Positions 1 through 64,000 of a stretch of 64,000 bases of DNA are shown one piece after another. Made by a program: the position numbers and the translations under genes. The notes beneath the pieces are model-generated. The model worked only from the letters and a program-made list of their open reading frames with translations, had not been told where the DNA came from and searched no databases. Source of the DNA: Halobaculum marinum (lineage in GTDB: Archaea; Halobacteriota; Halobacteria; Halobacteriales; Haloferacaceae); assembly GCF_029338555.1 (NCBI RefSeq), contig NZ_CP119989.1, positions 2,666,001 through 2,730,000 of the forward strand, in the 5' to 3' direction. Position 1 is the first letter of the stretch, and each line of letters starts with the position of its first letter.

Positions 1-1
1 T

Positions 2-262
2 GCGGTGCCCGAGCGCGAACGCGAGCGGGTGGACGACCTGCTCGGACACCTCCGGCGTGAACGGATCGCCCGGCGGCGACGGATCGAAGAGGCCGACATC
101 ACCGCCGAGGAGGGGGAGGCGCTCGCAGCCGAGGTGATCGGGCTCGACCGCGCCATCAACGCACTGGAGAGCCTCGACGACGCGTCCTACGGCGAGCAAG
201 CGCGGCGGAGTCACGTCGAGGGGCACAAGGAGTTCCTCGGACTGGTGAACCAACTTCGATAG
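2..262 (+). CDS. Small charged protein, 5' end cut by the window (DUF5788-like?)
   Basis: The reading frame is open to the left edge, so the true start probably lies outside; the first in-window start is a GTG at 5, giving 85 residues. The visible part is rich in Arg and Glu (residues 1-30), probably helical, with no cysteine, membrane segment or catalytic motif. The pattern 'RRRRIEEADI' followed by 'GLDRAINAL' reminds me of the C-terminal half of haloarchaeal DUF5788 proteins; this is from memory and unverified. It converges with the CPBP protease gene 30 bases downstream. Function unknown. Confidence 0.6.
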   Translation, partial: AVPERERERVDDLLGHLRRERIARRRRIEEADITAEEGEALAAEVIGLDRAINALESLDDASYGEQARRSHVEGHKEFLGLVNQLR

Positions 263-292
263 AACGGTGTGCGGCCTCGCGACCTCTCCCCT

Positions 293-1132
293 TCATCCGC
301 GCCTGCGGTCCGGCGGTGGCGACGGGACCGAGCCGTCGCGTCGGAGCGTCCGGTGGCCGAAGATTGCGACGACCGTGACCGCGAGGAGCACCTTCGCGGC
401 GAGGAGGACTCGCTCGCCCGCCGGCGGCAACGTAGTGACCTGTCCAACGAAGTTCTCCGTGAAGTGGAGCAGGACGACCGCGAGCACACTCCGGTCGGTG
501 TTGTCGTACACCCACGCGTACAGCACCGACGAGCACAGCAGACTCGCCCCGAACGGGAGCGGGTCGGGTGCGAAGTCGAAGGCCTCGTAGTAGCCCGGCA
601 TCACGAACAGTGGCGCGTGCCACGTCGCCCACGCGACCCCAACCACGAGGGCGGCCGCGAGCGCCGACCACCGACGCTGACACCGGTCGAGGAGGTACCC
701 CCGCCAGCCGACCTCCTCGGGCAGCGGCCCGACGACGAGCGTCACGGCGACGGTCGACGCGAGTGCCGCCGGCGAGGTGAGGAGTCCGGCGAGTGTCGAC
801 ACGTCGAGGACGGTGACCGCCCCAGTGCCGACCGCGGTGGCGGCGCCAGCGACGACCGCGAGCGTCGGGAACAGGAGCACCGTGACCGCCACCCAGCGCG
901 GCGAGAGCCGCCGTGGGTCGACCAGTCGGGTCCCGAGGTCCACGAGGCCGGCCCGCCCGTAGGTGTCACGGCTCATCACGACGCCGCCCAAGAGCGGACC
1001 CGCGCCGCCCAGGAGCGTGAACGGGAGGCCGGCGCCGAAGGCGTCGAGGCCCGCCACGACGTTGACGCCCCACCAGAGCCACGTCCAACCGTGGGAGAAC
1101 AGCAGGTAGCCCCAGAGGTCGCGTCCACGCAT
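293..1132 (-). CDS. CPBP family intramembrane metalloprotease
   Basis: A 279-residue membrane protein of the CPBP (CAAX protease, Abi) family. Three family motifs are visible: EEVGWR (E139, E140, R144), the second motif His in TWHAP (H172), and HFTEN (H223, N227). These should hold a catalytic metal inside the membrane. About seven hydrophobic segments span residues 8-250. An upstream start at 1294 would add a 54-residue basic, non-membrane stretch and run into the divergent MaoC gene, so I chose the ATG at 1132, which directly precedes the first membrane helix. In bacteria such proteins process prenylated peptides or give bacteriocin immunity; the archaeal substrate is unknown. Confidence 0.85.
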   Translation of the reverse strand: MRGRDLWGYLLFSHGWTWLWWGVNVVAGLDAFGAGLPFTLLGGAGPLLGGVVMSRDTYGRAGLVDLGTRLVDPRRLSPRWVAVTVLLFPTLAVVAGAATAVGTGAVTVLDVSTLAGLLTSPAALASTVAVTLVVGPLPEEVGWRGYLLDRCQRRWSALAAALVVGVAWATWHAPLFVMPGYYEAFDFAPDPLPFGASLLCSSVLYAWVYDNTDRSVLAVVLLHFTENFVGQVTTLPPAGERVLLAAKVLLAVTVVAIFGHRTLRRDGSVPSPPPDRRRG

Positions 1133-1287
1133 CGGTCGGTCTGGGGCACCTGACGGGGCGGACGTGGAAATAGCGGGCGTGCGGTTCCCGTCCCACGACG
1201 GCGTCGTGAGTCGCCGACCGTCGGTGCGAGGTGGCCGCCGGTCGCGACACGCGAAACGACTTTCACGCGATCCGGTGTGGCTCTGAT

Positions 1288-1770
1288 ATGGCATACAGCT
1301 ACGAGCCGCACTACTTCGAGGACTTCGAGGTCGGCCAGGAGTTCGTCACCGTCGGGCGCACCGTCACCGAGTCGGACTTCATGATGCACTCGGCGCTGAC
1401 GGGCGACTGGACGGAACTCCACACCAACAAGGAGTACGCCGAGGACAACGCCTTCGGCGAGCGCATCGCCCACGGCCCGATGACGTTCGTACAGGCGACG
1501 GGGTTCGTCTACCGCACGGGCATCGTCGAGCGCACCGCGCTGGCGTTCCTCGGGATGAACTACATGGACCTCCCGAACCCCGTGTTCATCGGCGACACCA
1601 TCTCCATGGAGATGGAGGTGACGGAGACGAAGGACCTCTCCAGCCGCGGCGACGCCGGCCTCGTAATCCTCGACTGCGAGGTGACGAAGCAGGACGGCAC
1701 CGTGGTCCTCCAGGGCGACATGAAGTTCCTCATCAAGACGCGCGCCGAGGCGGACGACCCGCACGCCTGA
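1288..1770 (+). CDS. MaoC-like acyl-CoA dehydratase
   Basis: A 160-residue single hot-dog protein of the MaoC/(R)-enoyl-CoA hydratase family. The hydratase motif is clear: D40 and H45 in GDWTELH, followed by the HGP turn at 62-64. Such enzymes hydrate trans-2-enoyl-CoA to (R)-3-hydroxyacyl-CoA in the cytoplasm, for beta-oxidation or polyhydroxyalkanoate supply. The ATG at 1288 is preferred because the upstream extension is non-homologous Arg/Asp-rich sequence. It lies 3 kb from the phenylacetate operon, whose pathway also uses hot-dog hydratases, but the strands differ and no operon link is seen. Confidence 0.85.
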   Translation: MAYSYEPHYFEDFEVGQEFVTVGRTVTESDFMMHSALTGDWTELHTNKEYAEDNAFGERIAHGPMTFVQATGFVYRTGIVERTALAFLGMNYMDLPNPVFIGDTISMEMEVTETKDLSSRGDAGLVILDCEVTKQDGTVVLQGDMKFLIKTRAEADDPHA

Positions 1771-1788
1771 GCGCACGCGCCGACACGG

Positions 1789-2535
1789 TCAGCCGTTTCC
1801 GAACAGCGCCTGCACGACCTCCGGCGCGCGACGGCCCACCCGCGCGGCCGTCCACGCGCTCTTGCGTCCCGCGCCGACGAGGTAGTGGTGTGCGCTTCGG
1901 GGCACCGGCTGGCGACACCCTTGGACGGAGCCGTTCCCCTCGGCCAGCGCCGCGACCACGTCCTCGCCGTCGACCGCGCTCTGGCGCTCGACGCCCGGGA
2001 CGGTGACCTCGGTGAACGCACGACCGAGGTAGCGGGCGTGGTGGGCGTCGCTGGCGGCGACGCCGGGGTAGCCGTTCGCCTCGGCGAACCGCCGGGCGCG
2101 TCGATTCCGGTAGCCCGTGAACAGCCAGGAGTTGTACACCTCGACACCGTCACAGTCGGAGAGCTGTCGGCGTCTGACACCATGTCGCGTGCGCTGGAAC
2201 GGGTGTGGGACGACCGCGACGCCGCCCATGTCGCGAATCTCTTCGACCGTCTCGCCGAACGGCCGGCGCGGTTCTGGCTGTTCCTCGACGCCGATGGCGA
2301 GCAGGTGGCCGGCACCCGTCGACACCTCGACGCCCGGGATTCCGACGAGGCCGTACTCCGGCGCGAGGTCGGCCGCGCGAAGTGACTCGTCGATTGCGTC
2401 GTGGTCGGTGACGACGATGCCGTCGAGTCCGATGTCGCTCGCTTGTTCGAGGAGGAGTTCGACGGAGTCGTGCCCGTCGTACGACTCCTCGGAGTGGACG
2501 TGCGGGTCGATTCGGAGGGAGACCTCCGCTTCCAT
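1789..2535 (-). CDS. PHP domain metal-dependent phosphoesterase
   Basis: 248 residues with the PHP phosphoesterase motifs: DPHVHSEESYDGHD at residues 10-23 (H12, H14), VTDHDAID around 42-49, a GVEV strand, PHPF, and the final SDAHH. These bind a cluster of two or three metals. Haloarchaeal relatives are annotated as PHP or histidinol-phosphatase-like hydrolases; the substrate cannot be read from sequence. The ATG at 2535 starts right before the PHP fold, while the 65 residues upstream are low-complexity. It converges on the MaoC gene, 18 bases apart. Confidence 0.85.
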   Translation of the reverse strand: MEAEVSLRIDPHVHSEESYDGHDSVELLLEQASDIGLDGIVVTDHDAIDESLRAADLAPEYGLVGIPGVEVSTGAGHLLAIGVEEQPEPRRPFGETVEEIRDMGGVAVVPHPFQRTRHGVRRRQLSDCDGVEVYNSWLFTGYRNRRARRFAEANGYPGVAASDAHHARYLGRAFTEVTVPGVERQSAVDGEDVVAALAEGNGSVQGCRQPVPRSAHHYLVGAGRKSAWTAARVGRRAPEVVQALFGNG

Positions 2536-2762
2536 CGAGTGGTCGTTGTGGCCCCATCTACCCAACGTTTGTGGCACAGTGGGATCCCTCGGGGCCGTCG
2601 CGGCCGACGGACCCAGTCTGCTACCTCGGGGCCTCCCGTTCGCCGGCACCTCGTCGGTGTTCCTGCGGTCGGTTGTCGCTGCGCAGTTCACGACGTGGTC
2701 GACGTTCCGAGGTGGCTGCGACGGTCGCAATCACTATTCGACGCGGTCACGTAGTGTCGAGG

Positions 2763-2942
2763 ATGTCACACGTTCCAGAGGCCGTCAAGCAGTACGTCTG
2801 TGCCGACTGCCAGACGATGCACGCCGGCACGCCGATTCACCACGAGGGAGGGAGTCACACCTTCGAACCACCGACGTCGTGCGGCGCGTGCGAGGGCGAG
2901 ACGTTCGTCGAACTGGCCGCTTGGATCCACCACCACGAGTGA
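2763..2942 (+). CDS. Small zinc-ribbon protein
   Basis: 59 residues with two Cys pairs, CADC near residue 13 and CGAC near residue 40, spaced as in a rubredoxin-like zinc ribbon, and a His-rich tail (WIHHHE). No further domain. A TATA-like CACTATTC lies about 28 bases before the ATG, which supports this start and a leaderless mRNA. It faces the end of the phenylacetate operon. Probably a haloarchaeal small zinc-finger protein of unknown role. Confidence 0.75.
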   Translation: MSHVPEAVKQYVCADCQTMHAGTPIHHEGGSHTFEPPTSCGACEGETFVELAAWIHHHE

Positions 2943-2970
2943 CCCGCGCGGGCCGGGGGCGCCCCGTGGA

Positions 2971-3156
2971 TCAGCCGAACCGCTGGAACGGCTCCGAGCA
3001 GTCGTTGCAGAAGTGCATTGAGCGGCACAGCCCCGGCCCCTTCGGGTGCTCGCGCTCGGTGTCCGTCGACCCGCAGTAGGGGCACTCGGCGGGGTCGTCG
3101 TCGTCGCTCCCGGCGGCGCCGGCGGCGACGCTCGGGTCGGGGACGTGTCGGCGCAT
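2971..3156 (-). CDS. PaaD-type zinc-ribbon protein, separate from PaaD
   Basis: 61 residues holding two Cys pairs, CPYCGS (around 25-30) and CNDCSEPF (around 50-57), which match the C-terminal zinc ribbon of bacterial PaaD (CPYCGS and CxxCxEPF). Here it is a separate gene: its ATG overlaps the stop of the MIP18-domain gene upstream (TGATG at 3158-3154), so the two are probably translationally coupled. It is the last gene of the paaABCD operon and most likely helps PaaD insert or maintain the iron centre of the epoxidase. Confidence 0.8.
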   Translation of the reverse strand: MRRHVPDPSVAAGAAGSDDDDPAECPYCGSTDTEREHPKGPGLCRSMHFCNDCSEPFQRFG

Positions 3157-3596
3157 CAGACGCTCAACCCGAACTCGCGCAGGGCCTCGCGGCCCGCGTC
3201 GGTCACCATCGACACCGTCCACCCCGGCGAGTAGCGCAGGCGCACGTCCGCGCGGTCGACGCCCGGCGCCGTCTCGGCGGCACAGCGCACGTCGTTGAGG
3301 ATCATGTCCCGCGCGGGACAGCCCGTGTACGTGAGCGTCATCTCGACTTCGCACAGGCCGGACGCCTCGTCGACGGACACGTCGTAGATGAGGCCCAGGT
3401 CGACGACGCTGACGGGCATCTCGGGGTCCTCGACCTCGTACAGCGCCGTCCACACGTCGGCTTCTGCGCCCGTCGCGCCCTCGCCGGTCTTCGGGTACTC
3501 CTCGGGGGCCTCGCCCGTCTCGTAGGAGGTGTACGCGCACGCCTCCGAGTCGGCGGGCGGACCGTCGGGCGTGTCCGTCGGCATGCTGGTCGGCAT
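3156..3596 (-). CDS. paaD: Phenylacetyl-CoA epoxidase subunit PaaD (MIP18 domain only)
   Basis: 146 residues. After a 45-residue acidic, disordered N-terminus comes a MIP18 (DUF59) domain with DPEMPVSVVDLGLIYDV and the conserved Cys in YTGCPARDM. MIP18 proteins take part in Fe-S or metal-centre assembly; PaaD is required for PaaABC activity in bacteria. The usual C-terminal zinc ribbon of PaaD is absent and is encoded by the next gene. The start abuts the paaC stop with no gap. A second Met at residue 5 is an equally possible start. Confidence 0.85.
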   Translation of the reverse strand: MPTSMPTDTPDGPPADSEACAYTSYETGEAPEEYPKTGEGATGAEADVWTALYEVEDPEMPVSVVDLGLIYDVSVDEASGLCEVEMTLTYTGCPARDMILNDVRCAAETAPGVDRADVRLRYSPGWTVSMVTDAGREALREFGLSV

Positions 3597-4460
3597 CTAC
3601 GCGCCCTCCTCCCCGCGCAGGCGGGCGGGACGGTCGAAGTCGACCTCGCGGTGGGTCGCGGTGAACGCCTCCTGGAGGTTGACCCAGTCGTCGGTGTGGC
3701 TCCCGTCGCGCCCGCGGGCGGTCGGGCGCTCAACCTCGTCCGGTTCGGGCACGACGAGGCCGTACCCCTCCAGCGTCGGCACGACGGTGTCGAGCCACTC
3801 CTCGCGCATGTTGGCCAGCGACGCCCGCCGGAAGCCGTGTGCGCGGATGTCGTCCTCGTGGGCGCCGGGGGCGAACAGCGACAGCGCGTGCGGGAACAGG
3901 TCGTCGACCGCCGCTTGGAGGCGCTCGCGCGCCTCGTCGTCGCTCGCGAGGCGTTCGAGCCAGCTCACGGCGTGGTCGCCGTGGTAGTCCTCCTCGGCGA
4001 GCACCTTCCCGACGCGGTCGGCGAGGGGGGCGTAGCTCGTGTCGACGAGCGCCTCCGTGCGGATGCGCTCGGCGGTGTCGTACAGGTACGTCCGCACGAC
4101 CACGTCGCCCCAACCGTCGTCGGCGAACGCGAGTTCGACGAGCGTCGCGTGCGTCCAGTCGTCCGCGTCACGTCGCCAGATGCACTCCTCCTCGGTGTAG
4201 CCGAGTTCCTGCAGGAGGTCGTACCAGAGGCGTGCGTGGCCGAACTCGTCTTGTGCGATGTTGGCGAGCGCGAGGTCGGACTCGAGCGTGGGCGCGTAGA
4301 TCTGCCACTCGGTGAGGCGCTCGGCCTGGACGAACTCGTCGTCCGCGAGGCGAAAGAGGAGTTCCTCCAGCGCGATCTGCTGTTCGGGGGTGAGGTCGCC
4401 CCGGTCGAGCGAGGCGGCGGCGGGCGCGTCGGCGAACTCGTCGGTGGAGTCGTCGCTCAT
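3597..4460 (-). CDS. paaC: Phenylacetyl-CoA epoxidase subunit PaaC
   Basis: 287 residues of ferritin-like fold. It has the PaaC/PaaA-type helices with NIAQDEFGHARLWYDLL and AEEDYHGDHAVSWLERL. In characterised bacteria PaaC is the structural partner of the catalytic PaaA and carries no active diiron site. The N-terminal 25 residues are acidic and probably disordered. The ATG at 4460 overlaps the 3' end of paaB by 4 bases (ATGA), typical of coupled translation. Expected complex: cytoplasmic PaaABC heteromer. Confidence 0.92.
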   Translation of the reverse strand: MSDDSTDEFADAPAAASLDRGDLTPEQQIALEELLFRLADDEFVQAERLTEWQIYAPTLESDLALANIAQDEFGHARLWYDLLQELGYTEEECIWRRDADDWTHATLVELAFADDGWGDVVVRTYLYDTAERIRTEALVDTSYAPLADRVGKVLAEEDYHGDHAVSWLERLASDDEARERLQAAVDDLFPHALSLFAPGAHEDDIRAHGFRRASLANMREEWLDTVVPTLEGYGLVVPEPDEVERPTARGRDGSHTDDWVNLQEAFTATHREVDFDRPARLRGEEGA

Positions 4461-4798
4461 CGCTGGCCCTCCGACTCCAGTTGCTCGCGGCGCTTGCGCG
4501 CGGCCTCTCGTTGCTCGGCCTCGCTGTCCTCGACCTCCTGCGCGAACGACGAGTCGATGTCGTTGTACGTCATCGCCCAGCGGTACGCCTTGTCCGTGCG
4601 ACCGCCGAAGGCGGCGTCCTCGGTGTCGACCTCGCCGATCTCCGACTGCGGGACGACCCACAGCGAGTTGGTCTGCATCCGGCGCGCGTGCTGGACCTGC
4701 GCGAACAGTTTCGCCATGTCGCGGTCGGGCGCGTGGACGTTGCCGACGTGCCGGTGGTAGTCACCGGGCTTCTCCTGTCTGAACACTTCCCAGATCAT
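4457..4798 (-). CDS. paaB: Phenylacetyl-CoA epoxidase subunit PaaB
   Basis: 113 residues. It begins MIWEVFRQ and contains the HVGNVHAPDRDMA segment and ARRMQTNSLWVVP, as expected for PaaB, the small subunit that bridges PaaAC heterodimers. The C-terminal 40 residues are a charged helix (Glu, Arg) longer than in bacterial PaaB. The gene starts 2 bases after paaA stops and overlaps paaC by 4 bases. Confidence 0.92.
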   Translation of the reverse strand: MIWEVFRQEKPGDYHRHVGNVHAPDRDMAKLFAQVQHARRMQTNSLWVVPQSEIGEVDTEDAAFGGRTDKAYRWAMTYNDIDSSFAQEVEDSEAEQREAARKRREQLESEGQR

Positions 4799-4800
4799 GG

Positions 4801-5739
4801 TCAGTCAGCCGCCTGCGGCGTGCCCGCGTTTGCTCCCTCCCACGAGTCGAGGCTCTCACGGACCCACTCGACGGCCTCCTGCCGGCGAGCGCGCGAGCCG
4901 ATCTGTTCGTGGCTCCCGTCGGAGTCGTTCTTCGCGATGGTCCAGAACTCGTCCCAGTCGAGGTCCGACTCCCGGACGGCCATCGTGCCGTCGTCGCGCT
5001 CGAAGATGCGCGGGTACTCGGGGATTTCCAGCCCGTACTTCTCGGCCTTCGGGACGTAGAGGTTGAGGAACGAGTTGCGGAGTTCGTCGTTGGTGACGGT
5101 CTTCAGGCCCACGTCCATCGCGAAGTCGTTGTGCGTGGACTGGTCGTTGGTGGGGCCGAAGAACTGGAGGATGCGCGGCCACCACTCCTCGAACGTCTCC
5201 TGGGTGCGCTCCTGGGTCGCCTTCGACCCGCGCATCAGTTCCCGCAGGATGGACTCGCCGTGCTTCACGTGGAACCCCTCCTCGAAGCAGACCTTGTCCA
5301 TCGCGTGCGCGTACGGTGTCCAACTCGTCGACTTGAGCGTCGCCTGTCGGCGCATCGCGCCGCCGTCGACGAAGAAGTCGATCATCGGCGCCTCGTACCA
5401 CGAGTCGACCGGGTAGTGGAAGCAGTTGAGGAACTTCCCCTCGCCGTTCTGGAGTTCGTCGAGCATCTCGTCGCGCGTCTTCACGCCGAGCGTCTCGGCG
5501 GCGCGGTACAGCAACTGTGCGTGGCCGATCTCGTCTTGCACCTTCGCGGTGTTCGCCAGTTTCCGGTCCAGCGACGGGGCGTGTCGGGTGAACTCCTTGT
5601 CGAGGTAGCCGCCCATGACCTCCGAGTTCGCGTGGAACTGGATCATCCGCGTCGCCGCCTTGCGGTACTCCTCGGGCATGTCGTCGTTCGGCCCGAACTG
5701 GCGCGGTCCGGCGCGCGCTTTCACCGTCTCGATGTCCAT
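4801..5739 (-). CDS. paaA: Phenylacetyl-CoA epoxidase catalytic subunit PaaA
   Basis: 312 residues. Diiron ligands of the PaaA ferritin-like oxygenase are visible in two ExxH helices: VQDEIGHAQLLYRAAETLG and FEEGFHVKHGESILRELM. The subunit binds phenylacetyl-CoA and inserts one oxygen atom to make the ring-1,2-epoxide. It is the first gene of the operon and is divergent from the Bat-type regulator, with 84 bases between the two starts. No PaaE-type flavin/ferredoxin reductase is present in the window, so its electron donor must be elsewhere. Confidence 0.93.
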   Translation of the reverse strand: MDIETVKARAGPRQFGPNDDMPEEYRKAATRMIQFHANSEVMGGYLDKEFTRHAPSLDRKLANTAKVQDEIGHAQLLYRAAETLGVKTRDEMLDELQNGEGKFLNCFHYPVDSWYEAPMIDFFVDGGAMRRQATLKSTSWTPYAHAMDKVCFEEGFHVKHGESILRELMRGSKATQERTQETFEEWWPRILQFFGPTNDQSTHNDFAMDVGLKTVTNDELRNSFLNLYVPKAEKYGLEIPEYPRIFERDDGTMAVRESDLDWDEFWTIAKNDSDGSHEQIGSRARRQEAVEWVRESLDSWEGANAGTPQAAD

Positions 5740-5790
5740 GATGATCGATCCTTCGCGTTGTGCTCCTTACCGATTGACCCGTTCATACGC

Positions 5791-5803
5791 GGGTTTTATA
5801 CGC
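5791..5803 (+). promoter_or_regulatory. TATA box of the paa-linked regulator gene
   Basis: GGTTTTATAC at 5791-5800 is centred about 27 bases before the ATG at 5824, which is the haloarchaeal spacing for a leaderless transcript. The hexamer ATACGC occurs twice around it (5785-5790 and 5798-5803), 13 bases apart, and could be a binding-site pair. The same 84-base gap must hold the paaA promoter on the other strand, where I see no equally good TATA box. Confidence 0.6.
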
Positions 5804-5823
5804 TGCACGCGGTACCGTCTCCC

Positions 5824-6462
5824 ATGATCGACGAGTGCCTCGTCGTCGAGGTGCGCGTGAGCGGCGACGACTGCCCGCTCGCCGAGGCGACGGCGGCGAC
5901 GCGGACGCCGGTGCGGGCGGAGCCACCGCAGTTGCGCGCCGACGGCAACGTACTCCTGCGGTTCGGCGCGCCCCGCGACGACGACCTGGCGGCCCACCTC
6001 GACGCCGACGACCGGATCCGCTACCTCCACCGGTCGCGCGCGGGCGAGCGCGACACCTACCGCTGTCTCTCGAAGCACCCGTGCGTCGTCCACGAACTCG
6101 TCTCGGTCGGCCTGCTCGTCGAGGACGTCCGCTACCGCGACGGCGACGCGACCGTCACGGGCGCGGTGGTCGGCCACGACGTACTCCGGGGCGTGATGGA
6201 GACCGCCGGCGAGACGGTCGGCGTGCAGTTGACGCGGACGTACCCGCTCCGGGAGGAGGCCGAACCGGTGACCGAGCAGTTCGGGCTGACGCCGCCACAG
6301 ACGGCGGCGTTGCGCGCGGCGGTCGCGGCTGGCTACTTCGCGGTGCCACGGGAGGCGAGTTCCGAGGAGGTTGCGGCGTCGTTGGGGCTGTCGAAGAGCG
6401 CGTTCTTGGAACGCCTGCGGCGCGCGGAGGCGACGCTGTACGGAGAACTGTTCGGGGAGTGA
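5824..6462 (+). CDS. Bat-type helix-turn-helix regulator (HTH_10)
   Basis: 212 residues. The C-terminal part from about residue 154 is the bacterio-opsin-activator HTH_10 domain: LTPPQTAALRAAVAAGYF, then EEVAASLGLSKSAFLERLRRAE. The first 150 residues form the beta-rich sensor region common to this family, with no named ligand domain. Its position, divergent from paaA, suggests it controls phenylacetate degradation; this is inference from context. The ATG at 5824 follows a good TATA box at leaderless distance. Confidence 0.9.
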   Translation: MIDECLVVEVRVSGDDCPLAEATAATRTPVRAEPPQLRADGNVLLRFGAPRDDDLAAHLDADDRIRYLHRSRAGERDTYRCLSKHPCVVHELVSVGLLVEDVRYRDGDATVTGAVVGHDVLRGVMETAGETVGVQLTRTYPLREEAEPVTEQFGLTPPQTAALRAAVAAGYFAVPREASSEEVAASLGLSKSAFLERLRRAEATLYGELFGE

Positions 6463-6491
6463 CCGACACAAGAGTGAGTGACCGACACAAG
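6457..6491 (+). repeat. 16-base direct duplication at the regulator stop codon
   Basis: The 16 bases GAGTGACCGACACAAG occur at 6457-6472 and again at 6476-6491 with three bases between. The first copy includes the stop codon of the HTH regulator; the second creates a GTG at 6478 that could be misread as the start of the next gene. It looks like a recent short tandem duplication. Confidence 0.85.
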
Positions 6492-6522
6492 GTATTCACC
6501 CGCGGGGAGTGCGCGTCCGTCC

Positions 6523-6873
6523 GTGTCCGCCGCTCGTTCACCTAGCGTCTCCGCCGCCCTCCTCGTGCTCGTGGCCGTCGCGGCCCTCGGCGGCTGTCTC
6601 GCCCCGCCCCAGGGCGGGAGCGTCGTCGCCTCGCCGATGGACTGGACGCCCGACGACGCCGTCGACCGCTCGGCCGTCCACGACGACCGGATCGCCGCCG
6701 CCGTCGACCGGGCGTGTTCGAGCGACGACGACGCACACGTCGAGTTCGCCGGGAGCGAGCGCAGTTCGGTTCGGTCCTCGTACGGCGACCTCCGACCGGA
6801 CGACGGGTTCCCGACGGTCCGGTGTGGCGACGGCGACGGCGCCGTTCGGGTCGAACTCCGCCTGCTCACGTGA
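6523..6873 (+). CDS. Predicted lipoprotein of unknown function
   Basis: 116 residues from the GTG at 6523. The N-terminus has a hydrophobic stretch ending in a lipobox, LGGC, so the protein is probably exported and lipid-anchored at the Cys. The mature part is acidic, about 85 residues, with one further Cys pair (RACSS and VRCGDG) that might form a disulphide. An alternative GTG at 6478 adds 15 residues but comes from a duplicated sequence (see the repeat entry), so I prefer 6523. No family recognised. Confidence 0.6.
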   Translation: MSAARSPSVSAALLVLVAVAALGGCLAPPQGGSVVASPMDWTPDDAVDRSAVHDDRIAAAVDRACSSDDDAHVEFAGSERSSVRSSYGDLRPDDGFPTVRCGDGDGAVRVELRLLT

Positions 6874-7003
6874 CCGGCCGGGCGTGCCGTCACGACCGAT
6901 GCCATTACGGCGTTGACACACCTCGTCGGCACCGACACGGCGTGCGCGACTTCGACCCCGACACGACCGCCGCGACGGCCGCCCAGCCGCGGGTGAGCGC
7001 GGC

Positions 7004-8497
7004 GTGACCGTCCGCATCGACTGGCGCGTCAGCGCCAGCCTGCTCGGCACGTTCCTCAAGTGGCTGTGGGTGCCGATGGCGCTCCCGCTCGGCATCGCCG
7101 TCCTCGACGGCACGCCGCTCGTCCCGTTCGTCGTCCCGATGGTCGGGTCGGCGCTCGTCGGCGCGGGGCTGGAGCGACTGACCGACGACCGCGAACTCCG
7201 CGCTCGGGAGGCATTCCTGCTCGTCTCGCTCACGTGGCTCTCCTTCGCGCTCGTCGGCGCGGTGCCGTTCGTCCTCGCGGGCAACGGGACGCTCGCGACG
7301 CCGGTGAACGCGCTGTTCGAGGCGATGAGCGGCGTGACGACGACCGGCGCCACCGTCGTCGTCGACTTCGCGGCCCACTCGCGGGCGGTGTTCATGTGGC
7401 GCGCGCTCATCCAGTGGCTCGGCGGCCTCGGCATCCTCGTGCTCGCCATCGCGCTCCTCTCGCAGTTGTCAGTCGGGGGTGCGCAGTTGATGGAGACGGA
7501 GAGCCAGACGCGCGACGTGAACAAGCTCACCCCGCGCATCCGCGAGACGGCGGCGCTGTTGTGGCAGGTGTACATCGGCCTGACCGTGCTGATGGTGGTG
7601 GTGCTGTACGGCCTCCGCCTCGCCGGCCTCGCGCCCGAGATGACGCTGTACGACGCCGTCGCGCACGCGTTCACCGCGGTGTCGACGAGTGGGTTCTCCC
7701 CGCGTGGCGACAGCATCGCGGCGTTCTCCCCCGCGGTGCAGTGGGTCACCATCCCGTTCATGGCCGCCGGCGCGACGAACTTCGTGCTCATCTACCTCGT
7801 GTTGCAGGGCGACTACGGGCGCCTGCGCGAGAGCGACGAGTTCCGCTTCTACCTCGGCATCCTGGTCGCGTTCGCCCTCGCGGTCGCCGCCGTGCTCGCC
7901 GTCGACGGCCAGTTCACGAGCGGTGAGGCGACCGCGCGCCACGCGACGTTCCAGGTCGTCTCCATCGTGACGACGACGGGGTACGCCAGCACCGACTTCA
8001 ACCTCTGGTCGTCCGCGGCCAAGCACCTCCTGTTCGTCTGTATGTTCATCGGCGGGATGGCGGGGTCGACGACCTGCTCGGTGAAGACGCTCCGCTGGCT
8101 GGTCGTGCTCAAGTCGTTCCGGCGGGACCTGTTCGTCGCCTCCAGTCCGAACGCGGTCCGCCCCGTGCGCCTCAGCGGCAACGTCATCAGCGAGGACACC
8201 ATCCGCGACATCTACGCGTACACGCTCGTCAGCCTCGTGTTCTTCATCGTCGCCACGGTGGTCGTCGTCGTCGACGCCGCCCGCGCTGGCGTCGCCGTCA
8301 CGGAGTTCGAGGCGATGGGCGCCGCCGCCTCGACGTTCTTCAACGTCGGCCCCGCCTTCGGCATCGCCGGCCCGTTCGCGAGTTACGAGCCGTTCCCCAG
8401 GTCGACGAAGCTCCTGATGACGTTCCTGATGTGGATCGGTCGCATCGAGATCGTGCCGGTGCTCGTCCTCTTGACGCCGAGTTACTGGCGCTCGTGA
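7004..8497 (+). CDS. trkH: TrkH family potassium transporter
   Basis: 497 residues with many membrane helices. The four filter loops of the TrkH/KtrB fold are readable: GVTTTGATV, AVSTSGFSPRGD, IVTTTGYAST and FFNVGPAFG. It imports K+, the main osmolyte of salt-in haloarchaea. It normally works with a TrkA NAD-binding regulator, which is not in the window. The GTG at 7004 directly precedes the first helix. The gene is monocistronic here. Confidence 0.93.
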   Translation: MTVRIDWRVSASLLGTFLKWLWVPMALPLGIAVLDGTPLVPFVVPMVGSALVGAGLERLTDDRELRAREAFLLVSLTWLSFALVGAVPFVLAGNGTLATPVNALFEAMSGVTTTGATVVVDFAAHSRAVFMWRALIQWLGGLGILVLAIALLSQLSVGGAQLMETESQTRDVNKLTPRIRETAALLWQVYIGLTVLMVVVLYGLRLAGLAPEMTLYDAVAHAFTAVSTSGFSPRGDSIAAFSPAVQWVTIPFMAAGATNFVLIYLVLQGDYGRLRESDEFRFYLGILVAFALAVAAVLAVDGQFTSGEATARHATFQVVSIVTTTGYASTDFNLWSSAAKHLLFVCMFIGGMAGSTTCSVKTLRWLVVLKSFRRDLFVASSPNAVRPVRLSGNVISEDTIRDIYAYTLVSLVFFIVATVVVVVDAARAGVAVTEFEAMGAAASTFFNVGPAFGIAGPFASYEPFPRSTKLLMTFLMWIGRIEIVPVLVLLTPSYWRS

Positions 8498-8586
8498 CAC
8501 CTCCGCCGCCGTGGCCCCCGCCCGCCGCCAGCACCGACCGGGAACCGGCGGTACTGCTTTGATCCCCGTTCGCGTCGTGTGACACG

Positions 8587-9876
8587 ATGACGTGGAACGA
8601 GGTCGAGACGGCGAGCCGCGAGGAACTCCGGGCGCTGAAAGGCGAGCGCCTCCGCGACACCGTCCGCCGGGCGTACGACCGCGTGCCGTTCTACCGCGAG
8701 CGACTCGACGAGGCTGGCGTCCACCCCGACGACATCGAGCGCATCGACGACGTGACCCGGCTCCCGATGACGACGAAGGAGGACTTCCGCGCGGAGTACC
8801 CGCGCGGGCTGTTCGCGGTACCGGACGACGAGGTCCGTCGGATCCACGCCTCGTCCGGCACCACGGGGAAACCGAAGGTGGTCGGGTACACCGACGGCGA
8901 CCTCGCGGTGTGGCGGGAGGTGGTGGCCCGGTCGCTGACCGCCGCCGGCGTCGAACCGGGCGACACCGTGCAGAACGCCTACGGCTACGGGCTGTTCACG
9001 GGCGGCCTCGGCGTCCACGGCGGCGTCGAGGAACTCGGGGCGACGGTTATCCCCATCGGCGGCGGCCAGACGGACCGGCAGATCGACCTCCTCCGGGACC
9101 TCGAGTCGGACGCGCTGACGTGCACGCCGTCGTACTCGCTGTACCTGGCCGAGCGCGCCGTCGAGCGCGGCGTCGACGTGCGCGAGCTCCCGCTGTCGAC
9201 GGTGATCGTCGGCGCCGAACCGTGCACCGATCCGATGCGCGAAGAGATCGAGGAGCGCCTCGGCGTCACCGCGGTCGACATCTACGGCCTCTCGGAGATC
9301 ATCGGGCCGGGCGTCTCCAACGAGTGCGTCACCGCACAGGACGGCCTGCACATCTGGGAGGACCACTTCCACCCGGAGGTCGTCGACCCCGACACCGGAG
9401 AGCCACTCCCCGAGGGCGAGGAGGGCGAACTCGTGCTCACGACGCTGACGAAGGAGGCGGTGCCCGTCCTGCGCTACCGGACGGGCGACCTCACGACGCT
9501 CACCACCGAGCAGTGTGACTGCGGGCGGACGATGGTGCGCATGGACAATGTCACCGGGCGGGCGGACGACCTGATCATCGTGCGCGGGGTGAACCTGTAC
9601 CCGAGTCAGATCGAGGACGTGGTGCTCGAGTTCGACGCCGTCGCCCCCTTCTACCGCATCGACCTCCGACGCGACGGGGCGCTCGACACGTTCGAACTCA
9701 CCGTCGAACGCCGGGACGATGCCGCGGTCGACCCCTCGACGCTGGGTGGGCGGATCGCAGACCGAGTCCGCAACGTCGTCGGCCTGACGCCGGACGAGGT
9801 TCGGGTGGTCGACCCCGGCGGCGTCGAGCGCACCGAGACGGGGAAGGTGAAGCGCGTGTTCGACCACCGGGAGTGA
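8587..9876 (+). CDS. paaK: Phenylacetate-CoA ligase PaaK
   Basis: 429 residues, the normal PaaK length. It contains the AMP-binding P-loop SSGTTGKPKVVGYT near residue 95, the YGLSEIIGPGV adenylation motif, and the RYRTGDL and TGRADDLIIVRGVN hinge region. The enzyme activates phenylacetate (or a related aryl acid) with ATP and CoA, supplying the substrate of PaaABC. It lies about 3 kb from paaA on the opposite strand, so the pathway is clustered but not a single operon. Confidence 0.9.
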   Translation: MTWNEVETASREELRALKGERLRDTVRRAYDRVPFYRERLDEAGVHPDDIERIDDVTRLPMTTKEDFRAEYPRGLFAVPDDEVRRIHASSGTTGKPKVVGYTDGDLAVWREVVARSLTAAGVEPGDTVQNAYGYGLFTGGLGVHGGVEELGATVIPIGGGQTDRQIDLLRDLESDALTCTPSYSLYLAERAVERGVDVRELPLSTVIVGAEPCTDPMREEIEERLGVTAVDIYGLSEIIGPGVSNECVTAQDGLHIWEDHFHPEVVDPDTGEPLPEGEEGELVLTTLTKEAVPVLRYRTGDLTTLTTEQCDCGRTMVRMDNVTGRADDLIIVRGVNLYPSQIEDVVLEFDAVAPFYRIDLRRDGALDTFELTVERRDDAAVDPSTLGGRIADRVRNVVGLTPDEVRVVDPGGVERTETGKVKRVFDHRE

Positions 9877-10017
9877 TCTACCGGGCCGCATCGTGACAGT
9901 ACCCGGGGGACGCCGGGCAACGGCGGGATCGCCAGACGAGAGCCAGTCGGCGAAATTCGCCGATTCTACGATCGCCAGAAAGCGGCGCGTTCGGGCCTGT
10001 ACGCTTGGATCGCGCCA

Positions 10018-10024
10018 GTTATAC
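10018..10024 (+). promoter_or_regulatory. TATA box of the small gene at 10047
   Basis: GTTATAC lies in a GC-rich spacer, centred 26 bases before the GTG at 10047. The spacing matches leaderless haloarchaeal promoters and is the main support for both the gene and its start. Confidence 0.6.
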
Positions 10025-10046
10025 CCGCTCGACTGGAATCGTTGGT

Positions 10047-10223
10047 GTGACGCGTACAGACGTCGACCCCGTCGACCGGACCACCTCCGTCTCCAGCCAC
10101 GCCTATCGGATCACCCTCGACAACGGACGGGAGACATTCGACGCCCTCGAGATCTGTGACGACCACTGTCCGGAGGCCTACCTCATGTCCGACACGGTCC
10201 ACTCGCTCGAAGCGATGCGATAA
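10047..10223 (+). CDS. Small hypothetical protein
   Basis: 58 residues starting at a GTG. It is acidic, with the segments AYRITLDNGRETFDALEI and CDDHCPEAYL holding a CxxxC pair that might bind a metal. No membrane segment. It stands alone between paaK and the convergent hydrolase gene, with its own TATA box. I do not recognise the family. Confidence 0.6.
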   Translation: MTRTDVDPVDRTTSVSSHAYRITLDNGRETFDALEICDDHCPEAYLMSDTVHSLEAMR

Positions 10224-10251
10224 CCCTCCGCGGTCGCCAGTCCTCCCGTTC

Positions 10252-10923
10252 TCACCCGTCGACGAGATCCGCCAGTAGTCGGTTCAGCCACGCGAACTCG
10301 TCGGCAGTGACCTCGTGACCGACACCGTCGTACAGGCGCTCGGTCACGTCGGCACCCAGCGCGCCCAGCACCGCCGCCGTCGCGCGCACCCGGTCGGGCG
10401 GCACCCGGTCGTCTGCTGCGCCACCCGCCACCAGCGCCGGCGTCCCGGCGAGGTCGCCCGTGAGCCCCTCGGCGTCGACCGTCGGTCCGAGGAGACTCCC
10501 GCTGAGCACCGCGAGCGGGTGGGCGCCGCCGCGGTCGACCGCGTACTCGGCGGCGACCGACGCCCCCTGTGAGAAGCCGACGAGAACCACGGCCTCCGGT
10601 GGCAGCGAGAGCGTCGTCCGCGTCTCCGTCAGGAGACTGTCCACGACCGCCAGCGCCGACTCGAGGTGGGACTCGTTGCGCTCGCGCGGTTCGTCGCCGG
10701 CGTACGGGTACCACCGCCCGCGGTCGGCGGCGGGGGCGACGAACGCCACGCCGTGACGCGCCAACGGGTCGAGGAGGTTGATCACGCCCTGTGCCGTCGC
10801 GCCGCGACCGTGGAGCGCGACCACCGCGGCCCGCGCGGCACCGCGTGGCGCACCCGCGGTCACGACGGGGCGACCCGCATGCGGGCCGGGGAGGTCGGCC
10901 GGGAGCGTTCCGTCGCCGAACAT
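10252..10923 (-). CDS. Alpha/beta hydrolase (phospholipase/carboxylesterase, MhqD-like)
   Basis: 223 residues of alpha/beta-hydrolase fold in the phospholipase/carboxylesterase group. It shows the HGRGA oxyanion region near residue 35, nucleophile elbow GFSQGAS, an acid in GGAADDRVP and the catalytic His in GVGHEV. The ATG at 10923 overlaps the stop of the upstream dioxygenase gene (TGATG), so the pair is coupled. The same two families are paired as MhqO-MhqD in Bacillus, where they detoxify quinones; the parallel suggests a similar ring-cleavage product hydrolase here. Confidence 0.85.
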   Translation of the reverse strand: MFGDGTLPADLPGPHAGRPVVTAGAPRGAARAAVVALHGRGATAQGVINLLDPLARHGVAFVAPAADRGRWYPYAGDEPRERNESHLESALAVVDSLLTETRTTLSLPPEAVVLVGFSQGASVAAEYAVDRGGAHPLAVLSGSLLGPTVDAEGLTGDLAGTPALVAGGAADDRVPPDRVRATAAVLGALGADVTERLYDGVGHEVTADEFAWLNRLLADLVDG

Positions 10924-11921
10924 CAGCGCTCGTGCGGGGTGTCGTGGCCCCCGTCGTCGTCGCCACCGTCGCTCTCGTCGCCCCCGTCCCCAGCGGTGTC
11001 CGGGAGTGTCAGCGGCGGCAACTGCCCCTCGATCATCTCGCGGTCCTCCTCGGCCCACGGCGGGAGCACGAGCGACTCGCCCGCGGTCTCGGGGGCCTCG
11101 TCGATGGCGAACCCCGGCCCTTCCGTCGACAGTTCGATCAGGATCCCACCCGGTTCGCGCACGTAGATTGCCTTGTAGTAGTGTCTGTCGCGGATGCGCG
11201 ACACGTCGATGTCGCGCTCGCGGAACAGGTCGTGCCACTCGCGCAACTGCGCCTCGTCGGGCACCCGGAGGGCGACGTGGTGGACGCTGCCAACCCCCTC
11301 GCGAGCGTAGGCGGCGTCGCGGTCGAGGAGGTCGACGACGGTCGCGTGGTCGCCGCCGGCGCGGTAGCGGACCCGGTCACCCGCCTCGCCCTCGTACGAT
11401 AGGCCGAGCGTGTCGAGGACGCTCGCGGTCGCAAAGGGGTTCGTCGGGAGCGCCGTGACGCCGTGGAGGCCGCGGATCGCGGCGTGGTCGGGCACCGGGC
11501 CCTCGCGCCACGGCTCGACCGGCTGATCGGCGGCGACGAGTTCCAGGCGAGTCCCCGCGGGGTCCTCGAAGCGGAGCGCGGTCTCGTCGAACCGGTCGAC
11601 CGTCTCGGTGTCGACGCCGTGCGCGGCGAGGCGGTCGCGCCAGTAGCCGAGCGAGCCCTCCGGCACGGCGAAGGCGGCGGCGGTGATCTGGGGCTTCCCC
11701 CGCCGCCCCGGTGGCTCGTTCGGGTACGGGAAGCAGGTGTAGACGGTGCCGAGGTCGCCCGCGCCGTTGCCGTAGTACAGGTGGTATCGGAGCACGTCCT
11801 CGTGGTTGACGGTCCGCTTGACGAGGCGCACGCCGAGCGTCCCGACGTAGAAGTCGATGTTCGCCTGCGCGTCGCCGACCATCGTCGTGACGTGGTGGAT
11901 CCCTGGGACGTCGGTGAGCAT
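10923..11921 (-). CDS. Ring-cleaving dioxygenase (VOC family, MhqO-like)
   Basis: 332 residues made of two vicinal-oxygen-chelate modules. Metal-ligand positions are visible in each: GIHHVTTMVGD at the start and FEDPAGTRLELV in module one; GSVHHVALRVPD and REPGGILIELS in module two. This arrangement is that of extradiol-type dioxygenases of the MhqO group. The C-terminal 50 residues, rich in Asp, Gly and His, are extra and probably disordered. The gene leads a two-gene operon with the hydrolase. The physiological substrate (catechol or hydroquinone) cannot be told from sequence. Confidence 0.87.
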   Translation of the reverse strand: MLTDVPGIHHVTTMVGDAQANIDFYVGTLGVRLVKRTVNHEDVLRYHLYYGNGAGDLGTVYTCFPYPNEPPGRRGKPQITAAAFAVPEGSLGYWRDRLAAHGVDTETVDRFDETALRFEDPAGTRLELVAADQPVEPWREGPVPDHAAIRGLHGVTALPTNPFATASVLDTLGLSYEGEAGDRVRYRAGGDHATVVDLLDRDAAYAREGVGSVHHVALRVPDEAQLREWHDLFRERDIDVSRIRDRHYYKAIYVREPGGILIELSTEGPGFAIDEAPETAGESLVLPPWAEEDREMIEGQLPPLTLPDTAGDGGDESDGGDDDGGHDTPHER

Positions 11922-12153
11922 TCGGACGCCGGCACTTGGTGCTCGGTCGTGTTAGCGTCCCCGGCGGCGGCGGCCCACCGTCGAGACGACGCGGCTGGTC
12001 GGTCACCGCTGCAGCCCTTGTGACGACCCCGCTGGACAGTTCTCGAAGCAGCCGACGTTCGTTGAGTCATCGTCTTTGGTCGTTGCATTTTCGTCTCTCA
12101 CGGCAGGCGATTGTTGCGAAAGAGTAAACCACGGCTCCGCCGACAACTCTCCT

Positions 12154-12333
12154 ATGCATCGCGACGGCATCGACCGCGACGACCTCGACCACTCGGTGAC
12201 GCCGAGCGAGTGGACGAGCCACGCCGACACACGCGACGTGACCGGTGCGGCGGTCGCGACGTGCGGCCTCGCGGACTCGACGGGAGCCACGACTGGGGGA
12301 GACAGGGCGTCGGGCGCCGGGGTGAGACAGTGA
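12154..12333 (+). CDS. Small protein coupled to a HalOD1 gene
   Basis: 59 residues, acidic at the N-terminus (HRDGIDRDDLDHS) with a low-complexity Thr/Ala/Gly tail and one Cys. No family recognised. Its stop overlaps the start of the next gene as GTGA, a sign of coupled translation, which is the main reason to call it. AT-rich AGTAAA lies about 28 bases before the ATG, a weak TATA candidate. Confidence 0.5.
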   Translation: MHRDGIDRDDLDHSVTPSEWTSHADTRDVTGAAVATCGLADSTGATTGGDRASGAGVRQ

Positions 12334-12632
12334 GCGGCGACCCGTGGGAGGAGGTGTCCATCGAGCACGACCCCGACACCGGCGAGTACACCGCGACGTT
12401 CGACCCGCGGGAAATCGACGCCAGCATCGCCGTCATCGAGACCACCGCGGCCATCCGCCGAGAAGCGCCCAACCGGCACGCGCCGCTGTTCGAGGTGGTC
12501 GACCCCGACGCACTCGACCAGATCTGTTCGAGTCACAGCGACGACACGCTCGTCGAGTTCACCTACCTCGACCACCGGATCCGCGTCCTGAGCGAGGGAC
12601 GCATCACCGTGGTGCCGGTGGAAGCAGAGTAG
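12330..12632 (+). CDS. HalOD1 output domain protein
   Basis: 100 residues that read as a complete haloarchaeal output domain HalOD1: IAVIETTAAIRREAPNR, LFEVVDPDALDQI, then VEFTYLDHRIRVLSEGRITV. HalOD1 often sits at the end of response regulators, but here it stands alone, as it often does in haloarchaea. It is thought to act in signalling; its molecular role is not established. Start is the GTG overlapping the stop of the preceding gene. Confidence 0.8.
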   Translation: MSGDPWEEVSIEHDPDTGEYTATFDPREIDASIAVIETTAAIRREAPNRHAPLFEVVDPDALDQICSSHSDDTLVEFTYLDHRIRVLSEGRITVVPVEAE

Positions 12633-12700
12633 CCCCACCGACACCGCCCGACTCGTCATCGGACCGCCCCGTCACCCCCCGCCCGCGAGGGTGTCGTTCC

Positions 12701-13240
12701 TCACTCGGCGACGACGAGGATCCGCGTGTTCCCGCGTCGGTCGGCGTACTGTCCGCCCGCCGGCGGCTTGATCGACACCGAGAGCGTCCCCTGTTCGCGG
12801 TTCGGCCCGAGTGACGGGGCGACGGAGACGGTCGCCGACCCGTCGGCGTCGCTTCTGGCAGTCGCGACGCCGTCGAGGTGCGCGCTCCCCCCGGAGACGA
12901 CGACCGTCGCGCCGGCGACCGGTTGGCCGTCCGGGCCGACGACCGTCAGCGTCAGGTCCTGTTCGCCCGGCGTCGTCACCTCCGGTTCGGGGCGGACGTC
13001 GAGTTCCGTGACCGCGAGGCCCTGGACCCCGCTGACCATGTTGAGCATCACGCTCAGGCTGGCGACGCCGACGACAAGCGCGATGACGAGTCGGACTGGG
13101 AGACCCTCGATCGCTCGCTCGTCGCGCCGGAGGTCGGCCAGCCGCCGGCGTTCGGTCGCCAGCACCGTTCGGAGACGGGCGGCGACCGCGTCGCCGTCCG
13201 TGCGTCGCGAGCCAGTCGTGTCGGTTGTCTCGGTGGACAC
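12701..13240 (-). CDS. Membrane-anchored protein with Ig-like domain
   Basis: 179 residues. A cytoplasmic N-terminus (1-46, charged) is followed by one membrane segment (about 48-70, LVIALVVGVASLSVMLNMV), then an external beta-sandwich with LTLTVVGPDGQPVAGATVVVSGG and a second strand set ending SVSIKPPAGG. This is the pattern of a bacterial-Ig or carboxypeptidase-regulatory-like domain. It is divergent from the HerA-like ATPase gene, with 66 bases between. Function unknown. Confidence 0.75.
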   Translation of the reverse strand: MSTETTDTTGSRRTDGDAVAARLRTVLATERRRLADLRRDERAIEGLPVRLVIALVVGVASLSVMLNMVSGVQGLAVTELDVRPEPEVTTPGEQDLTLTVVGPDGQPVAGATVVVSGGSAHLDGVATARSDADGSATVSVAPSLGPNREQGTLSVSIKPPAGGQYADRRGNTRILVVAE

Positions 13241-13306
13241 GGTCGCGGGTGGTCCCGGCTTCGCCCTTCAAGGCTCGTCCGAGGGTTCTTCACCGAGACG
13301 GTGACC

Positions 13307-14443
13307 ATGCGCCCCGTGCACGTCATCGGCAGAGACGGCGACGGTCCCGACACTCCCGAGGGGTGTGGACAGGCGTACCGCGCGCCACTCGGTCGGTTCC
13401 GCGCCGGCGACGGGAGCGCCGGTGCGCGGGTCGCTGTCGACCTCGACCGACCGCACGCGGCGCTGATCGTCGGCAAGCGGGGGAGCGGAAAGACCCACAC
13501 GCTCGCGGTGGTTGCCGAGGGAGTCGCGGCCACGCCGGGAGTCGCACCGGTCGTCATCGACCCGATGGGCGTCCTCGGCGGCCTCGCCGAGTGCGGCGGG
13601 AGCGTCCACCGTCGGCCGCGGGTCCGCCCGGACGCGGTCGCGGCGGCCGCGTGGCCCGCGCTGCTCGACCTCGATCCCGCCGGGCCAGTCGGTTCGCTCG
13701 TGTGGCGGGCGGTCGCCGAGCGCGACGGAGCGACGCTGGCGGCCGCACGCGACGCCGTCGCGGACGCGGACGCCGAGCGCGCGACGCGCCGGGCCGCCGA
13801 CGCCCACCTCGCGCTGGCACAGCGATGGGACGTGTTCGATCCGGCGGGGCTGACGCCGGCGGACCTGACGGGCGGGGACGTGACCGTGCTCGACTGCTCG
13901 GGATTGTCCCCCACCGCTCTCGACGCCGTCTCCGCGGCGGTCGCCCGGTCGCTGTACGAGGCGCGCGTCGCGGAGGACGTGTCGCGCCTGCCGTGGCTGT
14001 TCGTCGACGAGGCCCACGCCGTCTTCGACGGCGTCGCCGGCGGCGCGCTGGAGACGCTCCTCACGCGCGGTCGCGCGCCGGGCGTGTCGCTCGTCTGTGC
14101 GACCCAGCGCCCCGCCGCGCTCCCGGCGGTCGCCGTCTCGCAGGCGGACCTCCTGCTCGCCCACCGCCTGCGTGGGCGGGCGGACGTGGAGGCGCTTCGA
14201 GACGCCCGACCCAAGCCGCTGGCCGACGACCTCCGGTCGCGACTCCCGACGGGCGTGGGCGAGGCGCTGGTCGTCGACGACGCCACCGAGACGGCGACGA
14301 CGGTCGCCGTCCGCGAGCGGTGGACGACCGACGGCGGCGCGAGCGCGCGGGCGAGTCGAGTGGACGCGACGGCGGACGGCGACGGACGCGAGACGAGTGA
14401 AGGGGTTAACCCCGCGGGTACCCAATCGCGGCCATGGACGTGA
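13307..14443 (+). CDS. HerA/VirB4-like ATPase
   Basis: 378 residues with a P-loop, GKRGSGKT at 56-63, a Walker B, WLFVDEAHAVF near residue 230-240, and the HerA/FtsK-superfamily ATQRPAALP sensor region just after. The family pumps DNA or anchors membrane complexes. It lacks the HerA N-terminal barrel and there is no NurA nuclease next to it, so a role in DNA end resection is not supported. The C-terminal 60 residues are a disordered Ala/Asp/Gly tail. The ATG at 13307 precedes the conserved N-terminus. Confidence 0.8.
   Translation: MRPVHVIGRDGDGPDTPEGCGQAYRAPLGRFRAGDGSAGARVAVDLDRPHAALIVGKRGSGKTHTLAVVAEGVAATPGVAPVVIDPMGVLGGLAECGGSVHRRPRVRPDAVAAAAWPALLDLDPAGPVGSLVWRAVAERDGATLAAARDAVADADAERATRRAADAHLALAQRWDVFDPAGLTPADLTGGDVTVLDCSGLSPTALDAVSAAVARSLYEARVAEDVSRLPWLFVDEAHAVFDGVAGGALETLLTRGRAPGVSLVCATQRPAALPAVAVSQADLLLAHRLRGRADVEALRDARPKPLADDLRSRLPTGVGEALVVDDATETATTVAVRERWTTDGGASARASRVDATADGDGRETSEGVNPAGTQSRPWT
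14402..14413. repeat. 12-base perfect palindrome GGGGTTAACCCC
   Basis: A perfect palindrome inside the last codons of the HerA-like gene, about 25 bases before an ATG at 14433 and 45 before the GTG of the next small gene. It could be an operator or TATA-like element for that gene, or may be coincidence within coding sequence. Confidence 0.5.
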
Positions 14444-14450
14444 GGCGGCC

Positions 14451-14588
14451 GTGAACGGCGACGACCGTACGATCCGCGAGCGACTGGTCGCGGGCGCGGT
14501 GGAGAAGCCGGTGCTCGGCGTGTTCGTCGTGTTGCTGCTGTTGATGGCGACGGGGTTCCTCGTCGGACTCGTGCTCGTCGTCACCTGA
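14451..14588 (+). CDS. Small single-pass membrane protein
   Basis: 45 residues from a GTG at 14451, eight bases after the HerA-like gene stops. Residues 1-18 are charged; residues 20-44 are one hydrophobic helix (LGVFVVLLLLMATGFLVGLVL). It was long enough to see only by reading the frame through the end of the neighbouring gene. It is probably co-expressed with the ATPase and might anchor it, but this is inference. Confidence 0.6.
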   Translation: MNGDDRTIRERLVAGAVEKPVLGVFVVLLLLMATGFLVGLVLVVT

Positions 14589-14608
14589 GAGGCGACGGCG
14601 GTCGCGTC

Positions 14609-15526
14609 CTACCGATCGTCGAGCGCCGCCCGGAGTCGCGCCTTCTCGCGGTCGTGTTCGAGTTCGCGGGCGATCCAACGCGCGACGAGTTCGATCCCCT
14701 CGCGCTCCCACGCAGCGAACCCCTGCCGGCGGGACCGATCCACCACACACAGCGTCCCGAACAGTTCGTCGTCGACGTACACCGGTGTCCCCAGGTAACA
14801 CTCCAGTCCGAGTCGCTGCCCGATGAGCGGGCGACCGCGGTCGGCCATCCCACCGTCGGCGTTCGACGCGACGGTCCGCCCCTCCTCGACGATGGTCGCG
14901 CAGTACGTCTCCTCCAACGGGACCGTCTCCGACAACTCCCGACGCAGGTCCGGGACCCCTCGGCCGGCGACGAAGCGGAACTCGTCGTCGACGATCCGCG
15001 CCAGGCCGGCGTAGTCGACCTCGTACGTGTCGCGAACCGCACCCAACACGTCGTCGATCGACCCGTCCAGGCTCTCGGGGGCGTCGGCGATGGCGTCGCT
15101 CAACCGACGCAGCGTCGCCGCGCTCTCCCGCGTGCGTTGCCGGTCGTGGAACGCCTCGACGGCGCCGTCGAGGCGGTCGACGAGGACCGCGTACGCCTCG
15201 TCGTCACCGATGGGGAGGTGGTCGGTGACGCCCGCGCGAAACAGTCGTCGGGTCGTGTCGGCGTCGAACGCCGTCTCCTCGCCGTAGGTGACGATCGGTA
15301 GGTCGGGGTAGCCGCCGCGCACGCGCCGCACGAACTCGTCGGTGTCGTCGGGGAGCGGGTGGCCCACCACCAGCGCGTCGTACGACTCGTGACCGAGCGT
15401 GTCGGCCGCCGTGCCCCCGCTGAACTCGGGGTCGACGACGAACCGGCCGTCCGCGTCGAGCCGGTCGGCGACCGCTCCTCGGCGGTCGGTGTCGGCGTCG
15501 ACGTGGAGCAGCCGGTGGGCAGTCAT
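14609..15526 (-). CDS. GAF domain protein with degenerate receiver
   Basis: 305 residues. Residues 1-125 have the fold pattern of a response-regulator receiver (LLHVDADTDRR, then DLPIVTYGEE), but the phosphorylatable Asp is replaced in ALVVGHPLPD and the conserved Lys near VTDHLPIGDD is missing. Residues about 150-295 are a GAF domain with VDYAGLARI, TYCATIVEEG and YLGTPVYVDDELFGTLCVVD. No kinase or output domain follows. It may act as a phosphorylation-independent sensor. It converges with the small membrane gene. Confidence 0.82.
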   Translation of the reverse strand: MTAHRLLHVDADTDRRGAVADRLDADGRFVVDPEFSGGTAADTLGHESYDALVVGHPLPDDTDEFVRRVRGGYPDLPIVTYGEETAFDADTTRRLFRAGVTDHLPIGDDEAYAVLVDRLDGAVEAFHDRQRTRESAATLRRLSDAIADAPESLDGSIDDVLGAVRDTYEVDYAGLARIVDDEFRFVAGRGVPDLRRELSETVPLEETYCATIVEEGRTVASNADGGMADRGRPLIGQRLGLECYLGTPVYVDDELFGTLCVVDRSRRQGFAAWEREGIELVARWIARELEHDREKARLRAALDDR

Positions 15527-15684
15527 CTATCTCTGCGAGGACCACCGTAACGTAAGAGGTTGTTGGCCGTCGTCGGTGGCGGCGGCGAAACTGCACACGC
15601 GGTCTGTAGCGGCGACGCGACGGCGAAGTAGGTCGCACGACGGCTACACAGCCAACCGGCTGTGGACGTTGAGATTCGAGAAAG

Positions 15685-15757
15685 CGCCCGGAGCGGGATT
15701 TGAACCCGCGTCACGACCGTGACAGGGTCGTATGATGGGCCACTACACCATCCGGGC
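15685..15757 (-). tRNA. tRNA-Asp (GTC)
   Basis: Read on the minus strand, a 73-base cloverleaf: acceptor GCCCGGA pairs with TCCGGGC, the T-loop is GGTTCAAATCC, and the anticodon loop TGTCACG gives anticodon GTC. The discriminator is G, as expected for tRNA-Asp. No intron and no encoded CCA. Confidence 0.95.
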
Positions 15758-15812
15758 GTGCATCGCGTCGGTGGGTTTCCACCTCACCTCTGCGCATCTC
15801 ATCCGAAGCCGG

Positions 15813-15826
15813 GTAGATAATTAAGA
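15813..15826 (-). promoter_or_regulatory. Probable tRNA-Asp promoter
   Basis: An AT-rich block, CTTAATTATCT on the minus strand, lies about 60 bases upstream of the tRNA 5' end. This fits an archaeal TATA box with a short pre-tRNA leader. It is the only AT-rich stretch on that side. Confidence 0.5.
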
Positions 15827-15949
15827 CTTCTCATCCGACGGCGCCGTGTCCCGCGATACCGTGCGCCGCAACGTTCATCACGATGGCCACGTACGATGGG
15901 AACGTGCAGGCGATGCGGTGACCAGCCGCCGGTACCCACGTCGTTTGAC

Positions 15950-15990
15950 AAGCGTTATGTGGACGGGTCGAATAGACCGCCGTAGTATCT
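15950..15990 (+). promoter_or_regulatory. Possible RNA polymerase operon promoter
   Basis: Two AT-rich candidates lie before rpoH: GCGTTATGTG near 15953-15960 and TAGTATCTC near 15982-15990. Neither is 27 bases from the ATG at 16048, so the operon mRNA probably has a leader of 35-65 bases. The rest of the 290-base gap after the tRNA shows no gene. Confidence 0.4.
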
Positions 15991-16047
15991 CGTGAAGACT
16001 TCTCCCCACCGAACACGGCCGCGCGCGACCACGAACCCCACCAAGCC

Positions 16048-16278
16048 ATGGTAAACGTAAGCGAACACGAACTCGTACCCGATCACACTCTCCTCGACGA
16101 CGACGACGACGTCGAGGAGGTGCTCGAGGAGTACAACGTCAAACGAACCGATCTCCCCAAGATCAAGCGGATCGACCCGGCGCTTCCGGACGACGCCGAG
16201 CCGGGCGACGTGATCCGCATCGAGCGGGACTCGCGAACCACCGATACGGCGGTCGTCTACCGCCTGGTGGTAGAATGA
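16048..16278 (+). CDS. rpoH: RNA polymerase subunit H
   Basis: 76 residues, the archaeal counterpart of the C-terminal domain of eukaryotic RPB5. It shows the typical start [15 protein letters not shown], the [15 protein letters not shown] core and the ending [18 protein letters not shown]. First gene of the RNA polymerase operon; its stop overlaps the start of rpoB'' by 4 bases. An acidic loop ([12 protein letters not shown]) fits haloadaptation. Confidence 0.97.
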
Positions 16279-17840
16279 ACCGAGAAGCGCGACGCGCCGT
16301 CTCGCGGGAGTACTTCTCCCAAGAGCGGCTCGCGGAGCACCACTTCCGCTCGTTCAACAACTTCCTCGACCGCGGCATGCAGCGCGTGGTCGACGAGAAG
16401 GAGACGATCGAGACGGACATCGGCGACAAGGAGGGCCAAGAGCCCGTCTACGTCGAACTCGGCGACGTGCGGATGACGACCCCGCGCGTCCGCGAGGCCG
16501 ACGGCTCCGAGGAACTGCTGTACCCGCAGGAGGCCCGCCTCCGCAACATCACGTACGCCGCGCCGGTCTTCATGGAGATGAAGATCATCCGCGGCGGCGA
16601 GGACGAGCCCGAGACCGTCGTCGACCAGACCGAGACGAAGGTCGGCCGGATGCCGATCATGGTCGGCTCCAACAAGTGCAACATCTCCGGCTTCTCCGAC
16701 CAGGAACTCGTCGAGATCGGCGAGGACCCCGTCGACCCCGGCGGCTACTTCATCGTCAACGGCTCCGAGCGCGTGCTCATGACGAGCGAGGACCTCGCAC
16801 CGAACAAGATCCTCGCCGAGTACGACTCGAAGTACGGCGACGAGATTCAGGTCGCCAAGACGTTCTCCCAGCGCCGTGGCTACCGCGCGCTCGTCCTCTG
16901 TGAGCGCAACCGCGAGGGACTGCTCGAAGTGAGCTTCCCCTCGGTGTCCGGCTCCGTCGACTTCGTCACGCTCGTGCGTGCGCTCGGGCTGGAGTCCGAC
17001 GAGGAGATCGTCCACCGCGTCTCCGACGACCCGGAGATTGTCAAGTTCATGCTGGAGAACCTGGAGGAGGCCAGCGTGCAGACCGAGGAGGAGGCCATCG
17101 AGACCCTCGGCGAGCGCGTCGCCTCCGGCCAGGGGAAGAACTACCAGCTGAAGCGGGCGAACTACGTCATCGACCGCTACCTCCTGCCGCACCTCCACGA
17201 GGAGGGCGTCGACGAGGAGGACGTCCGCATCAACAAGGCGTACTACCTCTGCCGGATGGCGGAGGCGTGCTTCGAACTCGCGCTCCAGCGCCGCGAGTCC
17301 GACGACAAGGACCACTACGCCAACAAGCGCCTCAAGGTCTCCGGCGACCTGATGACGGACCTGTTCCGGACGGCGCTCAACAAGCTGGCGCGTGACGTGA
17401 AGTACCAGCTCGAGCGCGCGAACATGCGCAACCGGCAGCTCACCGTCAACACGGTGGTCCGCTCCGACGTGCTGACCGAGCGCCTCGAGCACCCCATCGC
17501 GACGGGGAACTGGGTGGGCGGCCGCTCTGGCGTCTCCCAGCTCGTCGACCGGACGGACTACATGGGCGTCCTGTCGCACCTGCGCCGCCTGCGCTCGCCG
17601 CTGAGCCGGTCGCAGCCTCACTTCGAGGCGCGTGACCTGCACGCGACCCAGTGGGGTCGCATCTGCCCCTCGGAGACCCCCGAGGGCCCGAACTGTGGAC
17701 TGGTGAAGAACTTCGCGCAGGCGATGGAGCTCTCCCAGAACATCGAGGACGAACAGGGACTGAAGCGAGAACTCGCGTCCATGGGTGTCGAGGGCATCCC
17801 CGGCATCGAGGGCGTTGACCGCGCATCCGCGGACGACTGA
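16275..17840 (+). CDS. rpoB2: RNA polymerase subunit B''
   Basis: 521 residues, the N-terminal half of the split beta subunit (protrusion, lobe and fork regions of RPB2). It includes [20 protein letters not shown], and it ends shortly after the fork-loop motif [22 protein letters not shown]. The split after this point is the normal arrangement in haloarchaea and methanogens. The next gene begins 4 bases after its stop. Confidence 0.97.
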
Positions 17841-17844
17841 TATC

Positions 17845-19671
17845 ATGGCAAGCACACGAGAAGCGAAAGTCTACGTCAACGGGAGCCTGGTCGGGACCCA
17901 CCCGGACCCGAACCAGCTCGCCGCACAGATCCGCGAGGCGCGCCGCCGCGGCGACGTCTCCGACATGGTGAACGTCTCGGTCAAAGACCGCACGAACGAG
18001 GTCATCGTCAACGCCGACGCCGGCCGCGCGCGCCGGCCCCTCATCGTCGTGGAGAACGGGGAGCCGCTCCTCGACGACGAGACGATCGACGCGCTCGAGA
18101 ACGACGAGATCGAGTTCGAGGACCTCGTCGACCACGGCATCGTCGAGTTCATCGACGCCGAGGAGGAGGAGGACATCTACGTCGCCACCGACGAGGAGGA
18201 CGTCAACTCCCGCACCACCCACCTGGAGATCGACCCGCAGCTCATCTTCGGGATCGGTGCGGGGATGATCCCGTACCCCGAGCACAACGCCTCGCCCCGC
18301 ATTACGATGGGCGCGGGGATGATGAAGCAGTCGCTCGGGCTGCCGTCGGCCAACTACCGCATCCGGCCCGACACGCGTCAGCACCTCCTGCACTACCCGC
18401 AGCTGTCGATGGTGAAGACGCAGACCACCGAGCAGATCGGGTTCGACGAGCGACCGGCGGCGCAGAACTTCGTCGTCGCGGTCATGTCCTACGAGGGGTT
18501 CAACATCGAGGACGCGCTCGTCATGAACAAGGGGAGCGTCGACCGCGCGATGTCGCGCTCGCACTTCTTCCGCACCTACGAGGGCGAGGAGCGCCGCTAC
18601 CCCGGCGGCCAGGAGGACCGCTTCGAGATTCCGTCGCAGGACGTGCGCGGCGCACGCGGGGAGGACGCGTACACCCACCTCGACGAGGACGGCCTCGTCA
18701 ACCCCGAGACGAAGGTGGACGAAAACTCCGTCCTGCTCGGGAAGACCAGCCCGCCCCGGTTCCTCGAGGAGCCGGACGACATGGGCGGCCTCTCGCCCCA
18801 GAAGCGGCGTGAGACCAGTGTGACGATGCGGTCCGGGGAGTCCGGCGTCGTCGACACGGTCACGCTGATGGAGGGCGAGGACGGCTCCAAGCTGTCGAAG
18901 GTGTCCGTGCGCGACCAGCGGATCCCCGAACTCGGGGACAAGTTCGCGTCGCGCCACGGCCAGAAGGGCGTCGTGGGCCACCTGGCCCCGCAGGAGGACA
19001 TGCCGTTCACCGAGGACGGCCTGGTGCCCGACCTGGTGCTCAACCCGCACGCGCTGCCGTCGCGGATGACGGTGGGCCACGTGCTGGAGATGCTCGGCGG
19101 CAAGGTCGGCTCGCTGGAGGGCCGCCGCGTCGACGGGACGGCGTTCCAGGGCGAGAACGAGGACGAACTCCGCTCGTCGCTGGAGGAGCACGGGTACAAG
19201 TCCTCCGGGAAGGAGGTCATGTACTCGGGCGTCACCGGCGAGAAGATCGAGGCGGAGATCTTCGTCGGGACCATCTTCTACCACAAGCTGTACCACATGG
19301 TGAGCAACAAGCTGCACGCCCGCTCGCGCGGGCCGGTGCAGGTGCTCACCCGCCAGCCGACCGAGGGGCGTGCCCGCGAGGGTGGCCTCCGTGTCGGGGA
19401 GATGGAGCGCGAGGTGCTCATCGGGCACGGCGCCGCGATGGCGCTGAAGGAGCGCCTGCTCGACTCCTCGGACAAGGAGAAGGTGTACATCTCCGAGGAG
19501 ACGGGGATGGTCGCGGTTGAGGACGTGGAGCAGCGTCGGATCTACGACCCGATCACGGGCGACGAGGACGACATCCACGAGATCGAGATCAGCTACGCGT
19601 TCAAGCTGCTGCTCGACGAGATGAAGGCGCTCGGCATTCGACCGACCCTCGAACTTGAGGACGCAGTCTAA
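17845..19671 (+). CDS. rpoB1: RNA polymerase subunit B'
   Basis: 608 residues, the C-terminal half of the beta subunit. The ATG at 17845 ([17 protein letters not shown]) begins the usual sequence. Motifs include [19 protein letters not shown], the [15 protein letters not shown] hybrid-binding region and the C-terminal anchor [14 protein letters not shown]. The usual short zinc motif of the clamp is not evident as four cysteines, as in other haloarchaeal B' subunits I recall. An acidic insertion (around 85-115) fits a halophile. Confidence 0.97.
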
Positions 19672-19673
19672 CT

Positions 19674-22625
19674 ATGGCAGGCCAGACACCCAAAGAGATC
19701 GGCGGCATCAACTTCGGGCTCATGGACCCGGAGACGTATCGGGACATGTCCGCGACGAAGGTGATCACCGCGGACACCTACGACGACGACGGCTACCCCA
19801 TCGACATGGGGCTGATGGACCCGCGCCTGGGCGTCATCGACCCCGGGCTGGAGTGCCGCACCTGCGGCAAGCACTCCGGGTCGTGTAACGGCCACTTCGG
19901 CCACATCGAGCTGGCGGCGCCCGTCATCCACGTCGGGTTCACGAAGCTCATCCGGCGGCTGCTGCGCTCGACGTGCCGCAACTGCGGTCGACTCGCGCTC
20001 ACCGCCGAGGAGAAGGAGGAGTACAAAGAGAAGCTCGTCCGCACGAAGGATCTGGGCGGCGACCCGACGGACGTGCTGAAGTCGGCGGTCCGGCAGGCCC
20101 GCAAGGCCAACAACTGCCCGCACTGCGGCGAGCCGCAGGCGGACATCAAACACGAGAAGCCGACCACCTACTACGAGGTGCAGGACGTGCTCTCGGGCGA
20201 CTACTCGGAGCTCATCGCCCGTGCGATGCAGCCCGACGAGCCCGAGGACGACGAGGAGGAGGTCGACGAGAGCGAGGCCGTCTCGCCGATGGACCTGGCC
20301 GACGAGACGGGCATCGCCCTCGACAAGATCAACGACATCCTCTCGGGCGAGTTCCGCCCGCGCAAGGAGGACCGCAAGGCGCTGGAGAAGGCGCTCGACA
20401 TCGACCTCACCGTCGAGGACATGAACAAGCTGATGCCGAGCGACATCCGCGACTGGTTCGAGGACATCCCGGACGAGGACCTCGAACCGCTCGGCATCCA
20501 CCCGCAGAAGTCCCGCCCCGAGTGGATGATCCTGACCGTGCTGCCGGTGCCGCCGGTCACGACGCGTCCCTCGATCACGCTGGACAACGGTCAGCGCTCC
20601 GAGGACGACCTGACCCACAAGCTGGTCGACATCATCCGCATCAACCAGCGGTTCATGGAGAACCGTGAGGCGGGTGCGCCGCAGCTCATCATCGAGGACC
20701 TGTGGGAGCTGCTCCAGTACCACGTCACCACCTTCATCGACAACGAGATTTCGGGCACGCCGCCCGCGCGCCACCGCTCCGGTCGCCCACTCAAGACCCT
20801 GAGCCAGCGCCTCAAGGGCAAGGAGGGTCGCTTCCGCGGCTCCCTGTCCGGGAAGCGTGTCAACTTCTCCGCGCGTACCGTCATCTCGCCGGACCCGACC
20901 CTCTCGCTGAACGAGGTCGGCGTCCCCGAACGCGTCGCCGAGGAGATGACCCAGACGATGAACGTCTCCGAGCGCAACATCGACCGCGCTCGCCAGTACG
21001 TCCGCAACGGGCCCGAGGCCCACCCCGGCGCCAACTACGTCAAGCGGCCCGACGGCCGCCGGCTGAAGGTGACCGAGAAGAACTGCGAGGAACTGGCCGA
21101 GAAGGTCGAACCCGGCTGGGAGGTCAACCGCCACCTCGTCGACGGCGACATCGTGATCTTCAACCGGCAGCCCTCGCTGCACCGGATGTCGATCATGGCC
21201 CACGAGGTCGTGGTCATGCCGTACAAGACGTTCCGGCTCAACACCGTCGTCTGCCCGCCGTACAACGCAGACTTCGACGGCGACGAGATGAACATGCACG
21301 CGCTCCAAAACGAGGAGGCCCGCGCGGAGGCGCGCGTCCTCATGCGCGTGCAAGAGCAGATCCTGAGCCCGCGCTTCGGTGAGAACATCATCGGCGCCAT
21401 CCAGGACCACATCTCGGGCACGTACCTGCTGACTCACGAGAACCCCGAGTTCACGGAGACGCAGGCGCTGGACCTGCTCCGTGCGACGTCGGTCGACGAA
21501 CTGCCCGAGGCGGACGGCACGAACGAGGCTGGCCAGGAGATCTGGACCGGCCAGACCGTGTTCTCGGAGCTGCTGCCCGACGACCTGAACCTCGAGTTCA
21601 CGTCGTCGTCTGGTGACACCGTCGTCATCGAGAACGGCCAACTGATCGAGGGCACCATCGACGAGGACGCCGTCGGCGCGTTCGGCGGCGAGGTCGTCGA
21701 CACGCTCACGAAGGTGTACTCCGAGACGCGCGCTCGCGTGTTCATCAACGAGGTGGCGTCGCTGGCGATGCGCGCCATCATGCACTTCGGGTTCTCGCTC
21801 GGTATCGACGACGAGTCCATCCCGCCGGAGGCGACCGAGCAGGTCGACGAGGCGATCGACTCTGCGTACGAGCGCGTCCAGGAACTCATCGAGACGTACG
21901 AGGCAGGCGACCTGGAGAGCCTGCCCGGGCGGACCATCGACGAGACGCTGGAGATGAAGATCATGCAGACGCTCGGCAAGGCCCGCGACTCCGCGGGTGA
22001 GATCGCCGAAGACCACTTCGCCGACGACAACCCCGCCGTCATCATGGCGCGCTCCGGCGCGCGTGGGTCGATGCTGAACCTGACCCAGATGACCGGCTGC
22101 GTCGGCCAGCAGGCAGTGCGCGGCGAGCGCATCAACCGCGGTTACGAGGACCGCACGCTCGCCCACTACGAGGCCGACGACCTCTCCGCGGAGGCCCACG
22201 GGTTCGTGGAGAACTCCTACCGCTCCGGCCTGACGCCGGAAGAGTTCTTCTTCCACGCGATGGGTGGCCGCGAGGGGCTGGTCGACACGGCAGTCCGTAC
22301 CTCGAAGTCCGGGTACCTGCAGCGTCGCCTCATCAACGCCCTGTCCGAACTGGAGGCGCAGTACGACGGCACGGTGCGGGACACCTCCGGCACCATCGTC
22401 CAGTTCGAGTTCGGCGAGGACGGCACCTCGCCGGTGAAGGTCTCCTCGAACGAGGAGTCCGCCATCGACATCGAGAGCATCACCGACCGCATCGTCGACG
22501 CCGAGTTCGGCTCCGACGCGGAGAAAGAGCGGTTCCTCGGTCGCCGCGAGGCGCCGACGAACCTCTCGGAGTACGCCGGGCCCGGCCTGGACAAGGCCGG
22601 CGGCGTGGGGGTGAGCGATGACTGA
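19674..22625 (+). CDS. rpoA1: RNA polymerase subunit A'
   Basis: 983 residues, the N-terminal two thirds of the largest subunit. The N-terminal zinc-binding set ([17 protein letters not shown]) lies near residues 62-78, with CRNCG and CPHCG further on. The catalytic Mg motif [12 protein letters not shown] is near residue 530. A long acidic insertion lies around 180-210. It overlaps rpoA'' by 8 bases. No intein is present. Confidence 0.97.
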
Positions 22626-23856
22626 GAGCGTCGACAAGTTCGTCGACCGCCACGAGGAGGTCACCGAGGACATCGCGCTCGTCGTCGAGGACACGGAGCT
22701 CCCGCGGCGGCTCAAAGACGAGATCTACGAGAACGTCGACGCTCGCGGCGGCGTGACGACCGAGCAGGCCAACGAGATCGCACAGGCCGCCGAGTCGCGC
22801 TACCTCGACACGCGTGTCGACCCGCTCGACCCCGTCGGGACGGTGTCGGCGCAGTCCATCGGGGAGCCGGGGACGCAGATGACGATGAACACGTTCCACT
22901 ACGCGGGCGTCGCGGAGATGGACGTGACGCAGGGCCTCCCCCGGCTCATCGAGCTGGTGGACGCCCGCAAGACCCCGGACACGCCGATCATGATCGTCCA
23001 CCTGGACGAGGAGCACGCCACCGACCGCGAGAAGGCCCACGAGGTCGTCTGGCAGTTGGAGGCGACGAAGATCCTCGCGCTGGGCGACGTGTCCACGAAC
23101 GTCGCAGACATGCTCGTGAGCGTCGACCTCAACGAGGAGACGCTGCTGGAGCGGTGGCCGACCTACGACGACGCCACCGAGGTCGCCGGCATCGTCGCCG
23201 ACATCATCGAGGACTCGCTGGGTGTGTCGACGCGCCACGCTGGCACGAACATCGAGTTCGGCCCCGACGAGCCGAGCTACCGCCAGCTGCTCCAGTTGGT
23301 CGAACAGCTCCGCGACATCGTGTTCAAGGGGATCGAGGAGGTCACCCGCGTCGTCATCCGCAAGGAGGAGGTCGACTCCGGCGAAGAGGAGTACGTCCTC
23401 TACACCGAGGGGTCGGCGTTCTCCGACGCCCTAGAGATCGAGGGCGTCGACGCCTCGCGCACGACGTGTAACAACATCCACGAGATCCACCGCACGCTCG
23501 GCATCGAGGCCGCCCGCGAGACCATCATCAACGAGACGATGGAGACGCTGGAAGAGCAGGGGCTCGACGACGTGAACATCCGCCACCTGATGCTCGTCTC
23601 GGACATCATGACGAACCGCGGCACCGTCGAGTCGATCGGTCGCCACGGTATCTCCGGGTCGAAGGAGTCCGTCCTCGCACGGGCGGCGTTCGAGGTGACG
23701 GTGAACCACCTGCTCGACGCGGCGATCCACGGCGAGGCCGACGACCTCAACGGCGTCATCGAGAACGTCATCGTCGGGAAGCCGGTCGCCATCGGCACCG
23801 GCGACGTCGACCTGCGGATGGGCTCGGCGCCCGACCCGAAGTCGGCGGACGACTGA
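22618..23856 (+). CDS. rpoA2: RNA polymerase subunit A''
   Basis: 412 residues, the C-terminal third of the largest subunit, including the trigger-loop region [22 protein letters not shown] and the conserved [15 protein letters not shown]. The end has [28 protein letters not shown]. It begins inside the 3' end of rpoA' and ends 2 bases before nusA, so all belong to one operon. Confidence 0.97.
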
Positions 23857-23858
23857 CG

Positions 23859-24284
23859 GTGCGCGTCGAGATCAGCGACGAGGCGCGCCGCTACATGGGG
23901 GCGTTCGACGACCTCGTCGGCGTCGCGCCGACGGACTGCCTCGTCGACGAGGACGGCGACCGACTCGTCTTCCTCATTCCGGCGGGGGAGATGGCCGACG
24001 CGATCGGTCCGGGTGGCCGGACCGTCGACCGCGTCGAAGACCAACTCGGTGCGGACGTGGAGTTGGTCGAGGACGCCGACACGCCCGAGGCGTTCGTCGC
24101 GAACGCGCTCGCGCCGGCGGCGGTGCGCGGCGTGACCGTGAGCAGGCAGAACGACGTCGTCGCGTACGTCGAGGTCGTCGAGGCCGACCGCGGGGTCGCC
24201 ATCGGCGCCGGCGGTCGCAACATCGAGACGGCGCGGACGCTGGCGAAGCGCCACTTCGACATCGACGACGTGCAGTTGGCGTAG
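23859..24284 (+). CDS. nusA: NusA-like KH domain transcription factor
   Basis: 141 residues made of two KH domains with the GxxG-type loops IGPGGRTVDR and IGAGGRNIETA. Archaeal NusA keeps only the KH part of the bacterial protein. It starts with GTG two bases after rpoA''. Its place between rpoA'' and rps12 is conserved across archaea. It is assumed to bind nascent RNA. Confidence 0.93.
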   Translation: MRVEISDEARRYMGAFDDLVGVAPTDCLVDEDGDRLVFLIPAGEMADAIGPGGRTVDRVEDQLGADVELVEDADTPEAFVANALAPAAVRGVTVSRQNDVVAYVEVVEADRGVAIGAGGRNIETARTLAKRHFDIDDVQLA

Positions 24285-24360
24285 GGGCCGCTGCCCGGTC
24301 GCCTCGCCGCCCGCTCTCCTCGCCGCCATCCTCTTGTTCGCCCCCCGAGTCGACGCGAGC

Positions 24361-25263
24361 GTGATCGACACGCTCGCGCAGACGGGGCTCCCGACGGATC
24401 CGGTCCCGGAGGCGCTGTTGGACTCCAGCGGCGAGCTCGTCGACGTGGCGGTGTTCGTCGGCGTCACGCTCACCGTGTACCTGCTGGCCCGGGCGACGGT
24501 GTTCCCGCTGGCCGTCAGGGCGGTCAGAGCCCGCAACCGCAACAACCCGACCATCCAGTCGGCGACCGAGACGTACCTCGCGGTGACGCTGGCGGGCCTC
24601 GCGCTCGTGGCGGGAATCGTCGCCGCCGGCTACGGGTCGGTGTTCAGCGACTCCGCACTTCTGATCGCCGCGCTCACGTTCGCCGTCGGCACCGCCGGGC
24701 GCGACGTGCTCGGCTCGCTCGTCAGCGGCCTGTTCCTCGTCGCCGACCCGGACTTCAACGTCGGCGACTGGATCCGGTGGCCCGGCGGCGAGGGTACCGT
24801 CGAGGCGGTCGACTTCCGCGTCACCCGGATCCGGACGGTCGACTTCGAGACGGTCACCGTCCCCAACACGGAGTTGACGGGCAACGCGATCACCCGGCCG
24901 TTCGGGCGCGACCGCTTTCGCGTCACTGAGACGGTCCACCTCGCGTACGACGACGACGTCGACCGAGCGCGCGAGCTGTTGGTCGAGGCCGCCGAAGCGG
25001 AGCCGCGGACGCTGTCGGACCCCGCGCCCGTCGCCCGCGTCGCAGACCTCGGAGAGGGAACCGTCGCCCTCCGCGCGGAGTTCCTCGTGAACGACCCTGC
25101 GGGCGACAACCTCGTGGGGATGCGTTCGCGCTTTCGCGACCGGGTGCTCCACGCGTTCGCGGACGCCGGGATCACACTGGGCCCACCGTCGGGCCGAGAG
25201 CTGTCGGGAGACCTCGACGTGACCGTCGACGACCGCGGGGGAGCCAGCCCGCAGGACGACTGA
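24361..25263 (+). CDS. MscS family mechanosensitive channel
   Basis: About 300 residues from the GTG at 24361; a TTG at 24334 would add nine. Three membrane helices lie in the first 130 residues. The MscS pore and beta domain are readable as AVGTAGRDVLGSLVSGLFLVADPDFNVGDWI, GTVEAVDFRVTRIRTVDFETVTVPNTEL. It should act as a pressure-release channel under hypo-osmotic shock. It lies between nusA and rps12, which are neighbours in many archaea, and may be read from the RNA polymerase promoter. Confidence 0.87.
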   Translation: MIDTLAQTGLPTDPVPEALLDSSGELVDVAVFVGVTLTVYLLARATVFPLAVRAVRARNRNNPTIQSATETYLAVTLAGLALVAGIVAAGYGSVFSDSALLIAALTFAVGTAGRDVLGSLVSGLFLVADPDFNVGDWIRWPGGEGTVEAVDFRVTRIRTVDFETVTVPNTELTGNAITRPFGRDRFRVTETVHLAYDDDVDRARELLVEAAEAEPRTLSDPAPVARVADLGEGTVALRAEFLVNDPAGDNLVGMRSRFRDRVLHAFADAGITLGPPSGRELSGDLDVTVDDRGGASPQDD

Positions 25264-25369
25264 TTCGCGCCGCCCACGGTGGCCGACACAGCGACGGACG
25301 CAGCGGGCCGAACCGACGCCGTAACGCGCGCTCCGGTCGTCGTTCGATCCGCAAGACGGCCTCAGATCC

Positions 25370-25399
25370 CGCGAGAGGTACCGCTAATCGCCTCTCGCG
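25370..25399. promoter_or_regulatory. Inverted repeat upstream of rps12
   Basis: Arms CGCGAGAGG (25370-25378) and CCTCTCGCG (25391-25399) match perfectly with a 12-base loop. The repeat lies about 30 bases upstream of the TATA-like CCCTTACGTA (25426-25435), which in turn is about 28 bases from the rps12 ATG. It could end transcription coming from the channel gene or bind a regulator of the ribosomal operon. Confidence 0.6.
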
Positions 25400-25459
25400 T
25401 CGTCTCGGCGTGAGCGAAAGGGAACCCTTACGTAGCTCCACAGAAAACGGGAGGACACT

Positions 25460-25888
25460 ATGGCGAACGGCAAATACGCCGCGCGGAAGCTCAAGAAGGA
25501 CCGCCAGAAGCGACGGTGGTCCGACTCTGAGTACGCGCGCCGCGAACGCGGTCTCTCGGAGAAGTCCGACCCCCTCGAGGGTGCACCCCAGGGCCGCGGC
25601 ATCGTGCTTGAGAAGGTCGGTATTGAGGCGAAGCAGCCGAACTCGGCGATCCGGAAGTGCGTCCGTGTTCAGCTGATCAAGAACGGCAAGCAGGTCACCG
25701 CGTTCTGTCCCGGTGACGGCGCCATCTCGTTCATCGACGAGCACGACGAGGTCACCATCGCCGGTATCGGTGGTGCGAAGGGTCGTGCGATGGGCGACCT
25801 CTCTGGTGTCAACTACAAGGTCGAGAAGGTGAACGGTGTCTCGATGATCGAACTCGTCCGCGGGAACGCGGAGAAGCCCGTCCGATAA
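25460..25888 (+). CDS. rps12: Ribosomal protein S12
   Basis: 142 residues. Universal S12 motifs are present: [23 protein letters not shown] and the decoding-site loop region [22 protein letters not shown] 6-10 bases before the ATG looks like a Shine-Dalgarno, while the TATA box spacing suggests a very short leader. The stop overlaps the rps7 start (TAATG). Confidence 0.97.
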
Positions 25889-26520
25889 TGAGCGAGTCAG
25901 ACCCCGACCCCGAGACCGAGGCACCGGAGCCAGACGCCCCCGCCGACTCCGAGGAGGCCGTCGAGAACGCCCTCCTGTTCGGCGTGTGGGACGTCTCTGA
26001 GATCGAGTACTCCGACCCGTCCACCCGGAAGTACATGAACGTGACCCCCATCGCCCACACGATGGGTCGTCACGCCTCCAAGCAGTTCCAGAAGTCGGAG
26101 CTCTCGCTCGTCGAGCGGCTCATCAACCGGCTGATGCAGACCGAGGAGAACACGGGCAAGAAGCAGCAGGCCCAGCGCATCGTGCGCGACGCCTTCGACA
26201 TCGTCCACGAGCGCACCGAGGACAACCCGGTGCAGGTGCTCGTCGAGGCCGTCGAGAACGCCGCGCCCCGCGAGGAGACCGTCCGCCTGAAGTACGGTGG
26301 CATCTCCGTCCCGAAGGCCGTCGACGTCGCGCCCCAGCGCCGCGTCGACCAGTCCCTGAAGTTCATCGCCGCGGGCGTGCAGGGCTCCTCGTACAAGACG
26401 ACGACCAGCGCCGCCGAGGCACTCGCCGACCAGCTCATCGGCGCCGCGCGCTACGACGTGCAGACGTACTCGATCTCCCAGAAGGAGGAGACCGAGCGCG
26501 TCGCCGCCGCCGCCCGCTGA
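25888..26520 (+). CDS. rps7: Ribosomal protein S7
   Basis: 210 residues. After a 30-residue acidic N-terminal extension typical of haloarchaea comes the S7 core with NVTPIAHTMGRHASKQF, KKQQAQRIVRDAFDIVHERTEDNPVQVLVEAVENAAPREE and QRRVDQSLKFIAAG. Second and last gene of the small ribosomal operon; the EF-2 gene that often follows is 4.3 kb further on. Confidence 0.97.
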   Translation: MSESDPDPETEAPEPDAPADSEEAVENALLFGVWDVSEIEYSDPSTRKYMNVTPIAHTMGRHASKQFQKSELSLVERLINRLMQTEENTGKKQQAQRIVRDAFDIVHERTEDNPVQVLVEAVENAAPREETVRLKYGGISVPKAVDVAPQRRVDQSLKFIAAGVQGSSYKTTTSAAEALADQLIGAARYDVQTYSISQKEETERVAAAAR

Positions 26521-26561
26521 CGCCGGACCGACCGGCGACTGCGGATCGTTCTCTCCGTTTT
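26521..26561 (+). terminator. Stem-loop and T-run after rps7
   Basis: CGCCGG (26521-26526) pairs with CCGGCG (26532-26537), followed 20 bases later by TTTT in a pyrimidine-rich stretch (26550-26561). A plausible terminator of the rps12-rps7 transcript. Confidence 0.5.
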
Positions 26562-26658
26562 CACTGTCGACAGCGAGAGCGCAGCGCACCGCCGACGGGT
26601 GACTGAACCGGAGGGCCGCCCCGAGCGACCGCGTGAGACGAGTGCGGTGGGCGGCTGG

Positions 26659-26991
26659 TCAGCCGCGCTCCATCTCGAACTCGTCGTGGGCCTCGATGGC
26701 CTGGATCAGCGGGAAGATACTCTCGAACGCCGGTCCGGTCGAGACGACACCCTCCTCGCGGTTCCAGTCGACGACCTGCGCCTCGGCGAGTTTCGGGAGG
26801 TGGACGTGGCTGAGGCGGAGGTGGAGGGAGTCGGGATCTTCGTCTGGGCGGGCGATGTCGTCGGGCACCGAGACGGACACAGGCGGCGGGAACCGGCTCG
26901 ACAGTTCGAGGAGGAGGCGCCGCCGGATCCCGTCGGAGAGCAGTTCGAACCACCTGTCGTACGTCTCCGGGGACGGGTCTGTGGGGGACAT
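26659..26991 (-). CDS. Winged-helix DUF7344-type protein
   Basis: 110 residues. WFELLSDGIRRRLLLELSSR and LSHVHLPKLAEAQVVDWNREEGVVSTGPAFESI form the ArsR-like winged helix that haloarchaeal DUF7344 proteins share. Probably a small transcription regulator; target unknown. On the minus strand a CAAAGTA lies about 25 bases before the start, which fits a leaderless promoter. Confidence 0.8.
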   Translation of the reverse strand: MSPTDPSPETYDRWFELLSDGIRRRLLLELSSRFPPPVSVSVPDDIARPDEDPDSLHLRLSHVHLPKLAEAQVVDWNREEGVVSTGPAFESIFPLIQAIEAHDEFEMERG

Positions 26992-27051
26992 GAATGCAGA
27001 ATAACACTATTCCTACTTTGAGGTTTCGGCGCCGTCGCGGGCGTGACCCGC

Positions 27052-27771
27052 TCAGTCGCCGTCTTGGCCGTACCCCTCGAACTGTTCGATGGCCGTGTCG
27101 AGTTCGGCCTCCGGGAGGTGCGTTGGCTCGCCGACGGCCGACGACTGGAGGTACAGCCGCGAGAGGTCTTCGACGTGGGTCGTGTGCTCCAGCGCCGTCT
27201 CCACGTCGTCGGCGGTGACGACGAGGCCGTGGTTCTCGATGAACGACGCGGTCGCCTCGGCCTCCTCCATCGCCGCGACGACGTTCGCCGCGAGTTCCTC
27301 GGTGCCGTACGGGGCGTACTCGGCGACGGGCACGCGCTTGCCGACGCTGACGATCATGTAGTGGATCGGCGGGAGTTCCTGGTGGAGGACGGCCATCGTC
27401 GTCGCCCACGGCGAGTGGGTGTGGACGATGGCCTCCGACCCGTAGCCGCGGTAGATGTGGCGGTGCATCGGCACCTCGCTGGAGGGCTTCATCCGCCCGT
27501 CGAGGCGCTCCCCGTCGAGGCTCACCACCGGCACGTCCTCGACCGTGAACGCGTCGTAGGCGACGCCCGTCGGCGTGACGGCGAAGCGGTCGCCGTCGCG
27601 GACGCTGAGGTTGCCCGTCCGGCCGGGCGTCAGCCGTGCGAGCGCCGGAGCGTGCTCGACGACTGCCTCGCGCGCGTCGCGGAGGAGCAGGTCGTCGTCG
27701 CCGCGCTCGCGGGTCGCTCCGCTCCCCGCTCGATCCGAGGGCTCGCTTCGCTCGCCCTCGCGGTCGCTCAC
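27052..27771 (-). CDS. Class II aldolase/adducin family protein
   Basis: 239 residues. Zinc-ligand and active-site motifs are visible: [32 protein letters not shown] and ENHGLVV, as in L-fuculose-phosphate aldolase. It would split a sugar phosphate into dihydroxyacetone phosphate and an aldehyde, using the zinc held by the His residues. It starts with GTG overlapping the HAD gene by 4 bases (GTGA). The first 25 residues are charged low-complexity, encoded by a repeat-like sequence (see findings). With the HAD phosphatase it may handle a deoxy-sugar phosphate. Confidence 0.85.
27737..27759. repeat. Repeat-like inverted sequence inside the aldolase 5' end
   Basis: GAGGGC (27737-27742) and GCCCTC (27754-27759) flank CTCGCTTCGCT, the complement of the GAGCGAAGCGAG core found in intergenic elements of this window (for example 54388-54400). 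The block encodes residues about 4-15 of the aldolase. Confidence 0.6.
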
Positions 27772-28505
27772 AGCGCCACCTCCGTCACCGCCGCCAGCGA
27801 GTCGAGGTGGTGGTCCGGGCGCCGGAGGTCGACACCGTCTGTGCTCGTTGCGCCGCCCGCGTCTTCACCCGCCGTCGCGTCCGCGGGTCCGTTGAACAGC
27901 GCGGTCTCCATACCGAGGGCGTTGCCCCCCTCGATGTCCTTGTGGGGGGAGTTGCCGACGACGAGCGCCTCCGACGGCGCGCGGTCTAAGCGGGCGAGCG
28001 CAGTCGTGAACACGGGTGCGGCGGGCTTCTCGCGACCGACCTCCTCGCTGGTGACGAGCGCGTCGAGGTGGCGGTCGACGCCGAGGCGGGCGAGCTTCCG
28101 GAGTTGGACCCGGGTCGTGAGGTTCGTCACGACCGCCACGTCGACGTTCGCCTCTCGGAGCGTCGCGAGCGTGTCGAGCGCGTCGTGGAACGGCGTCATC
28201 TCGTCGAGGTACGCGTCCCAGTATGCGTCGCCCAGGTCGCGGGCGAGGCCAGCGTCGAACGGGCCGGGGAGGGCCGCGACGACGCTGGTGTAGTAGATGT
28301 GCCGGTTGTGACTGCTGGCGGTCTCAGGGACCTCGCGCTTCGTCGCGGCGCGAGCGCGGGCGCGCCGCCGTTCGAAGGCGTCGGCGTCGAGGTCGCCGCC
28401 GCGGTCGCGGTACGTCTCGAAGGCGGCGCGTCTGCCGGCCTCGTTGCACGGGTCGTAGGGGTAGAGCGTGTCGTCCAGATCGAACAACACGGCGTCGACT
28501 GTCAT
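27768..28505 (-). CDS. HAD family hydrolase
   Basis: 245 residues. HAD motifs: [10 protein letters not shown] at residues 8-17 (nucleophile Asp8), VVTNLT (motif 2), REKP (motif 3 Lys) and [17 protein letters not shown] (motif 4). The cap-1 helical domain fits phosphatases or phosphoglycolate-type hydrolases. The ATG at 28505 begins the Rossmann strand directly; upstream sequence is not conserved-looking. It heads an operon with the aldolase, suggesting dephosphorylation of a sugar phosphate. Confidence 0.88.
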
Positions 28506-28632
28506 GCCCCGACCGTCACGAGGGCGGGACAAATCGGTTCCGGCGCGGGCGGCCGATTCCACCGGCGTTCCGGCGGAGGGTCACCGGCGCGACTCTCCGC
28601 CGAGCCTCAGTTTTGATACGCTGGCCCAGAGG

Positions 28633-28640
28633 CTTATCAC
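28633..28640 (+). promoter_or_regulatory. TATA box of the membrane gene at 28663
   Basis: CTTATCAC centred 27 bases before the GTG at 28663. The same GGCTTATCACC string occurs at 33169-33179, also 27 bases before a possible start codon, so it is probably a true core promoter. Confidence 0.7.
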
Positions 28641-28662
28641 CCTGAGTGGGACGGTTCCGAAC

Positions 28663-29079
28663 GTGTACCACGCGCTCGGCCCCCTAGTCGGTCTCGTCGC
28701 CGCGGTGCTGGCGAGTGCGGCGCTCGGCGTCCCGTTCCTGCTGACTCGGACGGGTCGTCGCGCGGTCGATGGCCTGGCAGGGTCCGACGGGCGCGACCTG
28801 CTCGTCCCCGCAGGCGTGTACCTCGGGTTGGCGGTGGCGTACAGCGCGCTGGTCGTCCTCGCGGGCGAGAGCGCCGTCGGCACCGGCGCGTTCGGACTCA
28901 CCCTCACGCTCCTCCTCCCGTTCGCATTCGGCGTCGCCGCGGCGACGGCGTGGCTCCCCTCGGTCGGCATCGAGTGGCGGCCGCCGGGTGACGCGCGCGT
29001 CGAGGCGACGGTGACGTTCGCGGGCTTCCTCGCGACGCTCACCGCGTCGGCGGCGGGCGGGTGGCTGCTCGTCGGGTGA
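28663..29079 (+). CDS. Small four-helix membrane protein
   Basis: 138 residues with four hydrophobic segments (about 4-25, 45-62, 72-95 and 112-136). Start GTG fixed by the TATA box at leaderless distance. Loops are short; no conserved acidic or metal motif is seen. I do not recognise the family. Confidence 0.7.
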   Translation: MYHALGPLVGLVAAVLASAALGVPFLLTRTGRRAVDGLAGSDGRDLLVPAGVYLGLAVAYSALVVLAGESAVGTGAFGLTLTLLLPFAFGVAAATAWLPSVGIEWRPPGDARVEATVTFAGFLATLTASAAGGWLLVG

Positions 29080-29215
29080 GCCACCCGCGGTGCGTCGCCG
29101 CCGCGACGACCGAGTGCGAGCGTTCAAGTACGAAGACGGGACCAGCAGCGCCCACGGGCGATGGGTCGCGCCCGTCAGGCTCGCGAGCCACCTACCGAGG
29201 TCGGTCGACGGCGGC

Positions 29216-29743
29216 TCAGGCCGGGCGCCGCCCGAACCGACCGATAGCGAGGTACCGGCCCCCGAACAGGAGGAGGACGCTCGTCGCGCTCACGAGCAGC
29301 AGCGGTGCGTAGTCACCCCCCGCGAACGGGAGGAACACCGCCAGCGAGAGGGCGCCCCCGACGACGCCGACGACGGTGACGGCAGCGCCAGCGGCGACCG
29401 ACCGGCCAGCGGTCGCACCGCGCGAGCGGGCCCACGACGCCCCGATGGCGGCCACGACCGCGAGCGCCGCGAGGAACCCGGCGAACGCCGGGTCGAACCC
29501 AACCCAGGCGACGAGCGACGGGAACAGCGACTCCAGCCGGTCGAACGCCACGATCAGGAGGTAGCCGGGAACGCCGAACGGCGGGAGCGGCACGGCGTAC
29601 AGCAGCGCGTACAGCCCGGTGACGACGAACGCGGCGACCGAGCCGTCGAACAGCAGCGTCCGGGGCGCGAACGGCGTGCGGCCCGGACCGGTCGCGTCCG
29701 GACGGTCGGCGGCCGGCGGCTCCGCGGAGGGGTCGGAACGCAT
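29216..29743 (-). CDS. Hypothetical membrane protein
   Basis: 175 residues. A 27-residue Pro/Ala/Asp-rich N-terminus is followed by four or five hydrophobic helices starting at GSVAAFVVTGLYALLYAVPLPPFGVPGYLLIVAFDRL-like sequence. TAAGTACTT on the minus strand lies about 30 bases before the ATG. No family recognised. The next gene upstream is on the same strand 107 bases away. Confidence 0.7.
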   Translation of the reverse strand: MRSDPSAEPPAADRPDATGPGRTPFAPRTLLFDGSVAAFVVTGLYALLYAVPLPPFGVPGYLLIVAFDRLESLFPSLVAWVGFDPAFAGFLAALAVVAAIGASWARSRGATAGRSVAAGAAVTVVGVVGGALSLAVFLPFAGGDYAPLLLVSATSVLLLFGGRYLAIGRFGRRPA

Positions 29744-29850
29744 ACCTAGAAGTTCTCGGTCGCGAGCCAAGTACTTACCGTGGGGCTCTGGCGCATGGTG
29801 CGCCGAACGTGTTCGCGTCCGACCGGTCGCCCACCGGTCGACCGCGGCCC

Positions 29851-30618
29851 TCAGTCGGCGGCCGCCGGTCCGCTCGCCGACGAGTCGACGGCGTACAGGC
29901 GCGCGGCGTCGACGAGCGACTTCCGGTAGGCCGACTCGGAGGGGTCGCGTGCGAGCGAGCGGAACAGTCGTGTGAACGCCGGCACGTCGACGCCGGGCGC
30001 GTCGTCGGCGGCCGCGTGCGCGAGGTCGTACAGCCGGTGCCCGTCGTCGACGAGGTCGTGGCGCTCGCACATCGCGAGCGCGAACGCGGCGTTGACCGCG
30101 GTGATGTCGGGGTCCGAACCGGGCGTCATGCGGCGGGAGTCTGGGTGCGGGTGGTCGCGGGGGCGGTCGGCGACGGCGGCGGCCAACTGCGACTCGAAGA
30201 ACGTCACCAACTTCTCACCCGGGCCGACGGCGAGGGTGATGTCGTCGGCGTACACGTCCTTCATGTGGTTCGCGATCTGGTAGCAGTGGAGCACCTTGCG
30301 GCGCTCGACAGACGCCCCTGACAGCGCGAGGAACAGCGCTTCGTCGGTCGACTGGTGGTGAGAGGGGTGTGGCTCCTCGTAGCGAGCCATGTGCGACAGT
30401 TCGTGGAGGGCGAGTTCGCGGGCCATCGCCGACGTGGCCGCCTTCCGGGAGATGTTGAGCACGTGTCGGTCGTCGTAGTGGCCGGCCCACGTGCGCTCCT
30501 CGGGGTTCTCTCGGACCCGGACCTCCACGGGGAGGTCGAGGTCGTGTTCGGTCTCGAACAGGGCCGCCGCCCCCAGGAAGGGGTCGGGCGGGACGGCGCC
30601 CCGGATTCGTACGTCCAT
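29851..30618 (-). CDS. Zinc metalloprotease-like protein (possibly DUF5781)
   Basis: 255 residues with an HExxH zinc motif, ALHELSHMARYEEPHPSHH, in the middle third (near residue 85), preceded by DRHVLNISRKAATS. The gluzincin-like third ligand could be a downstream His or Glu. It reminds me of the haloarchaeal DUF5781 family; unverified. No signal peptide, so cytoplasmic. It is divergent from the EF-2 gene. The substrate is unknown. Confidence 0.75.
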   Translation of the reverse strand: MDVRIRGAVPPDPFLGAAALFETEHDLDLPVEVRVRENPEERTWAGHYDDRHVLNISRKAATSAMARELALHELSHMARYEEPHPSHHQSTDEALFLALSGASVERRKVLHCYQIANHMKDVYADDITLAVGPGEKLVTFFESQLAAAVADRPRDHPHPDSRRMTPGSDPDITAVNAAFALAMCERHDLVDDGHRLYDLAHAAADDAPGVDVPAFTRLFRSLARDPSESAYRKSLVDAARLYAVDSSASGPAAAD

Positions 30619-30750
30619 GCGTACTGTTGACACGGTGCGGATCGCTTTGACTCTTGTGCCGGTTCGCTGTCGATCGATCCGATCCACGAGACGGCGTACC
30701 ACGGATTCTGCCTCCCGGATTCGGCGGTTTCGGCGACGGCAAAGCACTAC

Positions 30751-30780
30751 CCTTTTGACCGGGCGGAGAATACCGGGCGG
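30751..30780 (+). promoter_or_regulatory. EF-2 promoter with a direct repeat
   Basis: CCTTTTGACC (30751-30760) is centred about 27 bases before the ATG at 30783. The nonamer ACCGGGCGG is present at 30758-30766 and 30772-30780, 14 bases apart, filling the space between TATA box and start. Confidence 0.5.
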
Positions 30781-30782
30781 TA

Positions 30783-32975
30783 ATGGGCCGACGAAAGAAA
30801 ATCGTACAGGAATGTGAGGAACTGATGGACGAGCCGGAGCAGATCCGGAACATCGCCATCGCTGCTCACGTCGACCACGGGAAGACGACACTGACAGACA
30901 ACCTGCTCGCCGGTGCGGGCATGATCGCCGACGCGGACGAGGCGACGCAGCTCGTGATGGACACCGAGGAGGACGAGCAGGAGCGTGGGATCACCATCGA
31001 CGCGGCGAACGTCTCGATGACCCACGAGTACGAGGACGAGAACCACCTGATCAACCTGATCGACACCCCCGGCCACGTCGACTTCGGTGGCGACGTGACC
31101 CGCGCGATGCGCGCCGTCGACGGCGCGCTCGTCGTCGTGGACGCCGTCGAGGGCGCGATGCCCCAGACGGAGACGGTCGTCCGGCAGGCGCTCCGCGAGG
31201 GCGTCAAGCCGGCGCTGTTCATCAACAAGGTCGACCGCCTCATCTCCGAGCTCCAGGAGGGGCCCGAGGAGATGCAAAAGCGCCTCCAGGACGTCATCGC
31301 CGACGTCAACGAGCTCATCCGCGGGATGACCGAGGAGATGGACGACATCACCGAGGACTGGACGGTCTCCGTCGAGGAGGGTACCGTCGGGTTCGGCTCG
31401 GCGCTGTACAAGTGGGGCGTCTCGCTCCCGTCGATGCAGCGCACCGGCATGTCGTTCGCCGACATCATCGAGCTGGAGCAGGACCACAAGCGGCAGGAGC
31501 TCCACGAGCGCACGCCGCTGTCGAACGTCGTGCTCGACATGGTCGCCGAGCACTTCCCGAACCCGCTCAAGGCGCAGCCGTTCCGTATCCCGCGCATCTG
31601 GCGCGGCGACGACGAGTCCGACATCGCCGAGGACATGCGGACGGTCAACCGCGAGGGCGACATCGTGTTCATGGCGACCGACATCGGGATGGACCCCCAC
31701 GCCGGCGAGATCGCGACCGGTCGCGTCTTCTCCGGCACGCTCCGCAAGGGCCAGGAGCTGTACGTCTCCGGCACCGCGGGCAAGAACCGCGTCCAGTCCG
31801 TCGGGATCTACATGGGCGGCGAGCGCGAGGAACTCGACCGCGGTGTCCCCGCAGGGAACATCGCGGCCGTCACCGGCCTGAAGGACGCCATCGCTGGCTC
31901 TACGGTCTCCGACAAGGAGATGACGCCGTTCGAGTCGATCGAACACATCTCCGAGCCCGTCATCACGAAGTCCGTCGAGGCGAAGTCGATGGACGACCTG
32001 CCGAAGCTCATCAAGACGCTCCAGCAGGTCGCGAAGGAGGACCCGACGATCCGCGTCGAGATTAACGAGGACACGGGCGAGCACCTCATCTCCGGACAGG
32101 GCGAGCTCCACCTCGAGGTCATCACCCAGCGCATCCAGAAGAACCAGGGCATCCCGGTCCAGACCGGTGAGCCGATCGTCGTCTACCGCGAGCAGCCCCA
32201 GCAGGAGTCGCGCGAGGTCGAGGGCGTCTCGCCGAACCGCCACAACAAGTTCTACATCACCGTCGAGCCGCTCGCCGACGACATCGTCGAGACGATCCAG
32301 CTCGGCGAGGCCTCGATGAGCATGCCCGAACTGGAGCGCCGCGAGGCGCTGCAGGACGCCGGCATGGACAAGGACACGTCCCAGAACGTGGAGCACATCC
32401 ACGGGACGAACATCCTCATCGACGACACGAAGGGTATCCAGCACCTCAACGAGACGATGGAACTCGTCATCGAGGGCCTCGAGGAGGCGCTCGACGACGG
32501 TCCCCTCGCTGCCGAGCCCGTCCAGGGTGCGCTGCTGCGCCTGCACGACGCGCGTCTGCACGAGGACACCATCCACCGCGGTCCGGCGCAGGTCATCCCC
32601 GCCGTCCGCGACGCCGTCCACCGCTCGCTCATCGACGGCGAGGTGCGCCTCCTGGAGCCGATCCAGGACGTCCGCATCGACGTGCCCAGCGAGCACATGG
32701 GCGACGCCTCCGGTGAGATCCAGGGTCGCCGCGGCCGCGTCGACGACATGTACCAGGAGGGTGACCTCATGGTCATCGAGGGCATCGCGCCCGTCGAGGA
32801 GATGATCGGCTTCTCCTCCGACATCCGCTCGGCCACCGAGGGCCGCGCCTCCTGGAACACGGAGAACGCGGGCTTCCGTGTGCTCGTGGACAACCTCCAG
32901 CGCGAGAAGATCATGGAGATCCGCGAGCGCAAGGGCATGAAGCTCGAACTGCCGCAGTCGATCGACTACATCTGA
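30783..32975 (+). CDS. fusA: Translation elongation factor EF-2
   Basis: 730 residues, full length. GTPase motifs: [16 protein letters not shown] (G1), DTPGHVDF (G3) and INKVDR (G4). The diphthamide site is the His near residue 598 in [15 protein letters not shown]. It drives translocation on the ribosome. Haloarchaea keep it near rps12-rps7; here several unrelated genes lie between them. Confidence 0.97.
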
Positions 32976-32982
32976 GGTCGCG

Positions 32983-33045
32983 ACGGGGTCCAGCCCCGTT
33001 CGGTTCTCGCGGTTCTCGCGACTCTTCGGTTCTCGCGGTCTTCTC
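32983..33045 (+). terminator. Stem-loop and repeats after EF-2
   Basis: ACGGGG (32983-32988) and CCCCGT (32994-32999) form a stem eight bases after the EF-2 stop. Then CGGTTCTCGCG-like units occur three times up to about 33036 in a pyrimidine-rich tract ending TCTTCTCTCC. It likely marks transcript termination. Confidence 0.5.
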
Positions 33046-33170
33046 TCCGACCGTCACGTCCGACAGCGGGGGCGCCGTCGAACCGTCACCGGTGCGGCGC
33101 GAACGCCGACGGATCGTCGGCGATCCCACAGGATCGTTCACACACTGGCAAGCATCGCCACGGTAGAAGG

Positions 33171-33178
33171 CTTATCAC
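33171..33178 (+). promoter_or_regulatory. TATA box before the ACT-hom leader ORF
   Basis: CTTATCAC, identical in its context to the box at 28633, is centred 27 bases before an ATG at 33202. It predicts transcription starting about 200 bases upstream of the ACT-domain gene. Confidence 0.65.
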
Positions 33179-33201
33179 CTCCCCGTCTACACCGATGTGA
33201 T

Positions 33202-33399
33202 ATGCCAAGTGGCACGACCCACGGTCGGCGCGACGGCTGCAGACAGCACCCCCAGCCCCGCACGCCGATCACAATTATTGGGTCGAGAGCCACACCCCCC
33301 ATCGGGACACGCTCGGTCGTCGCCGGACGCGACGGCGTCGACGCCGCCGCAGTGGCCGACGCGACCACCCAGGGGCCGTTCGAACGGAGGGCACGGTAA
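33202..33399 (+). CDS. Possible 65-residue leader ORF before ACT-hom
   Basis: An ATG placed exactly for leaderless initiation opens a 65-codon frame that stops one base before the ATG of the ACT-domain gene. The product is basic (about ten Arg) and unlike haloarchaeal proteins. Its middle, RTPITIIGSRATPPIGTR, is rich in Thr and Ile and uses codons rare in this genome (ACA, ATT, ATT, AGA). It could be a leader peptide that senses Thr or Ile, or simply a transcribed leader. An AT-rich CAATTATTG at 33270-33278 may instead be a second TATA box. The 425-base gap after EF-2 holds nothing else. Confidence 0.3.
   Translation: MPSGTTHGRRDGCRQHPQPRTPITIIGSRATPPIGTRSVVAGRDGVDAAAVADATTQGPFERRAR
33386..33390 (+). 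promoter_or_regulatory. Shine-Dalgarno of the ACT-domain gene
   Basis: GGAGG ends ten bases before the ATG at 33401. Many genes in this window lack such a site, so its presence supports a long leader or translation after the upstream ORF. Confidence 0.6.
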
Positions 33400-33400
33400 G

Positions 33401-34021
33401 ATGCCCTCCGAGTCGACGCCAGCCCCCGACGAGCCGTCGGTGGACGCCGACGCGGACTCGGCAGTCGAGGGCGAGGACCCCGAGACGGACGGCGGCCACG
33501 AGACGGAACTGCAGGCGCACACGATCAGGCTCGAACTCGTCGACGAACCGGGCCAACTGCTCGCGGCGCTGAAGCCAATCGCCGACAACGGCGCGAACCT
33601 CCTGTCGATCTTCCACGAGCGCGGGAGCCTCACGCCGCGGGGACGCATCCCCGTCGAGGTGGACATCGAGTGTCCGCCCGCGCGCTTCGAACCGATCCTC
33701 GAGGACCTTCGCGAGCAGGGCGTCAACGTGATCCAGGCGGACGCAGAGGAGTACGGCGACGAGGTGACGCTGATCCTCGTGGGCCACCTCGTCGACACCG
33801 ACCTGTCGGACACGCTCAAGAGCATCCAGGACCGCTCGGGGGCCTCGGTCGCCGACATCGACCTGTCGGCCCCCGCGGGCGCCGGGTCGGAGGCGCACTC
33901 CAGCGCGCGACTCCGCCTGCGGGCGCGCGCCGGACAGATCGCCGACGTCGTCGCGAGCGTGCGCGAGGTGGCCGCCGAGAAGGACATCCACGTCATCGCG
34001 CCACTGGAGGGCCAGCCATGA
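33401..34021 (+). CDS. ACT-domain amino acid-binding regulator
   Basis: 206 residues. A 40-residue acidic tail precedes two ACT-like modules, the first with TIRLELVDEPGQLLAALKPIADNGANLLSIFHERG and the second with ARLRLRARAGQIADVVASVREVAAEKDIHVI. ACT domains bind amino acids; next to homoserine dehydrogenase it probably gives allosteric feedback that bacterial enzymes carry in a C-terminal ACT domain. It overlaps hom by 4 bases (ATGA). Confidence 0.88.
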   Translation: MPSESTPAPDEPSVDADADSAVEGEDPETDGGHETELQAHTIRLELVDEPGQLLAALKPIADNGANLLSIFHERGSLTPRGRIPVEVDIECPPARFEPILEDLREQGVNVIQADAEEYGDEVTLILVGHLVDTDLSDTLKSIQDRSGASVADIDLSAPAGAGSEAHSSARLRLRARAGQIADVVASVREVAAEKDIHVIAPLEGQP

Positions 34022-34992
34022 AACTGGCCGTCCTCGGTGCGGGCGCGGTCGGGCGGTCGGTCGCCGAGTTGGCGGGCGAGTACGGGCACGAGGTGACGGC
34101 GCTGGCGGACTCCTCGTCCGCCGTCGTCGACGACGGCGGGGTCGACGTGGCCGCCGCGCTCGAACGCAAAGACGCGGGCGAGTCGCTGGGCGACGCCGAG
34201 CCGCGGGACGCACTCGTGGGCGAGTACGACGCGCTAGTGGAGGCGACGCCGACGACGCTGGGCGACGCCGAGCCAGGGTTCTCGCACCTGCGGACGGCGC
34301 TGGAGCGCGACAAGCACGTCGTGCTCGCGAACAAGGGGCCGGTCGCCGAGCGGTACGCGGACGTGCGTGAACTGGAGGCCGAGTCCGACGGCGACGTGTA
34401 CTTCGAGGCGACCGTCGGCGGCGCCATCCCGGTGTGTGCGACCGTCGACGACCTCGGCGCGAAGCACGTCTCCGCGGTGCGGGGCATCCTCAACGGCACG
34501 GCGAACTTCGTGCTGTCGCGGATGGCCGCCGAGGGGCTCGACTACGACCACGTGCTCGCGGAGGCACAGGACCTGGGCGTCGCGGAGGCTGACCCCTCCT
34601 TCGACGTGGAGGGCACCGACGCGGCGCTCAAGTGCGTCATCGTCGCGAACGTGCTCCGGGAGGCCGACTGCGACTCGCTCGACGACCTCCGGGAGGCCGA
34701 GGTGACCCTCGCGGACGCCGAGGTAGAGGGAATCCGGAACATCCCCGGGAGCGCGCTGGAGTTGGCCGCCGAAGACGGGCGGACCGTCCGCCTCGTCGGC
34801 GAGGCGACGCGCGAGCGCGTGAGCGTCGGCCCGCGCCTCGTCCCCGAGCACGGCACCCTCGCGGTGACGGGGACGCGCAACATCGTCGAAATCGACCACG
34901 AGTACGCCGGCAACCTCGCCATCTCGGGGCGGGGCGCCGGCGGCGAGGAGACCGCCAGTGCGGTGCTGGCCGACGTGGCGCGACTGGAGTAG
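34018..34992 (+). CDS. hom: Homoserine dehydrogenase
   Basis: 324 residues. N-terminal Rossmann GAGAVGRS at 7-14, then ANKGPVAE and EATVGGAIPV, RGILNGTANFVLSRM and the catalytic region FDVEGTDAALK. It reduces aspartate semialdehyde to homoserine, feeding Thr, Met and Ile synthesis. The protein lacks a C-terminal ACT domain; the preceding coupled gene supplies ACT modules, which suggests a split regulatory subunit. Confidence 0.93.
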   Translation: MKLAVLGAGAVGRSVAELAGEYGHEVTALADSSSAVVDDGGVDVAAALERKDAGESLGDAEPRDALVGEYDALVEATPTTLGDAEPGFSHLRTALERDKHVVLANKGPVAERYADVRELEAESDGDVYFEATVGGAIPVCATVDDLGAKHVSAVRGILNGTANFVLSRMAAEGLDYDHVLAEAQDLGVAEADPSFDVEGTDAALKCVIVANVLREADCDSLDDLREAEVTLADAEVEGIRNIPGSALELAAEDGRTVRLVGEATRERVSVGPRLVPEHGTLAVTGTRNIVEIDHEYAGNLAISGRGAGGEETASAVLADVARLE

Positions 34993-35212
34993 CGCTCCAC
35001 CCTCGTTCATGGGCGCCGTCGCGGCGTCGGAGCCGACTCGTTCTCAGCAGTTCGATCACCGTTCGATCCACCGCGCGGAGCGCGAGGAGAACACCCAGAT
35101 CCGGGTGACCGGAGCGACCGAGCGACCCATTGTAACGGCGACACACGGCACGGTTACACACGGGCAAATCGCAAGCAAGCGCCGGGGTGGTCTGCCTGAC
35201 GTATCGAAATGG

Positions 35213-35244
35213 TTTTAGGGCGTTCGACCGTTACACGTCCTTAC
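35213..35244 (+). promoter_or_regulatory. EF-1alpha promoter region
   Basis: Two candidates: TTTTAGGG at 35213-35220, implying a leader of about 28 bases, and CCTTACAG near 35239-35246, implying a leaderless mRNA. The strong first box fits a highly expressed gene. The rest of the 278-base gap after hom shows no gene. Confidence 0.5.
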
Positions 35245-35270
35245 AGAGCGCCTCAGCGCGTGATTCCAAT

Positions 35271-36536
35271 ATGAGCGACAAACCCCACCAGAACCTGGCC
35301 ATCATCGGCCACGTCGACCACGGGAAGTCCACGCTCGTCGGGCGGCTCCTCTTCGAGACAGGGAGCGTCCCCGAGCACGTGATCGAGCAGCACCGAGAGG
35401 AAGCCGAAGAGAAGGGCAAGGGCGGATTCGAGTTCGCCTACGTCATGGACAACCTCGCAGAGGAGCGCGAGCGTGGTGTCACCATCGACATCGCCCACCA
35501 GGAGTTCGACACCGACGAGTACTACTTCACCATCGTCGACTGCCCGGGCCACCGTGACTTCGTGAAGAACATGATCACGGGCGCCTCGCAGGCCGACAAC
35601 GCGGTGCTCGTCGTCGCGGCCGACGACGGTGTCGCGCCGCAGACCCGCGAGCACGTGTTCCTGGCCCGCACGCTGGGTATCAACGAGCTCATCGTCGCCG
35701 TCAACAAGATGGACGTCGTCGACTACTCGGAGGACACCTACAAGGAGGTCGTCTCCGAGGTCGAGCAGCTCCTCAAGCAGGTCCGCTTCGGCACCGAGGA
35801 CGCCTCGTTCATCCCGATCTCGGCGTTCGAGGGCGACAACATCGCCGAGCGCTCCGACAACACGTCGTGGTACGATGGCAAGATCCTCCTGGAGGCCCTC
35901 AACAGCCTGCCGGAGTCTGAGCCGCCGACGGACGCGCCGCTGCGTCTGCCCATCCAGGACGTCTACACCATCTCGGGTATCGGGACCGTCCCCGTCGGAC
36001 GCCTCGAGACCGGCGAGATGCGCTCGGGTGACAACGTCTCCTTCCAGCCGTCCGACGTGGGCGGTGAGGTGAAGACGATCGAGATGCACCACGAGGAAGT
36101 CGACTACGCGGGTCCCGGCGACAACGTCGGCTTCAACGTCCGCGGCGTCGGCAAGGACGACATCCGCCGTGGCGACGTCTGTGGCCCCGCCGACGACCCG
36201 CCGTCGGTCGCCGAGACGTTCCAGGCGCAGGTCGTCGTCATGCAGCACCCGTCCGTCATCACGGCGGGCTACACGCCGGTCTTCCACGCCCACACGGCGC
36301 AGGTCGCGTGTACGATCGAGTCCATCGACCAGAAGCTGGACCCGTCCTCGGGTGAGGTCGCCGAGGAGAACCCGGACTTCATCAAGTCGGGCGACGCCGC
36401 CATCGTGACGGTGCGCCCCCAGAAGCCCATCAGCATCGAGCCGTCCAGCGAGATCCCGGAGCTGGGCTCCTTCGCCATCCGCGACATGGGTCAGACCATC
36501 GCGGCCGGCAAGGTGCTCTCCGTCAACGAGCGGTAA
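35271..36536 (+). CDS. tuf: Translation elongation factor EF-1alpha
   Basis: 421 residues, full length. GTPase motifs: GHVDHGKST near residue 13, DCPGHRDF and NKMD; the GITID-type switch reads [11 protein letters not shown]. It delivers aminoacyl-tRNA to the ribosome. The ATG at 35271 is the start of the conserved N-terminus ([18 protein letters not shown]). Its stop abuts the rps10 start (TAAATG). Confidence 0.97.
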
Positions 36537-36851
36537 ATGCCCGGACAGCAAGCGCGCGTCCGACTCGCGGGCACGAGCCCCGACGACCTGGACGACATCT
36601 GCGCCGACGTCCGCGAGATCGCGGACAAGACCGGCGTGGCGCTGTCGGGCCCCATCCCGCTCCCCACGAAGACGCTGGAAGTGCCGGCCCGCAAGTCCCC
36701 GGACGGTGAGGGGACGGCGACGTGGGAGCACTGGGAGATGCGCGTCCACAAGCGGCTGATCGACATCGACGCCGACGAACGCGCGCTCCGTCAGCTCATG
36801 CGGATCCAGGTCCCGAACGACGTCTCGATCGAGATCGTCCTCGAGGACTGA
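36537..36851 (+). CDS. rps10: Ribosomal protein S10
   Basis: 104 residues with S10 motifs: [80 protein letters not shown]. The tuf-rps10 pair is conserved in archaea. In bacteria S10 is also the antitermination factor NusE. Confidence 0.97.
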
Positions 36852-36864
36852 CCTGAGGCGCACC

Positions 36865-36912
36865 GGACCCACCGCGGGTCCCTCGTCACCGACGACCGTT
36901 CTCACCGTTTTT
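36865..36912 (+). terminator. Stem-loop and T-run after rps10
   Basis: GGACCC (36865-36870) pairs with GGGTCC (36876-36881); TTTTT follows at 36908-36912. A good candidate terminator of the tuf-rps10 transcript. Confidence 0.55.
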
Positions 36913-36980
36913 CACACCCGCCAGCGGCAGCGCCGCGATCCGCCGGCACGGTTTTGCACATCCGCCGCCCACGACGGGGT

Positions 36981-37589
36981 ATGTCCGTCACCCGGTCCTC
37001 GACACGGGCAGGCTCCCTCCGACCGGTCGCCGAGACGCTCGCGCTGATGGCGCTGGTGTCGGCGGCGTTCTGGCTGGTGGGCCTGCTCACACGACCGCTC
37101 GCTGCGTTCCTGTTCGTGCTGTCGCCGCCGACGCTCGGCCACCCGTGGACGCTCGCGACGAGCGTGTACGCCCACGCGGGGGTCGGCCACCTGCTGTCGA
37201 ACGCGGTGGTCGTCGTCGTCGCCGGCGTCCCGGTCGCCGCGGCGACGACGCGGCTCCGCTTCCACGCGTTCGTGCTCGCGACCGGTGCGCTCGCCGGCCT
37301 GGCACAGGTCTGGGTGGGTGGGCTCTTGACGCCCACGGGTGTCGTCGGCATCAGCGGCGCCGCGTTCGCGCTCGTGGGCTACGTCGCCGCCGCCAACCCC
37401 GCCGCCGACGCGCTCGGTCGCGTGGCGCGCCGGGTCGACGTGCCACCCCGCGTCGTCGTCGTCGCGGTGGGGCTGGTGGCGGTGGCCGTGACCCTCGCGT
37501 TCAGCCCCGCCGGGAGCGCGCTGATCGCCCACCTCGCGGGGCTGTCGCTGGGCGTCGTCGCGGGCCGCGCGCGCCTGCTCCGTGTGTGA
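36981..37589 (+). CDS. Rhomboid family intramembrane serine protease
   Basis: 202 residues and six membrane helices. Active-site residues: Ser125 in GISGAAF and His184 in AHLAGLS, with the supporting HAGVGHLLSN (H70, N74) in helix 2. These match the rhomboid catalytic dyad. TATA-like GGTTTTGCAC is about 28 bases before the ATG, which favours this start over one 27 bases upstream. It cleaves membrane proteins; natural substrates are unknown. Confidence 0.92.
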   Translation: MSVTRSSTRAGSLRPVAETLALMALVSAAFWLVGLLTRPLAAFLFVLSPPTLGHPWTLATSVYAHAGVGHLLSNAVVVVVAGVPVAAATTRLRFHAFVLATGALAGLAQVWVGGLLTPTGVVGISGAAFALVGYVAAANPAADALGRVARRVDVPPRVVVVAVGLVAVAVTLAFSPAGSALIAHLAGLSLGVVAGRARLLRV

Positions 37590-37652
37590 GGAACGCACGA
37601 TGGCGTGGTGAAACGGAACCCTCAAGTGTCGCCCCGGACTCTCAGGAAGTGC

Positions 37653-37724
37653 GGGCTCGTAGATCAGTGGTAGATCGCTTCCTTCGCAAGGAAGAGGCCC
37701 TGGGTTCAAATCCCAGCGAGTCCA
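37653..37724 (+). tRNA. tRNA-Ala (CGC)
   Basis: A 72-base cloverleaf: acceptor GGGCTCG pairs with CGAGTCC including the G3-U70 pair that marks alanine tRNAs. The anticodon stem CTTCC/GGAAG holds loop TTCGCAA, anticodon CGC. The T-arm has GGTTCAAATCC and the discriminator is A. No intron, no encoded CCA. Confidence 0.95.
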
Positions 37725-37830
37725 CTCGCGTTTCTCTCACCGCCTGTACGGACAACGTGGTACCAACCTCGCAAACACCCAGTAGCGGTGGTTATTGCCG
37801 CATCTCGCGTACACCTAGCGGTGACACAAG

Positions 37831-38130
37831 ATGGTGTATCTCCTCGCACGAGCGAACGTCGCGGACGTCGACGCGTGGCAAACGGCGTTCGACGCGAACG
37901 ACGACTACCGAACTGAACACGGACAGCGCGGCTACCAGGTGTTCCGTCCGCGCGACGCCCACGACGAGGTCGTGGTGCTGTTCGAGTGGGACGACGAGCG
38001 CTCCCCGGTGGAGTTCTTCGACTCGCCCGGGATGCGCGAGCGGATGCGCGAGGCGGGCGTCCAGGGCCGCCCAGAGATGACCCTCGCCGACGAGGTCACC
38101 CGGACCGCGCCGGCGGGGCCGTCCGCCTGA
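37831..38130 (+). CDS. Dimeric alpha/beta-barrel protein (ABM-like)
   Basis: 99 residues. The pattern of MVYLLARANVADVDAWQTAF, GYQVFRPRDAHDEVVVLFEWDD and SPGMRERMREAGV matches the ferredoxin-like fold of antibiotic-biosynthesis-monooxygenase relatives and similar stress-responsive small proteins. No catalytic residues can be assigned. Stand-alone gene after tRNA-Ala. Confidence 0.7.
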   Translation: MVYLLARANVADVDAWQTAFDANDDYRTEHGQRGYQVFRPRDAHDEVVVLFEWDDERSPVEFFDSPGMRERMREAGVQGRPEMTLADEVTRTAPAGPSA

Positions 38131-38240
38131 GGTCGGCCCGCGGCGTCGACCCCGGTCGATCGTCGGGTCGGCGCCGTACCTCGGTTTCACTTTCACTCCG
38201 CGTGGCTCGCGTACAAGGCCCCTCCCGTGCAGAACGAAGT

Positions 38241-38426
38241 ATGAGCATCACCCCGGCTGTCGCCGCCCCGGAGCGCGTCGACGTGGAATCTGGGACACGC
38301 GCGCGTATCGACGTGACGGAGACGAGCGTCCACGAAGTCGAGTCGTTCCTCCGGCGCCACGAGTGCGCTGTGCACTTCGAGCGCCGCGGCGGCACGACGG
38401 ATCTGGTCGTCGTCGCCGAGGAGTGA
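38241..38426 (+). CDS. Small hypothetical protein
   Basis: 61 residues. Contains ARIDVTETSVHEVESFLRRHECAVHFERRGGTTDLVVV, a compact alpha-beta pattern with one Cys. No known family. The ATG is preceded by GTACAAGG about 29 bases upstream, a weak TATA candidate. Confidence 0.6.
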   Translation: MSITPAVAAPERVDVESGTRARIDVTETSVHEVESFLRRHECAVHFERRGGTTDLVVVAEE

Positions 38427-38480
38427 GTACGGCGGGCCGCCGGTAACTGCGCCGGTCGCCGTCCCGGTCGGAGGGCCGAC

Positions 38481-39812
38481 CTACTCGGGGACGGTGTCTG
38501 GCCGGTCGTACTGTGCGTCCTCGGGGTCGTCCATCACCTCGACGCCGCGGTTGTTCACCGCGTACGAGTCGAGGCCGACCTCCTGCATGAACTGCTTGTA
38601 GAGGCGCTCGGCGGTCTCGGCGTCCTTCTGCTTGTCCGAGGCGCTGTCACACAACTCGATCAGGTTCTCGGGCACGTCGTTCTCGTGGACGATCCAGTGG
38701 TTGATCAGGTCCGAGAGCCGGCGGATCGGGCTGGTGAAGTGACCGTAGATGTCGAAGTTGAGCGCGTGGTGCCCGCCGAACGGGTCGTTCATGTACTTCG
38801 CGCGGGGCATCACCTTCAGCACGGCGCGTTGGATCTTGTTGAGCTGGCGGTCGGGTGCCGCCTCGAGCGCGGCGTTGACGGCAATGCGCGGGTCGTCGCC
38901 CCAGGCGTCGCCCGGGATGGAGACGCCGTCGAGTTCCTGGATCTCTTTGAGCGCCTTGTTCCACTGCTCGGGGGTGGGCTGGGGGTGGACGCGGTACATC
39001 GCCTCGACCCCGCGGTTCCACATCAACTCGTGTGTGACCGCCTTGTTCGCCTTCAGCATGCACTCCTCGATGATGGTGTGGGCGCGGTCGCGGCTCGGGT
39101 TGAGCACCAGCGAGCCGTCCTTCTTGCGCTGCTCGTGGAGTTGGTCGGCCACGTCGTACGCGAGCGCGCACTTCTCGTGGAGCGGCGCGTCGGGGTCGTC
39201 GAGGCGGCGCTCGCACTGCTTGTAGGTGAGGCGCTCGTCGGAGTTGATCACCGACTTGTAGATGTCGAGCGTGTCGAAGCTGAGCGTCTCCTTGTCGAGG
39301 TGCATCTCGACGGTGTGGGCGAGCCGATCCTCGTTGGGCACCAGCGAGCACACCGTCTCGGCGAGGATGGGCGGGAGCATGTGGATGGTGTAGCCGGGGA
39401 GGTACACCGTGTTCCCACGCTCGACGGCCTCCTCCCACATCGCGGAGTCTGGGTGGACGTAGTGGCTCACGTCGGCGATGTGGACCCACAACTGGTACTC
39501 GTCGTCGTGCTCTTCGATGGAGATGGCGTCGTCGAAGTCCTGCGCGTCCGCTGGGTCGGTCGTCCACGTCGTCAGGTCACGCAGGTCGCGTCGCTCGTCG
39601 ACCTCGTCTTGGATCTCCTGTTGGACGCCCTCGGTGCGGTCTTTCGCCTCGCGCATCACCTCGGGCGGGAACTCGTCGCGAATCTCGAACTCGGCGAACA
39701 GCGACTCTCGCTTGTCGGCGAGCGCGTCCGCGAGCCCTTCGGTGATCGTCACCGGCCCCTGCGCCTCGGCGGTGCCTGGGTCCGGCTCCTCGTCCTGCTG
39801 GGCGTCACTCAT
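38481..39812 (-). CDS. RNB domain ribonuclease (RNase R/II family)
   Basis: 443 residues, almost all RNB catalytic domain. The metal-binding aspartates lie in DPADAQDFDDAIS at 86-98, and further motifs are HIADVSHYV, LPGYTIHMLPPILAETVCSL and FTSPIRRLSDLINHWI. It digests RNA 3' to 5'. The cold-shock and S1 RNA-binding domains of bacterial RNase R are missing, as in other haloarchaeal RNase R proteins. The ATG at 39812 is followed by a 25-residue acidic tail. Confidence 0.93.
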   Translation of the reverse strand: MSDAQQDEEPDPGTAEAQGPVTITEGLADALADKRESLFAEFEIRDEFPPEVMREAKDRTEGVQQEIQDEVDERRDLRDLTTWTTDPADAQDFDDAISIEEHDDEYQLWVHIADVSHYVHPDSAMWEEAVERGNTVYLPGYTIHMLPPILAETVCSLVPNEDRLAHTVEMHLDKETLSFDTLDIYKSVINSDERLTYKQCERRLDDPDAPLHEKCALAYDVADQLHEQRKKDGSLVLNPSRDRAHTIIEECMLKANKAVTHELMWNRGVEAMYRVHPQPTPEQWNKALKEIQELDGVSIPGDAWGDDPRIAVNAALEAAPDRQLNKIQRAVLKVMPRAKYMNDPFGGHHALNFDIYGHFTSPIRRLSDLINHWIVHENDVPENLIELCDSASDKQKDAETAERLYKQFMQEVGLDSYAVNNRGVEVMDDPEDAQYDRPDTVPE

Positions 39813-39883
39813 GGGCCGGCGTACGGGAGTGCGGTACGTGAGGGTTTCGGGGAGGGCGTCGCCGAGCGAGTGCGCACCGCGAA

Positions 39884-40110
39884 CGAGCGAGGCGACGACA
39901 CACCGGCGGTGAGGTCCTCGGGCCGAGCCGCCCACGAACGGACCAAGTACCGATCAGTACGGAGTGAGCGACCGAGGCGACGACGAGACGGCGGAGCGGT
40001 CCTGTGCCGCTCCGCCCACGAATCGGTCCCACCTCTGGTCAGTGCCGAGAACGACCGAGACGACGACGAGACGGCGGCGAGAGCAGGGTCGCGAGCGACC
40101 GCGGCGGTGA
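39884..40110. repeat. 84-base imperfect tandem repeat
   Basis: This 397-base gap has no convincing gene. Instead a unit of about 84 bases recurs nearly three times. CGAnCGAGGCGACGAC-type cores start at 39884, 39969 and 40052; the last two match over 26 bases with one mismatch. CCGCCCACGAA occurs at 39928-39938 and 40012-40022. The copies have diverged between these blocks. Promoter and leader of the RNB gene may lie in it. Confidence 0.75.
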
Positions 40111-40209
40111 CGAGCCGACGCGACCAGCAGAGTGCCGTCAGCTACTACCAGCGGTCGCGACGGAAGCAGAGACTCGGACCCCCCGGTCGTACCCGACCGT
40201 TCGAGGCTC

Positions 40210-40539
40210 TCAGTCGCGGTGACCGTCGGCGTCCTCGGTGTCTGCTTCGGGGCCACCGTACCGCTTCAGTACCTCCGTCTGGTAGGCGGCGACGTACGCT
40301 TCCTGCGTGTCACCGCCGGCGGACGCCTCGACGTCGGTCAGCAGTTCCTCCAGGTCGCCGCGCGGCTGGTGTGACAACTCGCGGTAGCACTCCTTACACA
40401 GGTACTCGAACTCCTTGTCGCGGCGACTCCACCGGTCGCCCTCTTTGTCGTACTCGCGGGCGTCGTCGCGGGGGAGCGACTCACCACAGGCGATGCAGAT
40501 GACGGAGGACCGGTCCCGGTCCCGCCGGGAACCCCACAT
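40210..40539 (-). CDS. Zinc-finger protein of a haloarchaeal family
   Basis: 109 residues. Two Cys pairs, CIACGES at the N-terminus and CKECYREL near residue 48, are separated by a charged stretch, a zinc-ribbon-like layout. The C-terminal half is an acidic helix. I do not know its function. It is divergent from the PUA protein gene. Confidence 0.75.
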   Translation of the reverse strand: MWGSRRDRDRSSVICIACGESLPRDDAREYDKEGDRWSRRDKEFEYLCKECYRELSHQPRGDLEELLTDVEASAGGDTQEAYVAAYQTEVLKRYGGPEADTEDADGHRD

Positions 40540-40675
40540 GGAGCCTACTGCGGCGCGAGCGGACTTAGCGTTTGTCGTGAGAACGTTGCTCGCGTCACTT
40601 GGTAACAGGATACTACCCGCCGTTGCGCGGGCGGTCGACCGACGGGTCGCGAGCGCCGTCCGACGGCGAGCGGTC

Positions 40676-40681
40676 GATTTA
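40676..40681 (+). promoter_or_regulatory. TATA box of the PUA protein gene
   Basis: The AT-rich GATTTATCC is centred about 28 bases before the ATG at 40708, matching a leaderless promoter. Confidence 0.6.
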
Positions 40682-40707
40682 TCCGGCGCACGCGCGCATT
40701 ATGGAGT

Positions 40708-41202
40708 ATGCAGGTCAAGTCACGCCACCATCTCCGGAGCGACGCCGTCTCGGAGATTCGCGAGGCGCTCGCCGACCGCCTCGGGGTCGACCTCGACGGC
40801 GACTCCTTCGAGTTGGTCGAGCTGACCGACTCCCCGTTCGACCTCGTGCTCGTCGACGGCGACCCGGACGTGCTGTACTACGAGAGCGACGACGCCGAGC
40901 GCGAGCCGTTCGTCACCGTCAGCGGTGCGAACGCCCACCCGCCAGAGCGAGGCGTCGTCACCGTCGACGCCGGCGCGGTGTCGTTCGTCTCCGACGGCGC
41001 TGACGTGATGCGCCCCGGGATCACCGAGGCCGACGACTCCATCGCCGAGGGCGACCTCGTCGCTATCGCCGAGGAGACGCACGGGAAGGTGCTCGGAATC
41101 GGGCGCGCGCTCGTCGACGGGAGCGAGATGGTCGGCGACTCGGGCAAGGTCGTCAAGTCGCTCCACCACGTCGGCGACGACCTCTTCGAGTTCTCCGTCT
41201 GA
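40708..41202 (+). CDS. PUA domain RNA-binding protein
   Basis: 164 residues. The N-terminal 65 residues form the pre-PUA domain (VKSRHHLRSDAVSEIREAL). The C-terminal part from about 80 is a PUA domain: GVVTVDAGAVSFVSDGADVMRPGI, GDLVAIAEETHGKVLGIGRA. This is the archaeal relative of eukaryotic MCT-1/Tma20, which works in translation initiation or recycling. Stand-alone gene. Confidence 0.9.
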   Translation: MQVKSRHHLRSDAVSEIREALADRLGVDLDGDSFELVELTDSPFDLVLVDGDPDVLYYESDDAEREPFVTVSGANAHPPERGVVTVDAGAVSFVSDGADVMRPGITEADDSIAEGDLVAIAEETHGKVLGIGRALVDGSEMVGDSGKVVKSLHHVGDDLFEFSV

Positions 41203-41252
41203 ACCGGTTCTCGTCGCGGGCGCAGGCGGCAGTCACCCGCGACGGTCGATGC

Positions 41253-41642
41253 TCAGCCGAACACGACGACTCGCACGGCACCAGCCACGGGGCTCCACAC
41301 GAGCAGGCCCACCCCGAGGAAGAACACGCGCACGTCTGATGGGAGCGACTGCGCGGCCGCCTCCTCGTGGTCGCGCACGCTCCCGGCGGTGCCCGTCGCG
41401 TCGGCGTTCGAGGCCGCCGTCGACATCCGGACCTCGCCGCCACCGCCGACGGCCCACAGGAGCGTCACGAGGCCGGCGACGAACGTGAGGACCGCCGCGG
41501 TCGTCCCCGCGAGCGCGACCAAGAGAGCGACGCTCCCGCCGGCGACGACAAGGCTGTACCGGAGGAGACCGCGACGGACGAGGGGCCAGTTCACAACCGG
41601 ACGTGACTGCCGACCGACAAGTGCGTTCGGGTGAGCCGTCAC
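41253..41642 (-). CDS. Small membrane protein
   Basis: 129 residues with about three hydrophobic segments (LLRYSLVVAGGSVALLVALAG, VLTFVAGLVTLLW, VFFLGVGLLVWSPVAGAVRVVVF) and an Ala/Ser/Glu-rich loop. The GTG at 41642 overlaps the stop of the upstream lipoprotein gene as GTGA, which is why I chose it over a start at 41672. No family recognised. Confidence 0.7.
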   Translation of the reverse strand: MTAHPNALVGRQSRPVVNWPLVRRGLLRYSLVVAGGSVALLVALAGTTAAVLTFVAGLVTLLWAVGGGGEVRMSTAASNADATGTAGSVRDHEEAAAQSLPSDVRVFFLGVGLLVWSPVAGAVRVVVFG

Positions 41643-42145
41643 CGTGACCCGTCGGCCGGGGTCGGGTCGCACGGCGCGTCCACGTACGTCGGCCCGATAC
41701 CGATGGGCGCGTCCGCGGTCTCGGCGAGGCTACCGATCTTGACCACGGCGGCGAGACAGCCGGGATCCTCGCGGTCGTCCGGGTAGTAGTCCTCGTAGTC
41801 GGCTCGGGTGAACGTGTGCGCCCACGTCTGCGACTCTCTGTCGCCGTCCTCACCGTAGTGGAGGGCGCGAACGGTGTACTCCCCCCGGACCGCCGGCCAC
41901 GTCGGCGGGACGACCGTGACCGGAACGCCGTCCTCGGCGGTGAGCGCGGGGAGGTCGATCAGGCGGTCGAGTACCGTCTCCTCGTCGCGGGTCACGATCA
42001 ACCGGATCCGATTGGAGACGAACGAGTTGTTGATCACCTCGATGCGACCCAGCACGGTTCCGTTCCTACCGAGCCGCGACGAACAGCCAGCGAGCGCGGT
42101 CGCTCCGGCGGCAACGGCGCTCTCGAGGAACGTGCGACGACGCAT
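41639..42145 (-). CDS. Tat-exported lipoprotein
   Basis: 168 residues. The N-terminus has a twin-Arg motif, RRRTFLESAVAAGATALAGC, with lipobox Cys near residue 21, so it should be exported folded and lipid-anchored. The mature domain is a beta-rich, acidic fold with two Cys (DPGCLAAV and DAPCDP) that could pair. Resembles the haloarchaeal lipoproteins that carry an Ig-like intrachain fold; function unknown. First gene of a pair with the membrane protein. Confidence 0.78.
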   Translation of the reverse strand: MRRRTFLESAVAAGATALAGCSSRLGRNGTVLGRIEVINNSFVSNRIRLIVTRDEETVLDRLIDLPALTAEDGVPVTVVPPTWPAVRGEYTVRALHYGEDGDRESQTWAHTFTRADYEDYYPDDREDPGCLAAVVKIGSLAETADAPIGIGPTYVDAPCDPTPADGSR

Positions 42146-42193
42146 TTTCCTCGACCGTGAGGCGGCAGGCGGAAATAGGTGCCCGCGACGCGA

Positions 42194-42940
42194 CTACTCC
42201 TCTGTCGCTTCGGCGTCGCCCGCGTCGGCGTCGTCTGCTCCGCCGTCGTCCTCGTCGTCGTCGAGTTCGTCGGCGTACTCGGCCTCCAAAATCTCCTGGC
42301 CCCGCCGGGCCTCCTCGAAGGTCTCGCGCAGGTCCGCGACGGGCGTCTCGGTCGCGTCGACGCGGAGGTCGTCGTAGTAGGCGCCGAACGGTTCGTCCTC
42401 GGTGTTGGCCACCTGCAGCGCCGCCGACTGCACCGGGAGGTGCTCGCGCTTGTCGCCGCCCTCGGCGTGGCCGGCCTCCAGCGCGTCGATCAGGCGCTCT
42501 GCCAGCGGCGCGTCGCCGAAGGCGTCGGACTCGTACGTGTCGGCGACCGCCGCGACCACGGACTCGCCCGCGAGGAGGTTGCCCGCGACGGTGTAGTTCT
42601 CGCCGCTGGTGTGGCCGTACCAGTCGTTGCACTCCTCACCCGAGAAGGTGAACGTCCCGTCGGCGTCGACGCCGTGGAGTTGGCGCTGTTCGGCGCCGTC
42701 GTCGGCGTTGAGCAGCGACTGGAGCGCGTCCTCGACGGCGAGGCCGTCGCCGAGGTACGCTATCCCCTTGCGGCCCAACTCCACGTTCACGAGCGACTGT
42801 GTCGCCACGGCGCCGTGCTCGGAGACGAACGGGCACAGCGTGCCGACGCCCGGCAGACGGGTCGTCACCGCGACGCCGAAGCGCGTGTGGCGCTCGCCGT
42901 CGTCGGTGTACTCCTCGCGGACGCAGATGCTGAAGGTCAT
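42194..42940 (-). CDS. DUF1028 family protein
   Basis: 248 residues. The DUF1028 (Ntn-hydrolase-like) pattern is readable: FGVAVTTRLPGVGTLCPFV, HGAVATQSLVNVELGRKGIAYL, NYTVAGNLLAGESVVAAV, then AGHAEGGDKREHLPVQSAALQV. Proteins of this family are found near peptidases and amidases; activity unproven. The C-terminal 30 residues are a poly-acidic tail. It is divergent from sepF. Confidence 0.87.
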   Translation of the reverse strand: MTFSICVREEYTDDGERHTRFGVAVTTRLPGVGTLCPFVSEHGAVATQSLVNVELGRKGIAYLGDGLAVEDALQSLLNADDGAEQRQLHGVDADGTFTFSGEECNDWYGHTSGENYTVAGNLLAGESVVAAVADTYESDAFGDAPLAERLIDALEAGHAEGGDKREHLPVQSAALQVANTEDEPFGAYYDDLRVDATETPVADLRETFEEARRGQEILEAEYADELDDDEDDGGADDADAGDAEATEE

Positions 42941-43035
42941 GCTCGTGGGGCGCTCGGGCCGGTCGGACCAAGAACTCGGGGGTCCCGGAACCGCACATCG
43001 GGTGGTCGGTGCGGCGCGTCCGACGGACGTGCGCG

Positions 43036-43060
43036 GTCTGTATGACGTACAGACTTATGG
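43036..43060. promoter_or_regulatory. Operator-like inverted repeat and TATA box of sepF
   Basis: GTCTGTA (43036-43042) and TACAGAC (43048-43054) form a perfect inverted repeat with a five-base spacer. It abuts the TATA box ACTTATGG (43053-43060), centred 27 bases before the sepF ATG. A protein bound here would block or assist TBP/TFB. A GGAG at 43075-43078 is a possible ribosome site. Confidence 0.75.
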
Positions 43061-43083
43061 GTGGAGCCACTTCAGGAGTGTAC

Positions 43084-43440
43084 ATGGGCATCATGAGCAA
43101 GATCCTCGGCGGCGGCGGCACCCACAGCGCCGAGGACTACGTCGAGTTGGACCTCGACGACTTCGAGAGCGCCCGCGGCGGCGCGGGGATGCAGGTGCAC
43201 ATCGCGGAGATCGCAGACCAGCGCGACGTGATCGACATCAAAGACGCCGTGTACGACGGCGACTTCGTCATCGCGGACATCACCCGACACTCCACGACCG
43301 ACCAGACGGTCGAGCGCATCATCGACGAACTCCGACAGGTCGTCGGCGAGGTGGACGGCGACATCGTCCAGAAGGGCGACGACCAGCTCATCATCACGCC
43401 GACGGGCGTGACGGTGAGCCGCGAGAAACTCGGGGAGTAG
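43084..43440 (+). CDS. sepF: Cell division protein SepF
   Basis: 118 residues. N-terminal amphipathic membrane-targeting segment MGIMSKILGGGG, a short linker, then the SepF domain with VHIAEIADQRDVIDIKDAVYDGDFVIADI and DIVQKGDDQLIITPTGVTVSRE. Archaeal SepF anchors FtsZ to the membrane and is essential in Haloferax volcanii. It stands alone and is convergent with the PrsW-like gene. Confidence 0.93.
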   Translation: MGIMSKILGGGGTHSAEDYVELDLDDFESARGGAGMQVHIAEIADQRDVIDIKDAVYDGDFVIADITRHSTTDQTVERIIDELRQVVGEVDGDIVQKGDDQLIITPTGVTVSREKLGE

Positions 43441-43470
43441 CGCCTCCCCCGCGGATCGACCGTTCTCCGA

Positions 43471-44490
43471 TCAGGCGTCGAACTCCGTGAGTTCCGACTT
43501 CCGCGCCTCCGAGGGCGGCGTGTCGGACTCGTGGGCGGCGCGGTAGGCGGCGCGGTAGCGGTTGATCTTCCGCAGCAACACCAGCGCGAACAGCCCGTCG
43601 AACAGCGCGATGTACACGAACGACGACGCGAGCGACGGGAGGCCGACGATGGAGGTCAAGACGGCCGATCCGATGCCGACCGTGGAGTTGTACATCGCGT
43701 GGATGAGCGCCGCGATGAGTAGCCCCTTCACGACGATGGGCCCGCGGCTCTCGGGGTTGAACTTCGCCAGCCCGAGGTAGTAGCCCGCGAACGCCGAGTA
43801 GATGACGTGACCCGGGCCCGCCAGCGCGCGGGTGAACGTGATCCCCCCGCCGATACCGATGAGGCCGAGCCCGAGGTCGAGACTCCCCGTCTGCTCGATG
43901 CCGCGGGAGATGTACAGCGCGTTCTCGATGAAGGCGAAGCCGAGACCGGCCATCGCGCCGTACACCGCGCCGTCGAGCACGGAGTCGAAACTGTCGTGTC
44001 CGTAGGCGTACAGCCGGACCGCCAGCAGTTTCACCGTCTCCTCGACGGGGCCGACGATGAGGAAGAAGAACAGCACCGTCCCGAGGAAGCCGACCGGCTG
44101 GAAGTACGGCTGGGCGACGGAGTTGAGGATCGCCGCGAAGTTCGCGGTGAGCACGCCGAGCAGGAACGTCGCGACGAGCAGGCCGAGCGGTTCGTTCGTC
44201 GTGATGTCCGAACGGTAGACGTACGCGGCGAGCGCGAACGCGGGGACCGCAGAGAGGACGGTCAACACACCGATCCCGGGCGTCGACACGGCGGTGAGCC
44301 CCCCGATCGCCAGCAGGAGCGCGAACGCCGTCACGATCACCGCGATCCGCGCCGACCCCGACAGGAGTCGGTAGATCGCGACGGCTAGTCCGTCGAGCGA
44401 CGTCCGTTCCTCCCAGGTCGCCACGTCGTACAGGTCCACCGAGGAGTCGGCCGCCTCCTCGATGGGGTCCGTCCGCTCCTTCTTGGCCAT
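43471..44490 (-). CDS. PrsW family intramembrane metalloprotease
   Basis: 339 residues with about eight membrane helices. The PrsW motifs are present: GPVEETVK (E150, E151, K154), FAFIENALY (E189, N190), GPGHVIYSAFAGYY and HAMYN. They are thought to coordinate a metal in the membrane. B. subtilis PrsW cleaves an anti-sigma factor; the archaeal substrate is unknown. The ATG at 44490 begins a 35-residue cytoplasmic head. Confidence 0.9.
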   Translation of the reverse strand: MAKKERTDPIEEAADSSVDLYDVATWEERTSLDGLAVAIYRLLSGSARIAVIVTAFALLLAIGGLTAVSTPGIGVLTVLSAVPAFALAAYVYRSDITTNEPLGLLVATFLLGVLTANFAAILNSVAQPYFQPVGFLGTVLFFFLIVGPVEETVKLLAVRLYAYGHDSFDSVLDGAVYGAMAGLGFAFIENALYISRGIEQTGSLDLGLGLIGIGGGITFTRALAGPGHVIYSAFAGYYLGLAKFNPESRGPIVVKGLLIAALIHAMYNSTVGIGSAVLTSIVGLPSLASSFVYIALFDGLFALVLLRKINRYRAAYRAAHESDTPPSEARKSELTEFDA

Positions 44491-44593
44491 CGTGTGTCGG
44501 GGTGGAGACGCGCCGGCGACTTGTGTCTTGTCGCAGATCGACCGTCGGAGCCGCGACCGGTACGCTTGACACGCGCCCCGACCAAGCCGGGGT

Positions 44594-44968
44594 ATGCACT
44601 TCGACCCGCGCGAACAGGCCGCGCTCCGCGAGGTCGGGCTCGACACCGACGACCTCCGGCGGGCCTCGGATCTGGTCGGCGAGGCCGTCGACGACGTGGC
44701 CGACGACCTCGCCGCCTTCTTCGAGGGCGGCGGCACGTACTACTCCGACATGGACACGGCCCACGGCGACGGCGGCGTCCGCGAGCACGACGTCGACCAC
44801 CTCGACGTGTACACCCACGCCGCCGACCTCCGTGGCTACCTGAAGTTCGAGCGCTGGGGCGTCCCCGTCGAAGACGGGCGCGTGTTGAACGAGGAGACGG
44901 TCGAGTTGACGCTCGGCCCGTCCATCCACGACCGCGTCCGGTTCGCGACCGACCCCGAGGCGCTATGA
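44594..44968 (+). CDS. Hypothetical partner of the FAU-1 gene
   Basis: 124 residues, acidic. MHFDPREQAALREVGLDTDDLRRASDLVGEAVDDVADDLAAFFEGG begins as a long helix; the end VELTLGPSIHDRVRF suggests beta strands. No Cys or catalytic motif. It overlaps the FAU-1-like gene by 4 bases (ATGA), so the two are probably one operon and may work together. Function unknown. Confidence 0.8.
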   Translation: MHFDPREQAALREVGLDTDDLRRASDLVGEAVDDVADDLAAFFEGGGTYYSDMDTAHGDGGVREHDVDHLDVYTHAADLRGYLKFERWGVPVEDGRVLNEETVELTLGPSIHDRVRFATDPEAL

Positions 44969-46479
44969 GTGGCGGCGCAGACGACGGTGCGGACGGAAGC
45001 GGGGACGGCAGCAGGGACGGCGGTACAGACGACAGCGGCAGCGACGACACCCACAGCGTCCGGGTGCGCGGCATCTACTCGACCGCGCTCACCCGGTCGT
45101 TCCTCGACGCCGGGCACGAGGTCGTCCAGGCCAGCCCCCCGATCCGGCGGCGCTTCGACGCGGAGTTGCCCGCGAGCGACCACGACGCCGCGGTCGACAC
45201 GACCGACGACCGGCAGGGCGTGGGCGTCGCGGGCGACCCCGACGCGGTGGCCGCCATCCGCGCGCACCTGCTCGACGTGGGGGTCGACGCGCTCGCGTGG
45301 GACGACCCGACGCCGTTGGGCGCGGTGTTCGACGGCGTCGTGACGGAGACGCTCGGCGGCGGCGCCGTCGTCGACCTGGGGGAGGCGGGCGCGGAGGGAT
45401 ACCTCCCGTACAGCAACGCAGACGGCCACGTCGGCGAGGACGACACCGTCCGCGTGCAGGTGCTCGAACCGGCCGCTCCGTGGGAGGACGACCGTCCCGT
45501 CCTCGACACCCGAGTCCGAGCGATGGCCGGGTTGGCGACACTCGTGCCCGGTCGGGAGGGCGTCCGCGTCAGCGGCGCCGACGACGCCGACGCCCGCGAA
45601 CTCGCGGGGATGACCGACCTCCTCTCGCCCGACACCCCCGACGGCTGGGGGATCGAGTGGTCGCGCGACGCCCGGGACGCCGACATGGACGCGCTGTCGG
45701 CGGCGCTGGAGCGCGCGAGCGACCGCGCGCGCACCCTCGACGACGCCCTCGACGACCCGCCGACGGAACTGGGGCGGGTCGCCGCGCCGACGGCGGGCGC
45801 GTGGGTGTGGTTCGGTCGCGAGTGCCGCTTCGCGCTCGACGACGAGCGGCGGGCGGTGACGACCACGATGCCGGGCCACCACCGGACGAAGGCGGCTTCC
45901 CGAGACGCCTCGGCGGGCGTCGACCTCGCGGAGGCGCTGTGTCAGTTCGACGACGCCGACACGGGTGACGACGACACGGACTTCCCGTTCGGCGTCGTCA
46001 CCGAGCAGTTCGGGCCGAGCGAGGGCGACCAACTCGCCATCGGCCACGGGAAGCCCGACGGGCGGTTGATCGTGCTCGGACGCGGCGAGGTGACCGACCT
46101 CGACCCGTCGGACGGGTCGCTCACGCTGGAGCGTCGGATGAGCGCCGGCGGTACGTACGACGCGCTGGACGCTCGCCGCGAGTCGGGCGACGTGGCGACG
46201 ACGACGTTCCGGGAGGGTCGGTGGTGGTACCCGACCGTCTACCGGACGGCAGACGGCGAGCGGAAGGGAACGTACGTGAACGTCTGCACGCCCGTCGAGG
46301 CGTTCCCCGATCAGATTCGCTACGTCGACCTCCACGTCGACGTGGTGAAACACGCCGACGGTCGCGTGGAGCGCGTCGACGACGACGAACTGGACGAGGC
46401 GGTCGAGCGCGGGCAGCTCACCGAGGAACTCGCGGAGAAGGCGCGCAGCGTCGCCGGGGCGCTCGAACGGGCGCTGTAA
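44965..46479 (+). CDS. FAU-1 family ribonuclease (RNase E/G-like, DUF402)
   Basis: 504 residues. A Gly/Asp-rich disordered head (1-30) precedes an RNase E/G-like N-domain, an S1-like domain (FDGVVTETLGGGAVVDLGEAGAEGYLPYSNADGHVGEDD around 110-155), and a DUF402 domain near 390-490 (TTTFREGRWWYPTVYRTADGERKGTYVNVCTPVEAFPDQIRYVDLHVDVVK-type pattern). FAU-1 of Pyrococcus binds AU-rich RNA and processes 5S rRNA precursors. Coupled to the preceding gene. Confidence 0.87.
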   Translation: MSGGADDGADGSGDGSRDGGTDDSGSDDTHSVRVRGIYSTALTRSFLDAGHEVVQASPPIRRRFDAELPASDHDAAVDTTDDRQGVGVAGDPDAVAAIRAHLLDVGVDALAWDDPTPLGAVFDGVVTETLGGGAVVDLGEAGAEGYLPYSNADGHVGEDDTVRVQVLEPAAPWEDDRPVLDTRVRAMAGLATLVPGREGVRVSGADDADARELAGMTDLLSPDTPDGWGIEWSRDARDADMDALSAALERASDRARTLDDALDDPPTELGRVAAPTAGAWVWFGRECRFALDDERRAVTTTMPGHHRTKAASRDASAGVDLAEALCQFDDADTGDDDTDFPFGVVTEQFGPSEGDQLAIGHGKPDGRLIVLGRGEVTDLDPSDGSLTLERRMSAGGTYDALDARRESGDVATTTFREGRWWYPTVYRTADGERKGTYVNVCTPVEAFPDQIRYVDLHVDVVKHADGRVERVDDDELDEAVERGQLTEELAEKARSVAGALERAL

Positions 46480-46517
46480 GTCACAGTTTCGGGGCGTCGC
46501 TCAGCCCGAGTCGTCGC

Positions 46518-47072
46518 TCAGTCCAACTCGCGGATGACACGCGCGGGGTTGCCGCCGACGAGGGTGTCCGCCGGCACGTCGCGAGTGACGACCGACCCGG
46601 ACGCGACCACGGCGCGGTCGCCGACCGTGACGCCCGGGTTGAGTATCGCCCGGCCGCCGACCCACACGTCGTCGCCGACGGTGACCGGCTCGGCCGACTC
46701 GTTCCCGCGGCGCGCCTCGGCGTCCATCGGGTGGGTCGCGGTGTACACGTGGACCCCCGGACCGAGTTTGCAGTAGTCGCCGAAGCGCACGGGCGCGGCG
46801 TCGAGGACGACACAGTCGAAGTTGGCGTAGAACTCGTCACCGACGTGGAGATTGTAGCCGTAGTCACACCGGAACGGCGGTTCGACGAAGGCTCTGTCGC
46901 CGAGACTCCCGAACAGCTCGTCGAGGATCGCTCGTCTGGTTGCCGGTTCGTCGGGGCCAGTGTCGCCGTACTCGGCCGTGAGTCGGCGCACCCGCCGTCG
47001 GTCGGCGACGAGGTCGGGATCCTCGGGGTCGTACGACTCACCCGCGGTCATCCGTTCGCGTTCGCTCGGCAC
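46518..47072 (-). CDS. Sugar O-acetyltransferase, hexapeptide repeat
   Basis: 184 residues. The N-terminal Mac domain (AGESYDPEDPDLVADRRR) leads into a left-handed beta helix with VRFGDYCKLGPGVHVYTATHP and VTVGDDVWVGGRAILNPGVTVGDRAVVASGSVV. The His in TATHP is the catalytic base of maltose/galactoside acetyltransferases. An ATG at 47051 (residue 8) is an equally good start. It uses acetyl-CoA to acetylate a sugar; which sugar is unknown. Confidence 0.9.
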   Translation of the reverse strand: MPSERERMTAGESYDPEDPDLVADRRRVRRLTAEYGDTGPDEPATRRAILDELFGSLGDRAFVEPPFRCDYGYNLHVGDEFYANFDCVVLDAAPVRFGDYCKLGPGVHVYTATHPMDAEARRGNESAEPVTVGDDVWVGGRAILNPGVTVGDRAVVASGSVVTRDVPADTLVGGNPARVIRELD

Positions 47073-47120
47073 GAGTGGGCGTCGCGGTCGGGGGAGAAAG
47101 AACCTCGGGGGCCGCCGCGC

Positions 47121-47441
47121 TCAGAAGTGGTCTGCCGACTCCGAGGAGTACTGGAGGTCGCCGCCGCGACCGCCCTCGACAGTGCTGGAGCCCATGTCGC
47201 CCGTGTCGGGCACCTTCACGTGGACCTCCTGCACCTCGTCGAAGTCCATGATGAGGTCGCGCTTGATGTTCTGTGCGGTGATGTCCGAGATGCCACAGCC
47301 GGAGCACGTGCCGCCCAACTCCACGACGACGACGCCCTCGTCGGGGTCGGCCTCGCGCACGACGCTGGTCCCGCCGTGCATCTGGATGATCGGCATCTGC
47401 CCGACCATCCACGTCTCGACGCGCTCCGCGAGGTCGCTCAT
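47121..47441 (-). CDS. NifU C-terminal domain protein (Fe-S scaffold)
   Basis: 106 residues. The cluster-binding CSGC motif is at C46-C49 inside [28 protein letters not shown], as in Nfu/NifU C-terminal domains that carry or transfer a 4Fe-4S cluster. The C-terminal 25 residues are extra Ser/Gly/Asp-rich tail. Next gene on the same strand is the acetyltransferase, 48 bases on. Confidence 0.9.
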
Positions 47442-47555
47442 GGACTGAACTTCGGCCCGGGAGGCTTGAAACCTTGCGGTTCCGCGACACCGCCGATAGC
47501 CGGAAGAAACTCCCTCACGGTCGTTCGAGACGGATCCAGGAGGAACGCAGTGGCG

Positions 47556-49037
47556 TCACTCCGCCGCGTCGTCGCCCTCGCCACCTCCGCGGCCCCGCGA
47601 CCGTCGCCGCGCCAGCGCAGTTCCGCCAGCGATCCCCGCGAGCGCGACGAGGGCACCGAACCCGGGGGCGGCGGCGGCCGACGGGGTGGGCGAGTCCGTC
47701 GGCGTCGACGGCGGGTGCGGTGTGGCACTCGGCGTCGGCGAAGCAGTTCGTGTGGCGACCGTCGTCGTGACCGCTGCCTCGAATCGGGTCCGGTCGCCAC
47801 CCGCGCCCGGCGCGTCGGGAAACGTCCACAGACCGGCGTCGGCGCCGTCGCGCGTGCCCATCGACGTGGCGACGAAGGCGTCACCGGGCACCGCGAGACG
47901 GGCGGTCCAAAAACGGGTGGTCGCCGGGTCGGCCCACCACGTCTCCTCGACGGGGTCGCTCGGGTCGGACACGTCGTGGCGTTTCACGCCGCCCTGGTAC
48001 CAGGCCGTGTACAGCGTGTCCCCTCGGAAGTCGAGGTTGTGCGCGGTCGTCCACGTCCCCCCGAACGTGGGGTCGGGCGTCGGCGGCGGGTTGATACGCG
48101 ACAGGTGTGCGGGGGCGGCGGGGTCGGTCACGTCGTACAGGTCGACGCCGCTTGGACCACCGCGCACGTCGCCGTCGCGCTCGACGGCCCACGTCTCGCG
48201 ACCGACCGCGAGCACGTCGCCGCCGGGCGACAACAGCGAGTAGTGGTGGTTCCCGGGCGGGACGACGCCCGCACGGGGACCGGCGTCGGCGAGAGGCCCG
48301 GGGTTGCTCGGGTCGACGGCGCCGAGGAACGAGGGGTCGGTGGGGTCGGACACGTCCAGCAGGTACGTCCCGGCGTCCCAGTAGGCGAGCGCGGCGACGC
48401 CGTCGACGACGGTCACGTCGTGGACCGTCCGGAGTCCCGAGCGCACGGACACCCAGCCGTCGTCGTGGTCGAACAGCGACCAGCGGGCGGCCTCCGTCGC
48501 CGTGTCGAGGTCGACGACGACGAGGGGGTTCCCCTCCTCGCCGTTCCCCGTCAGGTAGCAGTAGCGACCGTCGAGGTCGCAGTTGTGGATCGGGAACTCG
48601 GTGGGGTAGAAGTCCAGTTCCGTGGGGTCGGTGGGGTCGGACACGTTGACGACGAGCACGCCGTGGGGGAGGTCTCGACCGGGGTGGGCCGGGCCGACGA
48701 CGGCGAGGCGGTCGCCGGACACCTTCACGTCGTTGAGGAGGCCCAGCGGTCCGTCGGGGTGGTCCGGGAGCAGGTCGCGACGCTCTGCGAGGAGCGTGGG
48801 CTCGGCCGGGTCGGACACGTCGACCGTGGCGTAGCCGTCGCCGAGCGCGAGGTACGCCGTCGCGCCGTCGGCGGAGACGACGGCCTCGCGGGCACCGGCG
48901 ACCGAGAGGGAGCCGAGCGGTTCGTAGCCCGCCGACGAGTCGCCGGACTGTGCGCTCGCACGACGGACGGAGGGGCTGCCGAGGACGCCCGCGCCGAGGG
49001 CCGCCCCGGCAGCGCGGAGCACGCGACGGCGTCGCAT
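47556..49037 (-). CDS. LVIVD-repeat surface protein with PGF-CTERM-like tail
   Basis: 493 residues. The N-terminus has a Tat signal (RRRRVLRAAGAALGAGVLG) ending near residue 30. The body is a beta-propeller with LVIVD-type repeats, each ending in LYDVTDP, LLDVSDPTDPSF or VVNVSDPTDP. A Thr/Pro/Ser linker (around 430-460) precedes PGFGALVALAGIAGGTALARRR, a tripartite PGF-CTERM sorting tail for archaeosortase. It is therefore exported folded and anchored in the cell surface. No enzyme motif is seen. Confidence 0.87.
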   Translation of the reverse strand: MRRRRVLRAAGAALGAGVLGSPSVRRASAQSGDSSAGYEPLGSLSVAGAREAVVSADGATAYLALGDGYATVDVSDPAEPTLLAERRDLLPDHPDGPLGLLNDVKVSGDRLAVVGPAHPGRDLPHGVLVVNVSDPTDPTELDFYPTEFPIHNCDLDGRYCYLTGNGEEGNPLVVVDLDTATEAARWSLFDHDDGWVSVRSGLRTVHDVTVVDGVAALAYWDAGTYLLDVSDPTDPSFLGAVDPSNPGPLADAGPRAGVVPPGNHHYSLLSPGGDVLAVGRETWAVERDGDVRGGPSGVDLYDVTDPAAPAHLSRINPPPTPDPTFGGTWTTAHNLDFRGDTLYTAWYQGGVKRHDVSDPSDPVEETWWADPATTRFWTARLAVPGDAFVATSMGTRDGADAGLWTFPDAPGAGGDRTRFEAAVTTTVATRTASPTPSATPHPPSTPTDSPTPSAAAAPGFGALVALAGIAGGTALARRRSRGRGGGEGDDAAE

Positions 49038-49135
49038 ACCGGACGGTCGGGCCGGACGCTGATAGGGGTAGCGACGGTCGACGAGGCGGGTGCGAGAAGG
49101 GAGCGGGCGTGGGCAGTGTGGGTAACGTGCTGGTA

Positions 49136-50095
49136 CTACGTCGTCCGCTCGCCCGTGCCGCCGGTGATGGCCGACGCGAGCGCGCCTTTCACCACCACGT
49201 CGTCGCCCATGTTGGTTAGTTGTACGTCTGGGACGTTGACGAAGGTCGTCTCCTCCAGGCGCTCGCGCACGGGGTCGAGCACGAGGTCGGGGTTGTTGAG
49301 CGCGACCGCGCCGCCGACGCGGACGACGAGCGGGGCGTAGGCGTTCGCGAGGTTGGTGAAGCCGACGACGTTCCAGTCGGCGACCCGCTCGATCACCAGG
49401 TCGGCGAGCGGGTCGGCGTCGTGGGCCTCGAACACGTCGACCGCGGAGAAGTCGGGGTCGTCGACGGGGAGGTCGGTGTGGATGTCCTCGGCGTCGGCGA
49501 GGTGGCGCGCGTACTTCGGGATGTTGTTGCCAGAACAGTACGCCTCCCAGTGGCCGTCGCGGCCACAGCCACACGTCATCGTGCCGGTGGCGTCGACGAC
49601 CATGTGGCCGACCTCGCCGGCGTTACCGTCCCACCCGGAGAGGACGTGGCCGTCGACGCAGACGCCCGCGCCCAGCCCCGAGGAGATGGTGACGTACGCC
49701 ATGTCGTCGGGGTTGCGGTCGCTGAGGAAGCGCTCGCCGATGACGCCAGCGATAGTGTCGTTGTGGAGGTACACGCGGTCGGTGTGTAACAGTTCGCCGA
49801 GGGGACCGACGAGGGGGACGCGCCCGATGTCGGGGATGTTCGCCGGCCCGTCGATGACGCCCTCGGCCAAGTCCAGAGGACCGATCGACCCGATCCCGGC
49901 GGCCGCGACGACGCTCGGGTCGACGTTCGCCTTCGCGCACGCCTCGCGGACCACGCGCAACACCGCCTCGGTGATCGCGATGCCGGAGGTCCGCGGCGTG
50001 TCTGTCTCGGCCCGTGCGATGATGTCGGCCTCGTCGTCGCCGACGACGCCGCGGAGGTTCGTGGCCCCGAGGTCCACGCCCACGTAGTAGGCCAT
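49136..50095 (-). CDS. ROK family sugar kinase (glucokinase-like)
   Basis: 319 residues. It begins with the ATPase DLGATNLRGVV motif (8-18) and includes GIGSIGPLD, HNDTIAGVIGE, SSGLGAGV and the ROK zinc-binding block GEVGHMVVDATGTMTCGCGRDGHWEAYCSG near 160-190. It phosphorylates a hexose, most likely glucose, with ATP. TATA-like GGTATCCGTAAG on the minus strand precedes the ATG by about 28 bases. Confidence 0.9.
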   Translation of the reverse strand: MAYYVGVDLGATNLRGVVGDDEADIIARAETDTPRTSGIAITEAVLRVVREACAKANVDPSVVAAAGIGSIGPLDLAEGVIDGPANIPDIGRVPLVGPLGELLHTDRVYLHNDTIAGVIGERFLSDRNPDDMAYVTISSGLGAGVCVDGHVLSGWDGNAGEVGHMVVDATGTMTCGCGRDGHWEAYCSGNNIPKYARHLADAEDIHTDLPVDDPDFSAVDVFEAHDADPLADLVIERVADWNVVGFTNLANAYAPLVVRVGGAVALNNPDLVLDPVRERLEETTFVNVPDVQLTNMGDDVVVKGALASAITGGTGERTT

Positions 50096-50268
50096 CGTTC
50101 TCGGTGTGACCGCGGCGGCACTTACGGATACCGCTTTCTCACATCAATGCGAGTTAATCGATGTCGCGGCTGTCGCTGTCGAGCCCCGGGTGGCACAGAC
50201 GACTCCCAGGGAGGGGCCGATCAAAGCCAACAAAACGGAAGGAAACCGCCGATCGCACTCTCGCGTCC

Positions 50269-50712
50269 TTACTGCTCGCGGACGAACGTCACCGGGCACG
50301 GCGCCGACAGCAGGATCTGCTGGGCGGTCGACCCGAACACGGCCTTCCCGGTCGGCGAGCGCTTGCGGCCGCCGACGAACACACGGTCGGCGCCGACGCG
50401 CTCGGCCAACTCGGCGATGCTGTCGCCGGCGTCGCCGACGACGCCCTCGACGGCGTACTCGACGCCGGCGGCCTCGATGGCCTTCGTGGCGCGCTTGACG
50501 CCGCCGAGGCGGCGGGCCACGTCCGACGGCGTGCCGTCGACGCCCTCCAGCGCCGACAGCGCGTCGTCTACGTCGGACTGCGTCTCGAACGCGTGGGCGA
50601 CCACGATCTGTGCACCAGTCTGTGTGGCCAGTGCGATCGCTTCCTCGACCATGTAGTCCAGTCGGTCGCCGTCGTCGCGCTTCACCGTCAGCAGGATCGT
50701 CTCGATGCTCAT
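50269..50712 (-). CDS. Universal stress protein (UspA family)
   Basis: 147 residues. The nucleotide-binding motif G-x2-G-x9-G-S/T appears in [32 protein letters not shown]. It binds ATP or similar and is upregulated by stress in relatives. Unlike many genes here it has a GAGG 5-8 bases before the ATG and the best TATA box (ATTTATTCG on the minus strand) is about 55 bases upstream, so the mRNA seems to carry a leader. Confidence 0.9.
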
Positions 50713-50930
50713 ACACCCTCATACTTCCCGCAACGTGAAAAGCGTAGTGCTGATTTACTCGGAGTCGAATAAATGTTTATCACGGTCTACAACACGCGAT
50801 CCCGAGGGTCTGGGAGCGTGGTATCGAGGAACGGGGGAGTGGTCGATCGTGAGAGATCCGTCGATAGCCAGAGCTGGTGTCGGGCGACTGACGACGAACG
50901 AGTTGTCGCAGAAAGCGCGACGGGGGACGC

Positions 50931-51311
50931 TCAGTAGTCGGGGGCGTCGTCCTCGACCTCGCGCTTGAGCGAGTCGCGGCGGGACTTCGCGTCGCGCCCG
51001 GTGGCGTCGAGCAGGAACTGGTTCTTCTTGTCGACCGCCTCGCCGGCGGCCTCGAGTTCGTCGGGACTCAGCTCGGTCGGGTCTCGCTCTTCGAAGTGGA
51101 CGGCGAGCTTGTCCTTCTTGCCCGAGTAGGAGGCGGCGCCGGCGACGATGCGCTTGAACACCGGGTTGTCCGGCTCCTCGACGACGTACAGTTCGTGGCC
51201 GTTGAACTCCTCGGTGCCAGAGATGGGGCCGAATCGCTCCTCGATCTCGGCTTTCAGGTCTGGCATCCGGTCCTCCAAGTGCTCGCCGCGGCGCATCTTG
51301 TACTCCTTCAT
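50931..51311 (-). CDS. DUF5611 family protein
   Basis: 126 residues. Sequence begins MKEYKMRRGEHLED and includes DRMPDLKAEIEERFGPIS, NGHELYVVEEPDNPVFKRIVAGAASYSGKKDKLAVHFEERDPTELSPDEL. This is the haloarchaeal DUF5611 pattern as I remember it. GTTTACC on the minus strand about 27 bases upstream supports a leaderless start at 51311 rather than 51356. Function unknown. Confidence 0.8.
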   Translation of the reverse strand: MKEYKMRRGEHLEDRMPDLKAEIEERFGPISGTEEFNGHELYVVEEPDNPVFKRIVAGAASYSGKKDKLAVHFEERDPTELSPDELEAAGEAVDKKNQFLLDATGRDAKSRRDSLKREVEDDAPDY

Positions 51312-51482
51312 ACCCCGCCGTTTGCCCGGGGACGGTAAACACGTTTCGTCAGCCACCGCTGTGACCTGTCTGCCCGTCGAACTCGACGGGCGGCGGCGCC
51401 GTCGCTTCGCGAACGGTGACGAGTGAGAACGTCGCGCAGACGGGGGGGAACGCTCCGCGTCGCGCGACGGGAGTGGTCGGGG

Positions 51483-52625
51483 CTACTGGAGTTCGCGCTC
51501 CTCGATGTACCCGCGCTTGCAGTCGGGGCAGATGTCGCCCGCGCGCATCGAGGAGGCGCCGACGGGTTCGCGGTTCCCGCAGTCGGGGCAGACGTACACC
51601 GTCTCGATCCGATCGGCGGTGGTCGTCAACTCGACCTGCGGTCGGCTCGACTCGCGCTCGGCGGCGGCGTCGGGCGCCGTTCCGTTCCGCGCGCTCGGCG
51701 GCGACGACCGCCCGGCGTCGGGGTCCGCCTCGATGAACTCCACGTCCTCGTCGGTGCCCTCGGTGGCGTCGGCGTCGACCTGCGGCGTGAGGTTGCCGTC
51801 GACGGAGACGCCGGCGTCGTCGGCGCCGACCTCGGCGTCGTACCCCTCGTCTTCGCCGCGCTGTTCGGGCCACTCGCTCGGGCCGTCGCCGTCGATGAAC
51901 TCCGCGTCCTCGTCGCCCGAGGCCGCGGCGCCCGCCTCGTCGGCACCTGCGGCGTCCGGAACGACGTCGGTCCGAGCCTCGTTGGCCGCGGGGTCCTCGG
52001 CGTCCGGCGCGTCGTCGCCGAGGATCTCCACGTCCTCGCCCTCGCCCGCCGCCGGACTGTGGGCGCCGTCCGCATCCTCCGCGACGTCCGGAGTCTCAAC
52101 TGGCTCGTCGTCGGGCCACGCGGCCTCGTCTTCTTCGGGTGCCGCCTCGTCGCGGCGGTTCGCGTCCGCGTCGGGCCACTCACCGTGCGCGCGTCCGGTG
52201 TCGGGGGCCGCCGCGCCGTCGTCGGTCGACGCGGCGTCGGTCGGCTCCTCGGCGTCGATGATCTCGGCGTCCTCCTCGACGTCGCCGTCGACCGCGTCGT
52301 CGTCCAGGTCAGCGGTCGGGTGGTCGAAGTCGTCGTCGACCGCATCCGAGTCCGCCTCGGCGACGCCGGTCGGCACGCTCCCCACGTCGGTGTCGGTCGC
52401 CTCAGTCTCGGCGCCTGCGGCGCCCGCGTCCACAGGTCCGTCGGTCACGGCGTGGTCGGTCAGCGACGTGACTTCCTTGCTCTCGGAGACGACGCGCGTC
52501 TCGCCACATCGCTTGCACTCTTTCACCTCCGTGATCGAGACGACGACCTCGTCCCCCCGTTCCTCCCGGTCTCGCTCGGTCCTCGGCTCGGTGAAGTCGT
52601 GGCCGAGGAGACATCTGAGTCCCAT
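51483..52625 (-). CDS. Acidic protein with zinc-binding ends
   Basis: 380 residues. The N-terminus (1-40) has RCLLGHDF and CKRCGETRVV, a zinc site; the C-terminus ends with VYVCPDCGNREPVG and ICPDCKRGYIEEREL, a classic zinc ribbon. Between them is a 280-residue Asp/Glu/Ala-rich low-complexity linker with no hydrophobic core. TTTTATGG on the minus strand lies about 26 bases before the ATG at 52625. Role unknown; a nucleic-acid-binding adapter is one idea. Confidence 0.8.
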   Translation of the reverse strand: MGLRCLLGHDFTEPRTERDREERGDEVVVSITEVKECKRCGETRVVSESKEVTSLTDHAVTDGPVDAGAAGAETEATDTDVGSVPTGVAEADSDAVDDDFDHPTADLDDDAVDGDVEEDAEIIDAEEPTDAASTDDGAAAPDTGRAHGEWPDADANRRDEAAPEEDEAAWPDDEPVETPDVAEDADGAHSPAAGEGEDVEILGDDAPDAEDPAANEARTDVVPDAAGADEAGAAASGDEDAEFIDGDGPSEWPEQRGEDEGYDAEVGADDAGVSVDGNLTPQVDADATEGTDEDVEFIEADPDAGRSSPPSARNGTAPDAAAERESSRPQVELTTTADRIETVYVCPDCGNREPVGASSMRAGDICPDCKRGYIEERELQ

Positions 52626-52646
52626 TGTGCCTACGAATCGGCTTAG

Positions 52647-52654
52647 TCCATAAA
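52647..52654 (-). promoter_or_regulatory. TATA box of the zinc/acidic protein gene
   Basis: On the minus strand CCTTTTATGG is centred about 26 bases before the ATG at 52625, fitting a leaderless transcript. Confidence 0.65.
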
Positions 52655-52730
52655 AGGGTTCGCTCGCGTCCGACGCCTGGCACGCGTCACCGCCGGTACA
52701 CGTAAGCCATCGCCGGATGATCGTCGACAC

Positions 52731-53030
52731 ATGAGGGTGCCGCCGGAGTTCCGCGACCGGGACGACACGGAGGTGGCGGTTCTCGACGCACTCGTCGCGC
52801 GCGCCGACGACGGGATGACCGTGCTGGAGTTGCGCTCAGGCGTCGACGCGACCATCGACGACGTCGAGTCGGCGCTGTCGTCGCTGAAGGCCGCCGGCCT
52901 CATCGACGTCGAACAGGCGAACGGTCGCGTCCGCATCTACCCCGACGACCGCGTCGTGCCCGACCCGGGTGCGAACCTCACCGACGACCCCGGGTTGCTC
53001 GACGCGATCCGACGGCGTCTCGGCCTGTAA
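52731..53030 (+). CDS. DUF6432-like winged-helix protein
   Basis: 99 residues. RDRDDTEVAVLDALVARADDGMTVLELRSGVDATIDDVESALSSLKAAGLIDVEQ is a winged-helix pattern, ending in YPDDRVVPDPG. I recall this as haloarchaeal DUF6432; unverified. Probably DNA-binding. ACGTAAGCC about 28 bases upstream fits a leaderless promoter. Confidence 0.75.
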   Translation: MRVPPEFRDRDDTEVAVLDALVARADDGMTVLELRSGVDATIDDVESALSSLKAAGLIDVEQANGRVRIYPDDRVVPDPGANLTDDPGLLDAIRRRLGL

Positions 53031-53127
53031 GCCGCGCCGAGGCGACCACCGGACCGCCGGATCGACGGGGTCGTCACGGCCACCCCCTTCCGGTCCCCTT
53101 TTTGCGCCCGCGCGACTCTGCTCGGGT

Positions 53128-54231
53128 ATGAGTCTCGTCGCCGACGTCCACGCCGACCACGGCGCGACGTTCACCGACCGCGGCGGCCGCGAGGTCGTCG
53201 CCGACTACGGTCGCCCCGACGCCGCCGCCCGTGCCGTCCGCAACGGCGTCGGCGTGATCGAGATGGGGTACGGCGTCGTCGCCGTCGAGGGCGACGACCG
53301 GGTCGAGTTCGTCGACAACGCCGTCTCCAACCGCGTCCCCAGCGACGACGGCGAGGGCTGTTACGCCCTCCTGCTCGATCCGCAGGGCGCGATCGAGACG
53401 GAGCTGTTCGTGTACAACGCCGGCGAGCGCCTCCTCTTGTTCACGCCACCGGACCGCGCCGAACCGCTCCTCGACGACTGGGAGGACAAGATCTTCATCG
53501 ACGACGTGGAGCTTCGGGACGCCAGCGCCGACTTCGGCGTGTTCGGCGTCCACGGGCCCACCTCGACCGAGAAGATTGCGTCCGTGCTCAACGGCGCCGG
53601 CTCCCCCGAACCCGAACTCAGCTTCGTCCGCGGGCGGATGGACAGCGTCGGCGTCACCGTCATCGCGAGTGACAACCCCACCGGCGAGGAGGGGTACGAG
53701 GTCGTCTGCGCCGCCGACGAGGCCGAGCACGTGTTCGACACGCTCCTCACGCGCGGGCTGAACGCAGCCCCCTTCGGCTACACCACCTGGGACACGCTCA
53801 CCGCCGAGGCGGGGACGCCGCAGTTCGACGCGGAACTCCGCGGCCGACTCCCGAACGTCGCGGGCGTCCGCTCGGCGGTCGACTTCGAGAAGGGCTGTTT
53901 CGTCGGGCAGGAAGTCGTCTCGAAGGTGGAGAACCGCGGTCGCCCGAGCAAGCGACTCGTCGGCCTCCGGCCCGACGCGCTCCCCGGCGCGGGCGCGGCG
54001 GTGTTCGACGGCGACGCGTCCGTGGGCGAGGTGACCCGCGCCGTCGACTCCCCGAGCGTCGGCGGCCCCATCGCGCTCGCGTACCTCGACTTCGACACCG
54101 AGGGGAGCGACCTGACGGTCCGCGTCGACGGCGGCGAAGTCGCCGCCGAGCGCGTCGACCTCCCATTCGTGGACGGGAGCGCCCGCTCGCTGCGCCTCCC
54201 GACGTACCCCGAAGCCGCCGAACAGGCGTAA
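53128..54231 (+). CDS. YgfZ/GcvT-like folate-binding protein
   Basis: 367 residues of aminomethyltransferase (GcvT) fold. The YgfZ signature KGCFVGQE sits near residue 255-262, after FRSAVDFE-type sequence (VRSAVDFEKGC). YgfZ and its mitochondrial relative CAF17/IBA57 help maintain certain Fe-S enzymes with folate; typical GcvT lacks this Cys motif. A NifU-like gene is 6 kb away. ATG at 53128 follows CTTTTTGCGC at 27-30 bases. Confidence 0.87.
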   Translation: MSLVADVHADHGATFTDRGGREVVADYGRPDAAARAVRNGVGVIEMGYGVVAVEGDDRVEFVDNAVSNRVPSDDGEGCYALLLDPQGAIETELFVYNAGERLLLFTPPDRAEPLLDDWEDKIFIDDVELRDASADFGVFGVHGPTSTEKIASVLNGAGSPEPELSFVRGRMDSVGVTVIASDNPTGEEGYEVVCAADEAEHVFDTLLTRGLNAAPFGYTTWDTLTAEAGTPQFDAELRGRLPNVAGVRSAVDFEKGCFVGQEVVSKVENRGRPSKRLVGLRPDALPGAGAAVFDGDASVGEVTRAVDSPSVGGPIALAYLDFDTEGSDLTVRVDGGEVAAERVDLPFVDGSARSLRLPTYPEAAEQA

Positions 54232-54320
54232 CACCGGGCGACTTCCCTGCGGCGATTCTCGACTCCCCGCGGCGGTACAGGCGGGAGTCCGGCCGCGACG
54301 CTCGACAGACCTCCCGCTGG

Positions 54321-54446
54321 GTGGGACTGGAAGGGGCCGCCGGTGTCGACGACGGCGCGGAGCGGTGAGCACCGCAGACGAGTGAGCGAAGCGAACGAGT
54401 CGAGGAGCGCGCCGCCCGCACCGAGTCGACACCGGCGGGGGCTTCC
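54321..54446. repeat. Structured intergenic element with long inverted arms
   Basis: In the 280-base gap between convergent genes, CCGCCGGTGTCGAC (54337-54350) pairs perfectly with GTCGACACCGGCGG (54425-54438). The 74-base interior holds a hairpin GCGGTG/CACCGC (54362-54375) and the GAGTGAGCGAAGCGAACGAG core (54380-54399). It is preceded by GTGGGACTGGAAGGGG and followed by GGGGCTTCC. I recall similar elements in other haloarchaeal intergenic regions but cannot confirm. It could be a terminator, an RNA or a mobile repeat. Confidence 0.75.
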
Positions 54447-54511
54447 GCGGTCGTCGTCACGGTAGCAGTGATCGACGCGGAACCGACGAGGTCGAACGCG
54501 TCGACGGCCGA

Positions 54512-55591
54512 TTACGAGAACAGCTTCTTCAGGTGCTCGCGCGAGAAGAACGAACTCGGCTCGTCCATGTGGACGCCGATCTCACCCGAGAGGGCCCACA
54601 GCCCCGCGCGCTGCACCGGCTCCGGGAGCGAGTAGGCCCGACGGATCCAGTGACCGAACCGGATCTCGCGGCTCAGTTCCTCGCGCCACCCCTCCTCGTA
54701 GCGCGGGAGCGTGTTCGGGTCCTGCGGGTCGATCACGTCGGCGGCCACGTCGGCCGCGCGCATCCCGTACAGGATGCCGCCCCCGGTGAACGGCTTCGTC
54801 TGGGCGGCGGCGTCGCCCAGCAGGAAGCCCCGCGTCGCGGTCGTCCGCTCGGGCGGGCCGATGGGGATCGCACCCGAGCAGAAGTGGTCGGTCTCCACGT
54901 CGTACTCGTCGGTGAGGCGGTCGAATAGGTCGTTCACCTCGTGGCCCGGCGGCGCGGCGAGGCCGTACTCGACGCCCGCGTCGCCGCGGGGGATGCGCCA
55001 CGCGAAGAACCGCGGCGCGGTGAGGTGAACGTCGACGTAGTCGCCGTGGTCCGGCTCGTCGTCGAACGCGAGCACGCCGTGGAGTTTCTCGGCTGGCTCG
55101 GGGAGGTCGAGTTGGCGGCGGACCCGCGAGACGGGGCCGTCGGCGCCCGCGACCATCCGCGCCTCGAACGTCTCCTCGGCGCCGCCGACGCTGGCGGTCA
55201 CCTCAACGTAGCCCGCCCGCTCTTCGACCGCGGTGACGGTGTGGCCCTCGCGCACGTCCGCGCCAGCGTCGCGCGCCGCGTCCGCGAGCGTGCGATCCAA
55301 CTCGACCCGGTCGATGACGTTGGAGATCTCCTCGCGCTTGTAGAAGCGCCGTGACGGCGAGTCGGCGCCGCCGACGTGGAAGTCCGCACCGTACACGCGG
55401 TTCTGGAGGAGGCGCTCCTTCGCGTCCGCGGGGACGTACTCCCAGATGTCCGTCGAGACGTGCCCCGAGCAGGCGAGTGGCTTACCCACCTCCCCCTTCT
55501 CCAGGGCGAGCACGTCGTAGTGGGCCTCGGCGGCCCGGCGGGCGAAGCGCGCGCCCGCCGGACCGACGCCGACCACGACGAAGTCGTACAT
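54512..55591 (-). CDS. Geranylgeranyl reductase family protein
   Basis: 359 residues. N-terminal FAD-binding GVGPAGARFARRA (8-20) with ALEK acidic strand end, then a conserved CSGHV site near 41-46 (ACSGHVS), and GFLLGDAAAQTKPFTGGGI near 260, all as in GGR/digeranylgeranylglycerophospholipid reductases. It reduces double bonds of the archaeal isoprenoid chains or related lipids (menaquinone side chains). GATATATCTC (55613-55622) is about 27 bases before the ATG. Confidence 0.9.
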   Translation of the reverse strand: MYDFVVVGVGPAGARFARRAAEAHYDVLALEKGEVGKPLACSGHVSTDIWEYVPADAKERLLQNRVYGADFHVGGADSPSRRFYKREEISNVIDRVELDRTLADAARDAGADVREGHTVTAVEERAGYVEVTASVGGAEETFEARMVAGADGPVSRVRRQLDLPEPAEKLHGVLAFDDEPDHGDYVDVHLTAPRFFAWRIPRGDAGVEYGLAAPPGHEVNDLFDRLTDEYDVETDHFCSGAIPIGPPERTTATRGFLLGDAAAQTKPFTGGGILYGMRAADVAADVIDPQDPNTLPRYEEGWREELSREIRFGHWIRRAYSLPEPVQRAGLWALSGEIGVHMDEPSSFFSREHLKKLFS

Positions 55592-55752
55592 GGCTTGTGG
55601 TTCGTGCGGACGGAGATATATCTCGTGGGTCGTGGTAGGCTGACAGGCAGTCTGCGCGCTTCCGTACGCGCGGCGGCAGACCGCACACCCGCTGAACGCC
55701 GCGCGCCGACGGTCAGGTCACCGAGGGCGTGCCCCCGTCATCGCACGTCAAG

Positions 55753-56754
55753 CTACGGGACGACCGCCAGTCCGCGGGCGGTCTGCCGGCGAGTCCGCTC
55801 GGGCCAGTCGACGTCAATCTCGTCCCACGAGTCTCCGCCGTCTGCGGTCCGGTACAGCCCGCGATTCGACAGCGCGAAGAACTCCCCGCCGGTGTCGCCC
55901 GCCGCGAGCACCGGTCGGGTCACACCCTCGCCGAGCGGGAGGCCGCGACCGTCGAGTCGCTCCCAGTCGTCGTCGGCGCGGCGGTACACGTACGTCTCGG
56001 CGCGCTCGGCGGTGTGTGCCTCGAACGCGCCTCGCGCTGCCGACACGAAGACCGTCTCGGGGTCGGCGGTGTCGACCGCAACGCTCCAGCAGTACGTCCG
56101 GTCGAGCCCGGACTGCGGGTGCGTCCACGTCTCGCCGCCGTTGCTCGTCTCGGCGTAGCCGTCGCCGGCGGCACACCACGCCCGACCGGGCGCACCGGGG
56201 TGGGTCGCCATCGAGTGGGTGTCCCGGCGCGAGTCGGGAACGCGGTCCGCCCACGTCGCCCCCGCGTCGTGCGTCGTGACAAGGGCGCCCGCCTCGACGG
56301 CGACGTAGAGGTGGTCGGGGTCGGCCGGGTCAGGTTCGATCCACCGGACGTGGTGGGTGTGCGGACGTGGCGGGAACGCCCAGTCGTCGCTGGACGGGAG
56401 GTCGGTGAGGCCGTCGCGGTGGCTCCAGGTGTCACTGCCGTCGACGGAGCGGTAGACGCGCGACGGCTCGGTGCCGACCCAGATCACGTCTGGGTCGTTC
56501 GGCGATACCGCCACCGCCATCACGGCCTCCTGTTCGATCGCCTCGGCGCCGACGCGCTCGAACGACTCGCCGCCGTCGGTCGACCGCCACAGCCCGGACT
56601 CGAACGTGCCGACGAACACGCGGTCGGGTGCCTCGGGGTGGACGGCGACACACTCCAGCGAGCGGCCGTCGAGCGACGCCGCCGCGGTCGCGGTCTCGGC
56701 GTCGGGGTCGACGACGACGAAGCGGTCTCCCATCGCGGCGTACACGGTGGTCAT
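55753..56754 (-). CDS. BNR/Asp-box beta-propeller protein
   Basis: 333 residues. Five Asp boxes (S/T-x-D-x-G-x-x-F/W) are readable: STDGGESF, SVDGSDTW, THDAGATW, SNGGETW and TADGGDSW, spaced along the chain with VxAVAVSPNDPDVIWVGT-type strands. No signal peptide, so cytoplasmic. Related proteins are annotated as BNR or photosystem-stability-like. No enzymatic site seen. ATTTTTG on the minus strand is about 27 bases before the ATG at 56754. Confidence 0.83.
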   Translation of the reverse strand: MTTVYAAMGDRFVVVDPDAETATAAASLDGRSLECVAVHPEAPDRVFVGTFESGLWRSTDGGESFERVGAEAIEQEAVMAVAVSPNDPDVIWVGTEPSRVYRSVDGSDTWSHRDGLTDLPSSDDWAFPPRPHTHHVRWIEPDPADPDHLYVAVEAGALVTTHDAGATWADRVPDSRRDTHSMATHPGAPGRAWCAAGDGYAETSNGGETWTHPQSGLDRTYCWSVAVDTADPETVFVSAARGAFEAHTAERAETYVYRRADDDWERLDGRGLPLGEGVTRPVLAAGDTGGEFFALSNRGLYRTADGGDSWDEIDVDWPERTRRQTARGLAVVP

Positions 56755-56816
56755 GGCCCTAGGTTCGCGTCGAACTGTCAAAAATCGGGTGCGTGAGACG
56801 GCGGAGAGCCGTCCAG

Positions 56817-59822
<3,006 letters not shown>

Positions 59823-60054
59823 TACGCGTCACCCCGTTCGGGGGCGACTACTCGGTGACGCACGGCTCCTCCAGTCATTACGACGTGCCAAGGTTCGGAG
59901 CCACTTAACGGGCGCGTCATCGGTGAGTGCCCTGCCTCGCGAGGGTTCAAGTACCGGAACGGGGGCAGTCGTCGCGTGCGCTGAACGGAGGTCGCCGGGG
60001 AACGAGGCGGGTGCGCGGTCCACCTCCGGCGACGACGCGACGCAGGACCGCCTG

Positions 60055-60378
60055 TCAGCCCACGACGCCGCGAGCGAGGCCGCCCACCGCGCCGCCGACG
60101 AGGGCGGCGCCGACGGCGACGCCGAGCGGCTGCGTCATCTCCAGCGCGACCGGGAGTGCGTCCGGCCCCACCAGCAAGAGGCCGACCGCCGCGACGCACA
60201 GCGTGAGGGCGCCGAAGGCGACGCCTGCGACGAGTCCCCGTACGGTCGTCCGCTGTGGAAGTGCGACGAGCGCCGCGCCCGCGACGATGCCGAGCCAGTG
60301 GACCGACGCGATGCCGAGGCCCGCGACCACCGCCAGCACGGTCGCGCTGTACCGCGTCACGCGGTCACTCCGGGTCAC
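60055..60378 (-). CDS. Small membrane protein downstream of penicillin acylase
   Basis: 107 residues with four hydrophobic segments ([71 protein letters not shown]). The ATG overlaps the acylase stop by 4 bases (ATGA), so it is in the same operon. Function unknown; no conserved charged residues inside helices. Confidence 0.75.
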
Positions 60379-62816
60379 GCCTCGTCACCTCCGACGAACC
60401 GCACCGCGAGGTCGCCGCTCATCGCCCGGTCCATCGGCTTGAACTCGCCGTTCGCCCACGCGGCCAACTGGTCGTCGTACGACTCCGCGTACGGATTGCC
60501 GTCGTTGCCGCCGGGGAGGATGCACCGAGAGGGCGTGTCGTTCTGCGGGCACACCTGTCGCCAACTGCTGCCCGCGCCAGCCTCGACGCGGAAGTTGAAC
60601 AGCGTCGCCGCCGAACCGTCGGTCGGGTAGCGCGGGTAGTTGAGGAACGACTGGTCGAACGGGTGGTCGATCCGCGTGCGGTTGTAGTCGCGGTACAGTT
60701 CCCACCCCTCGGCGCCGACCCGTTCGCGGGCCTTCTCGAAGGCGTCTGCGGCGGCGACGGCGCGCCCGCCGTCGAACCACTCGTCGCCGAGCGTCGCCAA
60801 CACCCACTGCGTCGGTGCGTACGCGGCGGCGTCGCGGCGCCCGTCGAGGTCGCCGAGCGCGTCGGCGACGAACCGCCCCTCGTAGGCGTCGAGGAAGTGG
60901 ACGAACAGCAGCGGGGCTCGCTCGGATCCGACCGCCTCGCCGTCCCACTCGAGAACGGTGCCGAGGTCGTCGCGGGCGGCGCCGGAGAGTTCGTCGCGGG
61001 CGTCCTCCAGCACCGGCCGGAAGTGCGCCAGTCGACCGTCGTGCACGTCGCGCTGGAGGTCGCGGAGGTCCGCGGCAGTCACGTCGCCGCCGTCAACGAG
61101 CGCGTCGAGGCGCTCCCACAGGCGGATGCCGCGGAACGGCTCGCTGTAGTCCTCCGCGAGGTAGTACGGGTACTCCGCGTCGTCGACGACGCGCTGGTTC
61201 GCGGTGCCGACGTACGGCGGGTCGTCGACGTGGGGCATCTCCTCGTACGGGATGAACCCGTCCCACGACGACTCGCCGTACGGCGTGTAGCCCGCCCACT
61301 CTCCCTCGCGGGCGGTGCCGTCGAACACGCGATTTCCGGCGACCGCGTCGCCGTCGGTTCGTCGGATCGGCACCTGCCCCGTGACGCGGTAGCGAACCGA
61401 GCCGTCGTGCCCGGCGTACACGAAGCACTGGGTCGGCTCGTCGAAGCGCCGGAGCGCCTCGTCGACGTCGGCGGCGCCGCGCGACCGGTTGAGATCCAGA
61501 ATCGCGCTCGTCGTCCGGGTCGCCGAGAGCCCGGTCCACGCGACACCGAGTTCGCTGCGGAACTCGTCGCCGCCCGCGGTCGCCCCGAGCACCGCACCGT
61601 GGGCGGACTTCTTCACGTCGACGTCCACGTCCGGCGCGCCGGCGACCTCGATGGTGCGTGTCTCGATGTCGAACGAGCGCCAGCGGTCGCCGTAGCGGTA
61701 CTCCGTCCCGTCGGCGCGCGTCTCGTACTCGTAGAAGTCGATCACGTCGCACCCGGCGTTGGTGAACCCCCACGCGCCGCGGTCGTTCTCGCCGATGACG
61801 ACGAACGGGACGCCCGGGAAGGTGACGCCCCGAACCTCGTACTCTGGGTGGCGGAGCACCTGCTCGTACCACACCGGCGGCGCCATGAGCGTCAAGTGCG
61901 GGTCGTTCGCCATGATCGGGTCGCCGCTGGCGGTGTGCTCGCCAGACACCGCCCACGAGTTCGACCCCGCCCACGCGGGCGGCTCGACGCCCGAGAGCCA
62001 CCGGTCCAGTCCCGGATCGGTGCCCAGCGCGGCGCGGGTGCTCCTGTCGTCATCCTCCGCAGGCGGGCGGACGGCGCTGCCCAACGGCACCGGCCAGTCG
62101 TTCGTCGCGCCGTCGTGCCCGAGGATCGCTGCGTCGTGGTCCAAACGGTCTGGTATCAAGGTGGTCGCCGCGTCGGCGCCCAGTTCCGCGCGGAGCGTCT
62201 CCTTCCGGAGCGTCCGGAAGCTCCCCGTCAGCCCCCACGCTATCAGCTTCTCCGCGAGCATCACATCGGCGGGCGTCCAGGGTGCGGGTTCGTAGTCGAG
62301 GAGTGTGAACTCGACCGGGAGCGGCAGGTCCGCGCGGGCGCGGTTGACGCCGTCGCAGTACGCCTCGACGAGCGGTCCCGCGTCGGTGTCGCGGACCTCA
62401 GCCCACGTCGCGTCGGCGGCCGCCGCGAAGTCCATCCCGACGTGGAAGCGGTCGGAGTCGAGCGTCGCCTCGCCGACGACGGCGGAGAGGTTGCCCCGCA
62501 GTTGGCGGCGCTGGAGGTCCATCTGGAACAGTCGGTCGGCGCCCTGCGCGTAGCCAGCGGCGAACGACAGCGCGGCCTCCGTCTCCGCCTCGATCCGGGG
62601 CACCCCGGCGTCGTCGTAGCGGAGGGTCGCGTCGCCGTGGGCGCTGTCGACCCGAACCGGCGGGTCGTCGGCCGCGGCGTCCCAGGTGCCGCCCGAGAGC
62701 GGCGCGAACGCCGAGAGGTAGCCCCGCACGGGGCCGAGGAAGCCGCCCGCCACCGCCCCGCCGCCGACCGCGGCGAGCAGCGCTCGCCGCGTGAGATCGC
62801 CTGAACGTTCGGTCAC
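60375..62816 (-). CDS. Penicillin acylase family amidohydrolase (Tat-exported)
   Basis: 813 residues. The N-terminus has a Tat signal ([20 protein letters not shown]). The Ntn-hydrolase nucleophile is Ser285 in WAGSNSWAV, where the precursor would be cut to make the alpha and beta subunits. Downstream motifs fit the beta subunit ([22 protein letters not shown]). Substrate may be an N-acyl homoserine lactone or amide; the family is broad. The GTG at 62816 follows TTATCAC at leaderless distance; two ATGs upstream at 62882 and 62876 lie before the TATA box and are not the start. Confidence 0.88.
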
Positions 62817-62837
62817 ACGCGACGACGGAAGCGACGT

Positions 62838-62845
62838 GTGATAAG
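62838..62845 (-). promoter_or_regulatory. TATA box of the penicillin acylase gene
   Basis: On the minus strand CTTATCAC is centred 26-27 bases before the GTG at 62816. It fixes both promoter and start codon. Confidence 0.75.
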
Positions 62846-62890
62846 TCCTCAGTTTACCACCCTCGGAAAGATTCATAACCATGGGGGATG

Positions 62891-62906
62891 TTGACACGGT
62901 TGTCAA
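62891..62906. promoter_or_regulatory. Operator-like inverted repeat over the start at 62906
   Basis: TTGACA (62891-62896) and TGTCAA (62901-62906) form a perfect inverted repeat with a four-base spacer. It covers positions -15 to +1 of the small gene's start, downstream of the TATA-like ATTCATAACC (62871-62880). A bound protein would block initiation. Confidence 0.6.
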
Positions 62907-63079
62907 TGCCAGACACGAAGCGCGGACGTGAACGTCAGGGTCTGAAGAAGCGCGAGCAACTGGAAGAGCAACTCGCCGAACGAGAGATCGAGACACTGGA
63001 CGACGACACGCTTCCGGAGTACCCGCCCGAAGATATCGAGTCAGACCTGCTGTCCGCGCCGCCGCAGGAAGCGGAGTAG
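62906..63079 (+). CDS. Small charged protein
   Basis: 57 residues: a basic N-terminal helix (PDTKRGRERQGLKKREQLEEQLAERE) then an acidic, Pro-rich tail. The start ATG is 27 bases after TATA-like ATTCATAACC. It is divergent from the penicillin acylase gene, 89 bases apart. No known family. Confidence 0.7.
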   Translation: MPDTKRGRERQGLKKREQLEEQLAEREIETLDDDTLPEYPPEDIESDLLSAPPQEAE

Positions 63080-63134
63080 CCCGAACTGGCGCGAAGAGCC
63101 GTCTTTTTGCCGTGCGGCGGTCAACTCCGCCACG

Positions 63135-63554
63135 ATGACCGAACGTGCGACGTACGCGACCGTCTACGTCGGCGCTCAGCTGTCGCCCGACGGCGCACAG
63201 TTGGACCTCGACTGGGCCGACGACGCGGGGGATCGGACCGCCGACCACGAGTTCGAGGTGTCGACCGACGACCCCAGAGAGGCGTACCTGGAGATTCAGG
63301 CGTTCGACGTCGCCGAGTACGGCCACGAGGTGCTCGTCAACGACGAACCGCTCACCGGCTTCGACATCCCGCCGAACGACGGCTGGCAGCTGTGGACGGA
63401 CACCGTATCCGGGACCGACCTCCGAGCGGGGACCAACACGCTCGCGTTCGCACGCGACGCCGACACCGACGACGCCTTCGCGGTGGGCACCGTCCGCGTC
63501 CACTGGAAGGAGCCGGCGGGGGGATTCCAGCCGAAGGATCCCGTCGAGAAGTAG
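63135..63554 (+). CDS. Hypothetical beta-rich protein
   Basis: 139 residues. Strands ATYATVYVGAQLSPDGAQLDLDW, HEFEVSTDDPREAYLEIQAFDVAEYGHEVLVN and FAVGTVRVHWKE suggest a jelly-roll or similar beta sandwich, with no membrane or signal segment. TATA-like TCTTTTTGCC is about 30 bases before the ATG. I believe such proteins occur widely in haloarchaea but do not know their role. Confidence 0.75.
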   Translation: MTERATYATVYVGAQLSPDGAQLDLDWADDAGDRTADHEFEVSTDDPREAYLEIQAFDVAEYGHEVLVNDEPLTGFDIPPNDGWQLWTDTVSGTDLRAGTNTLAFARDADTDDAFAVGTVRVHWKEPAGGFQPKDPVEK

Positions 63555-63662
63555 TATATAAACACGAGATCGGGTCGGATCTTCGAGGTCAGTAAATCTG
63601 TGGTGTGTGTCAGCGAATAACACTCCAGACAAGGCCCACGTACTGCGATCTTGCGATCACTC

Positions 63663-63712
63663 GTTCGGTGAAGGGAGTGGAACCGCAACCACACCGAACC
63701 CCAGGTTTTATG
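63663..63712 (+). promoter_or_regulatory. Thermosome promoter with an upstream inverted repeat
   Basis: GTTCGGTG (63663-63670) and CACCGAAC (63692-63699) form a perfect 8-base inverted repeat with a 21-base gap, repeating on one DNA face roughly every 29 bases. The strong TATA box GGTTTTATG (63704-63712) follows six bases later, and the ATG is 30 bases further. In Haloferax the related cct1 promoter is heat-inducible. The repeat is a candidate regulatory site. Confidence 0.7.
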
Positions 63713-63741
63713 TAGAATCACAACCTCACTCACTCCCGTAC

Positions 63742-64000
63742 ATGAGCCAGCGACGAATGCAGGGTCAGCCCATGATCATCATGGGAGAGGACTCTCAGCG
63801 GGTGAAGGACAAGGACGCGCAGGAATACAACATCTCCGCGGCGCGTGCCGTCGCCGAGGCCGTTCGTTCGACGCTCGGCCCCAAAGGAATGGACAAGATG
63901 CTCGTCGACTCGATGGGCGACGTAACCATCACGAACGACGGCGTCACCATCCTCCAGACGATGGACATCGACAACCCGACGGCCGAGATGATCGTCGAGG
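63742..64000 (+). CDS. Thermosome (Cpn60) subunit, 3' end beyond the window
   Basis: The first 86 residues are visible and match group II chaperonins: [63 protein letters not shown], including the ATP-binding region GPKGMDKML and NDGVTI. The protein is closest to haloarchaeal Cct1. It folds other proteins using ATP in a double-ring complex. Confidence 0.95.

Follow-up and report, generated by a model that had tools for sequence, protein, structure and literature searches.

The ACT-domain gene and the homoserine dehydrogenase gene in the window (the whole 64,000-nt stretch of Halobaculum marinum DNA analysed) are preceded by a short reading frame that we consider, with a probability of roughly 0.7, to be a Thr/Ile-codon leader peptide of the attenuator type controlling this operon; it probably acts through translation coupled to the ACT gene. 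Judged from the sequence, it comes closest to the attenuator leaders of bacteria (thrL, ilvL, trpL), which combine a promoter-proximal ORF, codons for the end products of the pathway and an adjacent RNA structure. The conservation of the leader among haloarchaea, with its rare Thr/Ile codons at the foot of a hairpin, suggests that amino-acid supply is sensed by ribosome pausing, as in bacteria.

The leader lies in the 425-nt gap between the elongation factor 2 (EF-2) gene (stop at 32975) and the ACT-domain gene (start at 33401). The features of the locus are as follows.

33171–33178, + strand: TATA box, CTTATCAC, 31 nt 5′ of the leader ATG; invariant in 11 of 11 Halobaculum species
33202–33399, + strand: leader ORF of 65 codons with a predicted leaderless start; stop TAA at 33397–33399; frame intact in 11 of 11 congeners
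33209–33293, + strand: outer helix around the hairpin; 33209–33213 pairs with 33289–33293, and 33215–33221 with 33279–33285
33223–33270, + strand: inner RNA hairpin; 33223–33232 pairs with 33259–33270, and 33235–33239 with 33253–33257; ends directly 5′ of ACA
33268–33279, + strand: control codons ATC ACA ATT ATT (Ile Thr Ile Ile), with the conserved rare ACA; Thr/Ile replacements in other clades
33386–33391, + strand: Shine-Dalgarno-like GGAGGG for the ACT gene, within the end of the leader ORF; position kept in congeners
33401–34021, + strand: ACT-domain protein, 206 aa; PF01842 (E 7e-6), slightly below the curated cut-off
34018–34992, + strand: homoserine dehydrogenase, 324 aa; PF00742 (E 3e-48) and NF004976, the latter above its cut-off

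The first-pass annotation had described a TATA box ahead of a 65-codon frame that stops one base before the ACT gene. Both were recovered at the positions above, with the single base 33400 separating the leader TAA from the ACT start, and the 65-aa peptide reads MPSGTTHGRRDGCRQHPQPRTPITIIGSRATPPIGTRSVV...ERRAR. Since the distance between TATA box and ATG is fixed at about 31 nt, the transcript is predicted to be leaderless, starting at or beside the leader ATG. The ACT-domain protein is similar to the C-terminal ACT domain of threonine ammonia-lyase, and the end of its gene overlaps the start of the homoserine dehydrogenase gene by 4 nt.

When the sequences 5′ of the ACT gene were aligned for 11 Halobaculum species, the leader frame proved unbroken in every one, at many lengths between 57 and 69 codons and with indels in multiples of three. 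In all 11, the ACT ATG follows the leader stop directly or after a single nucleotide, and the 31-nt spacing between TATA box and leader ATG is unchanged. The spacer 3′ of the EF-2 gene is poorly conserved across the genus, and a near-invariant block that includes the TATA box starts near position 33135. The 9 nt immediately 5′ of the leader ATG vary freely; the 36 nt that follow the ATG are almost invariant. No synonymous change was found in leader codons 1–13 among the 11 species, whereas 154 of 199 codons vary in the ACT gene, 97 of them only synonymously; constraint on the start of the leader therefore acts both on the nucleic acid and on the frame.

The leader is not confined to Halobaculum. 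We gathered 120 distinct ACT loci of haloarchaea, and 82 of them, with many other genera among them, carry a homologous leader frame upstream of the ACT–homoserine dehydrogenase pair; at these 82 loci a TATA-like hexamer lies 29–33 nt (almost always 31 nt) before the ATG that opens the ACT-coupled frame. Leader length ranges from 34 to 69 codons. The position of the leader stop relative to the ACT start was a +4 overlap (ATGA or GTGA) at 68 loci, 0 or −1 at 13 and +1 at one, so that the stop overlaps the next start or lies within a few nucleotides of it, as in termination-reinitiation. The class with the 4-nt overlap alone comprises 21 different lengths (34–67 codons), all in frame. For a single sequence, the chance that a shuffled leader lacks an internal stop was 0.68, to be multiplied by 1/3 for the frame; the 82-locus set is therefore not a product of chance, even with shared ancestry. 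As in an attenuator, a short ORF thus stands between the promoter and the biosynthetic genes, and the conservation of its frame argues for its translation. Recognisable variants were present among the remaining loci (L025, L027 and L133), and another (L020) has a leader without the exact overlap. In several other families of haloarchaea the ACT start is overlapped, by 4–8 nt, only by minimal upstream ORFs (uORFs) of about 9–20 codons, which have neither hairpin nor Thr codons (L126, L136, L078, L083, L084, L141, L149 and L150–L154). A search of relatives for further copies of the leader peptide scored well only at the ACT locus, weak matches elsewhere looking like chance, and plasmid records gave zero matches.

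Threonine and isoleucine derive from homoserine and are the end products of the pathway fed by homoserine dehydrogenase, and the leader contains a segment rich in both (33262–33279, ACG CCG ATC ACA ATT ATT). The rarity of ACA and ATT noted by the first-pass annotation was borne out: in 40 long genes of the window they make up 3.0% of the Thr codons and 3.8% of the Ile codons, respectively. One alignment column is Thr in 77 of the 82 leaders, and 76 of these 77 Thr codons are ACA. The share of ACA among Thr codons was 119/169 near the control codon, compared with 35/439 elsewhere in the leaders, where Thr is mostly encoded by ACG, and 28/992 in the ACT genes. The enrichment of ACA, together with the common 4-nt overlap across 21 lengths, is far beyond chance. 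Thr accounts for 16.5% of leader residues; reading the same DNA in its other two frames gives about 6%.

The neighbours of the ACA codon differ by clade and remain Thr or Ile in many (TT, TTT, ITII, ITIT and TIIT). Apart from Halorubrum, most Haloferacaceae have ACA ACA at the site; Halobaculum has ATC ACA ATT AT(T/C), L018 has ATT ACA ATC ACA, L012 has ACA ACA ACT and L025 has ATG ACA ATT ATT ACG (TIIT). L133 has ATA ATT without ACA, and many Halorubrum retain just one or two Thr codons there (ACA GGN ACG or ACA GGN CCN). The codons at this site thus specify end products of the pathway, as attenuator control codons do, with Ile neighbours in Halobaculum, L018, L024 and L025.

Folding of the first 99 nt of the window's leader gave a minimum free energy of −40.3 kcal/mol (z −4.50), and none of 200 shuffled sequences was as stable. 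Between the outer helix and the inner hairpin lies an unpaired junction (33271–33278, ACA AUU AU) that exposes the control codons. This position is shared: the 3′ end of the hairpin lies 0–4 nt before ACA in 73 of 76 leaders, over which z averaged −1.63 (hairpin) and −1.54 (outer duplex). Taken as a whole, the leader folds strongly in Halobaculum and to a moderate degree in the other leaders (mean z −1.49 versus −0.62 for control windows). No single RNAalifold consensus over all clades was obtained, because the register of the helices differs between clades, and hairpins were therefore compared clade by clade and by position. In the set without Halobaculum, six core hairpin pairs were present in 85% of cells, versus 24–50% in slid controls. 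Double compensatory changes were few in this set, so the case for covariation rests mainly on differing sequences that form a hairpin at the same site across clades. The AT-rich stretch at 33270, for which the first-pass annotation had offered a second promoter as an alternative, coincides with the unpaired junction and its control codons; we reject such a promoter because most relatives have ACA ACA GGN or similar there, which is not AT-rich.

To assess generality, the regions upstream of thrC, ilvB, trpC and hisG were inspected. Isoleucine, valine and leucine are the end products of the ilvB pathway, and in Halobaculum ilvB is preceded by a leader rich in Val, Leu and Ile (MTTRSAPTAVRPAPAERVVALLAGVAGIVGA followed by a stop; L186 up to position 1253, and L195 in the window's own genome). 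Of 46 ilvB loci, 18, from other genera, have a leader ending in ...IIVG(A) or ...LIIVGA(A) before the stop (L264–L266, L268, L270, L271, L274–L278, L282, L285, L288, L185, L188, L197 and L199). A typical end is CTC ATT ATT GTA GGG GCC TAG, with the stop inside a GC hairpin such as GTAGGGGC...GCCCCTAC. This frame looks like a branched-chain amino-acid leader peptide. With two leaders of matching amino-acid content in the same genomes, it is less likely that the ACT leader is a product of chance or serves a purely mechanical function. In the same genomes no leader was found upstream of thrC, which has a plain leaderless start, and no Trp- or His-rich leader was found upstream of trpC and hisG. 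We regard it as fairly likely that haloarchaea regulate several amino-acid operons by control-codon leaders, with Thr(/Ile) at ACT–homoserine dehydrogenase and Ile/Val/Leu at ilvB. A mini-ORF (MTHTDGGPRR and a stop) also overlaps the ilvB ATGA in Halobaculum (L186, just 5′ of position 1359), so that a second upstream ORF is possible for ilvB.

Haloarchaea initiate efficiently on leaderless mRNAs. The short ORF could serve as a plain coupling uORF that passes ribosomes on to the ACT start by termination-reinitiation and senses no amino acid, the rare codon merely setting ribosome speed after the hairpin. The stop/start overlap at 68 loci agrees with such a role, as do the minimal uORFs of other families, with neither hairpin nor Thr codons, and the coupling known in Haloferax volcanii (PMC12548453). 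However, it leaves unexplained the Thr identity of the codon, its Ile neighbours in Halobaculum and its relatives, and the Ile/Val leader with matching amino acids upstream of ilvB. We consider it unlikely.

Two further explanations, each very improbable in our judgement, place the function in the RNA or in the peptide itself. A riboswitch-like RNA inside the uORF would bind a metabolite such as threonine, with ACA as part of the binding junction instead of a sensing codon; the stable fold, the unpaired ACA at a helix junction and the constraint at the nucleotide level are what such an RNA would show. Yet a riboswitch should have conserved aptamer nucleotides outside its helices and match a known class. 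ACA aside, hardly any unpaired position is shared across clades, and the helices shift register. The reading frame is always kept, the replacements at the site are Thr/Ile codons, and Rfam gave no match to the leader at its curated gathering thresholds. The conserved frame and the N-terminal motif MxxGTxxxRR could instead reflect a functional small protein encoded upstream of the ACT gene, but the C-terminal part has no conserved sequence, the length varies from 34 to 69 aa, and what is conserved at the N-terminus is the nucleotide sequence, at the place where the helices lie. Conservation over most of the length with synonymous changes tolerated, as expected of such a protein, was not observed, and searches of Pfam and NCBIfam gave no match.

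For the Thr/Ile leader peptide, the conserved frame, the start spacing, the stop/start overlap, the rare Thr codon and the hairpin with its position are read from the sequences, and we infer its translation, the pausing under starvation, the switching step and the sign of the switch. Because transcription would start at or beside the leader ATG, a ribosome would load on a leaderless mRNA, read through the hairpin and then meet the Thr/Ile codons immediately after it, which number from one to about five and in almost every case include ACA. Scarcity of Thr-tRNA, and in Halobaculum also of Ile-tRNA, would make the ribosome pause at these control codons, and the pause would change the fold of the leader RNA and the translation of the ACT gene, and perhaps also the continuation of transcription. 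The switch is somewhat more probably at the translation of the ACT gene than anywhere else; a switch at transcription through loss of coupling is a weaker candidate, and a location elsewhere seems rather doubtful. Termination in haloarchaea is thought to use FttA instead of Rho, and transcription polarity through FttA when translation lags is a possible alternative read-out; FttA-dependent polarity has been mentioned as likely for archaea (PMC12548453). We also folded each of 76 leaders with a masked ribosome at every codon. Unmasking of the ACT ribosome-binding site by a stalled ribosome was dropped as a switching step, since a ribosome at the control codon had zero effect on it in the model, and opening of the leaderless 5′ end was dropped since no effect specific to that position appeared. 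These results weigh against the attenuator reading, as do the failure to find a terminator-like site, the many Halorubrum sites with only one or two Thr codons, the moderate folds and few double compensatory changes outside Halobaculum, and the minimal uORFs of several other families.

In bacteria, leader peptides are a classic means of sensing amino acids. The likeness to an amino-acid leader such as thrL, proposed by the first-pass annotation, gained support from the conserved frame, the near-invariant rare Thr codon and its Thr/Ile neighbours. Both the attenuator of the E. coli thr operon and the haloarchaeal leader have a short promoter-proximal ORF with Thr and Ile codons beside RNA structure, before genes of the Thr/Ile pathway. 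However, the haloarchaeal leader is archaeal, has a predicted leaderless start, carries its hairpin before the codons and overlaps or abuts the first gene with its stop; no terminator-like site was seen, and there is no sequence homology. It also uses the rare ACA instead of a major Thr codon, whereas thrL uses eight ACC codons for Thr (PMC1183508). The ilvB leader likewise resembles the bacterial ilv leader peptides in having Ile, Val and Leu codons at a GC hairpin, but is archaeal, with the rare codons ATT ATT GTA and a stop within the hairpin.

Coupled gene pairs of H. volcanii share the ATGA/GTGA stop/start overlap and a Shine-Dalgarno-like motif (PMC12548453), whereas here a structured leader with conserved rare Thr/Ile codons takes the place of a normal-sized upstream gene. 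Short ORFs in haloarchaeal transcript leaders have been described in a start-site study of H. volcanii, which listed 16 uORFs in long 5′-UTRs, two of them before aminoacyl-tRNA synthetase genes; the genes that follow include those for tryptophan–tRNA ligase and pheS, among others (PMC4983044, Table 2). Unlike our set, that list holds no ACT or homoserine dehydrogenase gene among the 16 and comes with no analysis of control codons; the ACT leaders of Haloferax in our set, which come from species other than H. volcanii and carry ACA ACA, are too short (35 aa, about 104 nt) for its 150–250 nt window (PMC4983044). A literature search for archaeal leader-peptide attenuation found no case, and subscription journals, preprints and older papers may contain one.

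If the Thr/Ile leader reading is true in haloarchaea, including the genetically tractable Haloferax, it would point to either independent invention or deep ancestry of attenuation, and would offer a direct test of how a ribosome pause is read out on leaderless mRNAs with FttA-type termination. If several operons are controlled in this way, Archaea would have ribosome-mediated attenuation that works on leaderless mRNAs with translational coupling. The analysis adds two leader families (ACT and ilvB), both so small that gene annotation probably overlooks them.

Upstream of the leader, Halobaculum keeps the approximately 30 nt 5′ of the TATA box (33142–33170) almost unchanged (CACTGGCAAGCATCGCCACGG, which contains TGGC-N7-GCCA); at the same place, repeats resembling GGCAACGACTGCC occur in other genera. 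This element is possibly a binding site for a regulator.
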